This document shows positions 1-64,000 of a DNA stretch of 64,000 nucleotides, piece by piece. Each line of letters begins with the position of its first letter. The stretch's first letter is position 1. Position numbers and translations under genes: made by a program. A model generated the notes under the pieces. It was given only the letters and a program-made list of their open reading frames with translations, made no database searches and was not told the DNA's origin. Source of the stretch: Modestobacter roseus (GTDB taxonomy: Bacteria; Actinomycetota; Actinomycetes; Mycobacteriales; Geodermatophilaceae); assembly GCF_007994135.1 (NCBI RefSeq), contig NZ_VLKF01000001.1, positions 2,976,001 to 3,040,000 of the forward strand, read 5' to 3'.

Positions 1-482
1 GCACGCAGCTCGGGGACCAGCCGGGAGATCGTGACCGCCAGCAGCGCTGTCGCGGTGAGGAAGGCGAGCAGCCCCATCAGCGTGAAACCGACGTCGAACG
101 TGGTCAGCCACTCGGTCAGGGTGGTCAGGAAGACGAGCGCGGCCAGCCCGGCCGGGACGACGGCCCGCGGGAAGGGCACCCGCACCTCCCGGAAGGCCGG
201 CAGCACGCTCCACACCGCCGCGACCACCAGCAGCACGAACGCGGCGGTCAGCCACACCGACCGGAACCCGTTGACCGAGGTGGCGGGGGCCCTGTAGCCG
301 AAGCCGAGGTCGTACGCCGGGACGCTGAACCAGGGCACGCTGAGGAAGACCAGGTAGAGCAGCGCCCCGGCCGGGACGGCCAGGTCGGCCCACCCCAGCA
401 CCCGCAGCCCGGGCCGGCGGCGAGGCGCCGGGGCAGGGGCCGCCGGCCCGTCCGCCGGCTGCTCGGGACCACGGGACGTCAT
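1..482 (-). CDS. Membrane protein of unknown function, 3' end cut by window edge
   Basis: The frame opens with ATG at 482 and is still open at base 1, so only about the first 160 residues are present. After a Pro/Ala/Arg-rich cytoplasmic start of about 30 residues, four hydrophobic segments can be read (around residues 37-52, 72-90, 102-117 and 126-145). No motif identifies a function. sucD and strong hairpins lie upstream on the same strand, so it is probably a separate transcription unit. It is a real gene on frame and codon-bias grounds; its role is unknown. Confidence 0.7.
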   Translation of the reverse strand, partial: MTSRGPEQPADGPAAPAPAPRRRPGLRVLGWADLAVPAGALLYLVFLSVPWFSVPAYDLGFGYRAPATSVNGFRSVWLTAAFVLLVVAAVWSVLPAFREVRVPFPRAVVPAGLAALVFLTTLTEWLTTFDVGFTLMGLLAFLTATALLAVTISRLVPELR

Positions 483-552
483 CGCTGCGAGCTCCTCGGG
501 GGCGGGACGGGGTGCTGCGGGGGCCTCCGCATCGTCCCCCACCGCCGAACGC

Positions 553-588
553 CGCTGCCCGGCACCTCCGCGGAGGTGCCGGGCAGCG
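553..588. terminator. 36-bp perfect palindrome between sucD and the next gene
   Basis: Bases 553-570 are the exact reverse complement of 571-588, an 18-bp arm with no spacer. It lies downstream of sucD in the direction of transcription and before the ATG at 482. As RNA it would form a very stable hairpin with a loop formed from the arm tips. No T-tract follows, which fits the U-less terminators of actinobacteria, but a protein-binding palindrome is also possible. Confidence 0.55.
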
Positions 589-611
589 CAGCTCTCCCGG
601 CCCCGTCCCGG

Positions 612-685
612 GTCCCACCCTGAGCGTGCGAAGGGTGGGGAGGACGGGGTCCCACCCTGAGCGTGCGAAGGGTGGGGAGGACGGG
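612..685. repeat. Two tandem copies of a 37-bp unit, each a hairpin
   Basis: The units 612-648 and 649-685 are identical. Each holds an 8-bp inverted repeat (CCCACCCT and AGGGTGGG) around a 10-nt loop. They start 9 bp past the sucD stop codon and probably act as a double terminator or 3'-end stabiliser for sucCD mRNA. An intergenic REP-like family is an alternative that a genome search would settle. Confidence 0.7.
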
Positions 686-693
686 GTCCTTTC

Positions 694-1572
694 TCAGCCG
701 CCGACGATCTCGCGCATCAGCACCGCGGTCTCCGACGGGGTCTTCCCCACCCGGACGCCGGCGGCCTCGAGGGCCTCCTGCTTGGCCTGGGCGGTGCCGG
801 CCGAGCCGGAGACGATGGCGCCGGCGTGGCCCATGGTCTTGCCCTCGGGCGCGGTGAAGCCGGCGACGTAGCCGACGACCGGCTTGGTCACGTTGGCCTT
901 GATGAAGTCCGCGGCCCGCTCCTCGGCGTCGCCGCCGATCTCGCCGATCATCACGATCGCCTCGGTCTCCGGGTCGTCCTGGAACGCCTGGAGGCAGTCG
1001 ATGTGGGTGGTGCCGATGACCGGGTCACCGCCGATGCCGACGGCGGTCGAGAAGCCGATGTCGCGCAGCTCGTACATCATCTGGTAGGTCAGCGTGCCGC
1101 TCTTGCTGACCAGGCCGATCTTGCCGGCCTTGGTGATGTTGGCGGGGATGATCCCGGCGTTGGACCGCCCGGGGCTGATCAGGCCGGGGCAGTTCGGGCC
1201 GATGATCCGGGTGGTGCCGCCCTGGGCGTGCGCCCAGAAGTAGGTCGAGTCGTGCACCGGGATGCCCTCGGTGATCACGACGGCGAGCCCGATCTGGGCG
1301 TCGACGGCCTCGATGACGGCGCCCTTCGCCCCGGCCGGCGGCACGAAGATGACGCTGACGTCGGCGCCGGTCTCCTTCATCGCGTCGGCGACGGAGCCGA
1401 AGACCGGCACGCTGGCGCCGTCGAAGTCGACGGACTCGCCGGCCTTCTTCGGGTTGACGCCACCGACGATGGCGGTGCCGGAGGCGAGCATGCGCTGGGT
1501 GTGCTTGCGCCCCTCGGACCCGGTCATGCCCTGGACGATGACCTTGCTGTTCTCGGTGAGGAAGATCGACAT
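694..1572 (-). CDS. sucD: Succinate--CoA ligase (ADP-forming), alpha subunit
   Basis: The protein has 292 residues, the usual length. It catalyses, with SucC, the substrate-level phosphorylation step of the TCA cycle: succinyl-CoA plus ADP or GDP and phosphate to succinate, CoA and NTP. The N-terminal CoA-binding fold, the GPNCPG segment (about 125-130) and the GHAGAIVSG loop with the phosphorylated histidine His249 are present. It follows sucC by 29 bp on the same strand and clearly forms one operon with it. Tandem hairpins at 612-685 follow its stop. Confidence 0.97.
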
Positions 1573-1601
1573 CTCGGTAGTCCTGTTCAGGCCGGGGGCG
1601 A

Positions 1602-2765
1602 TTAGAGGGCGGCGAGCTCGGCGGCCCGGCGGGCGGCGCCGTCCATCGTGTCCACCACGGTCACCAGCGGGTGGTTGGCGTCGGCGAGGATCCGCCGGCC
1701 CTCCTCCACGTTGTTGCCGTCGAGCCGGACGACCAGCGGCTTGCTGGCCTCGTCGCCGAGCTGGCCCAGCGCCGCGACGATGCCGTTGGCGACGGCGTCG
1801 CAGGCGGTGATCCCGCCGAAGACGTTGACGAAGACGCTCTTCACGGCCGGGTCGGAGAGGATGATCCCCAGGCCGTTGGCCATGACCTCGGCCGAGGCGC
1901 CACCGCCGATGTCGAGGAAGTTGGCCGGCCGGACGCCGCCGAACTCCTCACCGGCGTAGGCGACGACGTCCAGGGTGCTCATGACCAGGCCGGCGCCGTT
2001 GCCGATGATGCCGACCTCGCCCTCGAGCTTGACGTAGTTGAGGTCCTTGGCCTTGGCCGCGGCCTCCAGCGGGTCGGCGGAGGCGGCGTCGGCGAGGTCC
2101 TCGTGCTCGGCGTGCCGGAAGCCGGCGTTCTCGTCCAGGGTCACCTTGGCGTCGAGGGCGAGGACGGTGCCGTCGGGCGCCTTGGCCAGCGGGTTGATCT
2201 CGACCAGGGTGGCGTCCTCCTTGCTGAAGACGTCCCACAGCTGCACGGCGATGGCGATGACCTGGTCGCGCACCTCGGCCGGGAAGCCGGCGGCGTCGAC
2301 GATCTCGGCGGCCTTCTGCGCGTCGACGCCCACGGAGGCGTCGACGGGGACGCGGGCCAGCGCCTCGGGGCGCTCGACGGCGAGCTGCTCGATCTCCATG
2401 CCGCCCTCCTTCGAGGCCATCGCCAGGAAGGTGCGGTTGGACCGGTCGAGCAGGTAGGAGAAGTAGTACTCCTCGGCGATGTCGCTGGCCTGGGCCACCA
2501 TCACGCGGTGGGTGATGTGCCCCTTGATGTCCAGCCCGAGGATGTCCTGGGCGCGCGCCTTGGCGGTCTCGGGGTCGTCGGCGAGCTTCACGCCGCCCGC
2601 CTTGCCCCGGCCACCGACCTTCACCTGCGCCTTGACCACGACCGGCGCCGCGATCTCGCGGGCGATCGCCTCGGCCTGCTCAGGTGTCTCGGCTACGCCG
2701 CCGGGGAGCACGGGGACGCCGTGCGCGGCCAACAGGTCACGGGCCTGGTACTCGAAGAGATCCAC
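1602..2765 (-). CDS. sucC: Succinate--CoA ligase (ADP-forming), beta subunit
   Basis: A 387-residue ATP-grasp subunit that binds nucleotide and succinate and pairs with SucD. The start chosen is GTG at 2765, giving [12 protein letters not shown], the conserved N-terminus of the family; the frame is open 13 codons further upstream but that extension has no family resemblance. The segments [19 protein letters not shown] and [11 protein letters not shown] are typical. A TACGGT hexamer at 2774-2779 lies 8 nt before the GTG, so the mRNA may be nearly leaderless. Confidence 0.96.
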
Positions 2766-2852
2766 GATCAGGCACCGTAGACCGCCGTCCCGGCGACCGC
2801 TCACGCACCCGGCCGTGAGTGCGGCGAGTCACCCCGATCGGGGTGGCGGCGG

Positions 2853-3263
2853 TCAGGCGCCGGCGGGGGCCCCGACGTGCGCACGCACCCAGCCGACGAT
2901 CTCCTCGGTGCTGGCGCCGGGGGTGAACACCCGCGCCACGCCCAGGCGTTCCAGCTCGGGGAGGTCGGCCTCGGGGATGATCCCGCCGCCGAACACGACG
3001 ACGTCGTCGACCCCGCGCTCGCGGAGCAGCTCGGCGAGCCGGGCGAAGAGGGGGAGGTGCGCGCCGGAGAGGACCGAGAGGCCGACGGCGTCGGCGTCCT
3101 CCTGGACGACGGTGTCCACGATCTGCTCCGGGGTCTGGTGCAACCCGGTGTAGACGACCTCCATGCCGGCGTCACGCAGGGCGCGCGCGACCACCTTGGC
3201 ACCCCGGTCGTGCCCGTCCAGGCCGGGTTTGGCGATCACCACCCGGATGCGCTCGGTCGTCAC
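2853..3263 (-). CDS. Stand-alone cobalamin-binding protein, IcmB-like mutase small subunit
   Basis: The 136-residue protein is a complete B12-binding Rossmann-like domain with no catalytic barrel. The lower-ligand motif is D16-G-H18-D-R-G21, followed by SVLSG and [12 protein letters not shown]. It closely resembles IcmB, the small subunit of coenzyme-B12 isobutyryl-CoA mutase, and the C-terminal domain of methylmalonyl-CoA mutase. It should need a large subunit encoded elsewhere. Its neighbour sucCD consumes succinyl-CoA, the product of methylmalonyl-CoA mutase, so a link to propionate or branched-chain catabolism is plausible. The GTG start lies 7 nt after a TAGGGT hexamer. Confidence 0.88.
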
Positions 3264-3270
3264 GCCGTGG

Positions 3271-3276
3271 ACCCTA
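3271..3276 (-). promoter_or_regulatory. -10 element of a leaderless promoter
   Basis: On the minus strand the hexamer TAGGGT is followed by exactly 7 nt and then the GTG at 3263. With the usual 6-7 nt from the -10 to the transcription start, the mRNA would begin at or next to the start codon. No Shine-Dalgarno sequence is present. Confidence 0.55.
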
Positions 3277-3296
3277 GGCCCTGAGCGTGTCCTGCG

Positions 3297-4343
3297 TCAC
3301 TCTCCGGCGGTCACCGTCGTGCCGGTCCGCCAGCGCCAGGCGAGCACGGTCAGCCCGGCGAAGCCCAGGCCGACGACCAGCAGGGCCATGCCGGGCACGG
3401 TCCACTCGACCTCCGGGCTCCGGGCGGCGTCCCGCATCCCGGCCAGCGCGGTGGCCAGCACGAACACCGACAGCGCCAGCAGCCCGCCGACCGCACCGAG
3501 CCGGGGGCGGAGCGACGGCGCGGTCACCGAGCACAGCAGCAGGGCCCCGGCGAGCAGCAGCCCGCCGAGCAGCGCGAGCCCGGGACGTTCCAGCAGCGCC
3601 TGCGGCCCCTCGACGGTCACCACCGTCTCCAGGCCGGTCACCGGGTCGGTCACCACCCGGTCCGGGACGTCGGCGGCCGGCAGCGCCAGGCACAGCACTG
3701 CGGCGACGCCGAGCAGCACGGCCACCCCCGCCAGCACCGGCCGCAGCGGGTCCAGCGCCCCGGCGTCCTCCATCACGGTGCGCCCCCAGGCCACGAGGGC
3801 GACCCCGCCGGCGAGCACCGTCAGGCCCAGGGCGACGACGCCGAGCAGCCACCCCGCGCCGGTCTCGACGGAGCTGGTGAGCACCCGCTCCCCGGCCAGC
3901 ACCTCCACCGCCGGGCGGGCGGTGGAGCCGTGCCCCTGGTGCAGCTCGATCAGCAGCCGGCCGATCGCGAGCGCGCCGCTCACCGCGGCGTAGGCCAGAC
4001 CCAGCCGCGGCACCCGGCCCCGCGCCAGCAGCACCCCGACCAGCAGGGCCGCCAGCGGGGCGAGCAGGGCCACCAGGGCGTCGAGCGGGCCGGTGACGAC
4101 GTCGATCGTCGTGCCGCCGACCGTCAGGTAGGTGGGGAACACGGCGACGGCGCCGATCAGGCCGGCGAGCGCCAGCAGCACCCCGGTCGCGCGGGCGGCC
4201 GCGGGGACGGCCCCGACGACGACCGGGTCACCGGCGGCGCGTTCGGCCGGCCGGCGGGCGGGCCGGGCGGCGCCGGTGGCGGCCCGACGGGCGTTCGGTC
4301 GGCCGGCCGTGGAACGGGCGGGCGCACGGTCGCGGGCGGGCAC
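3297..4343 (-). CDS. Multi-pass membrane protein of unknown function
   Basis: The start is taken as GTG at 4343 because GAGGGGGAA lies just upstream as a ribosome binding site; an ATG at 4382 is in frame but has none. The 348-residue product starts with an Arg/Pro/Ala-rich tail of about 60 residues, then has seven to nine hydrophobic segments separated by short charged loops. No catalytic or binding motif was recognised. It diverges from the lipase gene across a 149-bp gap. Confidence 0.7.
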   Translation of the reverse strand: MPARDRAPARSTAGRPNARRAATGAARPARRPAERAAGDPVVVGAVPAAARATGVLLALAGLIGAVAVFPTYLTVGGTTIDVVTGPLDALVALLAPLAALLVGVLLARGRVPRLGLAYAAVSGALAIGRLLIELHQGHGSTARPAVEVLAGERVLTSSVETGAGWLLGVVALGLTVLAGGVALVAWGRTVMEDAGALDPLRPVLAGVAVLLGVAAVLCLALPAADVPDRVVTDPVTGLETVVTVEGPQALLERPGLALLGGLLLAGALLLCSVTAPSLRPRLGAVGGLLALSVFVLATALAGMRDAARSPEVEWTVPGMALLVVGLGFAGLTVLAWRWRTGTTVTAGE

Positions 4344-4492
4344 GGTTCCCCCTCGGAGGTCACTCGGACGGTCGTGTCGCATGGCAGTTGTGTGACGTTC
4401 GGCACGTGGGGGCATTACGGTCCCCGAACCGAGCACACCACGGGTGCACGCGGCGCCCCCGGCGCCGGGCCGGACGGGCGGAGGGAGACCAG

Positions 4493-5404
4493 GTGCACAC
4501 CACCGACCCGCCCTCTCCCCCAGAGTGGCACGCCCGTGCGACCGAGCCCGGCAACGACGTCCCGGACCCGGCGGCGCCGGCCCGCTCGGCGCTGCGCTCG
4601 CTGGTCAGCCCGACCGCGCTCACCGGCGGCCTCACCGAACTGGCGTGGGTGGGCGCGCACGCGCTGCTCTACCCCCTCGGCGCCCGCACCGAACCCGTGC
4701 GGGCCGACGGCCGCTACCGTCCGGGGGCCCAGCCTCCCGGGGTGCGGGCCCTGTTCGCCGACGACCCGCTCGCAGCCCGGATCCCCGTCGTGCTGGTGCA
4801 CGGCCTGGTCGACAACCGGTCGGTCTTCGCGGTGATGCGGCGGAGCCTGCGCCGGCGCGGCTTCGCCTCCGTCTGCTCGTGGAACTACAGCCCCCTCGTC
4901 CGCGACGTGGCCGGCGCCGCGGAGGCGCTCGGCCGGCACATCGAGCGGGTGTGCAGCGAGACCGGTCACGAACGGGTGCACGTGGTCGGGCACAGCCTGG
5001 GCGGGCTCATCGCGCGCTACCTGGTGCAACGGCTCGAGGGCGACGAGCGGGTCGAGTCCCTGGTCACCCTGGGCACCCCGCACGGGGGCTCCCGGTGGGC
5101 GCACGTGCTGCCGACCCCGCTGATCCGCCAGCTGCGGCCGGGATCGGCGCTGCTGCAGGAGCTGGCCCGGCCCGCTCCCGGCTGCCGCACCCCGGTGACG
5201 GCCGTCTACAGCGACCTCGACCAGGTCGTCGTCCCGTCGTCGGCCGGCCGGTGCGAGCACCCCGACCTCCAGGTGCGCAACGTGCTGGTCCGCGGCGTGG
5301 GGCACATGTCCCTGCCGATCCACCGCGGCGTCGTCGACGAGGTCGCCGCGACCCTGGCCGGGCACCGGGGCACCACCCCCGCCGGCTCCCCCATCGCTGC
5401 CTGA
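4493..5404 (+). CDS. Alpha/beta-hydrolase, lipase/esterase family
   Basis: A 303-residue hydrolase starting at GTG 4493, preceded by GGAGGGAG. The oxyanion-hole HG is at 103-104 (VLVHGLVDN), the nucleophile Ser168 sits in GHSLGG, and Asp243 (YSDLDQ) and His271 (VGHMSL) complete the likely triad. The region TLGTPHGGS after the nucleophile is typical of triacylglycerol lipase and PGAP1-like hydrolases that act on lipid esters. No clear signal peptide is present; a mildly hydrophobic stretch at about 45-62 may touch the membrane. The substrate is unknown. Confidence 0.85.
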   Translation: MHTTDPPSPPEWHARATEPGNDVPDPAAPARSALRSLVSPTALTGGLTELAWVGAHALLYPLGARTEPVRADGRYRPGAQPPGVRALFADDPLAARIPVVLVHGLVDNRSVFAVMRRSLRRRGFASVCSWNYSPLVRDVAGAAEALGRHIERVCSETGHERVHVVGHSLGGLIARYLVQRLEGDERVESLVTLGTPHGGSRWAHVLPTPLIRQLRPGSALLQELARPAPGCRTPVTAVYSDLDQVVVPSSAGRCEHPDLQVRNVLVRGVGHMSLPIHRGVVDEVAATLAGHRGTTPAGSPIAA

Positions 5405-5478
5405 CGCCGCACTCGTGGGCCCGGTGGGGCGTGTGTCGTCACTCAGCGCCCAGCGATGCGACACGTGCCGTCAGGTCG

Positions 5479-5507
5479 TTGTTCGGGTTCACCACCGTCG
5501 TTAGCGT
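5479..5507 (+). promoter_or_regulatory. Sigma70-type promoter for the M23 peptidase gene
   Basis: TTGTTC (5479-5484) and TAGCGT (5502-5507) are spaced by 17 bp in a locally AT-richer stretch. The inferred start near 5514 gives a 5' leader of about 125 nt. An inverted repeat TCCGGAA...TTCCGGA (5507-5535) overlaps the start region and could be an operator. A 9-bp hairpin at 5596-5619 lies just before the ribosome binding site. Confidence 0.5.
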
Positions 5508-5637
5508 CCGGAATGACATCGATGGGATTTCCGGAGACGTCATCGCACAGCGCGTGTGCAGCCCGGCCGCCCTCCCCGGCGACCGCGGCCCGCCAGGCTC
5601 CCGGCTCCCCCCGGGAGCCGCCCCCGGAAGGTGCCCG

Positions 5638-6579
5638 TTGACCCGACTGCGCGAGCTCGTGGGCCGGACCAGGTCGGCGTCCGACGCCGACCTGGACACC
5701 GACGGCGCCTGGGTCGGCGACTGGACGCCCGGGCCGGACTGGGACGACCGCTGGGCCGAGCTCGACGACGAGCTGGCCGAGGGCGACCTCCAGGACGACG
5801 ACGGCCAGGACCACGACCTCCCGGACGACGCCGGCCGCGACGACGCCGGCGAGGACGACGCCGGGGACCGCGATCCGACGCCCTCCCGCCGGTTCTCCGT
5901 GCCCCGCCTCCGCGGCCCCCGCATCCCCGCCGTCACCCGCCGCCCGCCGGGCCGTCGCGCACCGGTGCTGCTCGCCGTCGCCGTCGCCGGTGCGCTGGGT
6001 GCGGCGTTGCTGGGTGGGACCACCGACACCACGCCGCTGGCCTCCGGCCAGGACTACGGGCTGGGCGTCGACGAGGCCAGCTTCGCCGGCGGGGTCGACG
6101 TCGCCGGCGCCCGCGGGGAGATCAGCCAGGCCGAGGCCGCCGCACGCCTGGGCGAGATCGCGGCGTCCCGCGCAGCCCGCGAGCCCGACTTCGTCGTCCC
6201 CACCACCGGTCGGCTCACCACCTGCTACTGCATGCGCTGGGGCACCATGCACTGGGGCCTGGACCTGGCCGCGCCGCTGGGCACGCCCATCTACTCGGCC
6301 GCCGACGGAGTGGTGCTCCGCGCCGGCCCGGCCTCGGGCTACGGCAACGCCCTGTACATCCAGGACGCCGACGGCAACGTGCACATCTACGGCCACATGC
6401 GCTACTACGACGTCGAGGCCGGTGACGTCGTCTCCGCCGGTGAGCAGATCGCGAAGGTCGGCAACCAGGGGCAGTCGACCGGCCCGCACCTGCACTACGA
6501 GATCCACGTCGGCGGCATGAACGGCAAGCCCACCGACCCGGAGGCCTGGCTGGCCGAGCGGGGGCTCTCGGTCCGCTGA
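5638..6579 (+). CDS. M23-family (LytM-type) peptidase, membrane anchored
   Basis: The start is TTG 5638, preceded by GGAAGG; the 313-residue product has a very acidic cytoplasmic region (about 38-80, rich in Asp), one transmembrane segment (about 109-127), and a C-terminal M23 domain facing the cell wall. Zinc-ligand motifs are H205-x3-D209 (HWGLD) and H284-x-H286 (GPHLHYE), both intact, so it should be a working peptidoglycan endopeptidase. It stands alone, with a long 5' leader, and converges on a methyltransferase gene. The TTG start and a hairpin before it hint at translational control. Confidence 0.87.
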   Translation: MTRLRELVGRTRSASDADLDTDGAWVGDWTPGPDWDDRWAELDDELAEGDLQDDDGQDHDLPDDAGRDDAGEDDAGDRDPTPSRRFSVPRLRGPRIPAVTRRPPGRRAPVLLAVAVAGALGAALLGGTTDTTPLASGQDYGLGVDEASFAGGVDVAGARGEISQAEAAARLGEIAASRAAREPDFVVPTTGRLTTCYCMRWGTMHWGLDLAAPLGTPIYSAADGVVLRAGPASGYGNALYIQDADGNVHIYGHMRYYDVEAGDVVSAGEQIAKVGNQGQSTGPHLHYEIHVGGMNGKPTDPEAWLAERGLSVR

Positions 6580-6593
6580 CCGCGCGCCCGGGC

Positions 6594-7229
6594 TCAGCCG
6601 CCCGGCAGGCGGAGCAGGACCCACTGGTAGCGGCCGTCCGGCCGGTCGCCGGCCGGCCACGTCTCCGACCGCGCCACCTCGCCGTGCCGCCCCAGCAGCT
6701 CGACCATCCGCGCGGGCGACCGGAGGCTGAAGAAGCGCGGCGGGTAGAACGAGTCTAGGGTCAGCGGCCCCTCCACGTCGGCGCCGCACCAGGTGCCGAC
6801 CGCGAGTAGGGCACCGGGGCGCAGCACCCGGCGGATCTCGGCCAGCGCCTGGTCGAGCTCGGCATCGGGCACGTGCAGCAACGTGCTCATCGTCCACCCC
6901 GCGTCGCAGGTCGCGTCCGCGAAGGGCAGGGCACGCACCGGGGCGACGTGCGCATCGACCCCTGCCGCCCGGCACAGCGCGACGTGCGCGGCGGAGAGGT
7001 CGACGCCGGAGACGTCCAGACCCGCGCCGGTGAACGCGACCGCGTCGAGGCCCGGGCCGGTGCCCACCTCGAGCACCCGTCGCCTGCCCTCGGCGAGGAG
7101 CAGGTCGGTGAACTCCTGCCGCCGGCGCACGCGCTCGGGGTCGATCGGCCGGGTGCTCCGCCCGGCGGCGTCCCGGTCGTACCAGGCGGCGAGGTCGGCC
7201 TCCCGGCCACCACCCGCCACCTGACCCAC
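6594..7229 (-). CDS. Class I SAM-dependent methyltransferase
   Basis: A 211-residue protein with the SAM-binding motif EVGTGPGLD (about 54-62), acidic motif II (VSGVDLS), and post-I regions as in the Methyltransf_11 group. The GTG start is 13 bp after the pcrA stop, so the two are co-transcribed. The acceptor substrate cannot be told from the sequence. It ends 14 bp from the convergent M23 peptidase gene. Confidence 0.82.
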   Translation of the reverse strand: MGQVAGGGREADLAAWYDRDAAGRSTRPIDPERVRRRQEFTDLLLAEGRRRVLEVGTGPGLDAVAFTGAGLDVSGVDLSAAHVALCRAAGVDAHVAPVRALPFADATCDAGWTMSTLLHVPDAELDQALAEIRRVLRPGALLAVGTWCGADVEGPLTLDSFYPPRFFSLRSPARMVELLGRHGEVARSETWPAGDRPDGRYQWVLLRLPGG

Positions 7230-7242
7230 GACGGCTCGCCGG

Positions 7243-9534
7243 CTACAGCTTGACGAGCGGGGCGTAGCGCAGCACCAGGCGCTTGGTGCCGCCGGAGCCG
7301 AAGTCGACCGTCGCCTGCGCCTTGTCGCCGGCGCCGTTGACCTCGACCACGGTGCCCAGCCCGAAGGCGTCGTGGCTGACCCGGTCGCCGACGTCGACGC
7401 TGATCACGGCGCGGTTGCCCGCCCCGCCGCGCAGCCCGCCGGTGGACAGGCCGGTGGCGGCGACCCGCTGCTGCGCCGAGGACAGCGGCACGGTGGGTGT
7501 CGGCTGCAGGTTGGCCCACTGCACGGTGTCGCCGGGCAGCTCGTCGAGGAACCGGGACGGCGGGTTGTAGGCCGGCTGACCCCAGTTGGTGCGCACGGTG
7601 GCCCGGGAGAGGAACAGCCGCTGCTGCGCCCGGGTGATGCCCACGTAGGCCAGCCGCCGCTCCTCCTCCAGCTCCTTGGGGTCGCCGAGCGCCCGCAGGT
7701 GCGGGAAGACGCCGTCCTCCAGGCCGGTGAGGAACACGACCGGGAACTCCAGTCCCTTGGCCGTGTGCAGGGTCATCAGGGTGACCACGCCCGCGTCGTC
7801 CCCGGTGACGGGGATCTGGTCGGCGTCGGCCACCAGGGAGACCTGCTCCAGGAAGTCGGTGACCGTGCCGCCCGGCGAGGCGGCCTCGAACTCGGCGGCC
7901 ACCGAGATGAGCTCGTTGAGGTTGTCGACCCGCCCCTCGTCCTGCGGGTCGGTGCTGGCCGAGAGCTCGGCGAGGTACCCGGTGCGGTCGAGGATGCTCT
8001 CCAGCAGCGCGGCCGGCCCCGACCCGGTCTCGACCAGGTTCTCGAACTCCTCCAGCAGCGCGACGAACTCCTGCAGCGCCTTGAGGGAGCGGGGGGCGAG
8101 CGTGGTGATCTCGGCGCAGCGGCGCAGCGCGGTGCCGAAGGCGATCCGCTCACGGTCGGCGAACTGCTCGACGCTGGACTCGGCCTTGTCGCCGATCCCC
8201 CGCTTGGGCACGTTGATGATCCGGCGCAGGCTGACGACGTCGGCCGGGTTGGCGACGAGCTTGAGGTAGGCCAGCGCGTCGCGGACCTCCTTGCGCTCGT
8301 AGAAGCGCACCCCGCCGACGACCTTGTAGGGCATGCCGACCCGGATGAACACCTCCTCGAACACCCGGGAGGCGTTGTTGGTGCGGTAGAAGACCGCGAT
8401 GTCGGCCGGCCGGGCCTTGCCCTCGTCGGTGAGCGCGTCGATCTGCTCGGCGACCCAGGCGGCCTCGTCGTGCTCGTTCTCGGCGACGTAGCCGGAGATC
8501 AGCTCGCCGTCGCCGGCGTCGGACCACAGGTTCTTCGGCCGGCGGGCGGTGTTCTTGGCGATGACGGTGTTGGCGGCCCGGAGGATCCGCTGCGTGGAGC
8601 GGTAGTTCTGCTCCAGCACGATCGTCGTCGCGTCGGGGTAGTCGCGTTCGAACTCGTCGATGTTGCGGATCGTGGCGCCGCGGAAGGCGTAGATCGACTG
8701 GTCGGCGTCGCCGACGACACACAGCTCGGCCTGGGGCACCGGCCCGCCGGGCCCACCGGCGAGCTCCCGCACGAGCATGTACTGGGCGTGGTTGGTGTCC
8801 TGGTACTCGTCGACCAGCACGTGCCGGAACCGGCGCCGGTAGTGCTCGGCGACGTCCGGGAACGCCTGCAGCAGGTGCACCGTCGTCATGATCAGGTCGT
8901 CGAAGTCCATCGCGTGGGCCTCGCGCAGGCGCCGCTGGTAGAGCGTGTACGCCTCCTTGAGCACCTTCTCCGGCGCCGTCTGGGGGCTGAAGGACTCCTC
9001 GTCGACCAGCTCGTTCTTCAGGTTCGACACCTGGTTGGACAGGCTGCGCCCGGGATACCGCTTGGCGTCCAGGTCGAGGTCGCGGGCGACCATCGTCATC
9101 AGGCGCACCGAGTCGCCCTGGTCGTAGATGGTGAAGGAGCTCTTCATCCCGAGCTTCGCGGCCTCGGCGCGCAGGATGCGCACGCACATCGAGTGGAAGG
9201 TCGACACCCACATCGCCCGCGCGCGGGGCCCGACGAGCGCGGCGACGCGCTCCTTCATCTCCCCGGCGGCCTTGTTCGTGAAGGTGATCGCCATGATCTC
9301 GCCGGGCTGCACCCCACGGGCGCCGAGCAGGTAGGCGATCCGGTGGGTGAGCACCCGTGTCTTGCCCGAGCCCGCCCCGGCCACGATGAGCAGCGGGCTG
9401 CCCTCGTGGACGACGGCGTCGCGCTGCGGCCCGTTCAGGCCGGCGAGCATCCGGTCGAGCTCCCGACCGGGCTGGCCGGGGGTGGAGCGGGCGAGCGCGG
9501 CGGTGCCGGGGAGGGAGATCTGCGGGCTGCTCAT
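7243..9534 (-). CDS. pcrA: ATP-dependent DNA helicase PcrA/UvrD
   Basis: A 763-residue superfamily 1A 3'-5' helicase for nucleotide-excision repair, replication restart and removal of RecA. Motif I is GAGSGKT (about 54-60), motif II VDEYQDTN, motif III GDADQSIYAFRGA, motif IV QNYRST, and motif V-VI TAHTAKGLEFPVVF-like and VGITRA. The C-terminal tail carries the Tudor-like segment (VGDRVSHDAFGLGTVVEV) that binds RNA polymerase in PcrA. The ATG at 9534 is 9 nt from a TAGAGT hexamer (9544-9549), suggesting a very short leader. Confidence 0.96.
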   Translation of the reverse strand: MSSPQISLPGTAALARSTPGQPGRELDRMLAGLNGPQRDAVVHEGSPLLIVAGAGSGKTRVLTHRIAYLLGARGVQPGEIMAITFTNKAAGEMKERVAALVGPRARAMWVSTFHSMCVRILRAEAAKLGMKSSFTIYDQGDSVRLMTMVARDLDLDAKRYPGRSLSNQVSNLKNELVDEESFSPQTAPEKVLKEAYTLYQRRLREAHAMDFDDLIMTTVHLLQAFPDVAEHYRRRFRHVLVDEYQDTNHAQYMLVRELAGGPGGPVPQAELCVVGDADQSIYAFRGATIRNIDEFERDYPDATTIVLEQNYRSTQRILRAANTVIAKNTARRPKNLWSDAGDGELISGYVAENEHDEAAWVAEQIDALTDEGKARPADIAVFYRTNNASRVFEEVFIRVGMPYKVVGGVRFYERKEVRDALAYLKLVANPADVVSLRRIINVPKRGIGDKAESSVEQFADRERIAFGTALRRCAEITTLAPRSLKALQEFVALLEEFENLVETGSGPAALLESILDRTGYLAELSASTDPQDEGRVDNLNELISVAAEFEAASPGGTVTDFLEQVSLVADADQIPVTGDDAGVVTLMTLHTAKGLEFPVVFLTGLEDGVFPHLRALGDPKELEEERRLAYVGITRAQQRLFLSRATVRTNWGQPAYNPPSRFLDELPGDTVQWANLQPTPTVPLSSAQQRVAATGLSTGGLRGGAGNRAVISVDVGDRVSHDAFGLGTVVEVNGAGDKAQATVDFGSGGTKRLVLRYAPLVKL

Positions 9535-9638
9535 GACGTGGCCACTCTAGGCCGGGACACCGACATCGCCGGGGCCCGCGTGTCGGCCGCGGACGGCGTC
9601 GCTGGCCGCGCGCTCCCAGGTGTGGCAGACTCCACGAC

Positions 9639-9701
9639 GTGCTGACGCATCGCGAGTTTTACTACGGCCACCGGGTTCCGGTGTCCGTACTCGCTGGCTG
9701 A
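9639..9701 (+). CDS. Aromatic leader peptide, 20 residues
   Basis: GTG at 9639 opens a 20-codon frame ending in TGA at 9699-9701. Residues 7-9 are Phe-Tyr-Tyr (TTT TAC TAC). TTT is a rare Phe codon in this genome, and the GTT, GTA and GCT codons downstream are also unusual for it. The start is 7 nt after the CAGACT hexamer, so the mRNA is probably leaderless. The peptide is expected to act in cis through its translation, not as a product. Confidence 0.7.
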   Translation: MLTHREFYYGHRVPVSVLAG

Positions 9702-9718
9702 TCAGCCACCGCACACGA

Positions 9719-9748
9719 CGCCCCGGGCCCAAGGCCCCGGGGCGTTTT
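9719..9748 (+). terminator. Intrinsic terminator of the attenuator
   Basis: A 9-bp GC stem (CGCCCCGGG, 9719-9727, with CCCGGGGCG, 9736-9744) is followed by TTTT at 9745-9748. It is one of the few hairpins in the window with a T-run. It lies 47 bp before the chorismate mutase start. Confidence 0.8.
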
Positions 9749-9795
9749 CCGTCTCTCCCGGGTCCGACGGCCTCCCGCCCGCCCCGGAGGACCCC

Positions 9796-10086
9796 ATGAC
9801 CACCAGCCTCTCCCCCAGCGCCACCGCCCCGCCCGACGCCGACCCGGCCGCGCGGATCGACGCGCTGCGCGCCGAGATCGACGCCTGCGACGCCCAGATC
9901 ATCGAGCTGGTCCAGCGCCGGCTGTCGGTGGCGCAGGAGATCGGCGCGCTCCGCACCGCCTCCGGTGGCATGCGGCTGTCGCTCTCCCGCGAGCAGCGGG
10001 TGCTCTCCCGCTTCCGCACCGCGCTGGGCCCGGACGGTGCCGCGCTCGGCATGATGCTGCTCCGCCAGGGCCGCGGCCGGCTGTGA
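9796..10086 (+). CDS. Chorismate mutase, AroQ-delta type
   Basis: A 96-residue all-helical chorismate mutase converting chorismate to prephenate, the branch step to Phe and Tyr. It resembles the secretion-free mycobacterial enzyme (Rv0948c type): IDALRAEIDACDAQI, LVQRRLSVAQEIG, SGGMRLSLSREQRVL and a C-terminal MLLRQGRGRL. The mycobacterial protein ends GRLGH, and that tail mediates activation by DAHP synthase; here the last two residues are missing. GGAGG is 6 nt before the ATG. Control by the upstream attenuator fits its position in aromatic amino acid synthesis. Confidence 0.9.
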   Translation: MTTSLSPSATAPPDADPAARIDALRAEIDACDAQIIELVQRRLSVAQEIGALRTASGGMRLSLSREQRVLSRFRTALGPDGAALGMMLLRQGRGRL

Positions 10087-10135
10087 CGGCGGGCGGTCCG
10101 GGACGGCCTCAGGGCGGGCCCGGGACCCGGCGGCC

Positions 10136-10141
10136 TAGGCT
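10136..10141 (+). promoter_or_regulatory. -10 element of a leaderless promoter
   Basis: TAGGCT is followed by 7 nt and the GTG at 10149. No ribosome binding site is seen upstream of that codon, so transcription and translation probably start together. Confidence 0.5.
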
Positions 10142-10148
10142 GCCGCGC

Positions 10149-10886
10149 GTGATGCCGCTGCCCACCGCCCCCGCCGAGCACGTCGAGCGCGCCCTGTGCG
10201 TGCTGGCCCACCCCGACGACGTCGACTTCGGCAGCGCCGGGACCGTCGCCACCTGGACCGCGGCCGGCACCGAGGTGACGTACCTGATGGTCACCGACGG
10301 CGACGCCGGCGGGTTCGACGACACCCCCCGGGAGCGGATGGGCCCGCTGCGCCGCGAGGAGCAGACCGCGGCCGCCGCCGCGGTCGGGGTGACCGACGTC
10401 CGCTTCCTCGGCTACCCCGACGGGCGGTTGGAGCCCTCCCTCGACCTGCGCCGGGACATCAGCCGGGTGATCCGCCAGGTGCGTCCCCAGCGGGTGCTCA
10501 CGAGTTCCCCCGAGCGGTTCTGGGAGCGGATCGGCGCCAGCCACCCGGACCACATGATCGTCGGCGAGTCGACGCTGCGCGCCGTCTACCCCGACGCCCG
10601 CAACCCCTTCGCCTTCCCCGAGCTGCTGGCCGACGAGGGCCTGGAGGCCTGGACGGTGTCGGAGGTGTGGCTGGGCGGCGGCCCCCGCTCGGACCACGCC
10701 GTCGACGTCACCGACGTGCTGGACCGCAAGCTCGCCGCGCTGCGGTCGCACGTCAGCCAGGTGTCCCACTGGCCCGAGGGTCAGCTGGCGGAGTTCCTCA
10801 CCGGCTGGATGCAGCAGAACGCGCGCACGCACGGCCTGCCCGCCGGCCGTGTCGCCGAGGCGTTCCAGGTCGTGCACACCGCCTAG
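10149..10886 (+). CDS. PIG-L family zinc deacetylase
   Basis: A 245-residue LmbE/PIG-L-type N-deacetylase. The signature AHPDDVDFG (about 20-28) and the later SHPDH supply the zinc ligands and the catalytic Asp. In actinobacteria relatives include MshB (mycothiol) and Mca, but it lacks features that fix the substrate. The start at GTG 10149 is favoured by the -10 element; an ATG follows immediately at 10152, and the frame is open upstream to the chorismate mutase stop. Its TAG stop overlaps the stop codon of the convergent response regulator. Confidence 0.85.
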   Translation: MMPLPTAPAEHVERALCVLAHPDDVDFGSAGTVATWTAAGTEVTYLMVTDGDAGGFDDTPRERMGPLRREEQTAAAAAVGVTDVRFLGYPDGRLEPSLDLRRDISRVIRQVRPQRVLTSSPERFWERIGASHPDHMIVGESTLRAVYPDARNPFAFPELLADEGLEAWTVSEVWLGGGPRSDHAVDVTDVLDRKLAALRSHVSQVSHWPEGQLAEFLTGWMQQNARTHGLPAGRVAEAFQVVHTA

Positions 10887-11557
10887 AGCAAGCGGTTGGT
10901 CGCCGCCCAGCGGGTGAGCTCGTTGCGGTTGGACAGCTGCAGCTTGCGCAGCACGTTGGAGGCGTGCGACTCGACGGTCTTGACCGAGATGAACAGCCGC
11001 TGGCCGATCTCCCGGTAGGTGTAGCCCCGCGCCAGCAGCTGCATCACCTCCCGCTCCCGGGCCGAGAGCAGATCCAGCCCGGGGTCGACGGCGGGGTCCC
11101 CGCCCGGGCCGCCGGTGGCGGGCGGGGCGGCACCGCCGGCGGCGAAGGCGTCGAGCACGAAGCCGGCCAGCCGCGGGCTGAACACCACGTCGTCCTCGGC
11201 CACCCGGCGCACGGCGTCCCGCAGCTCCGCCCCCGAGATCGTCTTGGTGACGTAGCCGCGGGCGCCGGCCCGGATGACCGCGATGACGTCCTCGGCGGCG
11301 TCGGAGACCGACAGCGCCAGCCAGCGGGTCTGCGGCAGCTCGGTGCGCAGCGCCTCGAGCACCGCCTGGCCGTTCCCCCCCGGCAGGTGGACGTCGAGCA
11401 GGACGACGTCGGGTGCTGCGGCGCGGACGCCGGCGATCGCGGTGGCGACGTCGGCGGCCTCGCCCACCACCTCGACGTCGTCGCCCAGCTCGGAGCGGAC
11501 CCCGGCCCGGACCATCGCGTGGTCGTCGACGAGGAAGACCCGGATCGGCGCGCTCAT
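10883..11557 (-). CDS. NarL/LuxR-type response regulator of a LiaR-like system
   Basis: A 224-residue regulator. The receiver has D11-D12, the phosphoacceptor Asp55 (LLDVHLPGG) and the conserved Lys in GYVTKT. A LuxR helix-turn-helix occupies about 158-213 (LSAREREVMQLLARG...IGQRLFISVKTVESH). It overlaps the upstream kinase gene by 4 bp (ATGA), so the two are translationally coupled. The kinase carries a PspC domain and a LiaF-like gene diverges from it, so it most likely controls a cell-envelope stress response. Confidence 0.92.
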   Translation of the reverse strand: MSAPIRVFLVDDHAMVRAGVRSELGDDVEVVGEAADVATAIAGVRAAAPDVVLLDVHLPGGNGQAVLEALRTELPQTRWLALSVSDAAEDVIAVIRAGARGYVTKTISGAELRDAVRRVAEDDVVFSPRLAGFVLDAFAAGGAAPPATGGPGGDPAVDPGLDLLSAREREVMQLLARGYTYREIGQRLFISVKTVESHASNVLRKLQLSNRNELTRWAATNRLL

Positions 11558-12801
11558 CCCGGCACCCCCGCCGTCCGCGGGAGACACAGCTCCACCTCGG
11601 TCCCCTCTCCTGGTGCCGAACGCACCGTCGCCGTTCCGTCGAGCCGGGTCAGCCGGCCCACCACCGAGTCGCGCAGTCCGCGGCGGTCCGCGGGGACCGT
11701 GGCGGGGTCGAAGCCGGTGCCGCGGTCCCGGACGAACACCGTCACCGCCGTCGGCGTCACCTCGGTGTAGAGCGACACCCGGGGAGCGCCCGAGTGCTTG
11801 GCGGCGTTGACCACCGCCTCCTTGGCGGCCTGGCCCAGCGTGGCGACGGCGTCGTCCACCGGCAGGTCGCCGACCACCACCGGGTCGACGGCGACGGCGT
11901 GGTCGGCCTCCACCTCGGCGACGAGCCGGGCGATCAGCCCGGCCCACGTGCCGCCGGTGACCACCGTGGGCTCGTACAGCCAGGCCCGCAGCTCCCGCTC
12001 CTGGCTGCGGGCCAGCCGGCCGACCGCGGTGGGGTCGTCGGCGTGCCGCTGGATGAGCGCGAGGGTCTGCAGCACCGAGTCGTGCAGGTGCGCGGCGACG
12101 GCGGCACGCTCCTCCGAGCGGATGCGGGCCGCGCGCTCGGCCGCCCGCTGGTCGAGCAGCCGGCGCCACAGCGGAGCGGTCGCCAGTGCCAGCCCGACGA
12201 GGATCACCACGGTGGCGGTGAATCCGTTGCGGGCGTTGGCGAGCTGGCCGGTGGTGACCAGCAGGAGCACCACCCCGACCACCCCGACGGCGACCCCGGC
12301 GGCCAGCCCCCAGCGGCTGGTGCTGCGGGACAGCGCGCCGTCGACGTCGGTCTGCCGCCAGATCACCGCCAGGCCGATCCCGGCGAGCACGAGCGGCAGG
12401 ACGACGTCGTAGCCGCCGAAGGTGAGCAGCTGGGAGACCGTCCCGAACGCGGCGAAGGAGAGCAGCGCCAGCAGGATCAGCTGGCGGCGGCCGGGCCGCT
12501 GACCGAGCACGGCGGCCGCGGGGTCCTCGGCCGACGGGTCGGCGACCGGCATCGTCAGCCACAGCAGGGCGTAGGCGACGACGCCGACGCCGGTGAAGGC
12601 CAGCCCGACCACGACCACCCGGACGACCAGCGGGTCCAGGCGCAGGTGCGCCGCCGTCCCCGCGGCGACCCCGGCGAGCAGCCGGCCGGAGGCCGGGCGC
12701 GCCAGCGGGGGCCGTGCGCCGCGGCCCAGCCGGGGCTCGGCACCCGGCGAGGCGCTCGGCGCGGTGCTCGGCGCGGTGCTCGGCGCGGTGCTGGTGGTCA
12801 C
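11554..12801 (-). CDS. Histidine kinase with N-terminal PspC domain
   Basis: The 415-residue kinase has a low-complexity N-terminus (Thr-Ala-Pro-Ser repeats encoded by a 12-bp tandem repeat), a PspC domain (about 30-95), four more hydrophobic segments (about 107-208), a HisKA_3 dimerisation helix with the phosphorylated His240 (HLHDSVLQTLALIQ), and a HATPase domain with the N box (EAVVNAAKHSG) and G1 box (DRGTGFD). It is coupled to the response regulator. PspC-kinase fusions of this kind are an actinobacterial version of LiaS/DesK sensors of envelope damage. Confidence 0.92.
   Translation of the reverse strand: MTTSTAPSTAPSTAPSASPGAEPRLGRGARPPLARPASGRLLAGVAAGTAAHLRLDPLVVRVVVVGLAFTGVGVVAYALLWLTMPVADPSAEDPAAAVLGQRPGRRQLILLALLSFAAFGTVSQLLTFGGYDVVLPLVLAGIGLAVIWRQTDVDGALSRSTSRWGLAAGVAVGVVGVVLLLVTTGQLANARNGFTATVVILVGLALATAPLWRRLLDQRAAERAARIRSEERAAVAAHLHDSVLQTLALIQRHADDPTAVGRLARSQERELRAWLYEPTVVTGGTWAGLIARLVAEVEADHAVAVDPVVVGDLPVDDAVATLGQAAKEAVVNAAKHSGAPRVSLYTEVTPTAVTVFVRDRGTGFDPATVPADRRGLRDSVVGRLTRLDGTATVRSAPGEGTEVELCLPRTAGVPG
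12754..12792. repeat. 12-bp tandem repeat inside the kinase 5' end
   Basis: Three perfect copies of GCTCGGCGCGGT (12754-12789) plus a partial fourth encode the Ala-Pro-Ser-Thr repeats at the kinase N-terminus. Copy number could vary by slippage without shifting the frame. Confidence 0.85.
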
Positions 12802-12952
12802 CCGACGATCGTGTCACCGTCCGCCCCGTCGGCACACCGGTGATCACCCGGAGTGCGGGGACGGCCCGGACACGAGGTGCCCGGTGGGGATCAGGGTCGG
12901 CCCAGGGGGTTCCCGGATACCCCGGCGCGGCCGGAGCGGCCAGGCTGGTGCC

Positions 12953-13902
12953 ATGACCTCAGCAGTCCCGCCCTCGGCGCCACCGCCCGCCGCCGATCCG
13001 CCCCCGGCTCCTGGCACCCGGGTTCCTGGCCCCCGCCGCCGACCCCGCCCGGGCCGGCGCCCCGCCCGCAGCTGCGCCGCAGCCGCACCGACAAGGTGAT
13101 CGGCGGCGTCGCCGGCGGTCTGGCCGACTACACCGGCGTCGACGCCCTGCTCTGGCGGGTCGGCGCGATCGCGCTCACCCTGGCCGGCGGCAGCGGCATC
13201 GTGATCTACGTGCTGCTGTGGCTCCTCATGCCGGCGGCGCCCGCCGGCCAGCCCGGTGACCCGGCCGCGGCCCCGCAACGGCCGTCCGGCCCGCGCTCGC
13301 CGGTGCCCGGCGTGACCGTCGCGGCGCTGCTGATCGTCCTCGGGCTGGGCGTGCTGGTCACCCAGTTCACCGACCTGGACGTCGGCGCCCGGGGCTTCCT
13401 CGGCAGCGCCCTCCTGGTCGTGGGCGTCGGGCTCGTCGTCGGCGCGGTGACCGGGGTCGGACGCGGCGCCAAGGGGGGCCTCATCACCCTGGGGTTGCTG
13501 CTGTCGGCCGCGCTGCTGGCGGTGGCGACCGTCCAGCTGCCCAACGGGGAGGTGGGAGACCGCACCTACCGGCCGACCACCGCCGCCGCCGTGCAGTCGC
13601 AGTACGAGCACGGTGCCGGGAACCTCACGCTCGACCTCACCGAGATCGACCTCGCAGACGCCGACGGCCCCGTCCGCACGGGCGTGGACGCCGGGGTGGG
13701 CGACATCAACGTGCTGGTGCCGTTCTCGGCCGACGTCCAGGTGAGCGTGGACAGCGGCATCGGTGAGGTGGACCTGTTCGGCGACGTCGTCGACACCGGC
13801 TACTTCCCGGGGACCGGCGCGGACTGGAGTGACGACGACGAACCCGAGATCGTCCTCACGATCACCAACGGCATCGGGGACGTGGAGGTGTCCCGTGGCT
13901 GA
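12953..13902 (+). CDS. PspC-domain, LiaF-like membrane protein with probable frameshift
   Basis: From about 13060 the frame encodes a PspC domain (LRRSRTDKVIGGVAGG), three further hydrophobic segments and a C-terminal LiaF-like beta domain (VGDINVLVPF, GIGEVDLFGD). The only good start, ATG 12953, has a CAGGCT hexamer 6 nt upstream but is in another frame, which hits a TGA near 13097. One extra base in the C-run 13001-13005 would join the two into a Pro-rich N-terminus plus PspC. The rival reading is a short protein from GTG 13097. It diverges from the PspC-kinase and overlaps the next gene. Confidence 0.6.
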
Positions 13903-14158
13903 GCACGACTCCCTCGGCCGGCAGCAGACCGAGGTCTTCCCCAGTGGGTCCTCGCCGACCGACCCGCCGCGCCGGCGGGACGTGGACACCACCGCCCTCG
14001 TCGCCGGGGTGTTCTTCATCGGTCTGGCCGTGCTGCTGATGACCGGGATCGACCTGCCGCTGGGCTGGTTCAACGACGGCTTCGCCTGGGTGCTGCTGAT
14101 CGGCGCCGGGCTGGCGCTGCTGGTCAACGAACTGCGCCGAGCCCGCCGCCGACGTTGA
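13895..14158 (+). CDS. Small membrane protein with two transmembrane segments
   Basis: GTG 13895, preceded by GGAGGTG, overlaps the end of the PspC/LiaF-like gene by 8 bp. The 87-residue product has a polar N-terminus of about 30 residues, two hydrophobic segments (about 34-50 and 60-76) and an Arg-rich tail. No known domain was recognised. The overlap indicates joint translation with the LiaF-like protein, so it probably works in the same envelope-stress module. Confidence 0.75.
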   Translation: MAEHDSLGRQQTEVFPSGSSPTDPPRRRDVDTTALVAGVFFIGLAVLLMTGIDLPLGWFNDGFAWVLLIGAGLALLVNELRRARRRR

Positions 14159-14197
14159 TCCGGGGCCCGGGGAGAGCGCCTGCTCCCCCGGGCCAGG

Positions 14198-15220
14198 TCA
14201 GCGGCTGATCACCGCGAGGGCGATCGTCGCCGCGTAGATGAGCGGCAGCAGGATCCCCTCGAAGCCGATGCCCTTCCGGTCCCGCATCACCAGTCCGGCG
14301 GTGAGCACGGTGGTGAGCAGGACCGTCCCGCCGAGCAGGACCAGGCTGACCGGCCCGGCGTCCCGGTAGATCGGCCCGTCCAGGTAGAAGGCGTCGGCCA
14401 CGGCGATCATGAGGGTGTCGAAGGTGTTGCCGCCGATGATGTTGCCGACACCGAGGCTCAGCGCGCCCATCCGCACGGCGGTCAGCAGCACGACCAGCTC
14501 GGGCAGCGAGGTGACCGCCGTGGTGAGCGTGAACCCGACGATGCCGCTGGACAGCCCGGTGGCCTGCGCGACACCCAGGCCGGCCTGGCCGATCACCCAG
14601 CCGGCGACCCCGACCACCAGACCGAGCGACGCCAGCAGGGCCCACAGCCGCCGGGTGGAGCGGTCGCTCCCCTCCTCCTCCGGGTCCTGCTCCACGGTGG
14701 CCGAGGTGTGCGTCGGGATCCACATCGGGTGGTCGTCCATGCGCCGCAGCAGCACCAGGCCGTAGGCGTAGAGCACCGGGATCAGCAGGGTGAGCGGGTG
14801 GATCCAGCCCCACCGCAGGTCGGGGGTCGCGTAGGCCATCACCGGCACCGACAGCAGCGCCACGAGGATCAGCGACTGCAGCACGTTCTGCAGCGAGGCG
14901 GCGGAGTGCTCCAGGTTGGCGCGGCGATACACCAGGTCGGCGATCGCCAGCCAGACCGTCTGGATCGCGACACCGCCGATCGGGTTGGCCAGGCCGAACC
15001 CGGGATCCCCCTCCAGGGCGCCGGTCGCGGTGGCGACGATCCCCGGCAGGGAGGTGACCGCACCCAGCAGCAGCGCACCGCCGAGCGCGTCGCCCAGGCC
15101 GGTCCGATCGGCGAGCTCGTCGGCGACGCGGGTCAGCCGGACGCCGGCGAAGACGATCACCAGGGCCATGGCGGCGAGCGCGAGCGCGCTGGGCAGCAAC
15201 GGCCACGTTCCGGCGATCAC
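14198..15220 (-). CDS. Sodium/calcium exchanger-family cation antiporter, divergent
   Basis: A 340-residue protein with about ten membrane segments and the two inverted alpha-repeats of the CaCA superfamily. Repeat 2 (TAVTSLPELVVLLTA, GNIIGGNTFD) keeps the ion-binding Glu. Repeat 1 reads GAVTSLPGIVATATG, with Gly where Glu is expected, and ANPIGG in place of GN-x2-GSN. An acidic loop of about 30 residues separates the halves. Ion specificity is therefore uncertain; it may not be a Ca2+ exchanger. It follows guaA on the same strand after a hairpin. Confidence 0.82.
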   Translation of the reverse strand: MIAGTWPLLPSALALAAMALVIVFAGVRLTRVADELADRTGLGDALGGALLLGAVTSLPGIVATATGALEGDPGFGLANPIGGVAIQTVWLAIADLVYRRANLEHSAASLQNVLQSLILVALLSVPVMAYATPDLRWGWIHPLTLLIPVLYAYGLVLLRRMDDHPMWIPTHTSATVEQDPEEEGSDRSTRRLWALLASLGLVVGVAGWVIGQAGLGVAQATGLSSGIVGFTLTTAVTSLPELVVLLTAVRMGALSLGVGNIIGGNTFDTLMIAVADAFYLDGPIYRDAGPVSLVLLGGTVLLTTVLTAGLVMRDRKGIGFEGILLPLIYAATIALAVISR

Positions 15221-15273
15221 GCAGGGACCTCCTGAGGACGACGATCAAGACCGTCGACCACCTCACCACGGGA

Positions 15274-15302
15274 GACGGTCACCCGCAGGTCGGGTGACCG
15301 TC
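15274..15302 (-). terminator. Terminator-like hairpin after guaA
   Basis: GACGGTCACCC (15274-15284) and GGGTGACCGTC (15292-15302) form a perfect 11-bp stem with a 7-nt loop, 6 bp past the guaA stop. No T-run follows. Confidence 0.55.
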
Positions 15303-15308
15303 CGCCCG

Positions 15309-16892
15309 CTACTCCCACTCGATCGTGCCCGGGGGCTTGCTCGTGACGTCGAGCACGACCCGGTTCACCTCGGCGACCTCGTTGGTGATCCGGGTGGAGA
15401 TCTTCGCCAGCACGTCGTAGGGCAACCGGGTCCAGTCCGCGGTCATGGCGTCCTCGCTGGACACCGGGCGCAGCACCACCGGGTGGCCGTAGGTGCGCCC
15501 GTCGCCCTGCACGCCCACCGAGCGGACGTCGGCCAGCAGCACCACCGGGCACTGCCAGATCTCGGTGTCCAGCGATGCTGCGGTCAGCTCCTCGCGGGCG
15601 ATCGCGTCGGCCTGGCGCAGCACGTCCAGCCGCTCCCGGGTGACCTCGCCGATGATCCGGATGCCCAGCCCCGGGCCGGGGAACGGCTGGCGCTGCACCA
15701 GGGTGTCGGGCAGGCCCAACTGGCGACCGACCTCGCGCACCTCGTCCTTGAACAGCGTGCGCAGCGGCTCGACCAGGGTGAAGGTGAGGTCCTCGGGCAG
15801 CCCGCCGACGTTGTGGTGGCTCTTGATGTTCGCCGTACCGGTGCCGCCTCCGGACTCCACGACGTCGGGGTAGAGCGTGCCCTGCACGAGGAAGTCGACG
15901 GTCTCGCCGTGCTCCTTGGCGTCGGCGATCACGTCGAGGGCGGCCTGCTCGAAGACCCGGATGAACTCCCGGCCGATGATCTTCCGCTTGGTCTCCGGGT
16001 CGCTCACCCCGGCCAGCGCGGTGAGGAACTGCTCGCTGGCGTCGACGACCCGCAGGTCGGCGCCGGTGACCGCGACGAAGTCCCGCTCGATCTGCTCGGT
16101 CTCGCCCTCGCGCATCAGGCCGTGGTCGACGTAGACGCAGGTCAGCCGGTCGCCGATGGCCCGCTGGACCAGCGCCGCCGCCACCGCGGAGTCGACCCCG
16201 CCGGAGAGCCCGCAGATGGCCCGCCGGTCGCCGATCTGCTCGCGGATCAGCGCGACCTGCTCGTCGACGACGTTGGCCATCGTCCAGCTGGGCGTGAGGC
16301 CGGCGATGTCGAACAGGAAGTGCTCGAGCACCGTCTGCCCGTGGGCGGTGTGCTTCACCTCGGGGTGGAACTGCACGCCGGCCAGCCGCCGGTCGACGTC
16401 CTCGAACGCCGCGACCGGGGCGCCGCTCGAGGTGGCGGTGACGGTGAACCCGGGCGGAGCCGCGCTGACCGCGTCGCCGTGGCTCATCCAGACCGACTGC
16501 TCGTTCGGCACGGCGCCGAAGAGCCGGCCGGGCGTGGTGACCGTCAGGGGGGTGCCGCCGTACTCCCGGTCACCGGTGCGGGCGACGGTGCCGCCCAGGC
16601 TCGCCGCCATCGCCTGGAAGCCGTAGCAGATGCCGAAGGCCGGCACCCCGGCCTCGAAGACCGCCGGGTCGACCTGCGGCGCACCCTCGGCGTAGACGCT
16701 GGACGGGCCACCGGAGAGCACGATCGCCGCCGGCTTGCGGGCCAGCAGCTCCTCGACCGGGACGTCGGAGCCCACGAGCTCGGAGTAGACGCCGGCCTCA
16801 CGGATCCGGCGCGCGATCAGCTGCGCGTACTGCGCGCCGAAGTCGATGACCAGGACGGTCGGGAAGTCCATGTGCGACGCACCGCTGCTCAT
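15309..16892 (-). CDS. guaA: GMP synthase (glutamine-hydrolysing)
   Basis: A 527-residue enzyme that converts XMP to GMP with glutamine and ATP. The class I amidotransferase half has Cys89 (FGICYGFQ) and the matching His-Glu pair (FHPEVKHT). The ATP pyrophosphatase half has the P-loop [12 protein letters not shown], and the C-terminal dimerisation domain ends [17 protein letters not shown]. The start at ATG 16892 is 8 bp after guaB3; a second in-frame ATG is at 16871. It forms one cluster with guaB3 and guaB. Confidence 0.96.
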
Positions 16893-16900
16893 CGTCGCCC

Positions 16901-18064
16901 TCAGCCGGCCAGGTGGCCGGCGGCGTCGTCGCGCCCGCCGCCGAGGACGAGGTCGACCCGCTGGAACTCCTTGAGGTCCCGGTAGCCGGTCTTGGCCATC
17001 GTCCGCCGCAGCGCGCCGAAGAGGTTGGTGCGCCCGTCGGCGGCCTCGGCCGGTCCGAGCAGCAGCTGCTCGAGCGTGCCGCGCGGCTCGGCCACGCCGG
17101 AGGTACCGCCCCGGGGCAGCCGCGGGTGCGCGGCCACCGAGTCCCACCACACGCCGCCGGCCGGCGCCTCGCTCGCCGCACGCAGCGGCTCGCCCAGCTG
17201 GACGGCGTCGGCGCCGCAGGCCAGCGCGCGGGCGATCGCCCCGCTGGTCTCGATCCGGCCGTTGGCGATCACGTGCACGTACCGGCCACCGGTCTCGTCC
17301 AGGTAGTCGCGGCGGGCCGCGGCGGCGTCGGCGATCGCGCTGGCCAGCGGCACCCGGATGCCCATGACGGCGTCGGCGGTGGACCAGCTGTCGGCACCCA
17401 CGCCGACGATCACGCCGGCGGCGCCGGTGCGCATCAGGTGCAGCGCGGTCTGGTAGTCGGCCGCGCCGCCGACGATCACCGGGACGTCGAGGTCGGCGAT
17501 GAAGTCCTTGAGGTTCAGCGCCTCCCCCGCCGTCGTCACGTGCTCGGCGGAGACGATCGTCCCCTGGATGACCAGCAGGTCCACCCCCGCGGCGAGGATC
17601 GCCGGCGCGAGCTGCAGCGTGTGCTGCGGCGAGACCCGCACCGCCGTCGTCACCCCGGAGTCACGCAGCTCCTTGACCCGGGCGGAGACCAGGTCGGGCT
17701 TCACCGGCTCGGCGTAGACCTCCTGCAGCAGCGCGGTCGGCGGCCCGCTGTCGGGGCCGGCGGCGTCCCGCAGCCGGCGGTAGACGTCGGTGGGGTCGTC
17801 GTAGCGGGTCCACAGCCCCTCCGCGTTGAGCACCCCGAGCCCGCCGGCCTGGCCGATGGCGATCGCGGTGGCCGGGCTGACCACGGCGTCGCTGGGGCTG
17901 GTGACCAGCGGCATCTCGAACCGGAAGGCGTCGATCTGCCAGGCGGTGGAGACGTCGTCGTGGTCGCGGGTGCGCCGCGAGGGGACGATCGACACCTCGT
18001 CCAGGTCGTAGCCCCGGCGGGCGAAGCGGTTCAGGCCGATCTCGACGTTGTCGCGTACTGGCAT
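16901..18064 (-). CDS. guaB3: GuaB3-family IMP dehydrogenase-related protein
   Basis: A 387-residue (beta/alpha)8-barrel protein of the actinobacterial GuaB3 family, lacking the CBS pair of true IMP dehydrogenase. At the place of the catalytic loop it reads [16 protein letters not shown], with no cysteine, so a normal IMPDH thioimidate mechanism is excluded. Family knowledge points to a related purine oxidoreductase role, not firmly settled. It lies between guaB and guaA on the same strand, as in mycobacteria. Confidence 0.9.
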
Positions 18065-18068
18065 GGGG

Positions 18069-20286
<2,218 letters not shown>

Positions 20287-20292
20287 CGGGAC

Positions 20293-20333
20293 GCAGCAGT
20301 GTGGTGACCGGGAGCCGGTCACCACACTGCTGC
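20293..20333 (+). terminator. 18-bp-stem hairpin after the DUF5319 gene
   Basis: Bases 20293-20310 pair perfectly with 20316-20333 around the loop GGAGC, 6 bp after the stop codon. There is no T-tract. The genes on either side converge, so it may stop transcription from both directions. Confidence 0.7.
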
Positions 20334-20472
20334 TACGGATCTCCGTCCGTCAGGACGTCGCTGGTCCGGTGGCGGGCCCGGAGGGTCCCCGCCGGAACGG
20401 CGGGAACGGCTCAGCGGCCGCAGGGGACGGCTCGTGGCCGCGGTGCGATCCGGAGGATCGCGATGTCACTCG

Positions 20473-21216
20473 TCAACTCATCATGCCGCGGCGGAAGCCG
20501 GTGGCCACCGCCTCGGCGCGGTCCTTGGCGCCCAGCTTGCGGAACAGCCGCCGGGCGTGGGTCTTGATGGTGTCCTCGGACAGGTAGAGCTCCCGGCCGA
20601 TCTGGGCGTTGCTCTTGCCCTGGCTCATGCCGGTGAGCACCTGCATCTCCCGCATCGACAGCGCGACGGCGGGGGTCTCGGGGACCGTCGAGCGGACGGT
20701 CGTGGGGGCCAGCCCGGCCAGCGGGGTCGCCCCGCCCCAGGACGGCCCGGACGACGGGCCACCGGCGCCGGCCATCACCTGGTGCGCCGAGCGGGGCGCA
20801 GGGGCCAGCGACGGCGGGCGGCCGGGCTCGTTGCGCATGCCGGTCCGGGAGAGCCCCAGGCCGAGCTCCAGCGGGCTGGCGTCCCACCGGAGGTACCCGC
20901 GGGCACCGGCGGCCACCGCGGCCCGCACGGAGTCCGCGTCGTCGGGGGCGCCGAGCACCAGCACGCGCAGCGCGGGGTGCGAGCGCAGCACCTGGGTGGC
21001 GACCGAGAGGCCGCTGTCGGTGGCCCGCTGGGTGCCGACGAGCAGGACGTCGGGCAGCCGGTTGTCCAGCCGCGCCATCAGCGAGGCCGGGTCACCGACC
21101 GCCTCGACCCGGCTGACGAACGGCAGGGCGAGGAGCCGGGCGGCGACCTCGTCGCGCACCCGTCGGCGCTCGTCGAACACCCAGACCACGGCACCTGCGC
21201 TCCCGTTGCTGCGCAT
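20473..21216 (-). CDS. BldM-like orphan response regulator
   Basis: A 247-residue regulator; ATG 21216 is preceded by GAGGACAGG. The C-terminal LuxR domain (LSMREMQVLTGMSQGKSNAQIGRELYLSEDTIKTHARRLFRKLGAKDRAEAV) is very close to BldM of Streptomyces, and the site beside guaB and whiB agrees. The receiver is degenerate: Gly61 replaces the phosphoacceptor Asp (DVLLVG) and the Lys of the switch is lost (LRWDAS). A Pro/Gly/Ser-rich linker of about 50 residues separates the domains. In Streptomyces BldM works as a homodimer or with WhiI without phosphorylation; a developmental role here is inferred. Confidence 0.85.
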   Translation of the reverse strand: MRSNGSAGAVVWVFDERRRVRDEVAARLLALPFVSRVEAVGDPASLMARLDNRLPDVLLVGTQRATDSGLSVATQVLRSHPALRVLVLGAPDDADSVRAAVAAGARGYLRWDASPLELGLGLSRTGMRNEPGRPPSLAPAPRSAHQVMAGAGGPSSGPSWGGATPLAGLAPTTVRSTVPETPAVALSMREMQVLTGMSQGKSNAQIGRELYLSEDTIKTHARRLFRKLGAKDRAEAVATGFRRGMMS

Positions 21217-21613
21217 CCTGTCCTCGATCACCGCGTGCTCCCGTTCTGCGCCGGCGGGGAGCCGGTGCGTACCGGTCCGGGCGAGCGCCCGGCCGATGGT
21301 CGGGAACGGGGTGCGCCCCGCTCCCGGGGGCGCCGCCACCTCCGACCCCCGGACGGGTGTCGGGGTGTCCCCCACCCCGGTGGTCGGCACTCCCTGTCAC
21401 CACCTTGATCGCCCGGGTGACGGGGCAACAGCGCCCGTCACCCCCGGGGGTGAGAGCCGGGCGGACGGCGGCCATCGGCGACGACGCGATGCACATCCCG
21501 GCAGATCTCGCACGACGAAACGTGATCAGCGGTGTTTGCCGCCTGCTGCGCGGGGGCACCCGCTGCTCCGTGACCGGGCAGACCCCCCGGTGCATCCGAG
21601 CCGAGGAGGTCCA
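21217..21613. promoter_or_regulatory. Divergent regulatory region between the BldM-like and WhiB3-like genes
   Basis: This 397-bp gap holds no convincing gene. It contains an inverted repeat, GGGTGACGGG (21415-21424) and CCCGTCACCC (21434-21443), with a 9-nt spacer, a possible operator between the two regulators. The whiB3-like gene has a GAGGAGG site just before its ATG. No consensus -35/-10 pair was found with confidence, as expected for promoters read by alternative sigma factors. Confidence 0.4.
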
Positions 21614-21913
21614 ATGGCCGACATCCGCCGACTGCCCAACCCCGTCGCCGAGGTCTGGGACTGGCAGTTGCACGGCGCCTGCCGGGGAGAGAGCACGTCG
21701 CTGTTCTTCCACCCGGACGGTGAGCGCGGCCCGGCGCGTGCGCGCCGTCAGGCCGCCGCCAAGGCCGTCTGCGGAACGTGCCCCGTGATCGACGCGTGCC
21801 TCAAGCACGCGCTCGCCGTCCGCGAGCCCTACGGGGTCTGGGGCGGCATGAGCGAGGAGGAGCGGGCCCGGCTGATCGCCGCCGAGCCCGCGGCCATCGC
21901 CGCCGGGGTCTGA
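21614..21913 (+). CDS. WhiB-family iron-sulfur transcription factor, WhiB3-like
   Basis: The 99-residue protein has the four cluster cysteines (Cys23, Cys53, Cys56, Cys62), the GVWGG turn (74-78) and a basic C-terminal stretch. The N-terminal LPNPVAEVWDWQLHGACRG and FFHPDGERGPAR closely match mycobacterial WhiB3, which is also next to groEL1 and the guaB region. WhiB proteins bind a redox-sensitive [4Fe-4S] cluster and region 4 of the main sigma factor. GAGGAGG lies 6 nt before the ATG. Confidence 0.93.
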   Translation: MADIRRLPNPVAEVWDWQLHGACRGESTSLFFHPDGERGPARARRQAAAKAVCGTCPVIDACLKHALAVREPYGVWGGMSEEERARLIAAEPAAIAAGV

Positions 21914-21956
21914 GCACCGGGGTCTGCACCGCCGGGCGGGAGACCCCCCCGCCCAC

Positions 21957-22009
21957 GAACGCCGAGAGGGCCGGTCCGACAGCACGTCGGACCGGCCCTC
22001 TCGGCGTTC
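21957..22009. terminator. 24-bp perfect hairpin between convergent whiB3-like and groEL1
   Basis: Bases 21957-21980 are the exact reverse complement of 21986-22009, with the loop AGCAC. The hairpin lies 43 bp past the whiB stop and 46 bp past the groEL stop, so it can serve both strands. No T-run is present on either side. Confidence 0.75.
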
Positions 22010-22055
22010 ACCGGGACCGCCGGCCGGGACTCGTCTCCCGGCCGGCGGCCCTTCG

Positions 22056-24141
<2,086 letters not shown>

Positions 24142-24258
24142 GTCGTGACGCCCCCTTCGGTGTCGGACGGGTACTCGGGTAGGTGGTGCGGTGGTGCAGA
24201 TGCTGTGGCACGGAGTCGCGGGAGCTGCCGTCGCGGGGGTCAGCCACCGGCCGTGTCG

Positions 24259-24293
24259 TTGGCACTCTACCCACGTGAGTGCCAGCCACTCAA
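24259..24293 (-). promoter_or_regulatory. CIRCE operator overlapping the groES promoter
   Basis: TGGCACTC (24260-24267), nine bases, then GAGTGCCA (24277-24284) match the CIRCE consensus TTAGCACTC-N9-GAGTGCTAA bound by the repressor HrcA. On the minus strand TTGAGT (24288-24293), 18 bp, and TAGAGT (24264-24269) form a promoter whose spacer and -10 lie inside CIRCE, so HrcA would block RNA polymerase. The site is about 120 bp upstream of groES. Confidence 0.88.
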
Positions 24294-24327
24294 CCGGGTC
24301 GCCCGCCCGGGCGACAGGGCCGTGGGC

Positions 24328-24333
24328 CAGGCT
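24328..24333 (+). promoter_or_regulatory. -10 element of a leaderless promoter
   Basis: CAGGCT is followed by 7 nt and the GTG at 24341; no ribosome binding site is visible. This places the promoter of the methyltransferase gene about 35 bp from the groES CIRCE region on the opposite strand. Confidence 0.45.
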
Positions 24334-24340
24334 GGTGGCC

Positions 24341-25627
24341 GTGTCCAGCACGCACCCGGCGGCCGAGTCCGGCGACCCGTCCGGCGATGAGGCCACCGAG
24401 ACGGTGCGCCAGCTCCGCGACGTCGCCACCCCGGCCGGAGCCGCGGCCCTGGACCGGGCCGCCGCCCTGCTGGCCGAGGGGGTCGACGCCGTCGCCGCGC
24501 TGACCCGGTTGCGCGCCGAGGTGGGCGTGGACCTGGCCGGTCCGGCCTGGGGGTTCGCTCGCCAGCGTGCCCGCGCCCGGGCCGTCTTCGGCGCCGACGC
24601 CGACCGGCTGCTGTTCACCGGCGACACCCTGGAGCAGGCCGGCCGCCCGGTGCTGGCCACCCGGAGGGCGCACCGGCTGCTCGCCGGCGGGGCCACCGCC
24701 GTCGCCGACCTGGGCTGCGCCGCCGGCACCGACACGATCGCGCTGGCCCGGGCAGGCGCCCGGGTGGTCGCCGTCGACCGGGACCCGGTCGCCCGGGAGC
24801 TCACCGCGTTCAACACCGCGGCGCTGGGGCTGGCCGACCGCGTGCAGGTGCGTGCCGCCGACGTCGTCGACCTGGTGGCCGCGATCCCCGATGGCCCGGC
24901 GACCGGCGGACGGGTGGCCGGGTGCGCCGCCGCCTTGCTGGACCCGGCACGGCGGGCCGGCGGACGGCGGCTGCTGGACCCCGACCGCTGGTCACCCCCC
25001 TGGTCGACGGTGTCCCGGCTGCTCGACGTGCTGCCCACCTGCGTGGTGAAGGTGGCGCCGGGGCTCGACCACGACCGGGTGCCACCGGGGGTCGAGGCCG
25101 AGTGGGTCTCCGCCGGCGGGTCGATCGTCGAGGCGCTGCTGTGGGGCCGCGGGGTGTCGGCCGCGTGGCGTCGCGCCGCCCAGCTGCGGCCCGACGGCTC
25201 GGTGGCCGAGCTGACCGCCGACGCCGACCCCGGGCTCGCCCCGGTGGCCGGGGTGCGCGCCTGGCTGCACGAGCCGGACCCGGCGGTGATCCGCTCCGGC
25301 CTCGTCGCCCTGGTCGCCGAGCAGCTGGACGGCAGCCTCGTGGACCCGACGATCGCCTACCTCACCTCCGACGCGGCAGCCGACTCCCCCTGGGTGTCGT
25401 CGTACCGGGTGGCCGAGGTGCTCCCGTTCAACCTCAAGAAGCTCAGGGCCCTGCTGCGCGCCCGCGGCGTCGGCCGGGTCACGGTGAAGAAGCGCGGTTC
25501 GGCGATCGAGCCCGAGACGCTGGCGCGGCAGCTGCGCGGCCCGGGCAGCGGGACGGCGGTCGTCGTCGTCACCCGGGTGGCCGGCGCCCCCACCGTCCTG
25601 GTCTGCGAGCCGGCTCAGGCCCGGTAG
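24341..25627 (+). CDS. Class I SAM-dependent methyltransferase with THUMP-like C-terminal domain
   Basis: The 428-residue protein has a helical N-terminal part, a SAM-binding motif [16 protein letters not shown] (about 124-139), acidic VAVDRDP, and the LDPARR motif seen in this actinobacterial family. Its C-terminal part ([25 protein letters not shown]) is the THUMP-like domain, which suggests an RNA substrate, but no activity is established. It is often annotated only as methyltransferase. Its end overlaps the decayed chemotaxis gene by 13 bp. Confidence 0.83.
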
Positions 25628-26191
25628 GCCAGCCGCAGCCCGCGCCAGTGCCGGTCGCGCGCCAGGATCGGCCGCGGTGAACCGGGTGGTGTGCTGCAGC
25701 GGGTCCGAGCCGCGCACCGGCCGGCAGTCGGTGTCGAACAGGTCGCCCAGGCTGACCGCCCCGCCGGCGAGGGCCTCCTCGAAACCGGGCGGCGGCCAGC
25801 TGCCGCACGTTGTCGGCGATGACGGTGAGCCCTTGCCGGCCGCGCCGGAGCGGGCGGGCTCGATCCGGGCGTCGAGCGCCAGCACATGGGTGCGCTCGGC
25901 GAAGGCGGTGCCCTGGGCGGCGGTGGCGGCGATCTCCGGCAGCGCGCTGCGGGTGGCGGCCAGCTCCCCGCCGACCGAGGCGACCCAACCGACCAGCGAG
26001 TGGATGGCGGCCGGCGATTCGCGCACCGCCTCCTGCGAACCGGCCGAAGGTCTCGGCCTGACCGGCCACCGCGCCGGAGAGGACGTCGACGCTGACGTCG
26101 ACCAGCTCGATCGCCAGCCGTCCGGCGTCGTCGGCGACGCGGGCCACCACCGGGAGACGGCGTCGGGAGCCGGGCGACGGTGCAGCCTCAT
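25615..26191 (-). pseudogene. Decayed methyl-accepting chemotaxis protein
   Basis: Fragments of one soluble receptor lie in order but in different frames. They are an N-terminal RLPVVARVADDAGRLAIELVDV, the hairpin-tip remnant ALDARIEPARSGAAGKG (canonical ALNAAIEAARAGEAGKG), then VIADNVRQLAA in another frame, FEEALAGGAVSLGDLFDT, and a C-terminal [14 protein letters not shown] before the stop at 25615. The stretch normally found between LQHTTRFTA and the C-terminal piece is missing, so frameshifts and an internal deletion are both present. ATG 26191 may be the old start. No function is expected. Confidence 0.8.
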
Positions 26192-26314
26192 CCGCTGGAC
26201 CACGGCCACCACTCCCGCCCGGGCCCGCGGGCCCGTCCGACGCACTCAGCTGCGGGGAGCATCGGCGTCGGCCGCTGGTACGTGAGCCGGGTCGTGCACC
26301 GGGGTTCGGGCGGG

Positions 26315-27349
26315 TCAGCGGCTGACGACCTCGATCGGCAGCGAGCTGTCCGCGCCCAGGTCGACCTGCGAGGCGGTGACCCCGGCCTCGACGAGCCGGG
26401 AGCCGAGCGCGGCCACCATCGCGCCGTTGTCGGTGCACAGCCGGCGGCTGGGCACCCGCAGCACGATGCCCGCCGCGTCGCAGCGCTCCTGGGCCAGGGC
26501 GCGCAGCCGCGAGTTGGCCGCGACTCCCCCGCCGATGACCAGGTGGTCGACGCCGTGGTCCCGACAGGCCCGCACCGCCTTCGCGGTGAGCACGTCGACC
26601 ACCGCCTCCTGGAAGGCGGCGGCGACGTCGGCCACCGGCACCGGCTCACCGGCGCGCTCGCGGGCCTCCACCCAGCGGGCGACCGCCGTCTTCAGGCCGG
26701 AGAAGGAGAAGTCGTAGGCGGCGTCCCGCTGGCCGGTGAGGCCCCGCGGGAACGCGATTGACGCCGGGTCGCCGTCCCGGGCCGCGCGGTCGATCGGCGG
26801 GCCGCCGGGGAAGGGCAGCCCGAGCACCCGGGCCACCTTGTCGAACGCCTCGCCGGCGGCATCGTCGATGGTGCGGCCCAGCTCCTGCACGTCCTGGGTC
26901 AGGTCGGGCACCAGCAGCAGCGAGCTGTGCCCGCCGGAGACCAGCATCGCCAGCGACGGCTCGGCCAGCCGGCCGTGCTCGAGCTCGTCGACGGCGACGT
27001 GCGCGGCGAGGTGGTTGACCCCGTAGAGCGGCACGTCCAGGGCGAGCGCGTAGGCCTTGGCGGCCGCGACCCCGACCAGCAGCGCGCCGGTCAGGCCCGG
27101 TCCCGCCGTCACCGCGACGGCGTCGACGTCGTCCAGGGAGACCCCGGCGTCGGCCAGCGCCCGGTGCACCGTGGGGACCATCGCCTCCAGGTGCGCGCGG
27201 GAGGCGATCTCCGGGACGACGCCGCCGAAGCGCTCGTGCTCGGCCATGCTCGTGGCCAGCGCATCGGACAGCAGCGTCTGCCCGCGCACCAGGCCGATCC
27301 CGGTCTCGTCGCACGAGGTCTCGAACCCCAGCACCAGCGGCTGGCTCAT
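26315..27349 (-). CDS. tsaD: tRNA N6-adenosine threonylcarbamoyltransferase
   Basis: The 344-residue catalytic subunit transfers threonylcarbamoyl to A37 of ANN-decoding tRNAs, giving t6A. The ASKHA-fold features [10 protein letters not shown], the metal ligands HLAAH (HxxxH), VSGGHSSL and [11 protein letters not shown] are intact. It overlaps rimI by 4 bp (ATGA) and completes the tsaE-tsaB-rimI-tsaD unit. Confidence 0.96.
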
Positions 27350-27798
27350 GACCGCACCTCCCTGCTCATGACGACGGCGTCGGCCCCGCTGAGCGGGTAG
27401 TAGTGCGGCCGCCGGCCGATCTCGGCGAAGCCGCGGCGGGCGTAGAAGGCCTGGGTGGCCGCGTCGTCGGCGCGCACCTCCAGCAGCACCGGGGTGGGGC
27501 GCCGGTCGGCCTCGGCCAGCAGGGTGTCCAGCAGCAGCGCCCCGATCCCCTCCCCCTGCCGCGCGCCGGTGACCCCGATCGTGGCGATGTGCGCCTCGTC
27601 GGCGTAGGCGATCAGCCCGGCGTACCCGACCACGCGGTCGTCGGGGTCGACGGCGACCAGGTAGCGGCGGGTGCCGGGGCGGGCGAGCTCGTCGCGGTAC
27701 ATCCACTCGGTCCAGGTGTCCGGGGCGAAGAGCTCCTCCTCCAGCTCCATCACCCGGGGCAGGTCGGCGACGGTCATGGCGCGCAGCCGCACGCTCAC
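27346..27798 (-). CDS. rimI: Ribosomal-protein-alanine N-acetyltransferase
   Basis: A 150-residue GNAT enzyme, RimI type, that acetylates the N-terminal alanine of ribosomal protein S18 and probably other proteins. The acetyl-CoA loop is [19 protein letters not shown] and the family end [18 protein letters not shown] is present. It is coupled at both ends by 4-bp overlaps to tsaB (GTGA) and tsaD (ATGA), as is usual in actinobacteria. Confidence 0.93.
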
Positions 27799-28424
27799 TG
27801 GCTCACCGGCTTCCGGGTCACCGACGGCACGGCGTCGGGACGGCGGAGGTACAGCGGCTCCAGCGGTGCCGGCGGCCGACCGAAGAGCGGGGCGGCGGCG
27901 CGCAGCAACCCGGCGGTGGTCACCTCGGCGGCGGCGACGTCGCGGCCCAGCCGCTCGGCGAAGCGGACGTCGCCCACCACCGGGTCGGTGACCGGGGCGT
28001 CCTCGGGCCGGTCCACCCCGGGACCCGCCGTCCGCGCACCCGTCGCGTCGTAGGTGGCCCAGTGGACCTCCTTGCGCCGGGCGTCGGTGACCACCGAGCG
28101 GGCGCCGTCGCCGACGGCGTCCAGCGAGCAGACCCCGTGCACCGGCAGGCCCCGTGCGTCGCCGAGCGCCGCGGCGGTGACCACGCCGACGCGCAGCCCG
28201 GTGAACGGGCCCGGCCCCAGGCCGACGACGACCGCGTCCAGCTCGCGCATCGCGACCCCGGCCTCGGCGAGCACCTCGCGGACGGCGGGGGTGAGCAGCT
28301 CGGCGTGCCGGTTGCCCGAGGCGACGGCGCGCTCGGCGAGCACGGTGACGCCGTCGTCCGCCGTCGACCGGGCCAGACCGACGACGAGGGTCGGGGTGGC
28401 GGTGTCGAGCGCGAGGACCAGCAC
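27795..28424 (-). CDS. tsaB: t6A synthesis partner protein TsaB
   Basis: A 209-residue ASKHA-fold paralogue of TsaD that forms the TsaBD heterodimer for t6A synthesis. The N-terminus [17 protein letters not shown] and [14 protein letters not shown] are diagnostic. The metal site of TsaD is absent, as expected. It starts at GTG 28424, 8 nt after TACGCT (28433-28438), and lies 25 bp from tsaE, so it may have an additional near-leaderless promoter. Confidence 0.94.
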
Positions 28425-28449
28425 GACCGACGAGCGTAGTTCGCCGCGG

Positions 28450-28902
28450 TCAGCGCTCGGTGAGCCGCTGCTCCCAGCCGGGGCCCACCGGCACCAGCCG
28501 GGCGGTGCGCACGTCGTCGTCCCGCCGGTCCAGCTCGACGACGAGGTGCTCGTCGGCCAGCTGCTCGACCAGGCCGTGGCCCCACTCGACGACGGTGACC
28601 GCCTCGTCGGTGGTGGCGTCCAGGTCCAGGTCGTCGACGTCGGCCATGCCGGACAGCCGGTAGGCGTCGACGTGCACCAGCGGCACCCGGCCGCCGCGGT
28701 GCACCCGGGCCAGCACGAACGTCGGGGAGGTCACCGGGCCGCGCACGCCCAGCCCAGCGCCGATGCCCTGGGTGAGCGCGGTCTTGCCCGCGCCCAGCGG
28801 CCCGGCGAGCACCACCAGGTCACCGGCGCGCAGCAGCCCGGCCAGCTCGCGGCCGAAGGCCTGGGTGTCGGCGACGGTGCGCAGCTCGTGCTGGCGGTTC
28901 AC
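28450..28902 (-). CDS. tsaE: t6A synthesis ATPase TsaE
   Basis: A 150-residue P-loop protein needed for turnover of the TsaBD complex. The Walker A motif GPLGAGKTALTQGIG (about 34-48), TSPTFVLAR and VHVDAYRL are present. GTG 28902 overlaps the upstream uracil-DNA glycosylase stop by 4 bp (GTGA), so translation is coupled to it. Confidence 0.94.
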   Translation of the reverse strand: MNRQHELRTVADTQAFGRELAGLLRAGDLVVLAGPLGAGKTALTQGIGAGLGVRGPVTSPTFVLARVHRGGRVPLVHVDAYRLSGMADVDDLDLDATTDEAVTVVEWGHGLVEQLADEHLVVELDRRDDDVRTARLVPVGPGWEQRLTER

Positions 28903-29555
28903 AGCGCGCCCGCCACGGCGCGCAGGTCGGCGGCGAGGGCGGCGCGCGGGGCGCCGTTCGGGCCGAACCGGATCGCCGCCGACGGGTGGTAGGTGACCCA
29001 GACCGCGCGCCCGTCGACGTCGTGCGCCCGGCCGCGCACCTGACCGAGCACGGTGCGCGGGCCGAGGAACCACTTCGCCGAGGAGAGCCCCAGCGCCACC
29101 ACCACCCGGGCGTCGAGCAGCTCCAGCTGGCGGCGCAGCCAGCCGCTGCACCGGGCCACCTCCGGGGCCTTCGGGGTGCGGTTGCCCGGCGGCCGGCACT
29201 TGACGATGTTGAGCACCGCCACCTCGGCCCGGGCGAGCCCGGCCTCGCCGAGCAGCTGGTCCAGCAACGCACCGCTCCGGCCGACGAACGGCCGGCCGGT
29301 CTCGTCCTCGGTGGCGCCCGGGGCCTCCCCCACGATCACCAGCCGCGGGCGGCCGCCGGTGGGCACGTCCCCGACGACGACGTGCTGCCGGGTGGCGGCG
29401 AGCTCCGGGCAGGCCACGCACGAGCGGGCGACCCCGGCCAGCGCCGCCCAGTCGGCGGCCGCGGCTGCGGTGCGGGCCACCTCGTCGGCGCCCGCGTCCG
29501 GACGGTGCGGTCGAGGTTCGGGCGGTCGAGGTGCGGGCGGTCGGGGGGCGGCCAC
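28899..29555 (-). CDS. Uracil-DNA glycosylase, family 4 (Fe-S)
   Basis: A 218-residue base-excision enzyme that removes uracil from DNA. Four cysteines for a [4Fe-4S] cluster are at Cys46, Cys49, Cys120 and Cys136. Motif A is GEAPGATEDETGRPFVG (76-92) and motif B is YHPSAAIR. The linker NIVKCRPPGNRTP is that of type 4 and not of UdgX. A Pro/Arg-rich N-terminal tail of about 20 residues is additional. A TAGGGT hexamer (29562-29567) is 6 nt before the GTG start. It is coupled to tsaE, an unusual partnership with the t6A genes. Confidence 0.9.
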   Translation of the reverse strand: MAAPRPPAPRPPEPRPHRPDAGADEVARTAAAAADWAALAGVARSCVACPELAATRQHVVVGDVPTGGRPRLVIVGEAPGATEDETGRPFVGRSGALLDQLLGEAGLARAEVAVLNIVKCRPPGNRTPKAPEVARCSGWLRRQLELLDARVVVALGLSSAKWFLGPRTVLGQVRGRAHDVDGRAVWVTYHPSAAIRFGPNGAPRAALAADLRAVAGAL

Positions 29556-29584
29556 GCCCGCACCCTATGACCGGGCCGGAGCGG

Positions 29585-30772
29585 TCACCCGCGGCGGGAC
29601 CCTCGCTCGGCGTCCACCCGGCGCAGCAGCTCGGTCAGCGCGTCGGTGACCTGCTCGGGGTGCTCGAGGAGCACCAGGTGTCCCGCGTCCGGGACGACGA
29701 CGAAGTCCGCGCCGTGCTCGTCGTGCCCCAGCTCCTGCACGATCAGCTCGCTGTGCGCGGAGGGGATCATCCGGTCGGTGTCGCCGGTGAGCACCAGCAC
29801 GGGCACCCGGCGCAGCGGCTCGATGGCCCCGCTCTGGTCCAGCCGCACCAGGGCCGGGTAGAACTCCGCGATCACGTCGACCGGGGTGCCGGCGATCATC
29901 GCGTCCACGTAGTGGCCCAGCTCCGGGGGGACGTCGGTGGAGGAGAACGACAGCGCACGGGTCGCCGCGGAGACGACGTCCTGGGCCAGCCGGCGGGTGT
30001 GCTCGGCGATGCCCGGGCGGCGGCGCGCGGTCCAGGCGGCCACGGGCAGCACCGCGGCCCGCACCCGGGTGAGCAGGTGCGGCAGCCCGAAGTCCAGCTG
30101 GCCGAGGTTGCCGCTGGAGGTGGACACCAGCGCGGCACCCACCACCCGGTCACCGAAGAGCTCCGGGCGGCGCCGGGCGAACGCCAGCACGGACATCCCG
30201 CCCATCGAGTGGCCGACGAGCACCACCGGCCCGCGCGGCACCCGGGCGGTGAGCACCGCCTCCAGGTCCGCGCCGAGCTGCTCGATGGTGGCGTGCGCGG
30301 CGTCGCCCCGGCCGGAGGAGCCGTGGCCGCGCTGGTCGTAGAAGACCAGCCGGGCGGCCGGCCGGTGCCCGTTGGCGGTGGCCAGCCGTGCGCCGAGGTC
30401 GCGGCGCTGGAACGTCCAGGAGTGCATCGACAGCGCGTAGCCGTGCACGAAGACCACGGTCAGCGGCGCGTCGAGCGGGCCGACCTCCTCCACTGCCAGC
30501 CGGCAGCCGTCGTCGGCCTCGACCGTCGTCGTCCGGTCGGCCTCCCGCCGGCCCAGCCCGAGGGGGTCCTCCTCGCGCAGCTGCTGCCAGGTCTCCTGCT
30601 CGACGTCGGGGACCTGACCGGCCAGCCGCTCGGCGCGCACCCGGGCCGTCGCGGCCCGGGCGGCCGTGATCCCCACGGCCGTGCCCGCGGCGGCCAGCCC
30701 CAGCACCGCACCGACCAGGCCGACCGTGCGGCCGTTGGGCAGGTGCGGGCGGTGTCGTTCGGCGGCGGGCAT
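29585..30772 (-). CDS. Alpha/beta-hydrolase with N-terminal membrane segment
   Basis: A 395-residue hydrolase. A hydrophobic segment (about 17-40) should anchor it, followed by the catalytic domain with VFVHGYALSMHSW, the nucleophile elbow GHSMGGMS, an acid in LTGDTDRMIP and His in PDAGHLVLLEHP. ATG 30772 overlaps the last base of the alr stop (TGATG), so it is translationally coupled to alr. Proteins of this type are conserved beside alr in actinobacteria, but the substrate is not known. Confidence 0.86.
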   Translation of the reverse strand: MPAAERHRPHLPNGRTVGLVGAVLGLAAAGTAVGITAARAATARVRAERLAGQVPDVEQETWQQLREEDPLGLGRREADRTTTVEADDGCRLAVEEVGPLDAPLTVVFVHGYALSMHSWTFQRRDLGARLATANGHRPAARLVFYDQRGHGSSGRGDAAHATIEQLGADLEAVLTARVPRGPVVLVGHSMGGMSVLAFARRRPELFGDRVVGAALVSTSSGNLGQLDFGLPHLLTRVRAAVLPVAAWTARRRPGIAEHTRRLAQDVVSAATRALSFSSTDVPPELGHYVDAMIAGTPVDVIAEFYPALVRLDQSGAIEPLRRVPVLVLTGDTDRMIPSAHSELIVQELGHDEHGADFVVVPDAGHLVLLEHPEQVTDALTELLRRVDAERGSRRG

Positions 30773-31935
30773 CAGACCGCCCCGGCCGTGCCGACGTACC
30801 GGCGGGTGAACCGGCCGCCGACCCGGGTGACCAGCTCGTAGTGGATGGTGTCCAGGGCGTCGGCCCAGTCCTGCGCCGTCGGCTCGCCACCGTCTCCCGG
30901 GCCCCACAGGACGACGTGGTCGCCGGGGGCCACCGGGTCGTCACCGACGTCGAGCACGAACTGGTCCATGCACACCCGGCCGGCGATGGTGCGGTGCGCG
31001 CCCGCGGCCAGCACCGGGGCGCGGTTGCCCGCGGCCCGCGGCACCCCGTCGGCGTACCCGACCGGGACCAGGGCGAGCGTCGTCTCCCCGGCGGTGGCGT
31101 AGGTGTGGCCGTAGGAGACGCCCGAGCCCGCGGGCACCCGCTTGGTCAGCGCGACCCGGGCGCGCACGGTCATCGCCGGGCGCAGCCCGTACTGCGCCGG
31201 GTCGCCGCCCAGCGGGTCCAGCCCGTAGACCGCGACGCCGGGCCGGACCATGTCGAACCACGTCCCCGGCAGCGCGATGGTCGCCGCGGAGTTCGCCAGG
31301 TGCCGGCGGGCGTCGGTGAGACCGGCCGCCCGGGCGAGCGCCACGGCCTCCTCGAAGACCGCCACCTGCCGGCCGATCGTCGGGTGCGTCGGGGCGTCGG
31401 CGTAGGCCAGGTGGCTCCACAGGCCCGTGACGGCGAGCTCGCCGTCGACCTGCGCGCGCGCCGCGGCCGCCACCAGCCCGGGCCAGGCCTCGGGGGTGGC
31501 GCCCTCCCGGGACAGCCCGGTGTCGGCGAACAGCTGCACCCGGGCGGTGCGGCCGGCGGCCCGGGCGGCGTCGACCACCTCCGCCAGCGCCCACTCGGCG
31601 TTGACCGAGAGCTCGACGTCGGCGGCCAGCGCGGCGGCGTAGTCCTCCCCCGGCGCGTGCTGCCAGGACAGCAGCGGTGCGGTGACGCCGGCCGCGCGCA
31701 GCGCGAGCGCCTCCTCCAGCACCGTCACCCCGAGGGCGTCGGCCCCGCCGGCGAGCGCGGCGCGGGCGGCCGGGACCAGCCCGTGGCCGTACCCGTCGGC
31801 CTTCACCACGGCCATCAGCGGCCGGCCGACCCGCTCGCGCAGCACCGCGGTGTTCGCCGCGATCGCGTCCAGGTCGACCAGCACCTCGGCCCGGCTCTCC
31901 CCGGCCCGCCGGGGGGTCTGCTGCACCGTCGTCAC
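30772..31935 (-). CDS. alr: Alanine racemase
   Basis: A 387-residue PLP enzyme making D-alanine for peptidoglycan. The PLP lysine is in VVKADGYGHGL (about Lys44), and the catalytic tyrosine in GVSYGHTY. The family features LWSHLAYAD, VRPGVAVYGLDP and RVCMDQFVLDVG are present. It starts at GTG 31935 and leads into the hydrolase, UDG and t6A genes on the same strand. Confidence 0.95.
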   Translation of the reverse strand: MTTVQQTPRRAGESRAEVLVDLDAIAANTAVLRERVGRPLMAVVKADGYGHGLVPAARAALAGGADALGVTVLEEALALRAAGVTAPLLSWQHAPGEDYAAALAADVELSVNAEWALAEVVDAARAAGRTARVQLFADTGLSREGATPEAWPGLVAAAARAQVDGELAVTGLWSHLAYADAPTHPTIGRQVAVFEEAVALARAAGLTDARRHLANSAATIALPGTWFDMVRPGVAVYGLDPLGGDPAQYGLRPAMTVRARVALTKRVPAGSGVSYGHTYATAGETTLALVPVGYADGVPRAAGNRAPVLAAGAHRTIAGRVCMDQFVLDVGDDPVAPGDHVVLWGPGDGGEPTAQDWADALDTIHYELVTRVGGRFTRRYVGTAGAV

Positions 31936-31961
31936 CGTTCCACTGTCCCAGGCGCGCCCGC

Positions 31962-33437
31962 TCAGGCGGGGGCACCGCCCCGGTACAGCCGGCCGACGGC
32001 CTCCGCCAGGTGGCGCACCAGGTCACCGGCGATCAGCGGCCCGTCGGCAGCGGCCAGCTGCCCGGCGCGGCCGTGCAGGTGGGCGGCGGCCGCGGCCGCC
32101 TCCACCGCGGGCAGCCCGGTGACCGGCGTCTGCGCCAGCACCGCACCGAGCACCCCGGACAGCACGTCGCCGGTGCCGGCGGTGGCCAGCCAGGGGGTGC
32201 CGGTGCCGTTGACGTACGTGGTCCCGTGCGCGTCGGCGATCACGGTCGCGTCGCCCTTGAGCAGGACCGTGCAGCCCAGCTCGGCCGCACCCCGACGCGC
32301 GGCGGCCATCCGGTCACCGCCGATCCCGGTCGACCCGCCCGCCCAGGTGAACAGGCGGGCGAACTCGCGGTCGTGCGGGGTGAGCACCGTCGGTGCGGTG
32401 CGGTCGCGGACGAGCTCCGGGGCGTCGGCGACCATCGTCAGCCCGTCGGCGTCCACCACGACCGGCAGGTCGGTGGCGAGCACCTCGGCGAGCACGCTGC
32501 GCGCGTCGTCGTCGGTGCCCATGCCCGGGCCCACCACCCAGGCCTGCACCCGGCCGGCGTCCCCGGGGCGGCCGGAGGTGACGATCGCCTCCGGCCAGGA
32601 GGCCCGGACGCCGTCGGCGGCGGTGCCGGCGTAGCGGACCAGCCCCGGACGGGTGCGCAGCGCGGCCCCCGTGCACAGCACGCCGGCGCCGGGGTAGGTG
32701 GCCGAGCCCGCGACGACGCCGACCACCCCGCCGCTGTACTTGTCGCTGTCCGGCGACGGCGGCTCGATCCGGGCCGCGGCGTCGGCGTCGGTCAGCTGCC
32801 GCGCGGCCGGGTCGCCCAGGTGCGGCCCCAGGCCGATGTCGACCAGGTGCACCTGCCCGGCGTGCCGGCGGCCCTCGCCGACGACCAGTCCGGGCTTCAC
32901 CGCGCCGAAGGTGACCGTGTGCTGGGCGGGGAACACCTCCCCGGGCACCTCGCCGGTGTCCGCGGCCACCCCGCTGGGCAGGTCGACGGCGACGAGCAGC
33001 CCGGGCCCGGCGGCCGCCTGCCCGGCCAGGTCGGCGGCGGCCGGGCGCAGGCCGCCCGAGCCGCCGATGCCGACGATCCCGTCGAGGACCAGGTCGGCGC
33101 GGTCCAGCCCGCTGCGCGCGGGGTCGTCGGCGACCCGCCCCCCGGCCCGGCGGAACGCGGTCAGGCCCGACGCGTGGGCGCGCTCGGGGGCGAGCAGGAC
33201 GGCGGTCACCTGCGCTCCCCGGCCGGCCAGCTGGGCCCCGGCGAACAGCGCGTCCCCGCCGTTGTCACCGGCACCGACGAGCAGCACCACCCGCAGCCCG
33301 TGCGCCCGGCCGGCCAGCCCCAGGCAGACCGTCGCCAGCCCGGTGGCGGCCCGCTGCATCAGCGTGCCGGGCGGCAACGTCGCCATCAGCGCACGCTCCG
33401 CCGTCCGCACCTGCTCGGCGGTGTGGAGCCCGATCAC
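31962..33437 (-). CDS. nnr: Bifunctional NAD(P)H-hydrate epimerase and ADP-dependent dehydratase
   Basis: A 491-residue repair enzyme for damaged NAD(P)H. The N-terminal epimerase (YjeF_N) has [20 protein letters not shown], and the C-terminal ribokinase-like dehydratase (about 215-491) has [22 protein letters not shown] and the catalytic [19 protein letters not shown] 33437 overlaps the acpS stop by 4 bp (GTGA), giving an acpS-nnr pair typical of actinobacteria. Confidence 0.94.
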
Positions 33438-33808
33438 AGAACACCCTCGGCGATGACCACGGCAGAGGCGATGCCCCCGTCGTGGCTCAACGACACGTGC
33501 CAGTGGGTGACGCCCAGCTCCGCCGCCCGCCGGGCGACGGTGCCGCGCACCTCCAGGTGCGGCCGGCCCCGCTCCCCCACGACGACCTCCGCGTCGTGCC
33601 ACTGCAGGTCGCCGGGGGCACCGAGCGCCTTGGCCAGCGCCTCCTTGGCGGCGAAGCGGGCGGCCAGCGACTCCCCGGTGCGCTCCGCGCCTGCGGGCGT
33701 GCGCTGCTCGGCGGCGGTGAACAGCCGGTCCCGGAGTGCCGGCGTCCGCTGCAAGGACGCGGCGAACCGCTCGACCGGGCACACGTCGATGCCGACCCCG
33801 ATGATCAC
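33434..33808 (-). CDS. acpS: Holo-[acyl-carrier-protein] synthase
   Basis: A 124-residue 4'-phosphopantetheinyl transferase that activates acyl carrier protein from CoA. The Mg-binding motif is [13 protein letters not shown] (Asp at about 8), and the second motif is [26 protein letters not shown] at the end is typical. A CAGACT hexamer (33815-33820) is 6 nt before the GTG start, so the acpS-nnr mRNA may be leaderless. Confidence 0.93.
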
Positions 33809-33850
33809 CGGGTCAGTCTGCCTGGCTGGACGGGCCCGGAGCCCGCCGCG

Positions 33851-35713
33851 TCATTCGACCGTGACGGACTTCGCCAGGTTGCGCGGCTGGTCGACGTCCA
33901 GACCCCGGGTGTCGGCGATCTCGCAGGCCAGCACCTGCAGCGGCACGGTGGTGACCACCGGAGCCAGCAGCGTCGGCGTGCGCGGCACCCGGATCAGGTG
34001 GTCGGCGTAGGGCAGCACGTCGTCGTCGCCCTCCTCGGCGACGACGATCGTCCGCGCACCGCGGGCGCGGACCTCCTGGATGTTGGAGACCACCTTGCCG
34101 TGCACCGACCCGCGGCTGCGCGGCGAGGGCACGACGACGACCACCGGCGTGCCCGGCCCGATCAGCGCGATCGACCCGTGCTTGAGCTCACCGGCGGCGA
34201 AGCCCTCGGCGTGGATGTAGGCCAGCTCCTTGAGCTTGAGCGCGCCCTCGAGCGCCACCGGGTACCCCACGTGCCGGCCGAGGAACAGCAACGTGTCCTC
34301 GGTGGCCAGCGACCGGGCCAGCTCGCGCACCGGCTCCATCCCGGCGAGCACCTGGGACACCGCAGCCGGCAGCTCCCGCAGGTCGTCGACGATGGAGGCG
34401 ACCTCGTCGGCGTACTTCACCCCGCGGACCTGGGCGAGGAACAACCCGACCAGGTAGCAGGCGACCACCTGGGTCAGGAAGCCCTTGGTCGAGGCGACGG
34501 CGACCTCCGGCCCGGCGTGGGTGTAGAGGACGGCGTCGGACTCCCGCGGGATGGTCGAGCCGTTCGCGTTGCAGATGGCCAGCACCCGGGCCTTCTGATC
34601 GCGGGCGTGGCGCAGCGCCATGAGGGTGTCCATCGTCTCGCCGGACTGGCTGATGACGACGACGAGCGTCGAGCGGTCCAGCACCGGGTCGCGGTAGCGG
34701 AACTCACTGGCCAGCTCGACCTCGACCGGGATCCGGGTCCAGTGCTCGATGGCGTACTTGGCGATCAGGCCGGCGTGGTACGCGGTGCCGCAGGCGACGA
34801 CGAACACCTTGTCGATGTCGCGCAGTTCCTGGTCGGAGAGGCGGACCTCGTCGAGCACCAGCTCGCCGTTCTCCCCGAGCCGGCCCAGCAGGGTGTCCGC
34901 GACCGCCTGCGGCTGCTCGGCGATCTCCTTGAGCATGAACCAGTCGTAGCCGCCCTTCTCGGCGGCCTCGGCGTCCCAGTCGACGTCGTAGGCGGTGGGC
35001 TCGACCGGCGCGCCGGCGAAGTCGGTGACCGTGACGCCGCGGGTGCGGTCGATCTCCACGACCTGGTCCTGGCCGAGCTCGAGCGCCCGGCGGGTGTGGC
35101 CGATGAAGGCCGCGACGTCGGAGCCGAGGAAGTACTCGCCGTCGCCGACGCCGACCACGAGCGGGCTGTTGCGCCGCGAGGCGACGAGGGTGTCGGGCTC
35201 CGCCGCGTGCCCGGCGACGAGGGTGAAGGCCCCCTCCAGTCGACGGCTGACCACGCGCATCGCCTCGGCGAGCCGCCCGGGGCCGGCGGGCAGGCCACGG
35301 TAGGTGGCGGCCAGCAGGTGGGCGACGACCTCGGTGTCGGTCTCGGAGGTGAACTCGACGCCGGTCGCCTCGATCTCGGCGCGCAGCGCGGCGAAGTTCT
35401 CGATGATGCCGTTGTGCACCACCGCGACGGTGCCGTCGGCGGAGACGTGCGGGTGCGCATTGCGGTCGGTCGGGCCGCCGTGGGTGGCCCAGCGGGTGTG
35501 GCCGAGGCCGATGGTGGCGGCGGGCAGCCCCTCCTCGGCGAGCTCCTTCTCCAGGTTGGCCAGCTTGCCGGCCTTCTTGGCGGTGCTCAGCCGCCCGTCG
35601 GCGACGACCGCGACCCCGGCCGAGTCGTAACCGCGGTACTCGAGCCGGCGGAGTCCGTCCAGGACCACGTCCAGCGAGTTCTGCGGTCCCACATACCCCA
35701 CGATGCCGCACAT
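33851..35713 (-). CDS. glmS: Glutamine--fructose-6-phosphate aminotransferase (isomerising)
   Basis: A 620-residue enzyme that starts amino-sugar synthesis for the cell wall: fructose-6-P and glutamine to glucosamine-6-P. The N-terminal Cys2 (MCGIVGYVG) is the amidotransferase nucleophile; two SIS domains follow (SQSGETMDT, SVHGKVVSNIQ region) and the C-terminal LAKSVTVE is canonical. The mRNA seems leaderless: the -10 TACCAT is 7 nt before the ATG. No glmS ribozyme can therefore precede it in this transcript. It is followed downstream by acpS-nnr. Confidence 0.97.
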   Translation of the reverse strand: MCGIVGYVGPQNSLDVVLDGLRRLEYRGYDSAGVAVVADGRLSTAKKAGKLANLEKELAEEGLPAATIGLGHTRWATHGGPTDRNAHPHVSADGTVAVVHNGIIENFAALRAEIEATGVEFTSETDTEVVAHLLAATYRGLPAGPGRLAEAMRVVSRRLEGAFTLVAGHAAEPDTLVASRRNSPLVVGVGDGEYFLGSDVAAFIGHTRRALELGQDQVVEIDRTRGVTVTDFAGAPVEPTAYDVDWDAEAAEKGGYDWFMLKEIAEQPQAVADTLLGRLGENGELVLDEVRLSDQELRDIDKVFVVACGTAYHAGLIAKYAIEHWTRIPVEVELASEFRYRDPVLDRSTLVVVISQSGETMDTLMALRHARDQKARVLAICNANGSTIPRESDAVLYTHAGPEVAVASTKGFLTQVVACYLVGLFLAQVRGVKYADEVASIVDDLRELPAAVSQVLAGMEPVRELARSLATEDTLLFLGRHVGYPVALEGALKLKELAYIHAEGFAAGELKHGSIALIGPGTPVVVVVPSPRSRGSVHGKVVSNIQEVRARGARTIVVAEEGDDDVLPYADHLIRVPRTPTLLAPVVTTVPLQVLACEIADTRGLDVDQPRNLAKSVTVE

Positions 35714-35720
35714 TCCGCCG

Positions 35721-35726
35721 ATGGTA
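35721..35726 (-). promoter_or_regulatory. -10 element of a leaderless glmS promoter
   Basis: On the minus strand TACCAT is followed by 7 nt and the glmS ATG at 35713. The 57-bp gap to glmM has no ribosome binding site in front of the ATG. Confidence 0.55.
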
Positions 35727-35770
35727 CCGGCGCGGACGGCCCCGCCTCGTCCCCGCGACCGGGACGGATG

Positions 35771-37114
35771 TCACCCGGTGGCGGCGACCACCGCGGCGAG
35801 CCGGGCGGCGGTGGCGTCGGCCTCCTCCTGGGTGGGGGCCTCGACCATCACCCGGACCAGCTGCTCGGTGCCCGAGGGGCGCAGCAGCACCCGGCCTGAG
35901 TCACCGAGCTCGGCCTCGACCGCGTTCACCGCCTGGGCGACCTCGTCGCTCTCCACGACGGCCAGCCGGTCGGTGACCGGCACGTTGACCAGCGTCTGCG
36001 GCAGCCGCCGGACGACGGAGGCCAGCTCGGCCAGCGATGCCCCGGTCGCGCTCATCCGGGACAGCAGGGCCAGCCCGGTGAGCAGGCCGTCGCCGGTGGT
36101 GGCCCAGTCGAGGAAGACCAGGTGACCGCTCTGCTCGCCGCCCAGGGACAGGCCCCGCGAGCGCAGCGCCTCCAGCACGTAGCGGTCGCCGACGGCGGTG
36201 GTGTGCACCCCGATGCCCGCGTCGCGCATCGTGTGGTGGAAGCCGAGGTTGCTCATCACCGTGGCCACGACCGTGTCGTCGGTGAGGTTGCCGCTCTCGT
36301 GCAGCGCGAGCGCGCAGATGGCGAGGATCGCATCGCCGTCGACCACCTGCCCCTCGGCGGTGACCGCCAGGCAGCGGTCGGCGTCGCCGTCGTGGGCGAT
36401 GCCGATGTCCGCGCCACGGCGGGCCACCTCGGCGATCAGCGGCTCGAGGTGGGTGGAGCCGATGCCGTCGTTGATGTTCCAGCCGTCGGGCTCGCCGCCG
36501 ATGACGTGCACCTGCGCCCCGGCCCGGCGGTAGACCTCGGGGGCGCAGCGGTAGGCGGCGCCGTGGGCGCAGTCGACGACGACGCGGAGCCCGCGCAGCG
36601 GCTCACGCAGAGCGGAGAGCACGTGGGCGGTGTAGTCCTCGGCGGCACCGGCCAGCTCGCGGACGCGGCCGATCCCACCGCCGGTCGGGCGGTGGTCGTC
36701 GCCCTCGGCACCGGTGACCCGGCGCTCGATCGCCGCCTCGACCGCGTCGGGCAGCTTGTGCCCACCGCGGCTGAACAGCTTGATGCCGTTGTCGGGCATC
36801 GGGTTGTGGCTGGCCGAGAGCATCACGCCGAGGTCGGCGTCGGTGCGCCCGGTCAGGTGCGCGATGGCCGGGGTGGGCAGCACGCCCACCCGCAGCACCT
36901 CGGCACCGGCGCTGGCCAGCCCCGCCACCACCGCGGCCTCGAGCATCTCCCCGCTCGCCCGGGGGTCACGGCCGACGACCGCGACGGGACGCGAGGTCCC
37001 GTCGCGGTCGGCGAGCACGCTGGCGGCCGCTCGGGCCACCGAGAGGGCCAGTTCCGGCGTCAGGTCGGCGTTCGCCCGGCCCCGGACGCCGTCGGTGCCG
37101 AAGAGGCAACCCAT
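35771..37114 (-). CDS. glmM: Phosphoglucosamine mutase
   Basis: A 447-residue enzyme converting glucosamine-6-P to glucosamine-1-P, the step after GlmS. The start [15 protein letters not shown], the phosphoserine loop [15 protein letters not shown], the Mg site DGDADRC and the C-terminal phosphate-binding [12 protein letters not shown] are all intact. It follows rpsI by 22 bp, so it may be partly transcribed from the rplM-rpsI promoter. Confidence 0.97.
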
Positions 37115-37136
37115 GGAACAGACCCCCGGACGCCGG

Positions 37137-37568
37137 TCAGCGCTTGGAGTACTGCGGGGCCTTGCGGGCCTTCTTCAGGCCGTACTTCTTGCGCTCGGTG
37201 ACCCGGGGGTCACGGGTCAGGAAGCCGGCCTTCTTCAAGGTCGGGCGGTCGTCGGGCTCGACCTCGATGAGGGCGCGGGCGATCGCCAGGCGCAGGGCAC
37301 CGGCCTGACCGCTGACACCGCCGCCGTGCAGGATGCCGACGACGTCGTACTGCTCGGCCTTCTCCAGGATCACGAACGGCTCACGGATGAGCTGCTGGTG
37401 GACCTTGTTGGGGAAGTACTCCTCGATGGAGCGGCCGTTGAGCCGGAACTGGCCGGTGCCGGGGAGCAGGCGCACCCGGACGATGGCCTCCTTGCGGCGG
37501 CCGACGGTCTGCACCGGACGCCCGTCGGCGTCGGTCACGGACAGTGCCGTGGTCATGGGCGTGGTCAC
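37137..37568 (-). CDS. rpsI: 30S ribosomal protein S9
   Basis: A 143-residue protein; the core [21 protein letters not shown] and the C-terminal tail [17 protein letters not shown], which reaches the P-site tRNA, are diagnostic. GTG 37568 overlaps the rplM stop by 4 bp, so the pair is coupled as in most bacteria. Confidence 0.97.
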
Positions 37569-38008
37569 TGGGCCACCTGCTTGATCTCGTAGGTCTGGGG
37601 CTGCTGGGCGGCGTGCGGGTGCTCGGGCCCGGCGTAGACCTTGAGCTTGGAGAGCATCTGCCGGCCCAGCGAGTTGTGCGGCAGCATCCCCTTGACGGCG
37701 CGCTCGACCACGCGGTCGGGGCGGGTCCGGAGCTCGTCGCCGACGTTGGTGCGCTTGAGGCCACCCGGGTGACCCGAGTGGCGGTAGGCGATCTTGTCGT
37801 CGCGCTTGGAGCCGGTCAGCGCCACCTTGCCCGCGTTGACGATGACGACGAAGTCACCGGCGTCCACGTGCGGGGCGAACTGGGGCTTGTGCTTGCCGCG
37901 CAGCAGCTGCGCGGTCTGGCTGGCCAGTCGACCGAGCACCACGTCGGTGGCGTCGATGACGTGCCACGCCCGGGTGATGTCACCGGGCTTGGGGCTGTAC
38001 GTGCGCAC
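37565..38008 (-). CDS. rplM: 50S ribosomal protein L13
   Basis: The start GTG 38008 gives [20 protein letters not shown], the family N-terminus, with GAAGGA 12 nt upstream. A second GTG at 38017 would add three residues and lies too close to that site. The 147-residue product has [19 protein letters not shown] and [15 protein letters not shown] hexamer at 38160-38165 in the 180-bp upstream gap may be the -10 of the rplM-rpsI promoter. Confidence 0.94.
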
Positions 38009-38197
38009 GAGGCTCACTGTCCTTCGTCGATCGGGCGGGCGGCTGGTGGGATCGCCTCACCGAGCACGGGAGACTTGGCCGCCATCCGGGCACCAGGTGA
38101 ACAGGTGACCGACGGCCCGGGACACGCGTGCACCAGCCGGCAGCGCGCGCCAAACGGACACGATACCAGTCACGCCGCGGGCAGCCGCCGGCTGCGT

Positions 38198-38683
38198 TCA
38201 GGCCACCTCGCGCAGCCGCCCGGTGGCGACGTCGTACACGGTGCCCCGGATCTCCTCGGTCACCAGGTACGGCGCCTCCCGGATGCGGCGGATCGACTCC
38301 CGGACGTCGCCGTCGAGGTCGGTGAACGCGCCCGCGGGCCACGGCGGGCGCACCCCGGTGGCCTCCTCGACGGCGGCCCGGAACTGCTCCTCGGTGGCCT
38401 TGTTCAGCCCGCAGTCGGTGTGGTGCACCAGGACGACGGACCGGGTGCCGAGCAGGTGCTGGGAGACGGCCAGCGACCGGAGGGTGTCCTCGGTGACCAG
38501 GCCGCCGGCGTTGCGCAGCACGTGCGCGTCGCCCACCGCCAGGCCGAGCAGGCCGAACAGCGGCATCCGGGAGTCCATGCAGGCCACGACGGCCACCTTG
38601 CGCGCGGGCGCCACGGGGACCGGCCCCGGGAACTCGCCCAGCCACTCCTCGTTGGCCGCCAGCATCCGGTCGATCTCGCTCAC
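38198..38683 (-). CDS. Beta-class carbonic anhydrase
   Basis: A 161-residue zinc enzyme interconverting CO2 and bicarbonate. Zinc ligands are Cys35 (ACMDSR, with the Asp37-Arg39 dyad), His88 and Cys91 (HHTDCG). It is short, as in the stand-alone subclass D of beta-carbonic anhydrases. The GTG start follows GAGAGGA, and TACCGT (38714-38719) is a likely -10 about 30 bp upstream. It is monocistronic between rplM and a sugar kinase. Confidence 0.9.
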   Translation of the reverse strand: MSEIDRMLAANEEWLGEFPGPVPVAPARKVAVVACMDSRMPLFGLLGLAVGDAHVLRNAGGLVTEDTLRSLAVSQHLLGTRSVVLVHHTDCGLNKATEEQFRAAVEEATGVRPPWPAGAFTDLDGDVRESIRRIREAPYLVTEEIRGTVYDVATGRLREVA

Positions 38684-38728
38684 AGCAGTCCTCTCGCCCG
38701 TTCCCGGGCGCCCACGGTACCGGCGGGT

Positions 38729-39688
38729 TCAGCGCCGGGCCGGGCGACGTGCCGCGCCGGCCGCCCGCTGCACGTCCGCCGCGTCCAGCGCCGGGCGGCC
38801 ACCCAGCCGGGAGACGGTGCGCGCCGCGGCGACGCCGGCCTCCCAGGCCGCCTCGCCGGGGTCCCGCCCGGCCAGCAGCGCCACGGTCAGCGCCGCGACG
38901 ACCGTGTCGCCCGCACCCGTCGGGTCGACCGGGGACTCGCCCTGGAGCGGGACCAGCTGCTCCTGCACCCGCCCGCTGCGCGAGCGCCACACGGTCAGGT
39001 CACCCGCCTCGCCGGCGGCGAGGCAGACGACCCGCGGACCCCGGTGGCACAGCTCGGTGGCGGCTCCCCGGACGTCGTCGAGGCCGGCCAGCTCACCGCC
39101 CACCCACGCGCCGGCCTCCACCGCGTCCGCCCGGAGCACCTGGACACCGGCCAGCAGCGCCGTCGCGGTCTCCTCGTCCGGCGGGGCACCGTCGGCCACG
39201 GTCAGCGCACCGCGCGGCGCCAGCTCCAGGGCCGCCCGCACCGCCGGGCCGGGCTGCTGGAGCTGCAGCACCACCGCCGGGGCACGTCCGAACAGGTCAC
39301 CCGCGGCGGCCACGTCGTCCGGGGTCAGCAGGCTCGAGCCGGGCACGTCCTCGACCAGCCGCCGGGTGCCGCCGGACTCGACCAGGTCGACCAGCAGCGC
39401 GGTCGTCCCACCGCGCCGGCGCGCCACCCCGGAGATCCACAGGCCGTCCCGGACCGCCTGGGCCAGCACCTGGTCACCGGCTGCGTCGTCGCCCAGCACG
39501 CCCACCAGCGCGGCCGGGAGCCCCAGCTGCTGCATGGCCACCGCCTGGTTCGCGCCCTTGCCCCCGAGGAGCTCGCGGCGGGAGCGCGCCGGGACGCTGC
39601 CACCCCCGTCGGGCAGCCGGTCGACCTCCAGGACCAGGTCACGGCCCACCTGCCCGACGACGACCGCCGGTCCCTCCGGAGCACTCAC
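38729..39688 (-). CDS. PfkB-family carbohydrate kinase, ribokinase-like
   Basis: A 319-residue kinase; signature 1 is ELLGGKGANQAVAMQQLG (about 40-57) and signature 2 with the catalytic Asp is DPTGAGDTVVAAL. GGKGANQA is typical of ribokinases, but the sugar is not certain. GTG 39688 lies 7 nt after CAGGGT (39696-39701), a leaderless arrangement. It diverges from the molybdenum-cofactor operon over an 81-bp gap. Confidence 0.88.
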   Translation of the reverse strand: MSAPEGPAVVVGQVGRDLVLEVDRLPDGGGSVPARSRRELLGGKGANQAVAMQQLGLPAALVGVLGDDAAGDQVLAQAVRDGLWISGVARRRGGTTALLVDLVESGGTRRLVEDVPGSSLLTPDDVAAAGDLFGRAPAVVLQLQQPGPAVRAALELAPRGALTVADGAPPDEETATALLAGVQVLRADAVEAGAWVGGELAGLDDVRGAATELCHRGPRVVCLAAGEAGDLTVWRSRSGRVQEQLVPLQGESPVDPTGAGDTVVAALTVALLAGRDPGEAAWEAGVAAARTVSRLGGRPALDAADVQRAAGAARRPARR

Positions 39689-39695
39689 GGAGCCC

Positions 39696-39701
39696 ACCCT
39701 G
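39696..39701 (-). promoter_or_regulatory. -10 element of a leaderless promoter
   Basis: On the minus strand CAGGGT is followed by 7 nt and the GTG start of the PfkB kinase at 39688, with no ribosome binding site. Confidence 0.45.
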
Positions 39702-39769
39702 CCCGGTCGCGCCGGGTGACGCACGCGCCCGGCGGCCCGGCGCCGGGGCGTGTCGGTGAGGATGGGGGC

Positions 39770-40971
39770 GTGCGCACGGTCGAGGAACACCAGGCGGTGG
39801 TGCGCGGCCTGCTGGCCCCGCTGCCGATCGAGGACGTCCCGCTGGGCGCGGCGGCCGGGCGGGTGCTCGCCGCCGACCTGCCGGCGCTGGTCTCCCTGCC
39901 CGGCTTCACCAACTCGGCGATGGACGGCTACGCGGCCCGGCACGCCGAGGTGGGCACCGCGGGCGAGGCGACCCCGGTGCGGCTCCGGGTCGCCGCCGAC
40001 ATCCCGGCCGGGCGCAGCGACGTGCCGGTCCTCGAACCGGGCACCGTGCACCGGATCATGACCGGGGCCCCGCTGCCGGCCGGCGCCGACGTCGTCGTCC
40101 CGGTCGAGCGCACCGACGGCGCCACCGACGTCGTCACCATCACCGGCTCCCCCGCCGTCGGGGCGCACCTGCGGCACACCGGGGAGGACATCCGCGCGGG
40201 CGAGATCGCCCTGCGGGCCGGCACCCCGCTCGGCGCCGCCCAGCTGGGCCTGGCCGCCGCGGTCGGGCACGCCGTGCTGCCCGTGCGCCGCCGACCGCGG
40301 GTGCTGGTGCTCTCCACCGGCAGCGAGCTCGTCGAGCCCGGCCGGCCGCTCCTGCCGGGGCAGATCTACGAGTCCAACTCCGTGCTGCTGGCCACGGCGG
40401 TCGAGGCCGCCGGCGGCGAGGCCCGCACCCTGCACTTCGTCCCCGACGACGTCGAGCAGTTCCTGACCGCCGTCCGGGCCGAGCTGGCGGACGCCGACCT
40501 GCTGGTGACCAGCGGCGGGGTGAGCGCCGGCGCCTACGAGGTGGTCAAGGACGCCTTCCGCGAGCTGGGCACCGTCGAGTTCGGCAAGGTGGCGATGCAG
40601 CCCGGCGGGCCCCAGGGCGCCGGCACGGTCGACGGGGTCCCGGTGGTGACCCTGCCGGGCAACCCGGTGAGCTCGTTCGTGTCCTTCGAGGTGTTCGTGC
40701 GGCCGGCGCTGCGCCGGGCCCTGGGCCACAGCGACCCCGACCGGCTGCGCACCACCGCCCGCCTCACCACACCGCTGCGCTCCCCCGCCGGACGGCGCCA
40801 GTTCCTCCGCGGCCGCTTCGACGCCGGCTCGGTGTCCCAGGTCGGCGGCCCCGGCTCGCACCTGGTCGCCCACCTGGCCCGGGCCAACTGCCTGGTCGTC
40901 ATCCCCGAGGACGTCACCGAGCTGCCCACGGGCGCCGAGGTGACCGTCGTCCTGATCGAAGGAGCACTCCA

Positions 40972-40975
<4 letters not shown>
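39770..40975 (+). CDS. moeA: Molybdopterin molybdenumtransferase
   Basis: A 401-residue enzyme that inserts molybdate into adenylylated molybdopterin. Features are FTNSAMDGYA, MTGAPLPAGADVVVPVE, the MoCF-fold loop VTSGGVSAGAYEVVKDAF and LPGNPVSSFVSFEVF. The start is GTG 39770; the frame is open far upstream but only as antisense to other genes. It overlaps moaC by 4 bp (GTGA) and leads moeA-moaC-mog. Confidence 0.95.
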
Positions 40976-41441
<466 letters not shown>

Positions 41442-41445
<4 letters not shown>

Positions 41446-41939
41446 CCGCCGCCGAGCTGCCCGCCGACGCCCTCGCCGTCGTCGTCACCGCCTCCAACCG
41501 GGCCGCGTTCGGCGTCTACGCCGACCGCAGCGGCCAGGCGCTCGCCGACGGGCTGCGGGAACTCGGCTTCACGGTGCAGGGCCCGCACGTGCGCCCGGAC
41601 GACGTCGCCGAGCTCGAGGTCGTCCTCCGGGAGGCGGTGGCCGCCGGCGCCGACGTCGTCCTCACCACCGGCGGCACCGGCCTGACCCCCACCGACGTGA
41701 CGCCGGAGGCCACCCGCGCGGTCCTCGAGCGGGAGGCGCCGGGCATCGCCGAGGCGATCCGCCGGTACGGCCAGGACCAGGTGCCGACGTCGGTGCTGTC
41801 CCGCGGCCTGGCGGGCACCTGCAGCCGCACGCTGATCGTGAACCTGCCGGGCTCGACCGGCGGCGTCCGCGACGGGCTCGCCGTGCTGGGCCCGCTGCTG
41901 CCGCACGTCGTCAGCCAGCTCCGCGGCGGCGATCACTGA
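41442..41939 (+). CDS. MoaB/Mog-type molybdopterin-binding protein
   Basis: A 165-residue MoCF-fold protein, the likely molybdopterin adenylyltransferase that prepares the substrate of MoeA. The binding loop TTGGTGLTPTDVTPEAT and the later NLPGSTGGVRDG are intact. It is coupled to moaC by an ATGA overlap and ends the operon. Length and motifs do not separate MoaB from MogA. Confidence 0.92.
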
Positions 41940-42071
41940 GCCGACTGCGATGCTCCGCATCGCACCGCGGGCAGGTGCCGTGCCCCGCCTGCGCTGAGCC
42001 GTTCCCACCGCTCCTCGCGGAGGCCTCCGGCCCCCACTCGTCGCGGTGACCGGCTCACGCCGGGATCCCGT

Positions 42072-42119
42072 ACTCGTTCCCGGCTTGGTTCGTGCCCGGC
42101 TTAGTTCGTGCCCGGCTCA
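42072..42119. repeat. Three 16-bp tandem repeats after fdhD
   Basis: Units 42088-42103 and 42104-42119 (GTTCGTGCCCGGCTTA and a one- to two-base variant) follow a less exact copy at 42072-42087. They end 4 bp from the fdhD stop codon, in the 184-bp convergent gap with the mog gene. The rest of that gap shows no gene or clear terminator. Confidence 0.65.
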
Positions 42120-42123
42120 GCCC

Positions 42124-42969
42124 TCACCCCAACTCCAACCGCTCGGGGTGGGTGTAGACGTTGCAGCCGTCGCCGCGGAGGAAGCCGATCAGGGTCATGC
42201 CGAACTGCTGGGCCAGCTCCACCGCCAGCGAGCTGGGGGCCGACACCGCGGCCAGCACGGGGATCCCGGCCATCGCCGCCTTCTGGGTCAGCTCGAACGA
42301 CGACCGCCCGCTGACCATGAGCACGTGCCCGGACAGCGGCACCCGCCCCTCGCGGACGGCGTTGCCGATCACCTTGTCCACCGCGTTGTGCCGGCCCACG
42401 TCCTCGCGCAGCGCGACCAGCTCACCGTCGAGGGTGAACAGGCCGGCGGCGTGCAGGCCACCGGTCTTGTCGAACACCTGCTGCGCCGCCCGGAGCCGGT
42501 CGGGGAGCGCCAGCAACGTCTCCAGGGTGAGCCGGGCGCCGTCCCCGGCGATGTCGTAGCTGGTGCGGGTGCGGATCGCGTCGATGCTCGCCTTGCCGCA
42601 CACCCCGCAGGAGCTGGAGGTGTAGAAGTTCCGGTCCAGGGCGGTGTCCGGGGCCTCGACGCCGGGCGCCAGGTCGACGTCGACGACGTTGTAGGTGTTG
42701 CGCCCCGCGTCGTCCACGGAGTTGCAGTACCGCAACCCGGCCAGGTCGTCGGTGCTGCGGATGACGCCCTCGGTGGCCAGGAAGCCGTGCACCAGGTCGA
42801 AGTCGTCCCCCGGGGTGCGCATGGTGACCGCCAGCGGGGTTCCGCCCAGGCGGATCTCCAACGGCTCCTCCGAGGCGACGGTGTCCGGGCGCTGGCTGTG
42901 CAGGTCGCCCCGGATGCGCAGCACCGGGGTCCGGCTGGTGACTCGTCCCACGCGGCTGACGGTACTCAC
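42124..42969 (-). CDS. fdhD: Formate dehydrogenase accessory sulfurtransferase
   Basis: A 281-residue protein that sulfurates the molybdenum cofactor for formate dehydrogenase. The active cysteine pair is in SSCGVCGKASID, and GRHNAVDKVIG and VSGRSSFELTQKA are typical. GTG 42969 is taken as the start, 7 nt after TAGGGC. The formate dehydrogenase is not in the window. It diverges from the mobA-like gene over 24 bp. Confidence 0.95.
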   Translation of the reverse strand: MSTVSRVGRVTSRTPVLRIRGDLHSQRPDTVASEEPLEIRLGGTPLAVTMRTPGDDFDLVHGFLATEGVIRSTDDLAGLRYCNSVDDAGRNTYNVVDVDLAPGVEAPDTALDRNFYTSSSCGVCGKASIDAIRTRTSYDIAGDGARLTLETLLALPDRLRAAQQVFDKTGGLHAAGLFTLDGELVALREDVGRHNAVDKVIGNAVREGRVPLSGHVLMVSGRSSFELTQKAAMAGIPVLAAVSAPSSLAVELAQQFGMTLIGFLRGDGCNVYTHPERLELG

Positions 42970-42976
42970 CGCCCGC

Positions 42977-42986
42977 GCCCTACCGT
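42977..42986. promoter_or_regulatory. Overlapping divergent -10 elements of fdhD and the mobA-like gene
   Basis: GCCCTACCGT reads TACCGT on the plus strand (42981-42986) and TAGGGC on the minus strand (42982 to 42977). The two hexamers share the TA at 42981-42982. Each is followed by exactly 7 nt and a GTG (42994 and 42969). One symmetric element could therefore fire two leaderless mRNAs in opposite directions. Confidence 0.6.
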
Positions 42987-42993
42987 TCGGGCC

Positions 42994-43605
42994 GTGACCG
43001 AGCTCCCGCCCTACGCCGCGGTCGTCCTCGCCGGCGGCCGCGCCGCCCGCCTCGGCGGGCAGCCCAAGCCCCAGCTCGACGTGGGCGGCCGCACGATGCT
43101 GGGCGCCGTGCTGGCCGCGGTCGCGGACGCGCAGCTGCGGGTCGTCGTCGGCCCGCCGCAGGAGGTGCCCGGGAACGTCGTGCTGGTGCGGGAGCGCCCG
43201 CCCGGCGGCGGCCCGGTGCCGGCCCTGGCCGCCGGGCTGGCGGCGGTGCCCGACACCGTCGACGTCGTCGCGGTGCTCGCCGGCGACCTGCCGTTCCTCA
43301 CCCCGCAGCTGGTCGCCGGACTGCGGGAGCGCCTGACGGGGGACGGCGTGCTGGTGGTCGACGACACCGGTCGCGACCAGCTGCTGCTCGGGGTGTGGCG
43401 CACCGCGGTGCTCCGCGTGGCCCTCAGCGGTGCCCGCCCGCATGCGCCGCTGCGGTCGGTGCTCGGCCCACTCGCGGTGCGGAGGCACCGTCCGGTGGTC
43501 CCGCCCGGACAGGCCGCGCCGTGGACCGACTGCGACACCCCCGCAGAGCTGGCCGCCGCCCGGGCCACCGCGGCACGAGGACTGCCGGACGGCAGCTCCG
43601 GGTAG
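42994..43605 (+). CDS. MobA-like molybdenum cofactor guanylyltransferase
   Basis: A 203-residue nucleotidyltransferase. The NTP-binding start VVLAGGRAARLGGQPKPQL (about 10-28), the Mg site AGDLPFLTP and TDCDTPAELA fit the MobA family, which attaches GMP to the molybdenum cofactor for DMSO-reductase-type enzymes such as formate dehydrogenase. Pairing with fdhD supports this. Other cofactor cytidylyl- or guanylyltransferases remain possible. Confidence 0.85.
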   Translation: MTELPPYAAVVLAGGRAARLGGQPKPQLDVGGRTMLGAVLAAVADAQLRVVVGPPQEVPGNVVLVRERPPGGGPVPALAAGLAAVPDTVDVVAVLAGDLPFLTPQLVAGLRERLTGDGVLVVDDTGRDQLLLGVWRTAVLRVALSGARPHAPLRSVLGPLAVRRHRPVVPPGQAAPWTDCDTPAELAAARATAARGLPDGSSG

Positions 43606-43608
43606 GGC
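43603..43608 (+). promoter_or_regulatory. -10 element of a leaderless promoter
   Basis: TAGGGC, whose TAG is the stop codon of the mobA-like gene, is followed by 7 nt and the ATG at 43616. The downstream gene could thus be transcribed on its own as well as by readthrough. Confidence 0.45.
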
Positions 43609-43615
43609 CGGCGCC

Positions 43616-44278
43616 ATGCGCATCGTCATCGCAGGAGCCCATGGGCAGATCGCCCGCCGCCTCGGCCGGCTGCTGAGCAGCCGCGGGGACACCGTGGTCG
43701 GCATCGTCCGCAACCCCGATCACCGGGCCGACCTGGAGTCCGACGGCGTCGAGCCCGCCGTCCTGGACCTGGAGCAGTCCTCGGTCGACCAGGTCGCCGA
43801 GGTGGTCCGCGGGGCGGACGCGGTGGTCTTCGCCGCCGGTGGCGGCCCGAACAGCGGACCGGAACGCAAGCAGACCGTCGACCGTGGCGCGGCCGTGCTG
43901 CTGGCCGACGCCGCCGAGCGCGCCGGGGTACGCCCCTACCTGCTCGTCTCGTCGATGGGCGTCGAGCAGGCCCGCGACGGGGCCCCCGAGGGGATGGACC
44001 CCCAGTTCGCGGTCTACCTCGAGGCCAAGCTGGCCGCGGAGGACGACGTCCGGGGCCGGGCAGCGCTGGACGCCACCGTCGTCCGGCCCGGCGGCCTCAC
44101 CGACGACCCGGGCACCGGCCGGGTGACGCTGGCGCACGAGGTGGAGCGAGGCAGCGTGCCCCGGGACGACGTCGCCGCGGTGCTGGCCGAGATCGTGTCG
44201 ACCGGCACGTGGGGCCAGGTGGTCGAGCTGGTCGACGGCGACACCCCGATCGACGAGGCCGTCGCCGGCCTCCGCTGA
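43616..44278 (+). CDS. NAD(P)-binding atypical SDR oxidoreductase
   Basis: A 220-residue Rossmann-fold protein (NAD(P)H-binding family PF13460 type). The dinucleotide motif is IAGAHGQIARRLG (about 5-17, GxxGxxG), with VVFAAGGGPNSG, a Ser in LLVSSMG and the region VYLEAKLAAEDDV in place of the Tyr-x3-Lys site. The substrate is unknown; some relatives are sugar epimerase-like or quinone reductases. Its stop is adjacent to the truA stop on the other strand. Confidence 0.85.
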   Translation: MRIVIAGAHGQIARRLGRLLSSRGDTVVGIVRNPDHRADLESDGVEPAVLDLEQSSVDQVAEVVRGADAVVFAAGGGPNSGPERKQTVDRGAAVLLADAAERAGVRPYLLVSSMGVEQARDGAPEGMDPQFAVYLEAKLAAEDDVRGRAALDATVVRPGGLTDDPGTGRVTLAHEVERGSVPRDDVAAVLAEIVSTGTWGQVVELVDGDTPIDEAVAGLR

Positions 44279-45130
44279 TCAGCCGTCCCGCCGCGCCCGG
44301 GTGAGCTGCGCGCGGGCCGCCAGCTGGGCGTCGGCCGGGTAGTCGACCCGCACCAGGGTCAGGCCACCGGCCGGCGCCACCGGCACGTCGTTGGCCCGCT
44401 GGCGCAGCTCCAGCAGCGAGGCCGGCCAGCCCACGGGCCGGCGGCCCTCACCGACGGCGATCAGCGCGCCCACGAGGCTGCGCACCATCGAGTGGCAGAA
44501 GGCGTCCGCCGAGGCGCGCACCTCGACCAGGTCGCCGTCCCGCACCACGTCGAGGTCGAGCAAGGTGCGGATGGTGGTGGCCCCCTCGCGCCGCCGGCAG
44601 TAGGCGGCAAAGTCGTGCTGCCCGAGCAGCAGACCGGCGGCCAGCGCCATCGCCGCGGCGTCCAGCGTGCGGGACCAGCCGACGGTGTCCGCCCGGCGCA
44701 GCGGCGGCGGCCCGGCGTCGGCGTCGGTGAGCCGGTAGACGTAGTGGCGGCCGAGCGCACCGAAGCGGGCGTCGAAGTCGGCGGTCACCGCCCGGGCGCC
44801 GGTCACCGCGACGTCGGGCGGCAGCACCCCGCGCACCCGGCGCAGCAGTCGGCGCTCGTGCGCGGCGAACAGCTCGGCCGGGAGGTCGATGTGCGCCACC
44901 TGGCCGGTGGCGTGCACGCCGGCGTCGGTACGCCCGGCGACGGTCAGGTCCACGTCGTGCCGGAGCACGGTGGCCAGGGCGAGCTCCAGTTCACCCTGCA
45001 CGGTGCGCAGCCCGGGCTGGCGGGCCCAGCCGTGCAGCGCCGTGCCGTCGTAGGCGATGTCCAGCCGAACGCGGACGAGCCCGCCACCGGGTGCGGTGAC
45101 GGGCTCGTCCGTTGCGTGCTGGTGCTCCAT
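44279..45130 (-). CDS. truA: tRNA pseudouridine(38-40) synthase
   Basis: A 283-residue enzyme that isomerises U38-U40 in tRNA anticodon arms. The catalytic Asp is in [35 protein letters not shown] starts the fold. ATG 45130 is chosen with GGAG 5 nt before it; about 17 extra residues precede the family core. An 8-bp hairpin (45136-45156) lies between the rplQ stop and this site. Last gene of the rpsM-rpsK-rpsD-rpoA-rplQ-truA run. Confidence 0.94.
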
Positions 45131-45161
45131 GAGCTCCGGCCTCAGCGCGAGGCCGGGGAGG

Positions 45162-45860
45162 TCACTTGGGGTCGACCTCGGGCTCGCCGCCCGGGGCGTC
45201 GGTCCCGGCGGTGGCGGCGTCGCTGAGCTCGGCGGCCTCGACCTCGGCGGCCGCGGCGCTGGCCACGTCCGGGGAGAGGGTCGGGTCGTCGACGACGGCC
45301 AGGTTCTCGGCGGTCGGCTCGGGGGTGACGTCGCCGTCGTCCTGCCGCTCGCCGTCGGGGTTGTAGACGTCGGTGACGACGTCCTGGGCTTCGGCGGACG
45401 CATCGGCGGTGACCTCGCCAGCGGCGGCCGCGGAGCCGGCGCCGGCGGCGAAACGGGTGCCGCGGGCGCGCTCGGCCTCGCCGACGGCCTGCTGGGCCAC
45501 GGTCTGCGCCTCGACGAGCTCGATGATCGCCATGGGTGCGTTGTCGCCCTTGCGGGGGGCGACCTTCACGATGCGCGTGTAGCCACCCGGGCGCTCGGCG
45601 AAGCGGGGGCCGATCTCGGCGAACAGGTGGTGCACGACGTCCTTGTCCCGGATCACCGTCATCACCTGCCGACGGGCGTGCAGGTCACCGCGCTTGGCGA
45701 AGGTCACCAGCTTCTCGGCGTACGGGCGCAGCCGCTTGGCCTTGGCCTCGGTCGTGGTGATCCGGCCGTGCTCGAACAGCGAGGTGGCCAGGTTGGCCAG
45801 CATCAGCCGCTGGTGCGCGGGGGATCCGCCGAGACGGGGGCCCTTGGTGGGGGTGGGCAT
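45162..45860 (-). CDS. rplQ: 50S ribosomal protein L17 with long C-terminal extension
   Basis: The first 120 residues are normal L17 ([45 protein letters not shown]). About 110 residues of Ala/Glu/Asp-rich sequence follow and lack any fold signature, taking the protein to 232 residues. Such acidic tails on L17 are known in actinobacteria, but this one is long. It follows rpoA after a strong hairpin. Confidence 0.95.
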
Positions 45861-45954
45861 GTCGGTCCTTCCTCAGGCGGCCGGGCGGGCGTGTGCCGGC
45901 TGCGTCGTCCATCGCGGTGCTGCGTGGCCACCGTGGGATGGCCTGTGCTCGGTG

Positions 45955-45995
45955 CGGGGTGCGGCCGGCGGGAGATCCCCGCCGGCCGCACCCCG
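45955..45995 (-). terminator. 18-bp perfect hairpin between rpoA and rplQ
   Basis: Bases 45955-45972 pair exactly with 45978-45995, loop AGATC, 17 bp downstream of the rpoA stop and upstream of rplQ. It has no T-tract. Since rplQ normally depends on the rpoA transcript, it may attenuate or act as a processing or stability element. Confidence 0.6.
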
Positions 45996-46011
45996 GATCA
46001 CGAACAGCTTC

Positions 46012-47079
46012 TCAGAGCTGCTCGGTCTCCTGGTAGTTGCCCTCCTCGTACTGGGCCGGGTCGCCGAAGGCGGCGTCGCCCTGGTACGCGTCGGTCTCGT
46101 AGCCCTCGTCGTAGCTCTCCACCGAGGAGGGGACGAACCCGGGCGGGCTGTCCTTGAGCGCGAGACCCATGGCCGCCAGCTTCAGCTTGACCTCGTCGAT
46201 CGACTTGGCGCCGAAGTTGCGGATGTCCAGCAGGTCGGCCTCCGACCGGGTGACGAGCTCACCGACGGTGTGCACGCCCTCGCGCTTGAGGCAGTTGTAG
46301 GACCGGACGGTGAGGTCCATGTCCTCGATCGGCATCGAGAAGTTCGCGATGTCGGCGGCCTCGGCCGGGCTGGGCCCGACCTCGATGCCCTCGGCGTCCA
46401 CGTTCAGCTCGCGCAGCAGCCCGAAGAGCTCGACCAGGGTCGAGCCGGCGCTGGCGATCGCGTCGCGGGGCTCCATCGACGGCTTGGTCTCGACGTCGAC
46501 GACCAACCGGTCGAAGTCGGTGCGCTGCTCGACGCGGGTGGCCTCGACGGCGTAGGTCACCTTGAGCACCGGGGAGTAGATCGAGTCGACGGGGATCCGC
46601 CCGATCTCCTGGCCCGGCTGCTTGTTCTGGGTGGCCGGGACGTAACCGCGGCCCCGCTCGACGACGAGCTCGACCTCGAGCCGGCCCTTGGCGTTCAGGG
46701 TGGCGATGTGCAGCTCGGGATTGTGCACCTCGACACCGGCCGGCGGCGCGATGTCAGCGGCGGTGACCTCGCCCGGGCCCTGCTTGCGCAGGTACATGGT
46801 CACCGGCTCGTCGGAGTCGGAGCTGACCACGAGACCCTTGAGGTTCAGGATGATCTCGGTGACGTCCTCCTTGACGCCCGGCACGGTGGTGAACTCGTGC
46901 AGGGTGCCCTCGATGCGGATGCTGGTGACAGCAGCGCCGGGGATCGAGGACAGCAGGGTGCGACGCAGGGAGTTGCCGAGGGTGTAGCCGAAACCCGGCT
47001 CCAGCGGCTCGATGACGAACCGCGAGCGCTGGGCGTCGATGGTCTCCTCGGTGAGGGTCGGACGCTGTGCGATGAGCAT
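46012..47079 (-). CDS. rpoA: DNA-directed RNA polymerase subunit alpha
   Basis: A 355-residue subunit that dimerises and starts assembly of RNA polymerase. The N-terminal domain ([26 protein letters not shown]) and the alpha-CTD (about 255-325, [41 protein letters not shown]) that binds UP elements and activators are both complete. The tail is acidic. Confidence 0.98.
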
Positions 47080-47174
47080 GGTTCTCCTTCAGGTCCTCCG
47101 GCACCCGCCATATGACGCCGTGAGGTGTGGTGCCGGCGGGACGGACATCCGTCCGCCCGTCCCGCCGTCGTGCA

Positions 47175-47207
47175 GGCCCTGACCAGGCGAGCCGCCTGGT
47201 CAGGGCC
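47175..47207 (-). terminator. 15-bp perfect hairpin between rpsD and rpoA
   Basis: GGCCCTGACCAGGCG (47175-47189) pairs with 47193-47207 around a 3-nt loop, 6 bp after the rpsD stop. A second inverted repeat lies at about 47135-47166. No T-run follows. Confidence 0.6.
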
Positions 47208-47213
47208 GGTGGG

Positions 47214-47840
47214 TCACTTGGAGTAGAGCTCCACGATCAGCTGCTCCTGCACCGGGGTGTCGATCACCTGGCGCGCCGGGATGCTGTGGACGAGCACCTT
47301 CAGCTGCGTGGTGATGACCTCCAGCCACGGCGGGACCGGACGGGAGCCGGCCTTCGCCTGGGCGAGCTGGAACGGGACCATCTCGACCGACTTGGCGGCG
47401 ACCTCGACGATGTCGTTGGCGCTCACCCGGTAGGACGGGATGTCGACCTTGCGGCCGTTGACCTTGATGTGGCCGTGGCGCACCAGCTGGCGGGCCATGT
47501 CGCGGGACTCGGCGAAGCCGGCCCGGTAGACCACGTTGTCGAGGCGGGACTCGAGGATCTGCAGCAGGACCTCACCGGTCTTGCCCGTCTTCTTGTTCGC
47601 CTCTTCGTAGTAGCCGCGGAACTGCTTCTCCAGCACGCCGTAGATGCGGCGGGCCTTCTGCTTCTCGCGCAGCTGCAGCAGGTACTCGCTGTCCTTGCTG
47701 CGACCCCGGCCGTGCTCGCCCGGCGGGTACGGCCGGATCTCGATCGGGCACTTCGGGGACTCGCACTTGCTGCCCTTGAGGAACAGCTTCATCTTCTCGC
47801 GCCGGCACAGGCGGCAGTCGGCTCCGGTGTAACGGGCCAC
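47214..47840 (-). CDS. rpsD: 30S ribosomal protein S4
   Basis: A 208-residue primary assembly protein. A zinc-type N-terminus is present (CRLCRREKMKLFL, then CESPKC), and the S4 RNA-binding domain reads RLDNVVYRAGFAESRDMARQLVRHGHIKVNG. It lies between rpsK and rpoA in the alpha operon. In enterics S4 represses its own operon; that is not shown here. Confidence 0.97.
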   Translation of the reverse strand: MARYTGADCRLCRREKMKLFLKGSKCESPKCPIEIRPYPPGEHGRGRSKDSEYLLQLREKQKARRIYGVLEKQFRGYYEEANKKTGKTGEVLLQILESRLDNVVYRAGFAESRDMARQLVRHGHIKVNGRKVDIPSYRVSANDIVEVAAKSVEMVPFQLAQAKAGSRPVPPWLEVITTQLKVLVHSIPARQVIDTPVQEQLIVELYSK

Positions 47841-47873
47841 GTCTATCTACCTCTTCGTCTCGTCAGTGACCGG

Positions 47874-48281
47874 TCAGACCCGGCGGCGCTTCTTGGGGCG
47901 GCAGCCGTTGTGCGGCTGCGGCGTCACGTCCTGGATCTGACCCACCTCGAGGCCGGTGGCCTGCAGCGAGCGGATCGCGGTCTCGCGGCCGGAGCCGGGG
48001 CCCTTCACGAAGACGTCGACCTTGCGCATGCCGTGCTCCTGCGCCTTGCGCGCGGCGTTCTCGGCAGCCATCTGCGCGGCGAACGGCGTGGACTTGCGGG
48101 AGCCCTTGAAGCCGACGTGGCCGGCGGAAGCCCAGCTGATCACGTTCCCGGTCGGGTCGGTGATCGACACGATCGTGTTGTTGAACGTGCTCTTGATGTG
48201 CGCCGCGCCGTGGGCGACGTTCTTCTTCTCCTTGCGGCGCACCTTCTTGGTGCCAGCAGCCGCGCGAGCCCTGGGAGGCAT
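47874..48281 (-). CDS. rpsK: 30S ribosomal protein S11
   Basis: A 135-residue protein of the 30S platform. The basic N-terminus ([25 protein letters not shown]) and C-terminal [18 protein letters not shown] are typical. It sits between rpsM and rpsD; a large hairpin lies in the gap to rpsM. Confidence 0.97.
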
Positions 48282-48342
48282 GTCTCTCCGGTCTGTGTCT
48301 GTGTTCGTGGCCTGGTGGTGCAGGTGCAGCGCTCGCGCTGCG

Positions 48343-48385
48343 GGCGCGCCGTCGGTCCGGCCCTACGGACCCACGACGGCGCGCC
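48343..48385 (-). terminator. 12-bp hairpin between rpsM and rpsK
   Basis: GGCGCGCCGTCG (48343-48354) pairs with 48374-48385, and the loop holds a further small stem (GGTCC/GGACC). It lies 12 bp past the rpsM stop in a 116-bp gap. No T-run is seen. Confidence 0.5.
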
Positions 48386-48397
48386 GTCGGGCTCGAC

Positions 48398-48772
48398 TCA
48401 GCGAGCCTTCTTCTTGCCGGCGATCGTCTTGCGCGGGCCCTTGCGGCCACGCGCGTTGGTCTTCGTGCGCTGACCGTGCACGGGCAGGCCACGCCGGTGG
48501 CGCAGGCCCTGGTAGCAGCCGATCTCCACCTTGCGACGGATGTCGGCGGCCACCTCCCGGCGCAGGTCACCCTCGACGCGGAAGTGCTCGTCGATGTAGT
48601 CGCGCAGCTTCAGCAGGTCCTCGTCGGTGAGGTCCTTGGCGCGCAGGTCCGGGCTCACGCCCGTCGCGCTCAAGGTCGCCTTCGCCGAGGTCTTGCCGAT
48701 CCCGTAGATGTAGGTGAGCGCGATCTCCATCCGCTTCTCGCGGGGAAGGTCGACGCCAGCAAGTCGTGCCAT
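48398..48772 (-). CDS. rpsM: 30S ribosomal protein S13
   Basis: A 124-residue protein of the 30S head that contacts the 50S subunit. [26 protein letters not shown] and the basic tail [23 protein letters not shown] are diagnostic. ATG 48772 is 14 bp after the rpmJ stop, with the infA-rpmJ-rpsM order conserved. Confidence 0.97.
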
Positions 48773-48786
48773 TGTCAGGTACTCCC

Positions 48787-48900
48787 TCAGCCCTGGCGCT
48801 GCTTGTGCCGGGCGTTCTCGCAGATGACCATGACCCGGCCATGCCGGCGGATCACCTTGCACTTGTCACAGATCTTCTTCACCGACGGCTGGACCTTCAC
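48787..48900 (-). CDS. rpmJ: 50S ribosomal protein L36, zinc type
   Basis: A 37-residue protein starting at GTG 48900 ([21 protein letters not shown]); an in-frame ATG five codons upstream (48915) gives the ribosome binding site AGGG instead. The zinc ribbon is Cys-x2-Cys (CDKC), then Cys and His in CENARH. It is the zinc-containing version. It lies between infA and rpsM. Confidence 0.94.
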
Positions 48901-48972
48901 CGGTGCCGCCCTCATTCCTGTAGATCGTGCGCCGACCCCCGGACCCACGTGGGAGCCCGGACCGGCAGCGGG

Positions 48973-49194
48973 TTACTTGTAGCGGTAGACGATGCGGCCG
49001 CGGGTCAGGTCGTAGGGCGAGAGCTCCACGACCACGCGGTCCTCGGGCAGGATGCGGATGTAGTGCTGCCGCATCTTGCCGCTGATGTGGGCGAGCACCC
49101 GGTGCCCGTTCTGCAGTTCGACCCGGAACATCGCGTTGGGCAGCGGCTCGACGACACGACCCTCGACCTCGATGGCCCCGTCCTTCTTAGCCAC
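48973..49194 (-). CDS. infA: Translation initiation factor IF-1
   Basis: A 73-residue OB-fold factor that occupies the ribosomal A site during initiation. The start GTG 49194 gives [23 protein letters not shown], the standard N-terminus. It is the first gene of infA-rpmJ-rpsM-rpsK-rpsD-rpoA-rplQ, with a good promoter about 145 bp upstream. Confidence 0.97.
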
Positions 49195-49338
49195 GCCTAC
49201 ACGGCCTCCTCGTTCGATCGGACTGCATGCGCCCATGCCGGAAGGCACGAACGGTGGTGCTGGATCGGCGATCTCGCAGAGGGCGTCCGTCGGACTACGG
49301 CCACAGCAGGACGACGGACGACGCGAACGCCATCGGCC

Positions 49339-49368
49339 ACTCTACCCCGCCCCGGCGACACTCTCCAA
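49339..49368 (-). promoter_or_regulatory. Sigma70-type promoter for infA and the alpha operon
   Basis: On the minus strand TTGGAG (49368-49363), an 18-bp spacer, and TAGAGT (49344-49339). It lies in the 249-bp gap between map and infA, which otherwise holds no gene. The inferred leader is about 140 nt. Confidence 0.6.
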
Positions 49369-49443
49369 CCCGGGCTGCTGTGCAGCACCCCACCCTCCCC
49401 GCCTCGCACGCTCGGCGGGGCCATCCGGACGGGACCGGACCGC

Positions 49444-50247
49444 TCAGGTGCGGGGCGTGATGCCGAACGGGGCCAGACCGGCGACCCCGCCGTCCTCGGC
49501 GGTCAGCACCCAGGGGCCCTCGGGCGTGATCGCCACGGAGTGCTCGAAGTGGGCGGCACGGGAGCCGTCCTTGGTGACGACCGTCCACCCGTCGTCGAGC
49601 TCCACCGTCGCCGGGTCGCCCACGGTCACCATCGGCTCGATGGCCAGCGCCATGCCGGGCACGAGCTTGGGTCCACGGCCGGCCCGGCCGTAGTTGAGGA
49701 CGTGCGGGTCCTGGTGCATCTCGGTGCCGATGCCGTGCCCGCCGTAGTGGTCGACGATCCCGTACCGGTGAACCGATGCGGTGATCGCCTCTTCCACCGC
49801 GTGGCTGATGTCGGTGAGCCGCCCCCCGGCGAGCGCCCGGGCGAGGCCGGCCCACATCGACCGCTCGGTGACCTCGAGGAGCGCGGCGTCCTCCGCCGAG
49901 GGCTCCCCCACAGTGACCGTGATGGCCGAGTCGCTGTGCCAGCCGTCGAGGATGGCTCCGCAGTCGATGGAGATGTTGTCGCCCTCGGCGAGCACCCGGT
50001 CGGCGTTCGGGATGCCGTGCACCACCTCGTCGTTGACCGACGCGCAGATGGTGCCCGTGAAGCCGTGGTACCCGAGGAAGTTCGGCACCGCACCGTTCGA
50101 CCGGATGTGGTCCTCGGCGATCGCGTCGAGGTCCTTGGTGGTCACCCCGGGCCGGACGGCGGCCCGCACTGCCGTCAGCGCACCGGCAGTGATGAGGCCC
50201 GAGGCGCGCATCAGCTCGATCTCGTGCGCCGTCTTGATCTGGATCAT
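49444..50247 (-). CDS. map: Methionine aminopeptidase, type I
   Basis: A 267-residue dinuclear metal enzyme removing initiator Met. Metal ligands are visible in SIDCGAILDGWHSDSAIT (two Asp), GGHGIGTEMHQDP (His), IEPMVTVG (Glu) and EHSVAITPEG (Glu). ATG 50247, with GGAG 9 nt upstream, gives the family N-terminus MIQIKTAHEIELMRASG. Part of secY-adk-map. Confidence 0.96.
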   Translation of the reverse strand: MIQIKTAHEIELMRASGLITAGALTAVRAAVRPGVTTKDLDAIAEDHIRSNGAVPNFLGYHGFTGTICASVNDEVVHGIPNADRVLAEGDNISIDCGAILDGWHSDSAITVTVGEPSAEDAALLEVTERSMWAGLARALAGGRLTDISHAVEEAITASVHRYGIVDHYGGHGIGTEMHQDPHVLNYGRAGRGPKLVPGMALAIEPMVTVGDPATVELDDGWTVVTKDGSRAAHFEHSVAITPEGPWVLTAEDGGVAGLAPFGITPRT

Positions 50248-50335
50248 CCGTCCACTCCACTTCGCCAGCAGCGGGATCCGGGCCAGCAGCCCGGTCATCC
50301 GCGAGTACCCGGGGCGACCGGCACCGGGGCCGTCC

Positions 50336-50947
50336 TCAGCCGCCGGCCGGGGCCCCGGGCTGTTCGCCAGAGGCCTCGAGGGCGGCCATCGCCCGCTCGG
50401 TGACCTCGTCGATCTCACCGATGGCGTCGATCCGGGCCAGCAGCCCCGCCTGCTCGTAGAAGCCGGACAGCGGCGCGGTCTGTTCCCGGTAGACGTCGAG
50501 GCGATGACGGACGGTCTCGGGCTTGTCGTCGTCGCGCTGGACCCACTCACCGTCGACGAGCATGCGCCGCCCGGACAGCCGGCGGACCAGCTCGTCCTGG
50601 TCGACGACGAGCTCGAGCACGCAGTCCAGCCGGTGCCCCATCTCGGCCAGGGAGTCGCGCAGCTGCTCGGCCTGCGCGATGGTGCGCGGGAAGCCGTCGA
50701 GCAGGAAGCCCGCCTTGGCGTCGGGCTCGGCGAGGCGGTCGGAGACCATGGCCACGGTGATCGCGTCGGGGACGAGGTCGCCGGCGTCCATGTAGGTCTT
50801 GGCCTGCTGGCCGAGCTCGGTCTTCCCGCTCACGTTCGCGCGGAAGATGTCGCCCGTGGAGATCGCGGGCACCGAGAGGCGCGCGGCGATGATCTGGGCC
50901 TGGGTCCCCTTGCCGGCTCCGGGAGGGCCCAGCAGCACGACGCGCAC
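50336..50947 (-). CDS. adk: Adenylate kinase
   Basis: A 203-residue enzyme keeping AMP, ADP and ATP in equilibrium. The P-loop is [12 protein letters not shown] (about 7-18), the AMP site [13 protein letters not shown]. The LID ([30 protein letters not shown]) is short and lacks zinc cysteines, the usual actinobacterial form. GTG 50947 overlaps the secY stop by 1 bp (TAGTG). Confidence 0.97.
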
Positions 50948-52257
50948 TACTTCAGGAACCCTTCGTAGCTGCGCTGGTTGAGTTGCGTCTCGATCTGCTT
51001 CACCGTCTCCAAGCCCACTCCCACCATGATCAGCACCGCGGTCCCGCCGAACGGGAAGTTCTGGTTCTGCCCCTCCTGCGTGATGGAGAGGAAGAGGTTG
51101 GGCAGCACGGCGACCAGGCCCAGGTAGATCGACCCGGGCAGGGTGATCCGGGACAGCACGTACTGCAGGTACTCCGCGGTGGGACGCCCCGGCCGGATGC
51201 CCGGGATGAAGCCGCCGTAACGCTTCATGTCGTCGGCCCGCTCTTCGGGGTTGAACGTGATCGACACGTAGAAGTACGTGAAGAAGATGATCATCGCGAA
51301 GTAGATCGCGATGTGCACCGGACTGCTCTGGTTGATCACGTAGGACTCGAAGAACCGGCGGACCGGTCCCGCGGAGTCGCCCTGCAGCTGCGCGATCAGC
51401 TGCGGCAGGTAGAGGAGCGACGAGGCGAAGATGACCGGGATGACACCGGCCTGGTTCACCTTCAGTGGCAGGTACGTCGACGTGCCGCCGTACATCCGGC
51501 GCCCGACCATGCGCTTGGCATACTGCACCGGGATGCGTCGCTGTGCCTGCTCGACGTAGACGACCGTGCCGATGATGACCACGGCGATCACGCAGACGAT
51601 CGCGAAGATGAACGCGCCTCGGGCCTGCAGGATCGACCCGCCCTCGGCGGGGATGCGGGCGGCGATCGACGTGAAGATCAGCACGGACATCCCGTTGCCG
51701 ATCCCCTTCTCGGTCAGCAGCTCACCGAGCCACATGATCACCGCGGTGCCCGCGGTGAGCGTGACGACGAGGACGATCGTGGTCCACACCGAGTCGGAGG
51801 GGATGATCTCCTGCGCACACCCGGGGAAGAGCTGCCCGCTGCGCGCGAGGGCGATGATGCCGGTGCTCTGCAGCACGGCGAGGGCGATCGTCAGGTACCG
51901 GGTGTACTGGGTCAGCTTCGCCTGACCCGACTGCCCTTCCTTCTTCAGCTGCTCGAACCGCGGGATCACCACGACCAGCAGCTGGACGATGATGCTCGCG
52001 GTGATGTACGGCATGATGCCGAGCGCGAAGACCGACAAGCGCAGCAGCGCCCCACCGGAGAACAGGTTGACCAGGGAGTAGAGGTCCTGCTGGTCGGAGG
52101 CCTGCGCCTGCTCGAGGCAGCTGTTGATCGCCTCGATGGAGACCCCTGGCCCGGGGACGCTCGCGCCCAGCCGGTACACGGCGATGACCGCCAGGGAGAA
52201 CAGCAGCTTGCGCCGGAGGTCTGGCGTCCGGAACGCCGCGGCGAACGCCTGCAGCAC
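50947..52257 (-). CDS. secY: Preprotein translocase subunit SecY
   Basis: A 436-residue ten-helix channel protein of the Sec translocon. Characteristic parts are [29 protein letters not shown], the plug region before it, [11 protein letters not shown] and [28 protein letters not shown] 52257 is preceded by GGGGAGGG. The hairpin at 52376-52425 separates it from rplO, so secY-adk-map probably has its own promoter or depends on readthrough. Confidence 0.97.
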
Positions 52258-52375
52258 GTGCCCTCCCCGAGTCGGTCGTGCGAGGTTATCAACAACGGGA
52301 CCGCCGCCGGTCACCCGTCGCCCGGAAGGGGCGGTGGGTGACCGGCAGCGTCGTCCGGCCTGGGGCCGGGCAGCA

Positions 52376-52425
52376 GACGACCCCCGGGTCGCTCACCCGT
52401 GTCGGGTGGCTCCCCGGGGGTCGTC
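52376..52425 (-). terminator. Large hairpin between rplO and secY
   Basis: GACGACCCCCGGG (52376-52388) pairs perfectly with 52413-52425; inside, CACCCG and CGGGTG form a second stem. It lies 5 bp past the rplO stop, in the 173-bp gap before secY. It likely ends most spc-operon transcripts. Confidence 0.65.
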
Positions 52426-52430
52426 GGCGG

Positions 52431-52874
52431 TCAGATCTGGGTGGTGCTGCCCCCGGCGGCAGCGATCTTCTCCGCCGCGGAGGCGGAGAAGGCGTGTGCC
52501 TGCACGGTGACCTGGACGCCGCCGAGCTCGCCGGTGCCCAGCACCTTGACCGGCTGGCCGCGCCGCACCGCGCCGGCGTCAGCCAGCGAGTCCGGGTTGA
52601 CCGAGCCGCCCTCGGGGAAGAGCGAGGCGATCCGGTCCAGGTTGACGACCTGGAAGACGACCTTGTTGTTGTTCTTGAAGCCCGAGAGCTTCGGCAGCCG
52701 CATGTGCAGCGGGGTCTGGCCGCCCTCGAAGCGGGCCGAGACCTGCACGCGGGCGCCGGAGCCCTTGGTGCCGCGACCGGCGGTCTTGCCCTTGGAACCC
52801 TCACCGCGACCCACACGGGTCTTCTTGGTGTGGGCGCCAGGGGCAGGACGCAGGTGGTGGACCTTGAGAGTCAT
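52431..52874 (-). CDS. rplO: 50S ribosomal protein L15
   Basis: A 147-residue assembly protein; [33 protein letters not shown] at the start and [20 protein letters not shown] are typical. It is the last ribosomal gene of the spc operon here and follows rpmD by 13 bp. Confidence 0.97.
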
Positions 52875-52887
52875 GGTGTTCCCCTGC

Positions 52888-53070
52888 TCAGACGATCTCT
52901 TCGACGGTGACCAGGTGCGGCACCGTCGCGACCATCCCGCGGATCTCGGGACGGTCCTCCTGGACGACCGAGTCGTTGATCCGCTTGAGCCCCAGCGAAC
53001 GCAGCGTCTGACGCTGGTTCGGCTTGGTGCCGATGGTCGACTTGATCTGGGTGACCTTCAGCTGAGCCAT
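52888..53070 (-). CDS. rpmD: 50S ribosomal protein L30
   Basis: A 60-residue protein, ATG 53070: [14 protein letters not shown] and the motif [26 protein letters not shown]. The start is 1 bp past the rpsE stop, so translation is coupled. An open extension upstream of the ATG has no family match. Confidence 0.95.
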
Positions 53071-53071
53071 C

Positions 53072-53686
53072 TCAGACCCCCTGACCGGCCCGCGCACGCA
53101 GCATGGCGGCCGGAGCGACGTCCTCCAGGGGCAGACCGCGGCGGGCCGCGATCTCCTCGGGACGGACGAGGTCCTTCAGCGCCTGCATGGTGGCGTGGAC
53201 GATGTTGATCGGGTTCGACGACCCGAGGCTCTTGGAGAGCACGTCGTGGATGCCGGCGCACTCCAGCACGGCACGCACCGGACCACCGGCGATGACACCG
53301 GTACCCGGGCTGGCCGGCTTGAGCAGCACGACACCGGCCGCCGCCTCACCCTGCACCGGGTGCGGGATGGTGCTGGCGATGCGCGGCACGCGGTAGAAGT
53401 GCTTCTTGGCCTCCTCGACGCCCTTGGCGATCGCCGCGGGCACCTCCTTGGCCTTGCCGTAGCCGACACCCACGGTGCCATCGCCGTCGCCCACGATCAC
53501 CAGAGCGGTGAAGCTGAAGCGCCGACCGCCCTTGACGACCTTGGACACGCGGTTGATGGCAACCACGCGCTCGATGAACTGGCTCTTCTCGGCGGGCGCG
53601 CCTCCGGGCCCCCGCCCGCCGTCACGGCGGTCGCGGCGGTCGTTACCGCCGCCGGCGCCGCCGCCGCGTCGCTGTGGTCCTGGCAT
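53072..53686 (-). CDS. rpsE: 30S ribosomal protein S5 with Gly/Arg-rich N-terminus
   Basis: A 204-residue protein involved in decoding accuracy. The double-stranded-RNA-binding fold ([34 protein letters not shown]) and C-terminal [19 protein letters not shown] are normal. The first 35 residues are an additional RGG-like stretch, probably disordered, as in many actinobacteria. Confidence 0.97.
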
Positions 53687-53720
53687 CAGACGTCCCTCTC
53701 GATCTCAGTTGCCGTGCTCA

Positions 53721-54134
53721 TCAGAAGTCCAGCCCGCCCTCGCGGGCGCCGTCCGCCAGCGCCGCGATGCGGCCGGCGTACCGGTTGCCACCACGGTCGA
53801 AGACCACCGCGGTGATCCCGGCCGCCTTGGCCCGCTCGGCCACCAGCGCACCGACCTGCTTGGCGAGGGAGGACTTGTCGCCCTCGGCGCCCTTCAAGCT
53901 GGCGTCCAGCGTGGACGCACTGACCAGGGTACGGCCGACGGTGTCGTCGACCACCTGGACGTGCATGTGCCGGCTGCTGCGCTTGACCACCATGCGGGGA
54001 CGCTCCGGCGTGCCGGAGACCCGCTTGCGCAGCCGGTTGTGGCGGCGCAGCCGCGAAACGCGGCGGGCGGTGCTGATGTCGGTGCCCACGGGCTTGTGCA
54101 CCCGGGCACCCTTGTCGCTCTGTGCCTGTGCCAT
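53721..54134 (-). CDS. rplR: 50S ribosomal protein L18
   Basis: A 137-residue 5S rRNA-binding protein. [35 protein letters not shown] and [39 protein letters not shown] are diagnostic. ATG 54134 overlaps the last base of the rplF stop (TGATG). Confidence 0.96.
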
Positions 54135-54673
54135 CACTTGCCCGTCTTCCCGACCTTGCGCTTGACGACCTCACCCTGGTACCGCACACCCTTGCCCTTG
54201 TACGGGTCGGGCTTGCGGAGCTTGCGGATGTTGGCCGCGACCTGGCCCACCTGCTGCTTGTCGATCCCGCTCACCCGGATGCGGGTGGGGGCCTCGACGG
54301 TGAAGGTGATGCCCTCGGGCGCCTTCACCGGAACCGGGTGGCTGAAGCCCAGGGCGAACTCGAGGTCCGACCCACGGGCCTGCACGCGGTAACCCACGCC
54401 GACGATCTCCAGGGTCTTGTCGTAGCCCTGGGTCACGCCGGTGATCATGTTGGCGATGAGGGTACGGGAGAGGCCGTGCAGCGCCCGGCTCTCACGCTCG
54501 TCGTTGGGACGCTGCACCAGGAGGGTGCCGTCCTCACCGCGCTCGACGGTGATGGGAGCTGGGACCGTGTGGCTCAGCTTCCCCTTCGGGCCCGAGACGT
54601 TGACGGTCTGCCCGTCGAGGGCGACCTCCACACCACTGGGCACCGGAACCGGGAGTCGTCCGATCCGTGACAT
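54134..54673 (-). CDS. rplF: 50S ribosomal protein L6
   Basis: A 179-residue protein near the factor-binding centre. [33 protein letters not shown] and the C-terminal [26 protein letters not shown] are typical. It lies between rpsH and rplR in spc order. Confidence 0.97.
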
Positions 54674-54688
54674 GTCTGCTCGCTCCTC

Positions 54689-55099
54689 TTACCAGACGTA
54701 GGCGAGGACTTCCCCACCCACGCCCTTCTTGTTCGCCTGCTTGTCGGTGAGCAGCCCGGTGGAGGTCGAGATGATCGCGACCCCCAGGCCACCCAGCACC
54801 TTGGGCAGCGACGTCGACTTCGCGTAGACCCGCAGGCCCGGCTTCGACACGCGCCGGACGCCGGCGATGCTGCGCTCACGGTTGGGGCCGTACTTGAGGG
54901 TGACGACCAGCTCCTTGCGGATGTGGCCGTCCTTCTCGACGTCGTTGACGGTCCAGCCGCCGATGTAACCCTCCTTCTGGAGGATCTCGGCGACGTGCGT
55001 CTTGAGCTTCGACGACGGCATGGCGGCGGTGTCGTGGTACGCCTGGTTGGCGTTCCGCAGCCGCGTGAGCATGTCCGCGATCGGGTCGGTCATCGTCAT
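54689..55099 (-). CDS. rpsH: 30S ribosomal protein S8
   Basis: A 136-residue 16S rRNA-binding protein, the autoregulator of spc in E. coli. [23 protein letters not shown] and the C-terminal GGEVLAYVW are typical. ATG 55099 is used; an internal ATG two codons later is possible. The gap of 137 bp to rpsN carries a hairpin after rpsN. Confidence 0.96.
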
Positions 55100-55207
55100 G
55101 TCGGGTGGTGCCTCTCTCGCCGCGGTTCCTCTGGGGCTGGGTCGGTACGACTTGGCCCGGGGCCTCTCGGCGATCGGTGGTGCTCGAGTGGTGATGTGCT
55201 GGAACGC

Positions 55208-55232
55208 CCCGGCTGCTCAGCGAGCAGCCGGG
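55208..55232 (-). terminator. 10-bp hairpin after rpsN
   Basis: CCCGGCTGCT (55208-55217) pairs with AGCAGCCGGG (55223-55232), loop CAGCG, 4 bp past the rpsN stop. It splits rpsN from rpsH inside the spc operon. No T-run is present. Confidence 0.5.
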
Positions 55233-55236
55233 CCGT

Positions 55237-55422
55237 TCACCAGCTGGACTTGCTGACGCCCGGCAGTTCGCCGGCGTGCGCCATCTCGCGCAAGCAGATG
55301 CGGCACAGGCCGAACTTGCGGAACACCGCGTGCGGACGACCGCACCGCTGGCAGCGGGTGTAACCGCGCACCGCGAACTTCGGCTTGCGAGCCGCCTTGT
55401 TGATCAGAGCCTTCTTGGCCAT
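55237..55422 (-). CDS. rpsN: 30S ribosomal protein S14, type Z
   Basis: A 61-residue zinc-type S14 ([16 protein letters not shown]) with the ribbon CQRCG...CRIC. It is the short zinc-binding version; actinobacteria often keep a zinc-free long paralogue elsewhere for zinc starvation. It follows rplE by 19 bp. Confidence 0.97.
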
Positions 55423-55441
55423 ATCGCTTCTCCTCGCCCGC

Positions 55442-56026
55442 TCAGCGGGTCGCGTTCACGACGGTCTGGCCGGCGAAGGGGAAGCCGAGCAGCGTGAGCA
55501 GCTCGCGGCCCTCCTCGTCGGTGGTCGCGGTGGTCACCAGGGTGATGTCCATGCCGCGGGGCCGGTCGATCTTGTCGACGTCGATCTCGCGGAACATCGA
55601 CTGCTCGGTCAGGCCGAACGTGTAGTTGCCGTGCCCGTCGAACTGCTTCGGGTTCAGGCCACGGAAGTCGCGGATGCGGGGCAGGGCCAGCGACAGCAGC
55701 CGGTCCAGGAACTCCCACATGCGGTCGCCGCGCAGGGTGACCTTCGCGCCGATCGGCATGCCCTCGCGCAGCTTGAACTGCGCGATGGACTTGCGGGCCC
55801 GGACGACGGCGGGCTTCTGGCCGGTGATGGCGGTGAGGTCGCGGACCGCGCCGTCCATCAGCTTGGCGTCACGGGTGGCCTCGCCGACGCCCATGTTCAC
55901 CACGATCTTCACCAGACCGGGGATCTGCATGACGTTGGGGTAGCCGAACTCGCTCTGCAGCGCCGGTGCGATGTCCGCGCGGTAGCGGGCGAGCAGGCGG
56001 GGCAGCTCACGGGAGGGTGCGCTCAT
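55442..56026 (-). CDS. rplE: 50S ribosomal protein L5
   Basis: A 194-residue 5S rRNA-binding protein. [29 protein letters not shown], the [23 protein letters not shown] segment and [21 protein letters not shown] are diagnostic. The start is 5 bp after rplX. Confidence 0.97.
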
Positions 56027-56031
56027 GGGGA

Positions 56032-56379
56032 TCAGAGGTCCTTACCGGTGCGCCGCGAGACCCGGATGCTGCGGCCTTCCTCGTCCTTGCGGTAACCGAC
56101 CCGGGTCGGCTTGTCCTCGCTGTCGATGACCATCACGTTGCTGACGTGGATGGCCGCCTCCTGCGTGACGATCCCGCCCGACTGCGCACCACGCTGGGTG
56201 GAGCTGATCCGGGTGTGCTTCTTCACCCGACCGATGCCCTCGACGAGCACCTTCTGGGTCTTGGGGAAGGCGGCGATGACCCGGCCCTTGGCGCCCTTGT
56301 CCTTGCCGGACAGCACCACGACCTGGTCGCCCTTCTTGACCTTCATCGACGGGGTCTTCCCGCTGACGTGCTCAGCCAT
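56032..56379 (-). CDS. rplX: 50S ribosomal protein L24
   Basis: A 115-residue assembly initiator. ATG 56379 has GGAGGTG 9 nt upstream; a later ATG at 56346 ([11 protein letters not shown]) matches the shortest family members but has no such site. [22 protein letters not shown] is the KOW motif. It starts 2 bp after the rplN stop. Confidence 0.95.
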
Positions 56380-56381
56380 GA

Positions 56382-56750
56382 TCACAACACCTCCGGAGCG
56401 AGCGAGATGATCCGCATGAAGCGCTTGTCGCGCAGCTCGCGGCCGACGGGGCCGAAGATGCGCGTCCCGCGCGGGTCGCCGCTGTCGCGGATGATGACCG
56501 CGGCGTTCTCGTCGAAGCGGATGTAGGAGCCGTCGGGACGGCGCCGCTCCTTCACGGTGCGGACGATGACGGCCTTGACCACATCGCCCTTCTTCACGCC
56601 GGCGCCCGGGAGGGCGTCCTTCACGGTGGCCACGATGATGTCGCCGATGCCCGCGTAGCGTCGCCCGGAGCCACCGAGCACACGGATGCACAAGATCTCC
56701 TTGGCACCGGTGTTGTCGGCGACTCGCAGCCGCGACTCCTGCTGGATCAC
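56382..56750 (-). CDS. rplN: 50S ribosomal protein L14
   Basis: A 122-residue protein at the subunit interface. [28 protein letters not shown] and [16 protein letters not shown] are diagnostic. It is the first gene of the spc group; the 190-bp gap to rpsQ carries two hairpins and possibly its promoter. Confidence 0.97.
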
Positions 56751-56824
56751 TACCTGCTCCTCGTACTAGTGGTGACAGCCGGGCCGGATCGGTGAACCGG
56801 CTGTCCGGTTCCCACGTGCGGACA

Positions 56825-56892
56825 GCCGGTGGCGTGTGCCACCGGCCGTCCGTACAGGGGTACCGGGATGCGGCGCGCCCGTCAGGCGCGCC
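56825..56892 (-). terminator. Two hairpins at the S10/spc operon junction
   Basis: GCCGGTGGC (56825-56833) pairs with GCCACCGGC (56838-56846), and two GGCGCGCC octamers (56872-56879, 56885-56892) form an 8-bp stem. They lie in the gap between rpsQ and rplN, where the S10 and spc operons meet in other bacteria, and may end S10 transcripts. A TACTCT hexamer (56906-56901) is a weak -10 candidate. Confidence 0.5.
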
Positions 56893-56940
56893 AGTCGTCC
56901 AGAGTACCTGCTGTTCACCCGGCCGTTGCAGCCGGATGCG

Positions 56941-57243
56941 TCACTTGGCCTTCTCGACGACGGTCACCAGGCGCCAGCGCTTGGTGGCCGAGGTGGGGCG
57001 CGTCTCCATGATCTGCACCCGGTCGCCGATGCCGGCGGTGTTCTGCTCGTCGTGCGCCTTCAGCTTGCTGGTCCGGCGGAGCACCTTGCCGTACAGCCCG
57101 TGCTTCACGCGGTCCTCGACCTCGACGACGATGGTCTTGTCCATCTTGTCGCTGACGACCAGGCCCTCACGGACCTTGCGGTAGCCACGCCCGGCCAGGC
57201 CGGGCCCGGTCGAGGTCTCGGTGGTGTTGGTGACCTCGCTCAT
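56941..57243 (-). CDS. rpsQ: 30S ribosomal protein S17
   Basis: A 100-residue OB-fold protein. [47 protein letters not shown] is diagnostic; the first 15 residues (Thr/Glu-rich) are an extension common in actinobacteria. ATG 57243 overlaps rpmC by 4 bp. Confidence 0.96.
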
Positions 57244-57473
57244 GCGACACCCTCGTTCGGGGCGACCGAGAGGCCCAGCTCGCGCTCGCGCATGATCGTG
57301 TAGATCCGGGCGATGTCGCGGCGGACGGTCTGCAGTCGCCGGTTGTTGTCCAGCTGGCCGGTGGCCACCTGGAACCGCAGGTTGAACAGCTCTTCGCGCG
57401 ACTCGCGCAGCCGGGTGGCCAGCTCGTCGGCGGACAGCTCGCGCAGCTCGGGCGCAGTCAGTCCGGCGGCCAT
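57240..57473 (-). CDS. rpmC: 50S ribosomal protein L29
   Basis: A 77-residue coiled protein near the exit tunnel. [39 protein letters not shown] is diagnostic. ATG 57473 follows GGAGAGGTG and overlaps the last base of the rplP stop. Confidence 0.95.
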
Positions 57474-57889
57474 CACACCTCTCCTTCACGGGTGATGAAG
57501 CGGCACTTCATGGGGAGCTTGTGGATGGCGCGACGCATGGCCTCGCGGGCCACGGGCTCGGCGACACCGGAGAGCTCGAACATGATGCGGCCGGGCTTCA
57601 CGTTGGCCACCCACCACTCGGGCGAGCCCTTTCCGGAACCCATGCGGGTCTCGGCCGGCTTCTTGGTCAGCGGGCGGTCCGGGTAGATGGAGATCCAGAC
57701 CTTGCCGCCACGCTTGATGTGGCGGGTCATGGCGATACGAGCGGACTCGATCTGCCGGTTGGTGACGTACGCCGGCTCGAGGGCCTGGATGGCGTACTCG
57801 CCGAAGTTGATCGCCGTGCCGCCCTTGGCCCGCCCGGTACGGTCCGGGTGGTGCTGCTTGCGGTGCTTGACCCGACGCGGGATCAGCAT
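57473..57889 (-). CDS. rplP: 50S ribosomal protein L16
   Basis: A 138-residue protein near the peptidyl-transferase centre. [33 protein letters not shown] and [32 protein letters not shown] are diagnostic. It starts 2 bp after the rpsC stop. Confidence 0.97.
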
Positions 57890-57891
57890 GA

Positions 57892-58827
57892 TCAGGCCCC
57901 CTGCTCCGGAGTCGTGTTGTTCTCGGTACCGGCCGCGTCAGCGGCGGACGTGGCGGCCGCGGTGCCCTCGGCGCCGGCGGCCTGAGCGATGGTCTGCTCG
58001 GCCGGGGCGTCACCCGAGGTGACGGCGACAGCGTCCGGAGCGGCGTCCGGCGTGGGACCCGAGACCTCGGCAGCGGCGCGGCCGGCCTCGGTGCCACCGG
58101 CGGTGGTGCCGCTGGAGCCCGAACGACGCGGACGCTGCGGACGCTCACGGCGGGCCTGGCGCTGGGCGAGGGCCTCGAGGGCCTCCCGCTCGGCACGCGA
58201 GCCGCTGGCGTCACCCTTGTAGATCCACACCTTCACGCCGATGCGGCCGAAGGTCGTGCGGGCCTCGTAGATGCCGTAGTCGATGTTCGCGCGCAGCGTG
58301 TGCAGCGGCACCCGACCCTCGCGGTAGAACTCCGAGCGGCTCATCTCGGTGCCGCCGAGGCGACCCGAGCACTGCACCCGGATGCCCTTGACCTGCGGGC
58401 TCCGCTGCGCGGACTGCATCGCCTTGCGCATGGCACGGCGGAAGCTGACCCGGCTGGAGAGCTGCTCGGCGACGCCCTGGGCGACCAGCTGCGCGTCCGA
58501 CTCGGGGTTCTTGACCTCGAGGATGTTCAGCTGCACCTGCTTGCCGGTGAGCTTCTCCAGCTCGCCACGGATCCGGTCCGCCTCGGCGCCGCGGCGACCG
58601 ATGACGATGCCCGGACGGGCGGTGTGGATGTCCACCCGGACCCGGTCACGGGTGCGCTCGATCTCAACCTTCGAGATCCCGGCGCGCTCCATACCCTTGC
58701 CCATGAGCTTGCGGATGGCCACGTCTTCCTTGACGTAGTCGGCGTACAGCTTGTCGGCGTACCACCGGGACTTGTAGTCGGTGGTGATGCCGAGCCGGAA
58801 CCCGTGCGGGTTGACCTTCTGACCCAC
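57892..58827 (-). CDS. rpsC: 30S ribosomal protein S3 with Ala-rich C-terminal extension
   Basis: A 311-residue protein; the first about 215 residues are standard S3 with the KH domain ([28 protein letters not shown]) and the mRNA-entry face. About 95 residues of Ala/Gly/Thr/Glu-rich tail follow. GTG 58827 overlaps the last base of the rplV stop (TAGTG). Confidence 0.97.
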
Positions 58828-59294
58828 TAGCGGGTCCCTCCCCTCGTGTTGTTCTTCGACTGCTGGGTGGCCGGGCCGGGCTGGCCGGTGTCCCGACGTG
58901 CCTTGCGCGACCGCTGCGCGAGATCCGCGCTGCTGGTCACCTCGCTCACCTCGATGGTGATGTGGCTGGTGCGCTTGTTGATCCGGAACGCACGGCCCTG
59001 GGCGCGCGGACGGATCCGCTTCAGGGTCGGGCCCTCGTCGACGAACGCGGCGCTCACCACGAGCGCCGCCGGGTCCAGCCGCAGGTTGTGCTCGGCGTTG
59101 GCGACCGCGCTGGCGACGACCTTGGCCACCGGCTCGCTGGCGCTCTGCGGTGCGAACCGCAGCAGCGCCAGGGCCTCGTCGGTCGGCAGGTAGCGGACCA
59201 GGTCCACCACCCGACGGGCCTTCATGGGGGTGACGTGGACGAACCGGGCCGTGGCCCGGGCGACCGGCGTCTCCTGTCCCAACTGGGAAGTCAT
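58827..59294 (-). CDS. rplV: 50S ribosomal protein L22
   Basis: A 155-residue tunnel protein. [23 protein letters not shown] and the beta-hairpin loop [29 protein letters not shown] are normal; the last 35 residues are a basic extension. It starts at ATG 59294 after rpsS. Confidence 0.96.
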
Positions 59295-59325
59295 CTGATG
59301 CGTCTCTTCTCTACCTGGTCCGCGC

Positions 59326-59607
59326 TCAGCCGCGCCGCGACCGGCGGTCGTCCTTGACGTGCCCACGGAAGGTGCGCGTGGGCGCGAACTCGCCGAGCTT
59401 GTGCCCGACCATCGCCTCGGTGACGAACACCGGGACGTGCTTGCGGCCGTCGTGCACGGCGATCGTGTGCCCGAGCATGTCGGGGATGATCGTCGAGCGC
59501 CGCGACCAGGTGCGGATGACGTTCTTGGTGCCCTTGTCGTTCTGAGCGTCCACCTTGGCGAGCAGGTGGTCGTCGACGAACGGGCCCTTCTTCAGGCTGC
59601 GTGGCAT
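59326..59607 (-). CDS. rpsS: 30S ribosomal protein S19
   Basis: A 93-residue protein of the 30S head. [19 protein letters not shown] and [26 protein letters not shown] are diagnostic. It lies between rplB and rplV in S10 order. Confidence 0.97.
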
Positions 59608-59630
59608 GTCTGTCGGACTCCTCTACCCGC

Positions 59631-60464
<834 letters not shown>

Positions 60465-60508
60465 GGTTCCTCAGAGTCCTCTGGTCCAGTCAGGTGGTCC
60501 GAGCGCCG

Positions 60509-60811
60509 TCAGGCGCCCGGGCCCCCGAAGAGCTCGATGCGGTCGCCGGGTGCCACGGAGACGATGGCGCGCTTGGTGTCCTTGCGCTTCCCCATCACAG
60601 CGCCGCGCGAGCGCTTCCTCTTCCCCTGACGGTTGATCGTGTTGACGGACAGGACCTTCACGTTGAAGACCTGCTGCACCGCGATCTTGATCTGGGTCTT
60701 GTTGGCGTCCGGGCGGACGATGAACGTGTACTTGTTCTCGTCGAGGAGCCCGTAGCTCTTCTCGGAGATGACCGGGGACAGCAGGACGTCCCGGGGGTCG
60801 CGGACGCTCAT
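60509..60811 (-). CDS. rplW: 50S ribosomal protein L23
   Basis: A 100-residue docking protein for trigger factor and SRP at the tunnel exit. [45 protein letters not shown] is diagnostic. It overlaps the rplD stop by 4 bp. Confidence 0.97.
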
Positions 60812-61773
60812 GCCTTCTCCTCGGTGCTCGCGTCGGTGGTGCCGTCCTCGGTGGGCGCCGTGGCGTCCGCACCGGCGTTGGCGACCTCGGCCTGCTCGGC
60901 CGGGGCTGCAGCCGCCTCGGCCGCGGTGGCCGGTGCGGCGTCGGCCTTGGCCGCCGCCTTCTTGGCCGGGGCCTTCTTCGCCGCCGCCTTCTTCACCGGT
61001 GCCGCCTCCGCCGGGGTCTCCCCCAGGTCGAGGTCGGTCGTACCGGTGCCCGCGATCGAGGGGATCGCACCGGGGACGTCCGGCGTGGTCAGGTCGGGCA
61101 GCTCGACGGAGCGTCCGCCCCGGGCCGGGCCGGACACGTACTCGGCCAGCGCGGTCTCGGTGAAGACCACCTCGTCGGAGACGAGCACGTCGTAGGTGTT
61201 CAGCTGACCGGCCTCGATCAGGTGCACCCGCGGCACGTTGCGCAGGCTGATCCAGTTGAGGACGTCGTCACGGTCGAGCACGACGAGGACCCGCTTGGCG
61301 GTGGTCACCGCGTCCAGGACCTTCAGCGCGGCCTTGGTCGACGGGGCGTCGCCCTCGACGAACGCCGAGACCACGTGCACGCGGTCCTCGCGGGCCCGGT
61401 CGGAGAGGGCCCCGCGCAGGGCGGCGGCCTTCATCTTCTTGGGCGTCTTCTGCTCGTAGTTGCGCGGCTGCGGGCCGTGGGCGATGCCACCGCCGGCGAA
61501 CTGCGGGGACCGAAGCGAGCCCTGGCGAGCCCGGCCGGTGCCCTTCTGCCGGTACGGCTTGGCGCCGGTGCCGCTGACCTGCGCACGGGTCTTGGTGGCG
61601 TGCGTGCCCTGGCGGGCCGCAGCCAGTTGGGCCACGACGACCTGGTGCAGCAGCGAGACGTTGGCCGGGGCGTCGAACAGCGCTCCCGGCAGCGTCACGC
61701 TGCCGGCGGTGTCGCCGGCCGGGGTGCGGACGTCGACCTGCCGGTCGGCGCGCTCACTGGTCGATGAGGTCAC
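60808..61773 (-). CDS. rplD: 50S ribosomal protein L4 with Lys/Ala-rich C-terminal extension
   Basis: A 321-residue protein; the first about 215 are standard L4 ([35 protein letters not shown]). The last about 100 residues start with a histone H1-like stretch ([16 protein letters not shown]) and turn acidic and Ala-rich. The extension is absent from the usual 200-residue L4. It overlaps rplC by 4 bp. Confidence 0.96.
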
Positions 61774-62435
61774 TTCGCGTCACTCCCCACGGGGCCGCCC
61801 TTGACCGCGGAGCGGACCAGCAGCAGCCCGCCGCGCGGGCCCGGAACGGCACCCTTGATCAGCACCAGGCCCTTCTCGGTGTCCACGGCGTGGACCTTCA
61901 GCGAGAGGGTGGTGGTGGTGACCGCGCCCATGCGCCCGGCCATCTTGAGTCCCTTGAACACCCGGCCGGGGGTCGAGGCCCCGCCGATCGAGCCGGGGGC
62001 GCGGTGCTTGCGGTGGGTGCCGTGGCCGGCGCCCAGACCCTTGAAGCCGTGACGCTTCATGACACCGGCCGTGCCCTTGCCCTTGCTGGTGCCGATGACG
62101 TCGACCTTGGCGACGCCGGAGAGGACCTCAGCGGTCAGCTCCTGGCCCACGGTGTAGTCGCTGGCGTCCTCGGTGCGCAGCTCGACCACGTGCCGCCGGG
62201 GGGTGACGCCCGCCTTGGCGAAGTGCCCACCCTCGGGCTTGTTCACCTTGCGGGGGTCGATCGCGCCGAACCCGAGCTGGACGGCCGAGTAGCCGTCCTT
62301 CTCCGGGGTGCGGACCTGCGTGACCACGCACGGGCCCGCCTTGACGACGGTCACCGGCACGATGCGGTTGTTCTCGTCGAAGACCTGGGTCATCCCCAGC
62401 TTCTCGCCGAGGAGACCACGGAATGTGCTCGCCAT
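61770..62435 (-). CDS. rplC: 50S ribosomal protein L3
   Basis: A 221-residue assembly initiator. [30 protein letters not shown] and [34 protein letters not shown] are diagnostic. ATG 62435 is 14 bp after the rpsJ stop. Confidence 0.97.
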
Positions 62436-62449
62436 GTCTGGAACAGCCC

Positions 62450-62755
62450 TTACTGGATGTTGACGTCGACCGAGGCCGGCAGGTCGATGCGCATGAGCGC
62501 GTCGACCGTCTTCGGCGTCGGGTCGAGGATGTCGATGAGCCGCTTGTGCGTGCGCATCTCGAAGTGCTCGCGCGAGTCCTTGTACTTGTGCGGCGAGCGG
62601 ATGACGCAGTACACGTTCTTCTCCGTCGGCAGCGGCACCGGGCCGACGACGCGCGCTCCGGTCTTCGTCACCGTGTCCACGATGCGCCGCGCCGAGGCAT
62701 CGATGGCCTCGTGGTCGTAGGCCTTCAGCCGGATGCGGATCTTCTGTCCCGCCAT
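62450..62755 (-). CDS. rpsJ: 30S ribosomal protein S10
   Basis: A 101-residue protein that also serves as NusE in antitermination. [28 protein letters not shown] and [36 protein letters not shown] are diagnostic. It is the first gene of the S10 operon; a weak promoter (TTGCGG-N16-GACTTT, minus strand, 62815-62788) lies upstream. Confidence 0.97.
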
Positions 62756-62834
62756 CGCCTGTCTTCGCTCCTGCCGATCGGTTGTGAAAGTCCAAGGGGT
62801 CCACGGACCCGCAAGTGGGTCTGCTGACCCGTGC

Positions 62835-62869
62835 GACGGGCGGCGGCCGAGGACCGGCCGCCGCCCGTC
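62835..62869 (-). terminator. 15-bp perfect hairpin after tuf
   Basis: Bases 62835-62849 pair with 62855-62869, 5-nt loop, 6 bp past the tuf stop and upstream of rpsJ. It has no T-run. It probably ends tuf transcripts so that the S10 operon starts from its own promoter. Confidence 0.7.
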
Positions 62870-62875
62870 TGGGTG

Positions 62876-64000
62876 TTACTTGATGATCTTCGTGACCCGG
62901 CCGGCACCCACGGTGCGGCCACCCTCACGGATGGCGAACCGAAGGCCCTCCTCCATGGCGATGGGCTGGATCAGCTCGACGGTCATCTCGGTGTTGTCAC
63001 CGGGCATGACCATCTCGGTGCCCGAGGGCAGCGTGACGACGCCGGTCACGTCCGTGGTGCGGAAGTAGAACTGGGGCCGGTAGTTGTTGAAGAACGGCGT
63101 GTGACGGCCGCCCTCGTCCTTCGAGAGGATGTAGACCGAGCCCTCGAAGTTCGTGTGCGGGGTGATGGAACCCGGCTTCACGATGACCTGGCCGCGCTCG
63201 ACGTCCTCGCGCTTGATGCCGCGCAGCAGCAGACCGACGTTGTCACCGGCCTGGCCCTGGTCGAGCAGCTTGCGGAACATCTCGACGCCGGTGACCGTGG
63301 TCTTGGTCGAACCGGGACGGATGCCGACGACCTCGATCTCCTCGGAGACCTTGACGATGCCGCGCTCCACACGACCGGTCACGACGGTGCCGCGGCCGGT
63401 GATGGTGAAGACGTCCTCGACGGGCATGAGGAACGGCTTGTCGATGTCGCGCTCGGGCTCCGGGATCGCCGTGTCGACGGCGTTCATGAGCTCCATGAGC
63501 TTGTCGCCCCACTCGGCGTCGCCCTCGAGGGCCTTGAGCGCCGAGACGCGGACCACGGGGACGTCGTCGCCCGGGAACTCGTACTCGGAGAGCAGCTCAC
63601 GGACCTCCAGCTCGACGAGCTCGAGGATCTCCTCGTCGTCGACCATGTCGGCCTTGTTGAGCGCCACGACGATGTAGGGGACGCCCACCTGGCGGGCCAG
63701 GAGCACGTGCTCCTTGGTCTGCGGCATGGGGCCGTCGGTCGCCGCGACCACCAGGATGGCGCCGTCCATCTGCGCCGCACCGGTGATCATGTTCTTGATG
63801 TAGTCGGCGTGCCCGGGGCAGTCGACGTGCGCGTAGTGCCGGTTCTCGGTCTGGTACTCGACGTGCGCGATCGAGATCGTGATCCCGCGGGCCTTCTCCT
63901 CGGGCGCCTTGTCGATCTGGTCGAAGGCGGACGCCTCGTTGAGGTCCGGGTACTTGTCGTGCAGCACCTTGGTGATCGCCGCGGTCAGCGTCGTCTTGCC
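62876..64000 (-). CDS. tuf: Translation elongation factor Tu, 5' end outside the window
   Basis: The last 374 residues of EF-Tu are present; the frame is open at base 64000 inside the P-loop ([19 protein letters not shown]). Switch II ([26 protein letters not shown]), the guanine motif [10 protein letters not shown] and domains 2 and 3 through [11 protein letters not shown] are complete. EF-Tu delivers aminoacyl-tRNA to the ribosome with GTP. The position upstream of rpsJ is standard. Confidence 0.98.

Follow-up and report, generated by a model that had tools for sequence, protein, structure and literature searches.

A probable phenylalanine- and tyrosine-sensing transcription attenuator ahead of a stand-alone chorismate mutase gene in actinobacteria

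In enteric bacteria, the attenuators of pheA and pheST have Phe codons in their leaders, work through a switch between an antiterminator and a terminator, and control the Phe branch of chorismate metabolism. The enteric pheA leader has its own ribosome-binding site, and pheA encodes a fused mutase-dehydratase. Both attenuators are mentioned in the available part of PMC11802643, which also describes attenuation by the aroR leader of Corynebacterium glutamicum as responding to Phe limitation and not to Tyr. The aroR leader contains a Phe-Tyr-Phe run and precedes aroF, a DAHP synthase gene (PMC4046766, available part). Leaders of trp, ilvB, leuS and trpS are also known in Actinobacteria, and several S. 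lividans leaders are described as leaderless (PMC1262725 for the former, PMC8079986 for both, in the portions accessible). For ilvB1 of M. tuberculosis, the accessible text of PMC13236596 gives experimental support for ribosome stalling on an upstream ORF, an antiterminator and a Rho-independent terminator.

For the Phe and Tyr genes of this group, the accessible sections of a 2005 actinobacterial survey report no conserved RNA structure upstream of Phe/Tyr operons (PMC1262725). Table 4 of an S. lividans RNA-seq study, in the portion accessible, gives eight leader peptides and none for chorismate mutase (CM), Phe or Tyr (PMC8079986), and the word chorismate is absent from the main text of PMC13236596. 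A CM attenuator was not found in the open literature searched; two papers that might describe one are Neshat et al. 2014 and, for Actinoplanes, Wolf et al. 2017. Rfam 15 at the gathering score gives 0 matches in the window (the whole 64,000-nt stretch of DNA analysed) and 0 in 18 relatives. A permissive Rfam scan peaks at 22.5 bits, where 34.9 would be required, with a ribosomal-protein leader read from the opposite strand.

The leader unit and its conservation

The locus is made up of the following features, in which strands 1 to 4 are the successive arms of the leader RNA.

7243-9534, - strand: pcrA/uvrD, the neighbour on the 5' side of the leader unit
9621-9748, + strand: leader unit, promoter through terminator
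9621-9631, + strand: promoter -10 region TGTGGCAGACT with hexamer CAGACT at 9626-9631, 7 nt ahead of the GTG
9639-9701, + strand: leader ORF, GTG to TGA, 20 codons, MLTHREFYYGHRVPVSVLAG, without a Shine-Dalgarno sequence and probably leaderless
9657-9665, + strand: regulatory codons TTT TAC TAC (Phe-Tyr-Tyr), from direct reading and codon counts
9663-9689, + strand: hairpin 1:2 (strand 1 at 9663-9674, strand 2 at 9678-9689), from folds and covariation
9673-9688, + strand: antiterminator 5' arm, formed by strand 2 and the loop of hairpin 1, from ribosome-masked folds and covariation
9695-9708, + strand: palindrome TGGCTGATCAGCCA over the stop codon, from folds and comparison across loci
9699-9701, + strand: leader stop TGA, from direct reading
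9715-9730, + strand: antiterminator 3' arm, which includes the terminator 5' arm (strand 3), from masked folds and covariation
9718-9748, + strand: intrinsic terminator ACGCCCCGGGCCCAAGGCCCCGGGGCGT with U-run TTTT at 9745-9748, from folds and shuffle comparison
9786-9791, + strand: GGAGGA, Shine-Dalgarno sequence of CM, from direct reading
9796-10086, + strand: CM gene, monofunctional, high-GC Gram-positive type, ATG at 9796, from profile matches
10083-10886, + strand: PIG-L family protein gene, whose start overlaps the last CM codons

An earlier sequence-only reading had placed the -10 element, the 20-codon leaderless frame, the Phe-Tyr-Tyr codons, the hairpins, of which the first spans 25 nt at 9664-9688, the T-run terminator and a 47-nt gap between the end of the T-run and the CM start codon, and direct reading of the letters returns the same positions. 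The CM product scores 99.6 bits against NF005894 (cut-off 73) and 74.8 bits against TIGR01808 (cut-off 52.15) and also matches PF01817; its best relatives are Modestobacter records, and the genome is of Geodermatophilaceae type. In profile searches the PIG-L family protein does not reach the cut-off of BshB, MshB or Mca, and its gene may be co-transcribed with CM and share the attenuator. A promoter and terminator scan found neither at the locus: no hexamer pair fits the scanner's consensus, and the terminator is missed because the scanner wants 5 T per 8 bases and the U-run has 4.

Conservation was assessed in 160 regions upstream of CM, drawn from relatives of the CM protein, two further genome searches and 40 extra upstream stretches. 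A clear CM match is present in 52 of the 148 genomes of the class sample and in 178 of the 200 genomes of the order sample; the scan covered only such genomes, and among them the best-matching or chosen ones. Using a search pattern derived from these very sequences, a leader is recognised upstream of CM in 146/160 actinobacterial loci, the window included, or in 141/151 once nine loci known to be second copies of a genome already counted are removed (a leader is present in five of these and absent from four). Four of the 146 leaders (L090, L091, L107, L158) are doubtful and are omitted from most later counts, including that of families, in which 15 of the 17 having a locus examined carry a leader. 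Family and genus labels (f1, f2, g3 and so on) are arbitrary numbers of the genome sample.

The CM protein search accounts for 63 loci. All 57 Geodermatophilaceae loci with upstream DNA have the leader, as do L059, L060 and L061; L043 comes without upstream DNA, and no leader is seen within 330 nt in L062 or L063, which belong to other phyla. Named genera among the loci are Modestobacter, Blastococcus, Geodermatophilus, Klenkia, Actinoplanes and Micromonospora. The 14 loci in which no leader is recognised comprise 13 of f2 (L066, L071-L073, L075, L114-L118, L120, L123, L159) and one of f49 (L150). The f2 cases include all 12 loci of genera g3, g5, g6 and g136 plus one of g2, and apparently reflect, like the f49 case, loss or strong divergence of the leader. 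A covariance model built from 38 CM leaders finds a single strong match in the window's own 4.5 Mb genome (E 8e-25). The other own-genome matches at E <= 1 are two opposite-strand fragments of the same site (E 0.0099 and 0.018) and a fourth match elsewhere (E 0.22), where a scan showed no aromatic leader.

The terminator is conserved along with the frame. The RNA 9639-9760 of the window folds as three hairpins at -59.6 kcal/mol, compared with a mean of -43.75 for dinucleotide shuffles (z -4.13, 2/200 as good). A hairpin of -12 kcal/mol or lower, followed by 3 or more T within 8 bases, is found in 139/146 leaders and in 74/146 controls with one shuffle per locus, which leaves seven leaders with no terminator hairpin at -12 kcal/mol. 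A perfect-stem finder, since superseded by this fold-based one, had given 87/146. The sequence-only reading had held that lack of conservation of the small frame or the terminator in related genomes would tell against it, and both recur. The hairpin over the stop codon, which it had counted as part of the attenuator, drops out, as the palindrome is perfect in just four of the loci with a leader: the window, L002, L006 and L007. It is lineage-specific and probably incidental. Its candidacy as an operator or a required hairpin was rejected for want of conservation.

Alternative pairings of the leader RNA

Hairpin 1:2 and the terminator form in the free window RNA. When a ribosome is masked at F7, Y8 or Y9 and the RNA is cut before the terminator 3' arm, 9673-9688 pairs with 9715-9730 in a 2:3 antiterminator that encloses the stop-codon hairpin, with fewer 2:3 pairs at Y8 and Y9 than at F7. 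A fold with the ribosome placed at codons 7-9 had been proposed as a check in the sequence-only reading, and it does give a switch from 1:2 to 2:3 in the truncated RNA; the antiterminator itself was absent from that reading, emerged from the masked folds and covaries. When the full-length RNA is folded, the terminator prevails whatever the ribosome state, so the switch relies on co-transcriptional timing.

The same folds were applied to 135 loci, five second copies included. The free state gives 1:2 in 123 loci, the stalled state gives 2:3 in 129, and 118 show both; the corresponding fractions for 810 shuffled leader segments are 0.225, 0.546 and 0.130. With the ribosome placed at the stop codon under an assumed footprint, a second fold proposed at the outset, 2:3 is still possible in 29/135. 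These include 11 of 12 in f53, where termination would then need ribosome release and re-formation of 1:2. In the same family, 12/14 loci have a strand 2 (GGACTCCGG) that is the exact complement of strand 3 (CCGGAGTCC), even though 10 of the 12 terminators found leave the A of strand 3 unpaired, which argues for selection on the antiterminator itself.

Energies of the 2:3 duplex clearly beat shuffles in few families. Median z values are -3.57 in f53, -2.4 in f48, -2.1 in f33, -1.56 in f20, -1.5 in f2, -1.39 in f3 and f51, -0.98 in f43, -0.84 in f23, -0.55 in f1 and -0.53 in f44, and are positive in f37 (+0.21), f41 (+0.91) and f19 (+1.98). Since base composition alone yields much of the pairing, covariation is relied on rather than duplex energies.

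When 38 loci spanning ten families are aligned, compensatory changes appear in all three helices, 1:2, 2:3 and 3:4; 43 loci had been picked, five from f48 and f20 were left out, and f19, f33 and f49 lie outside the selection. Measured against shuffled controls that keep composition and not phylogeny, the 1:2 and 3:4 helices together have 89.7% of cells paired (shuffles 83.9 +/- 0.6, 0/500 as high) and two-sided changes in 7/20 pairs (8/500 as high). The 2:3 helix has 84.9% of cells paired (shuffles 77.1 +/- 1.1, 0/500 as high) and two-sided changes in 5/8 pairs (0/500 as high). Slid by -1, 2:3 still has 71% paired, which reflects its repetitive GC-rich arms. A separate count covering more loci dropped f20 and f19 entirely, together with 13 named loci; a further six, which lack the strand-3 motif, were dropped for 2:3. 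In this count, two-sided changes are not above shuffles (421/1000 as high for 1:2, 380/1000 for 2:3), the fraction paired is matched in 0/1000 for both helices, and pair types in 8/1000 and 2/1000, respectively.

The covariation also bears on whether control might be translational, with stalling opening or closing the Shine-Dalgarno sequence of CM. Translation attenuation is reported for mycobacterial cysteine genes in the accessible text of PMC13236596. Such control would suit the U-run, which is short in the window (4 T), short or broken in several groups and interrupted in f2, and a fold of the window RNA downstream of the terminator, in which GGAGGAC is paired. It is nevertheless improbable, as the alternative partner that covaries is the terminator arm and not the Shine-Dalgarno sequence, the leader stop and the CM match lie between 37 and 335 nt apart depending on the locus, and a strong hairpin with a T-rich tail is conserved at -17 kcal/mol or lower in 136/146 leaders compared with 37/146 shuffled ones.

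Leader codons and leaders before other genes

The usual set for counting consists of 142 leaders, of which five come from second copies. In 133/142 leaders the hexamer [TC]ANNNT precedes the start by exactly 6 or 7 nt, whereas such a hexamer lies 5-8 nt ahead of 19/1880 other RTG positions in the same regions; the comparison is tempered by the fact that the -10 was taken into account when leader starts were chosen. No leader start (0/142) is preceded by a Shine-Dalgarno-like motif. In Actinobacteria, a -10 to start geometry of this kind usually means a leaderless transcript, and the leader transcript would accordingly begin at or near the GTG. Together with the conservation of codons, this geometry suggests that the leader is translated.

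Both Phe and Tyr codons occur in 142/142 leaders, as the search pattern favours, and at least one TTT lies at or before the Tyr codon in 138/142. The sequence-only reading's description of TTT as a rare Phe codon holds for Geodermatophilaceae, where rarity was gauged in pcrA stretches alone: TTT makes up 56/65 Phe codons of the leaders and, in pcrA stretches taken from 56 of these loci, 6/1332 Phe codons. The leader TTT may act either through slow decoding or as part of a U-rich RNA element. The conserved FYY leader looked for across Actinobacteria is found as a leader, and its codon cluster varies, for example to FFYG. The core reads FYYGHR.PVSV.AG in f1, FFYG.RTPAPV in f53, FFYGYRIPVPVSG in f43, FFYGYRSAVPV in f2, FYYGTGSPAAVGRA in f3, FFYGSGHPAAV in f51 and F(L/V)FTYG.RP.GCHGRAA in most of f20, which appears to be Streptomyces-like.

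Conservation beyond the Tyr codon discriminates between a signal in the RNA and a signal in the nascent chain. Within Geodermatophilaceae the peptide sequence shows very strong conservation, as would be expected if nascent FYYGHR.PVSV itself stalled the ribosome in answer to a signal other than aminoacyl-tRNA. The residues after Tyr differ in other families, however, and the hairpin is kept: in f20 (YGNRPTGCHGRAA) and f3/g117 (YGTERPSRRSR) its second arm lies in another frame register, and in f19 (YGDRARSPL) the residues differ through other codons. The Pro codon is CCG in 98/98 cases and the Arg codon CGG in 110/121, as RNA pairing demands. The register shift and the fixed codons argue for selection on the RNA, and peptide-specific arrest is very unlikely.

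The CM-leader model matches 201/394 genomes of the class at E <= 0.01, a figure that overstates the spread of the leader because 8 of the 20 matches inspected show no convincing one. The other 12 are one Thr leader and 11 aromatic leaders by DAHP-synthase-like genes, seven of the latter identified by eye as in-frame ORFs, along with L215, and three (L197, L203, L204) by other-frame likeness only. Among the matches listed, 20 that were picked out end 20-91 nt upstream of a DAHP synthase match. The downstream gene piece matches DAHP synthase families below the full-length cut-offs (130 residues given), and the enzyme is presumably of type I-beta. By eye, 27/50 DAHP synthase upstream stretches show an aromatic leader, two of the 50 (L237, L248) being almost without upstream DNA. 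Trp occurs in the codon cluster of 23/27 DAHP synthase leaders vs 2/142 CM leaders, with a pattern that admits Trp and with many close relatives among the DAHP leaders. CM supplies Phe and Tyr only, whereas DAHP synthase supplies all three aromatics; the presence of Trp codons before DAHP synthase and not before CM thus indicates that codon content follows the pathway. The DAHP synthase query used finds no match in the genome of the window itself.

Several actinobacterial families contribute to the aromatic leaders seen before DAHP synthase (L198, L199, L200, L201, L207, L211, L215, L216, L217-L228), which mostly contain Trp codons, as in FWRFYG, WSFWYG, FWFWYG and WFFSYY. At L214 (G435:C23:12875-14565), the leader MQRAHVTTTPDTVPAR, at 90-140 of the locus, precedes a gene for threonyl-tRNA synthetase, identified by a partial thrS match. 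It is likely a Thr attenuator and resembles thrL in the accessible portion of Table 4 of PMC8079986 for S. lividans.

A gene for a small RNA or small protein, expressed constitutively and unrelated to CM control, would likewise have its own promoter, ORF and terminator, yet is extremely unlikely given that the unit stands ahead of CM in 146/160 loci and that similar units precede DAHP synthase, with codons that track the enzyme's place in the pathway.

Proposed mechanism and relation to known systems

The leader unit is very probably a classical ribosome-mediated transcription attenuator of CM that senses charged tRNA-Phe and tRNA-Tyr. Three features of this class are present in the locus: a cluster of end-product codons, mutually exclusive 1:2, 2:3 and 3:4 pairings from folding and covariation, and a predicted terminator. 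Phe/Tyr leader-peptide attenuation of a stand-alone CM, the central proposal of the sequence-only reading, thereby gains support from conservation and from the covarying antiterminator.

In the proposed mechanism, transcription would start at the GTG or within a nucleotide or two of it, and the ribosome would load on the leaderless 5' end. When Phe and Tyr are plentiful, the ribosome would pass the FYY codons and reach the stop. Hairpin 1:2, the form expected without a stalled ribosome, would then re-form behind or after it, leaving strand 3 free for strand 4, and the 3:4 terminator would halt RNA polymerase ahead of CM. When charged Phe- or Tyr-tRNA is short, the ribosome would stall on TTT TAC TAC and cover strand 1, in which case strand 2 would pair with strand 3, no terminator would form and CM would be transcribed.

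A wider reading, for and against which the case is evenly poised, is that a single ancient attenuator runs through the class Actinomycetes as the main transcriptional control of Phe and Tyr synthesis. It would have been retuned for each gene, to Phe/Tyr before CM and to Phe/Tyr plus Trp before DAHP synthase, with a nearly obligatory UUU that sets the sensitivity. If true, this would supply the main transcriptional Phe/Tyr control in a group where the published survey found none. A single leader design before CM in 15/17 families stands against what the accessible sections of that 2005 survey report (PMC1262725). The codon content of a leader would predict the amino acids to which each gene answers, the CM-leader model is ready for annotation, and the leaders may be relevant to strains producing aromatic compounds.

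Among known systems, the enteric pheA and pheST attenuators share with this unit the Phe codons, the antiterminator/terminator switch and the Phe branch of the pathway. Unlike enteric pheA, the unit has both Phe and Tyr codons, a probable leaderless start and a stand-alone mutase. The actinobacterial trp, ilvB, leuS and trpS leaders resemble it, as far as the accessible text describes them, in having a short ORF of sensed codons, hairpins and often a terminator, but they sense other amino acids. The ilvB1 leader of M. tuberculosis, in its accessible description, follows the same attenuator logic in the same class of bacteria and differs in answering branched-chain amino acids. C. glutamicum aroR is likewise an actinobacterial aromatic leader peptide with attenuation, in the accessible descriptions, and precedes DAHP synthase where the present unit precedes CM. 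The kind of attenuator is therefore known from trp, pheA and C. glutamicum aroR, and its stand-alone CM member, judged from sequence comparison, appears to be both new and widespread.
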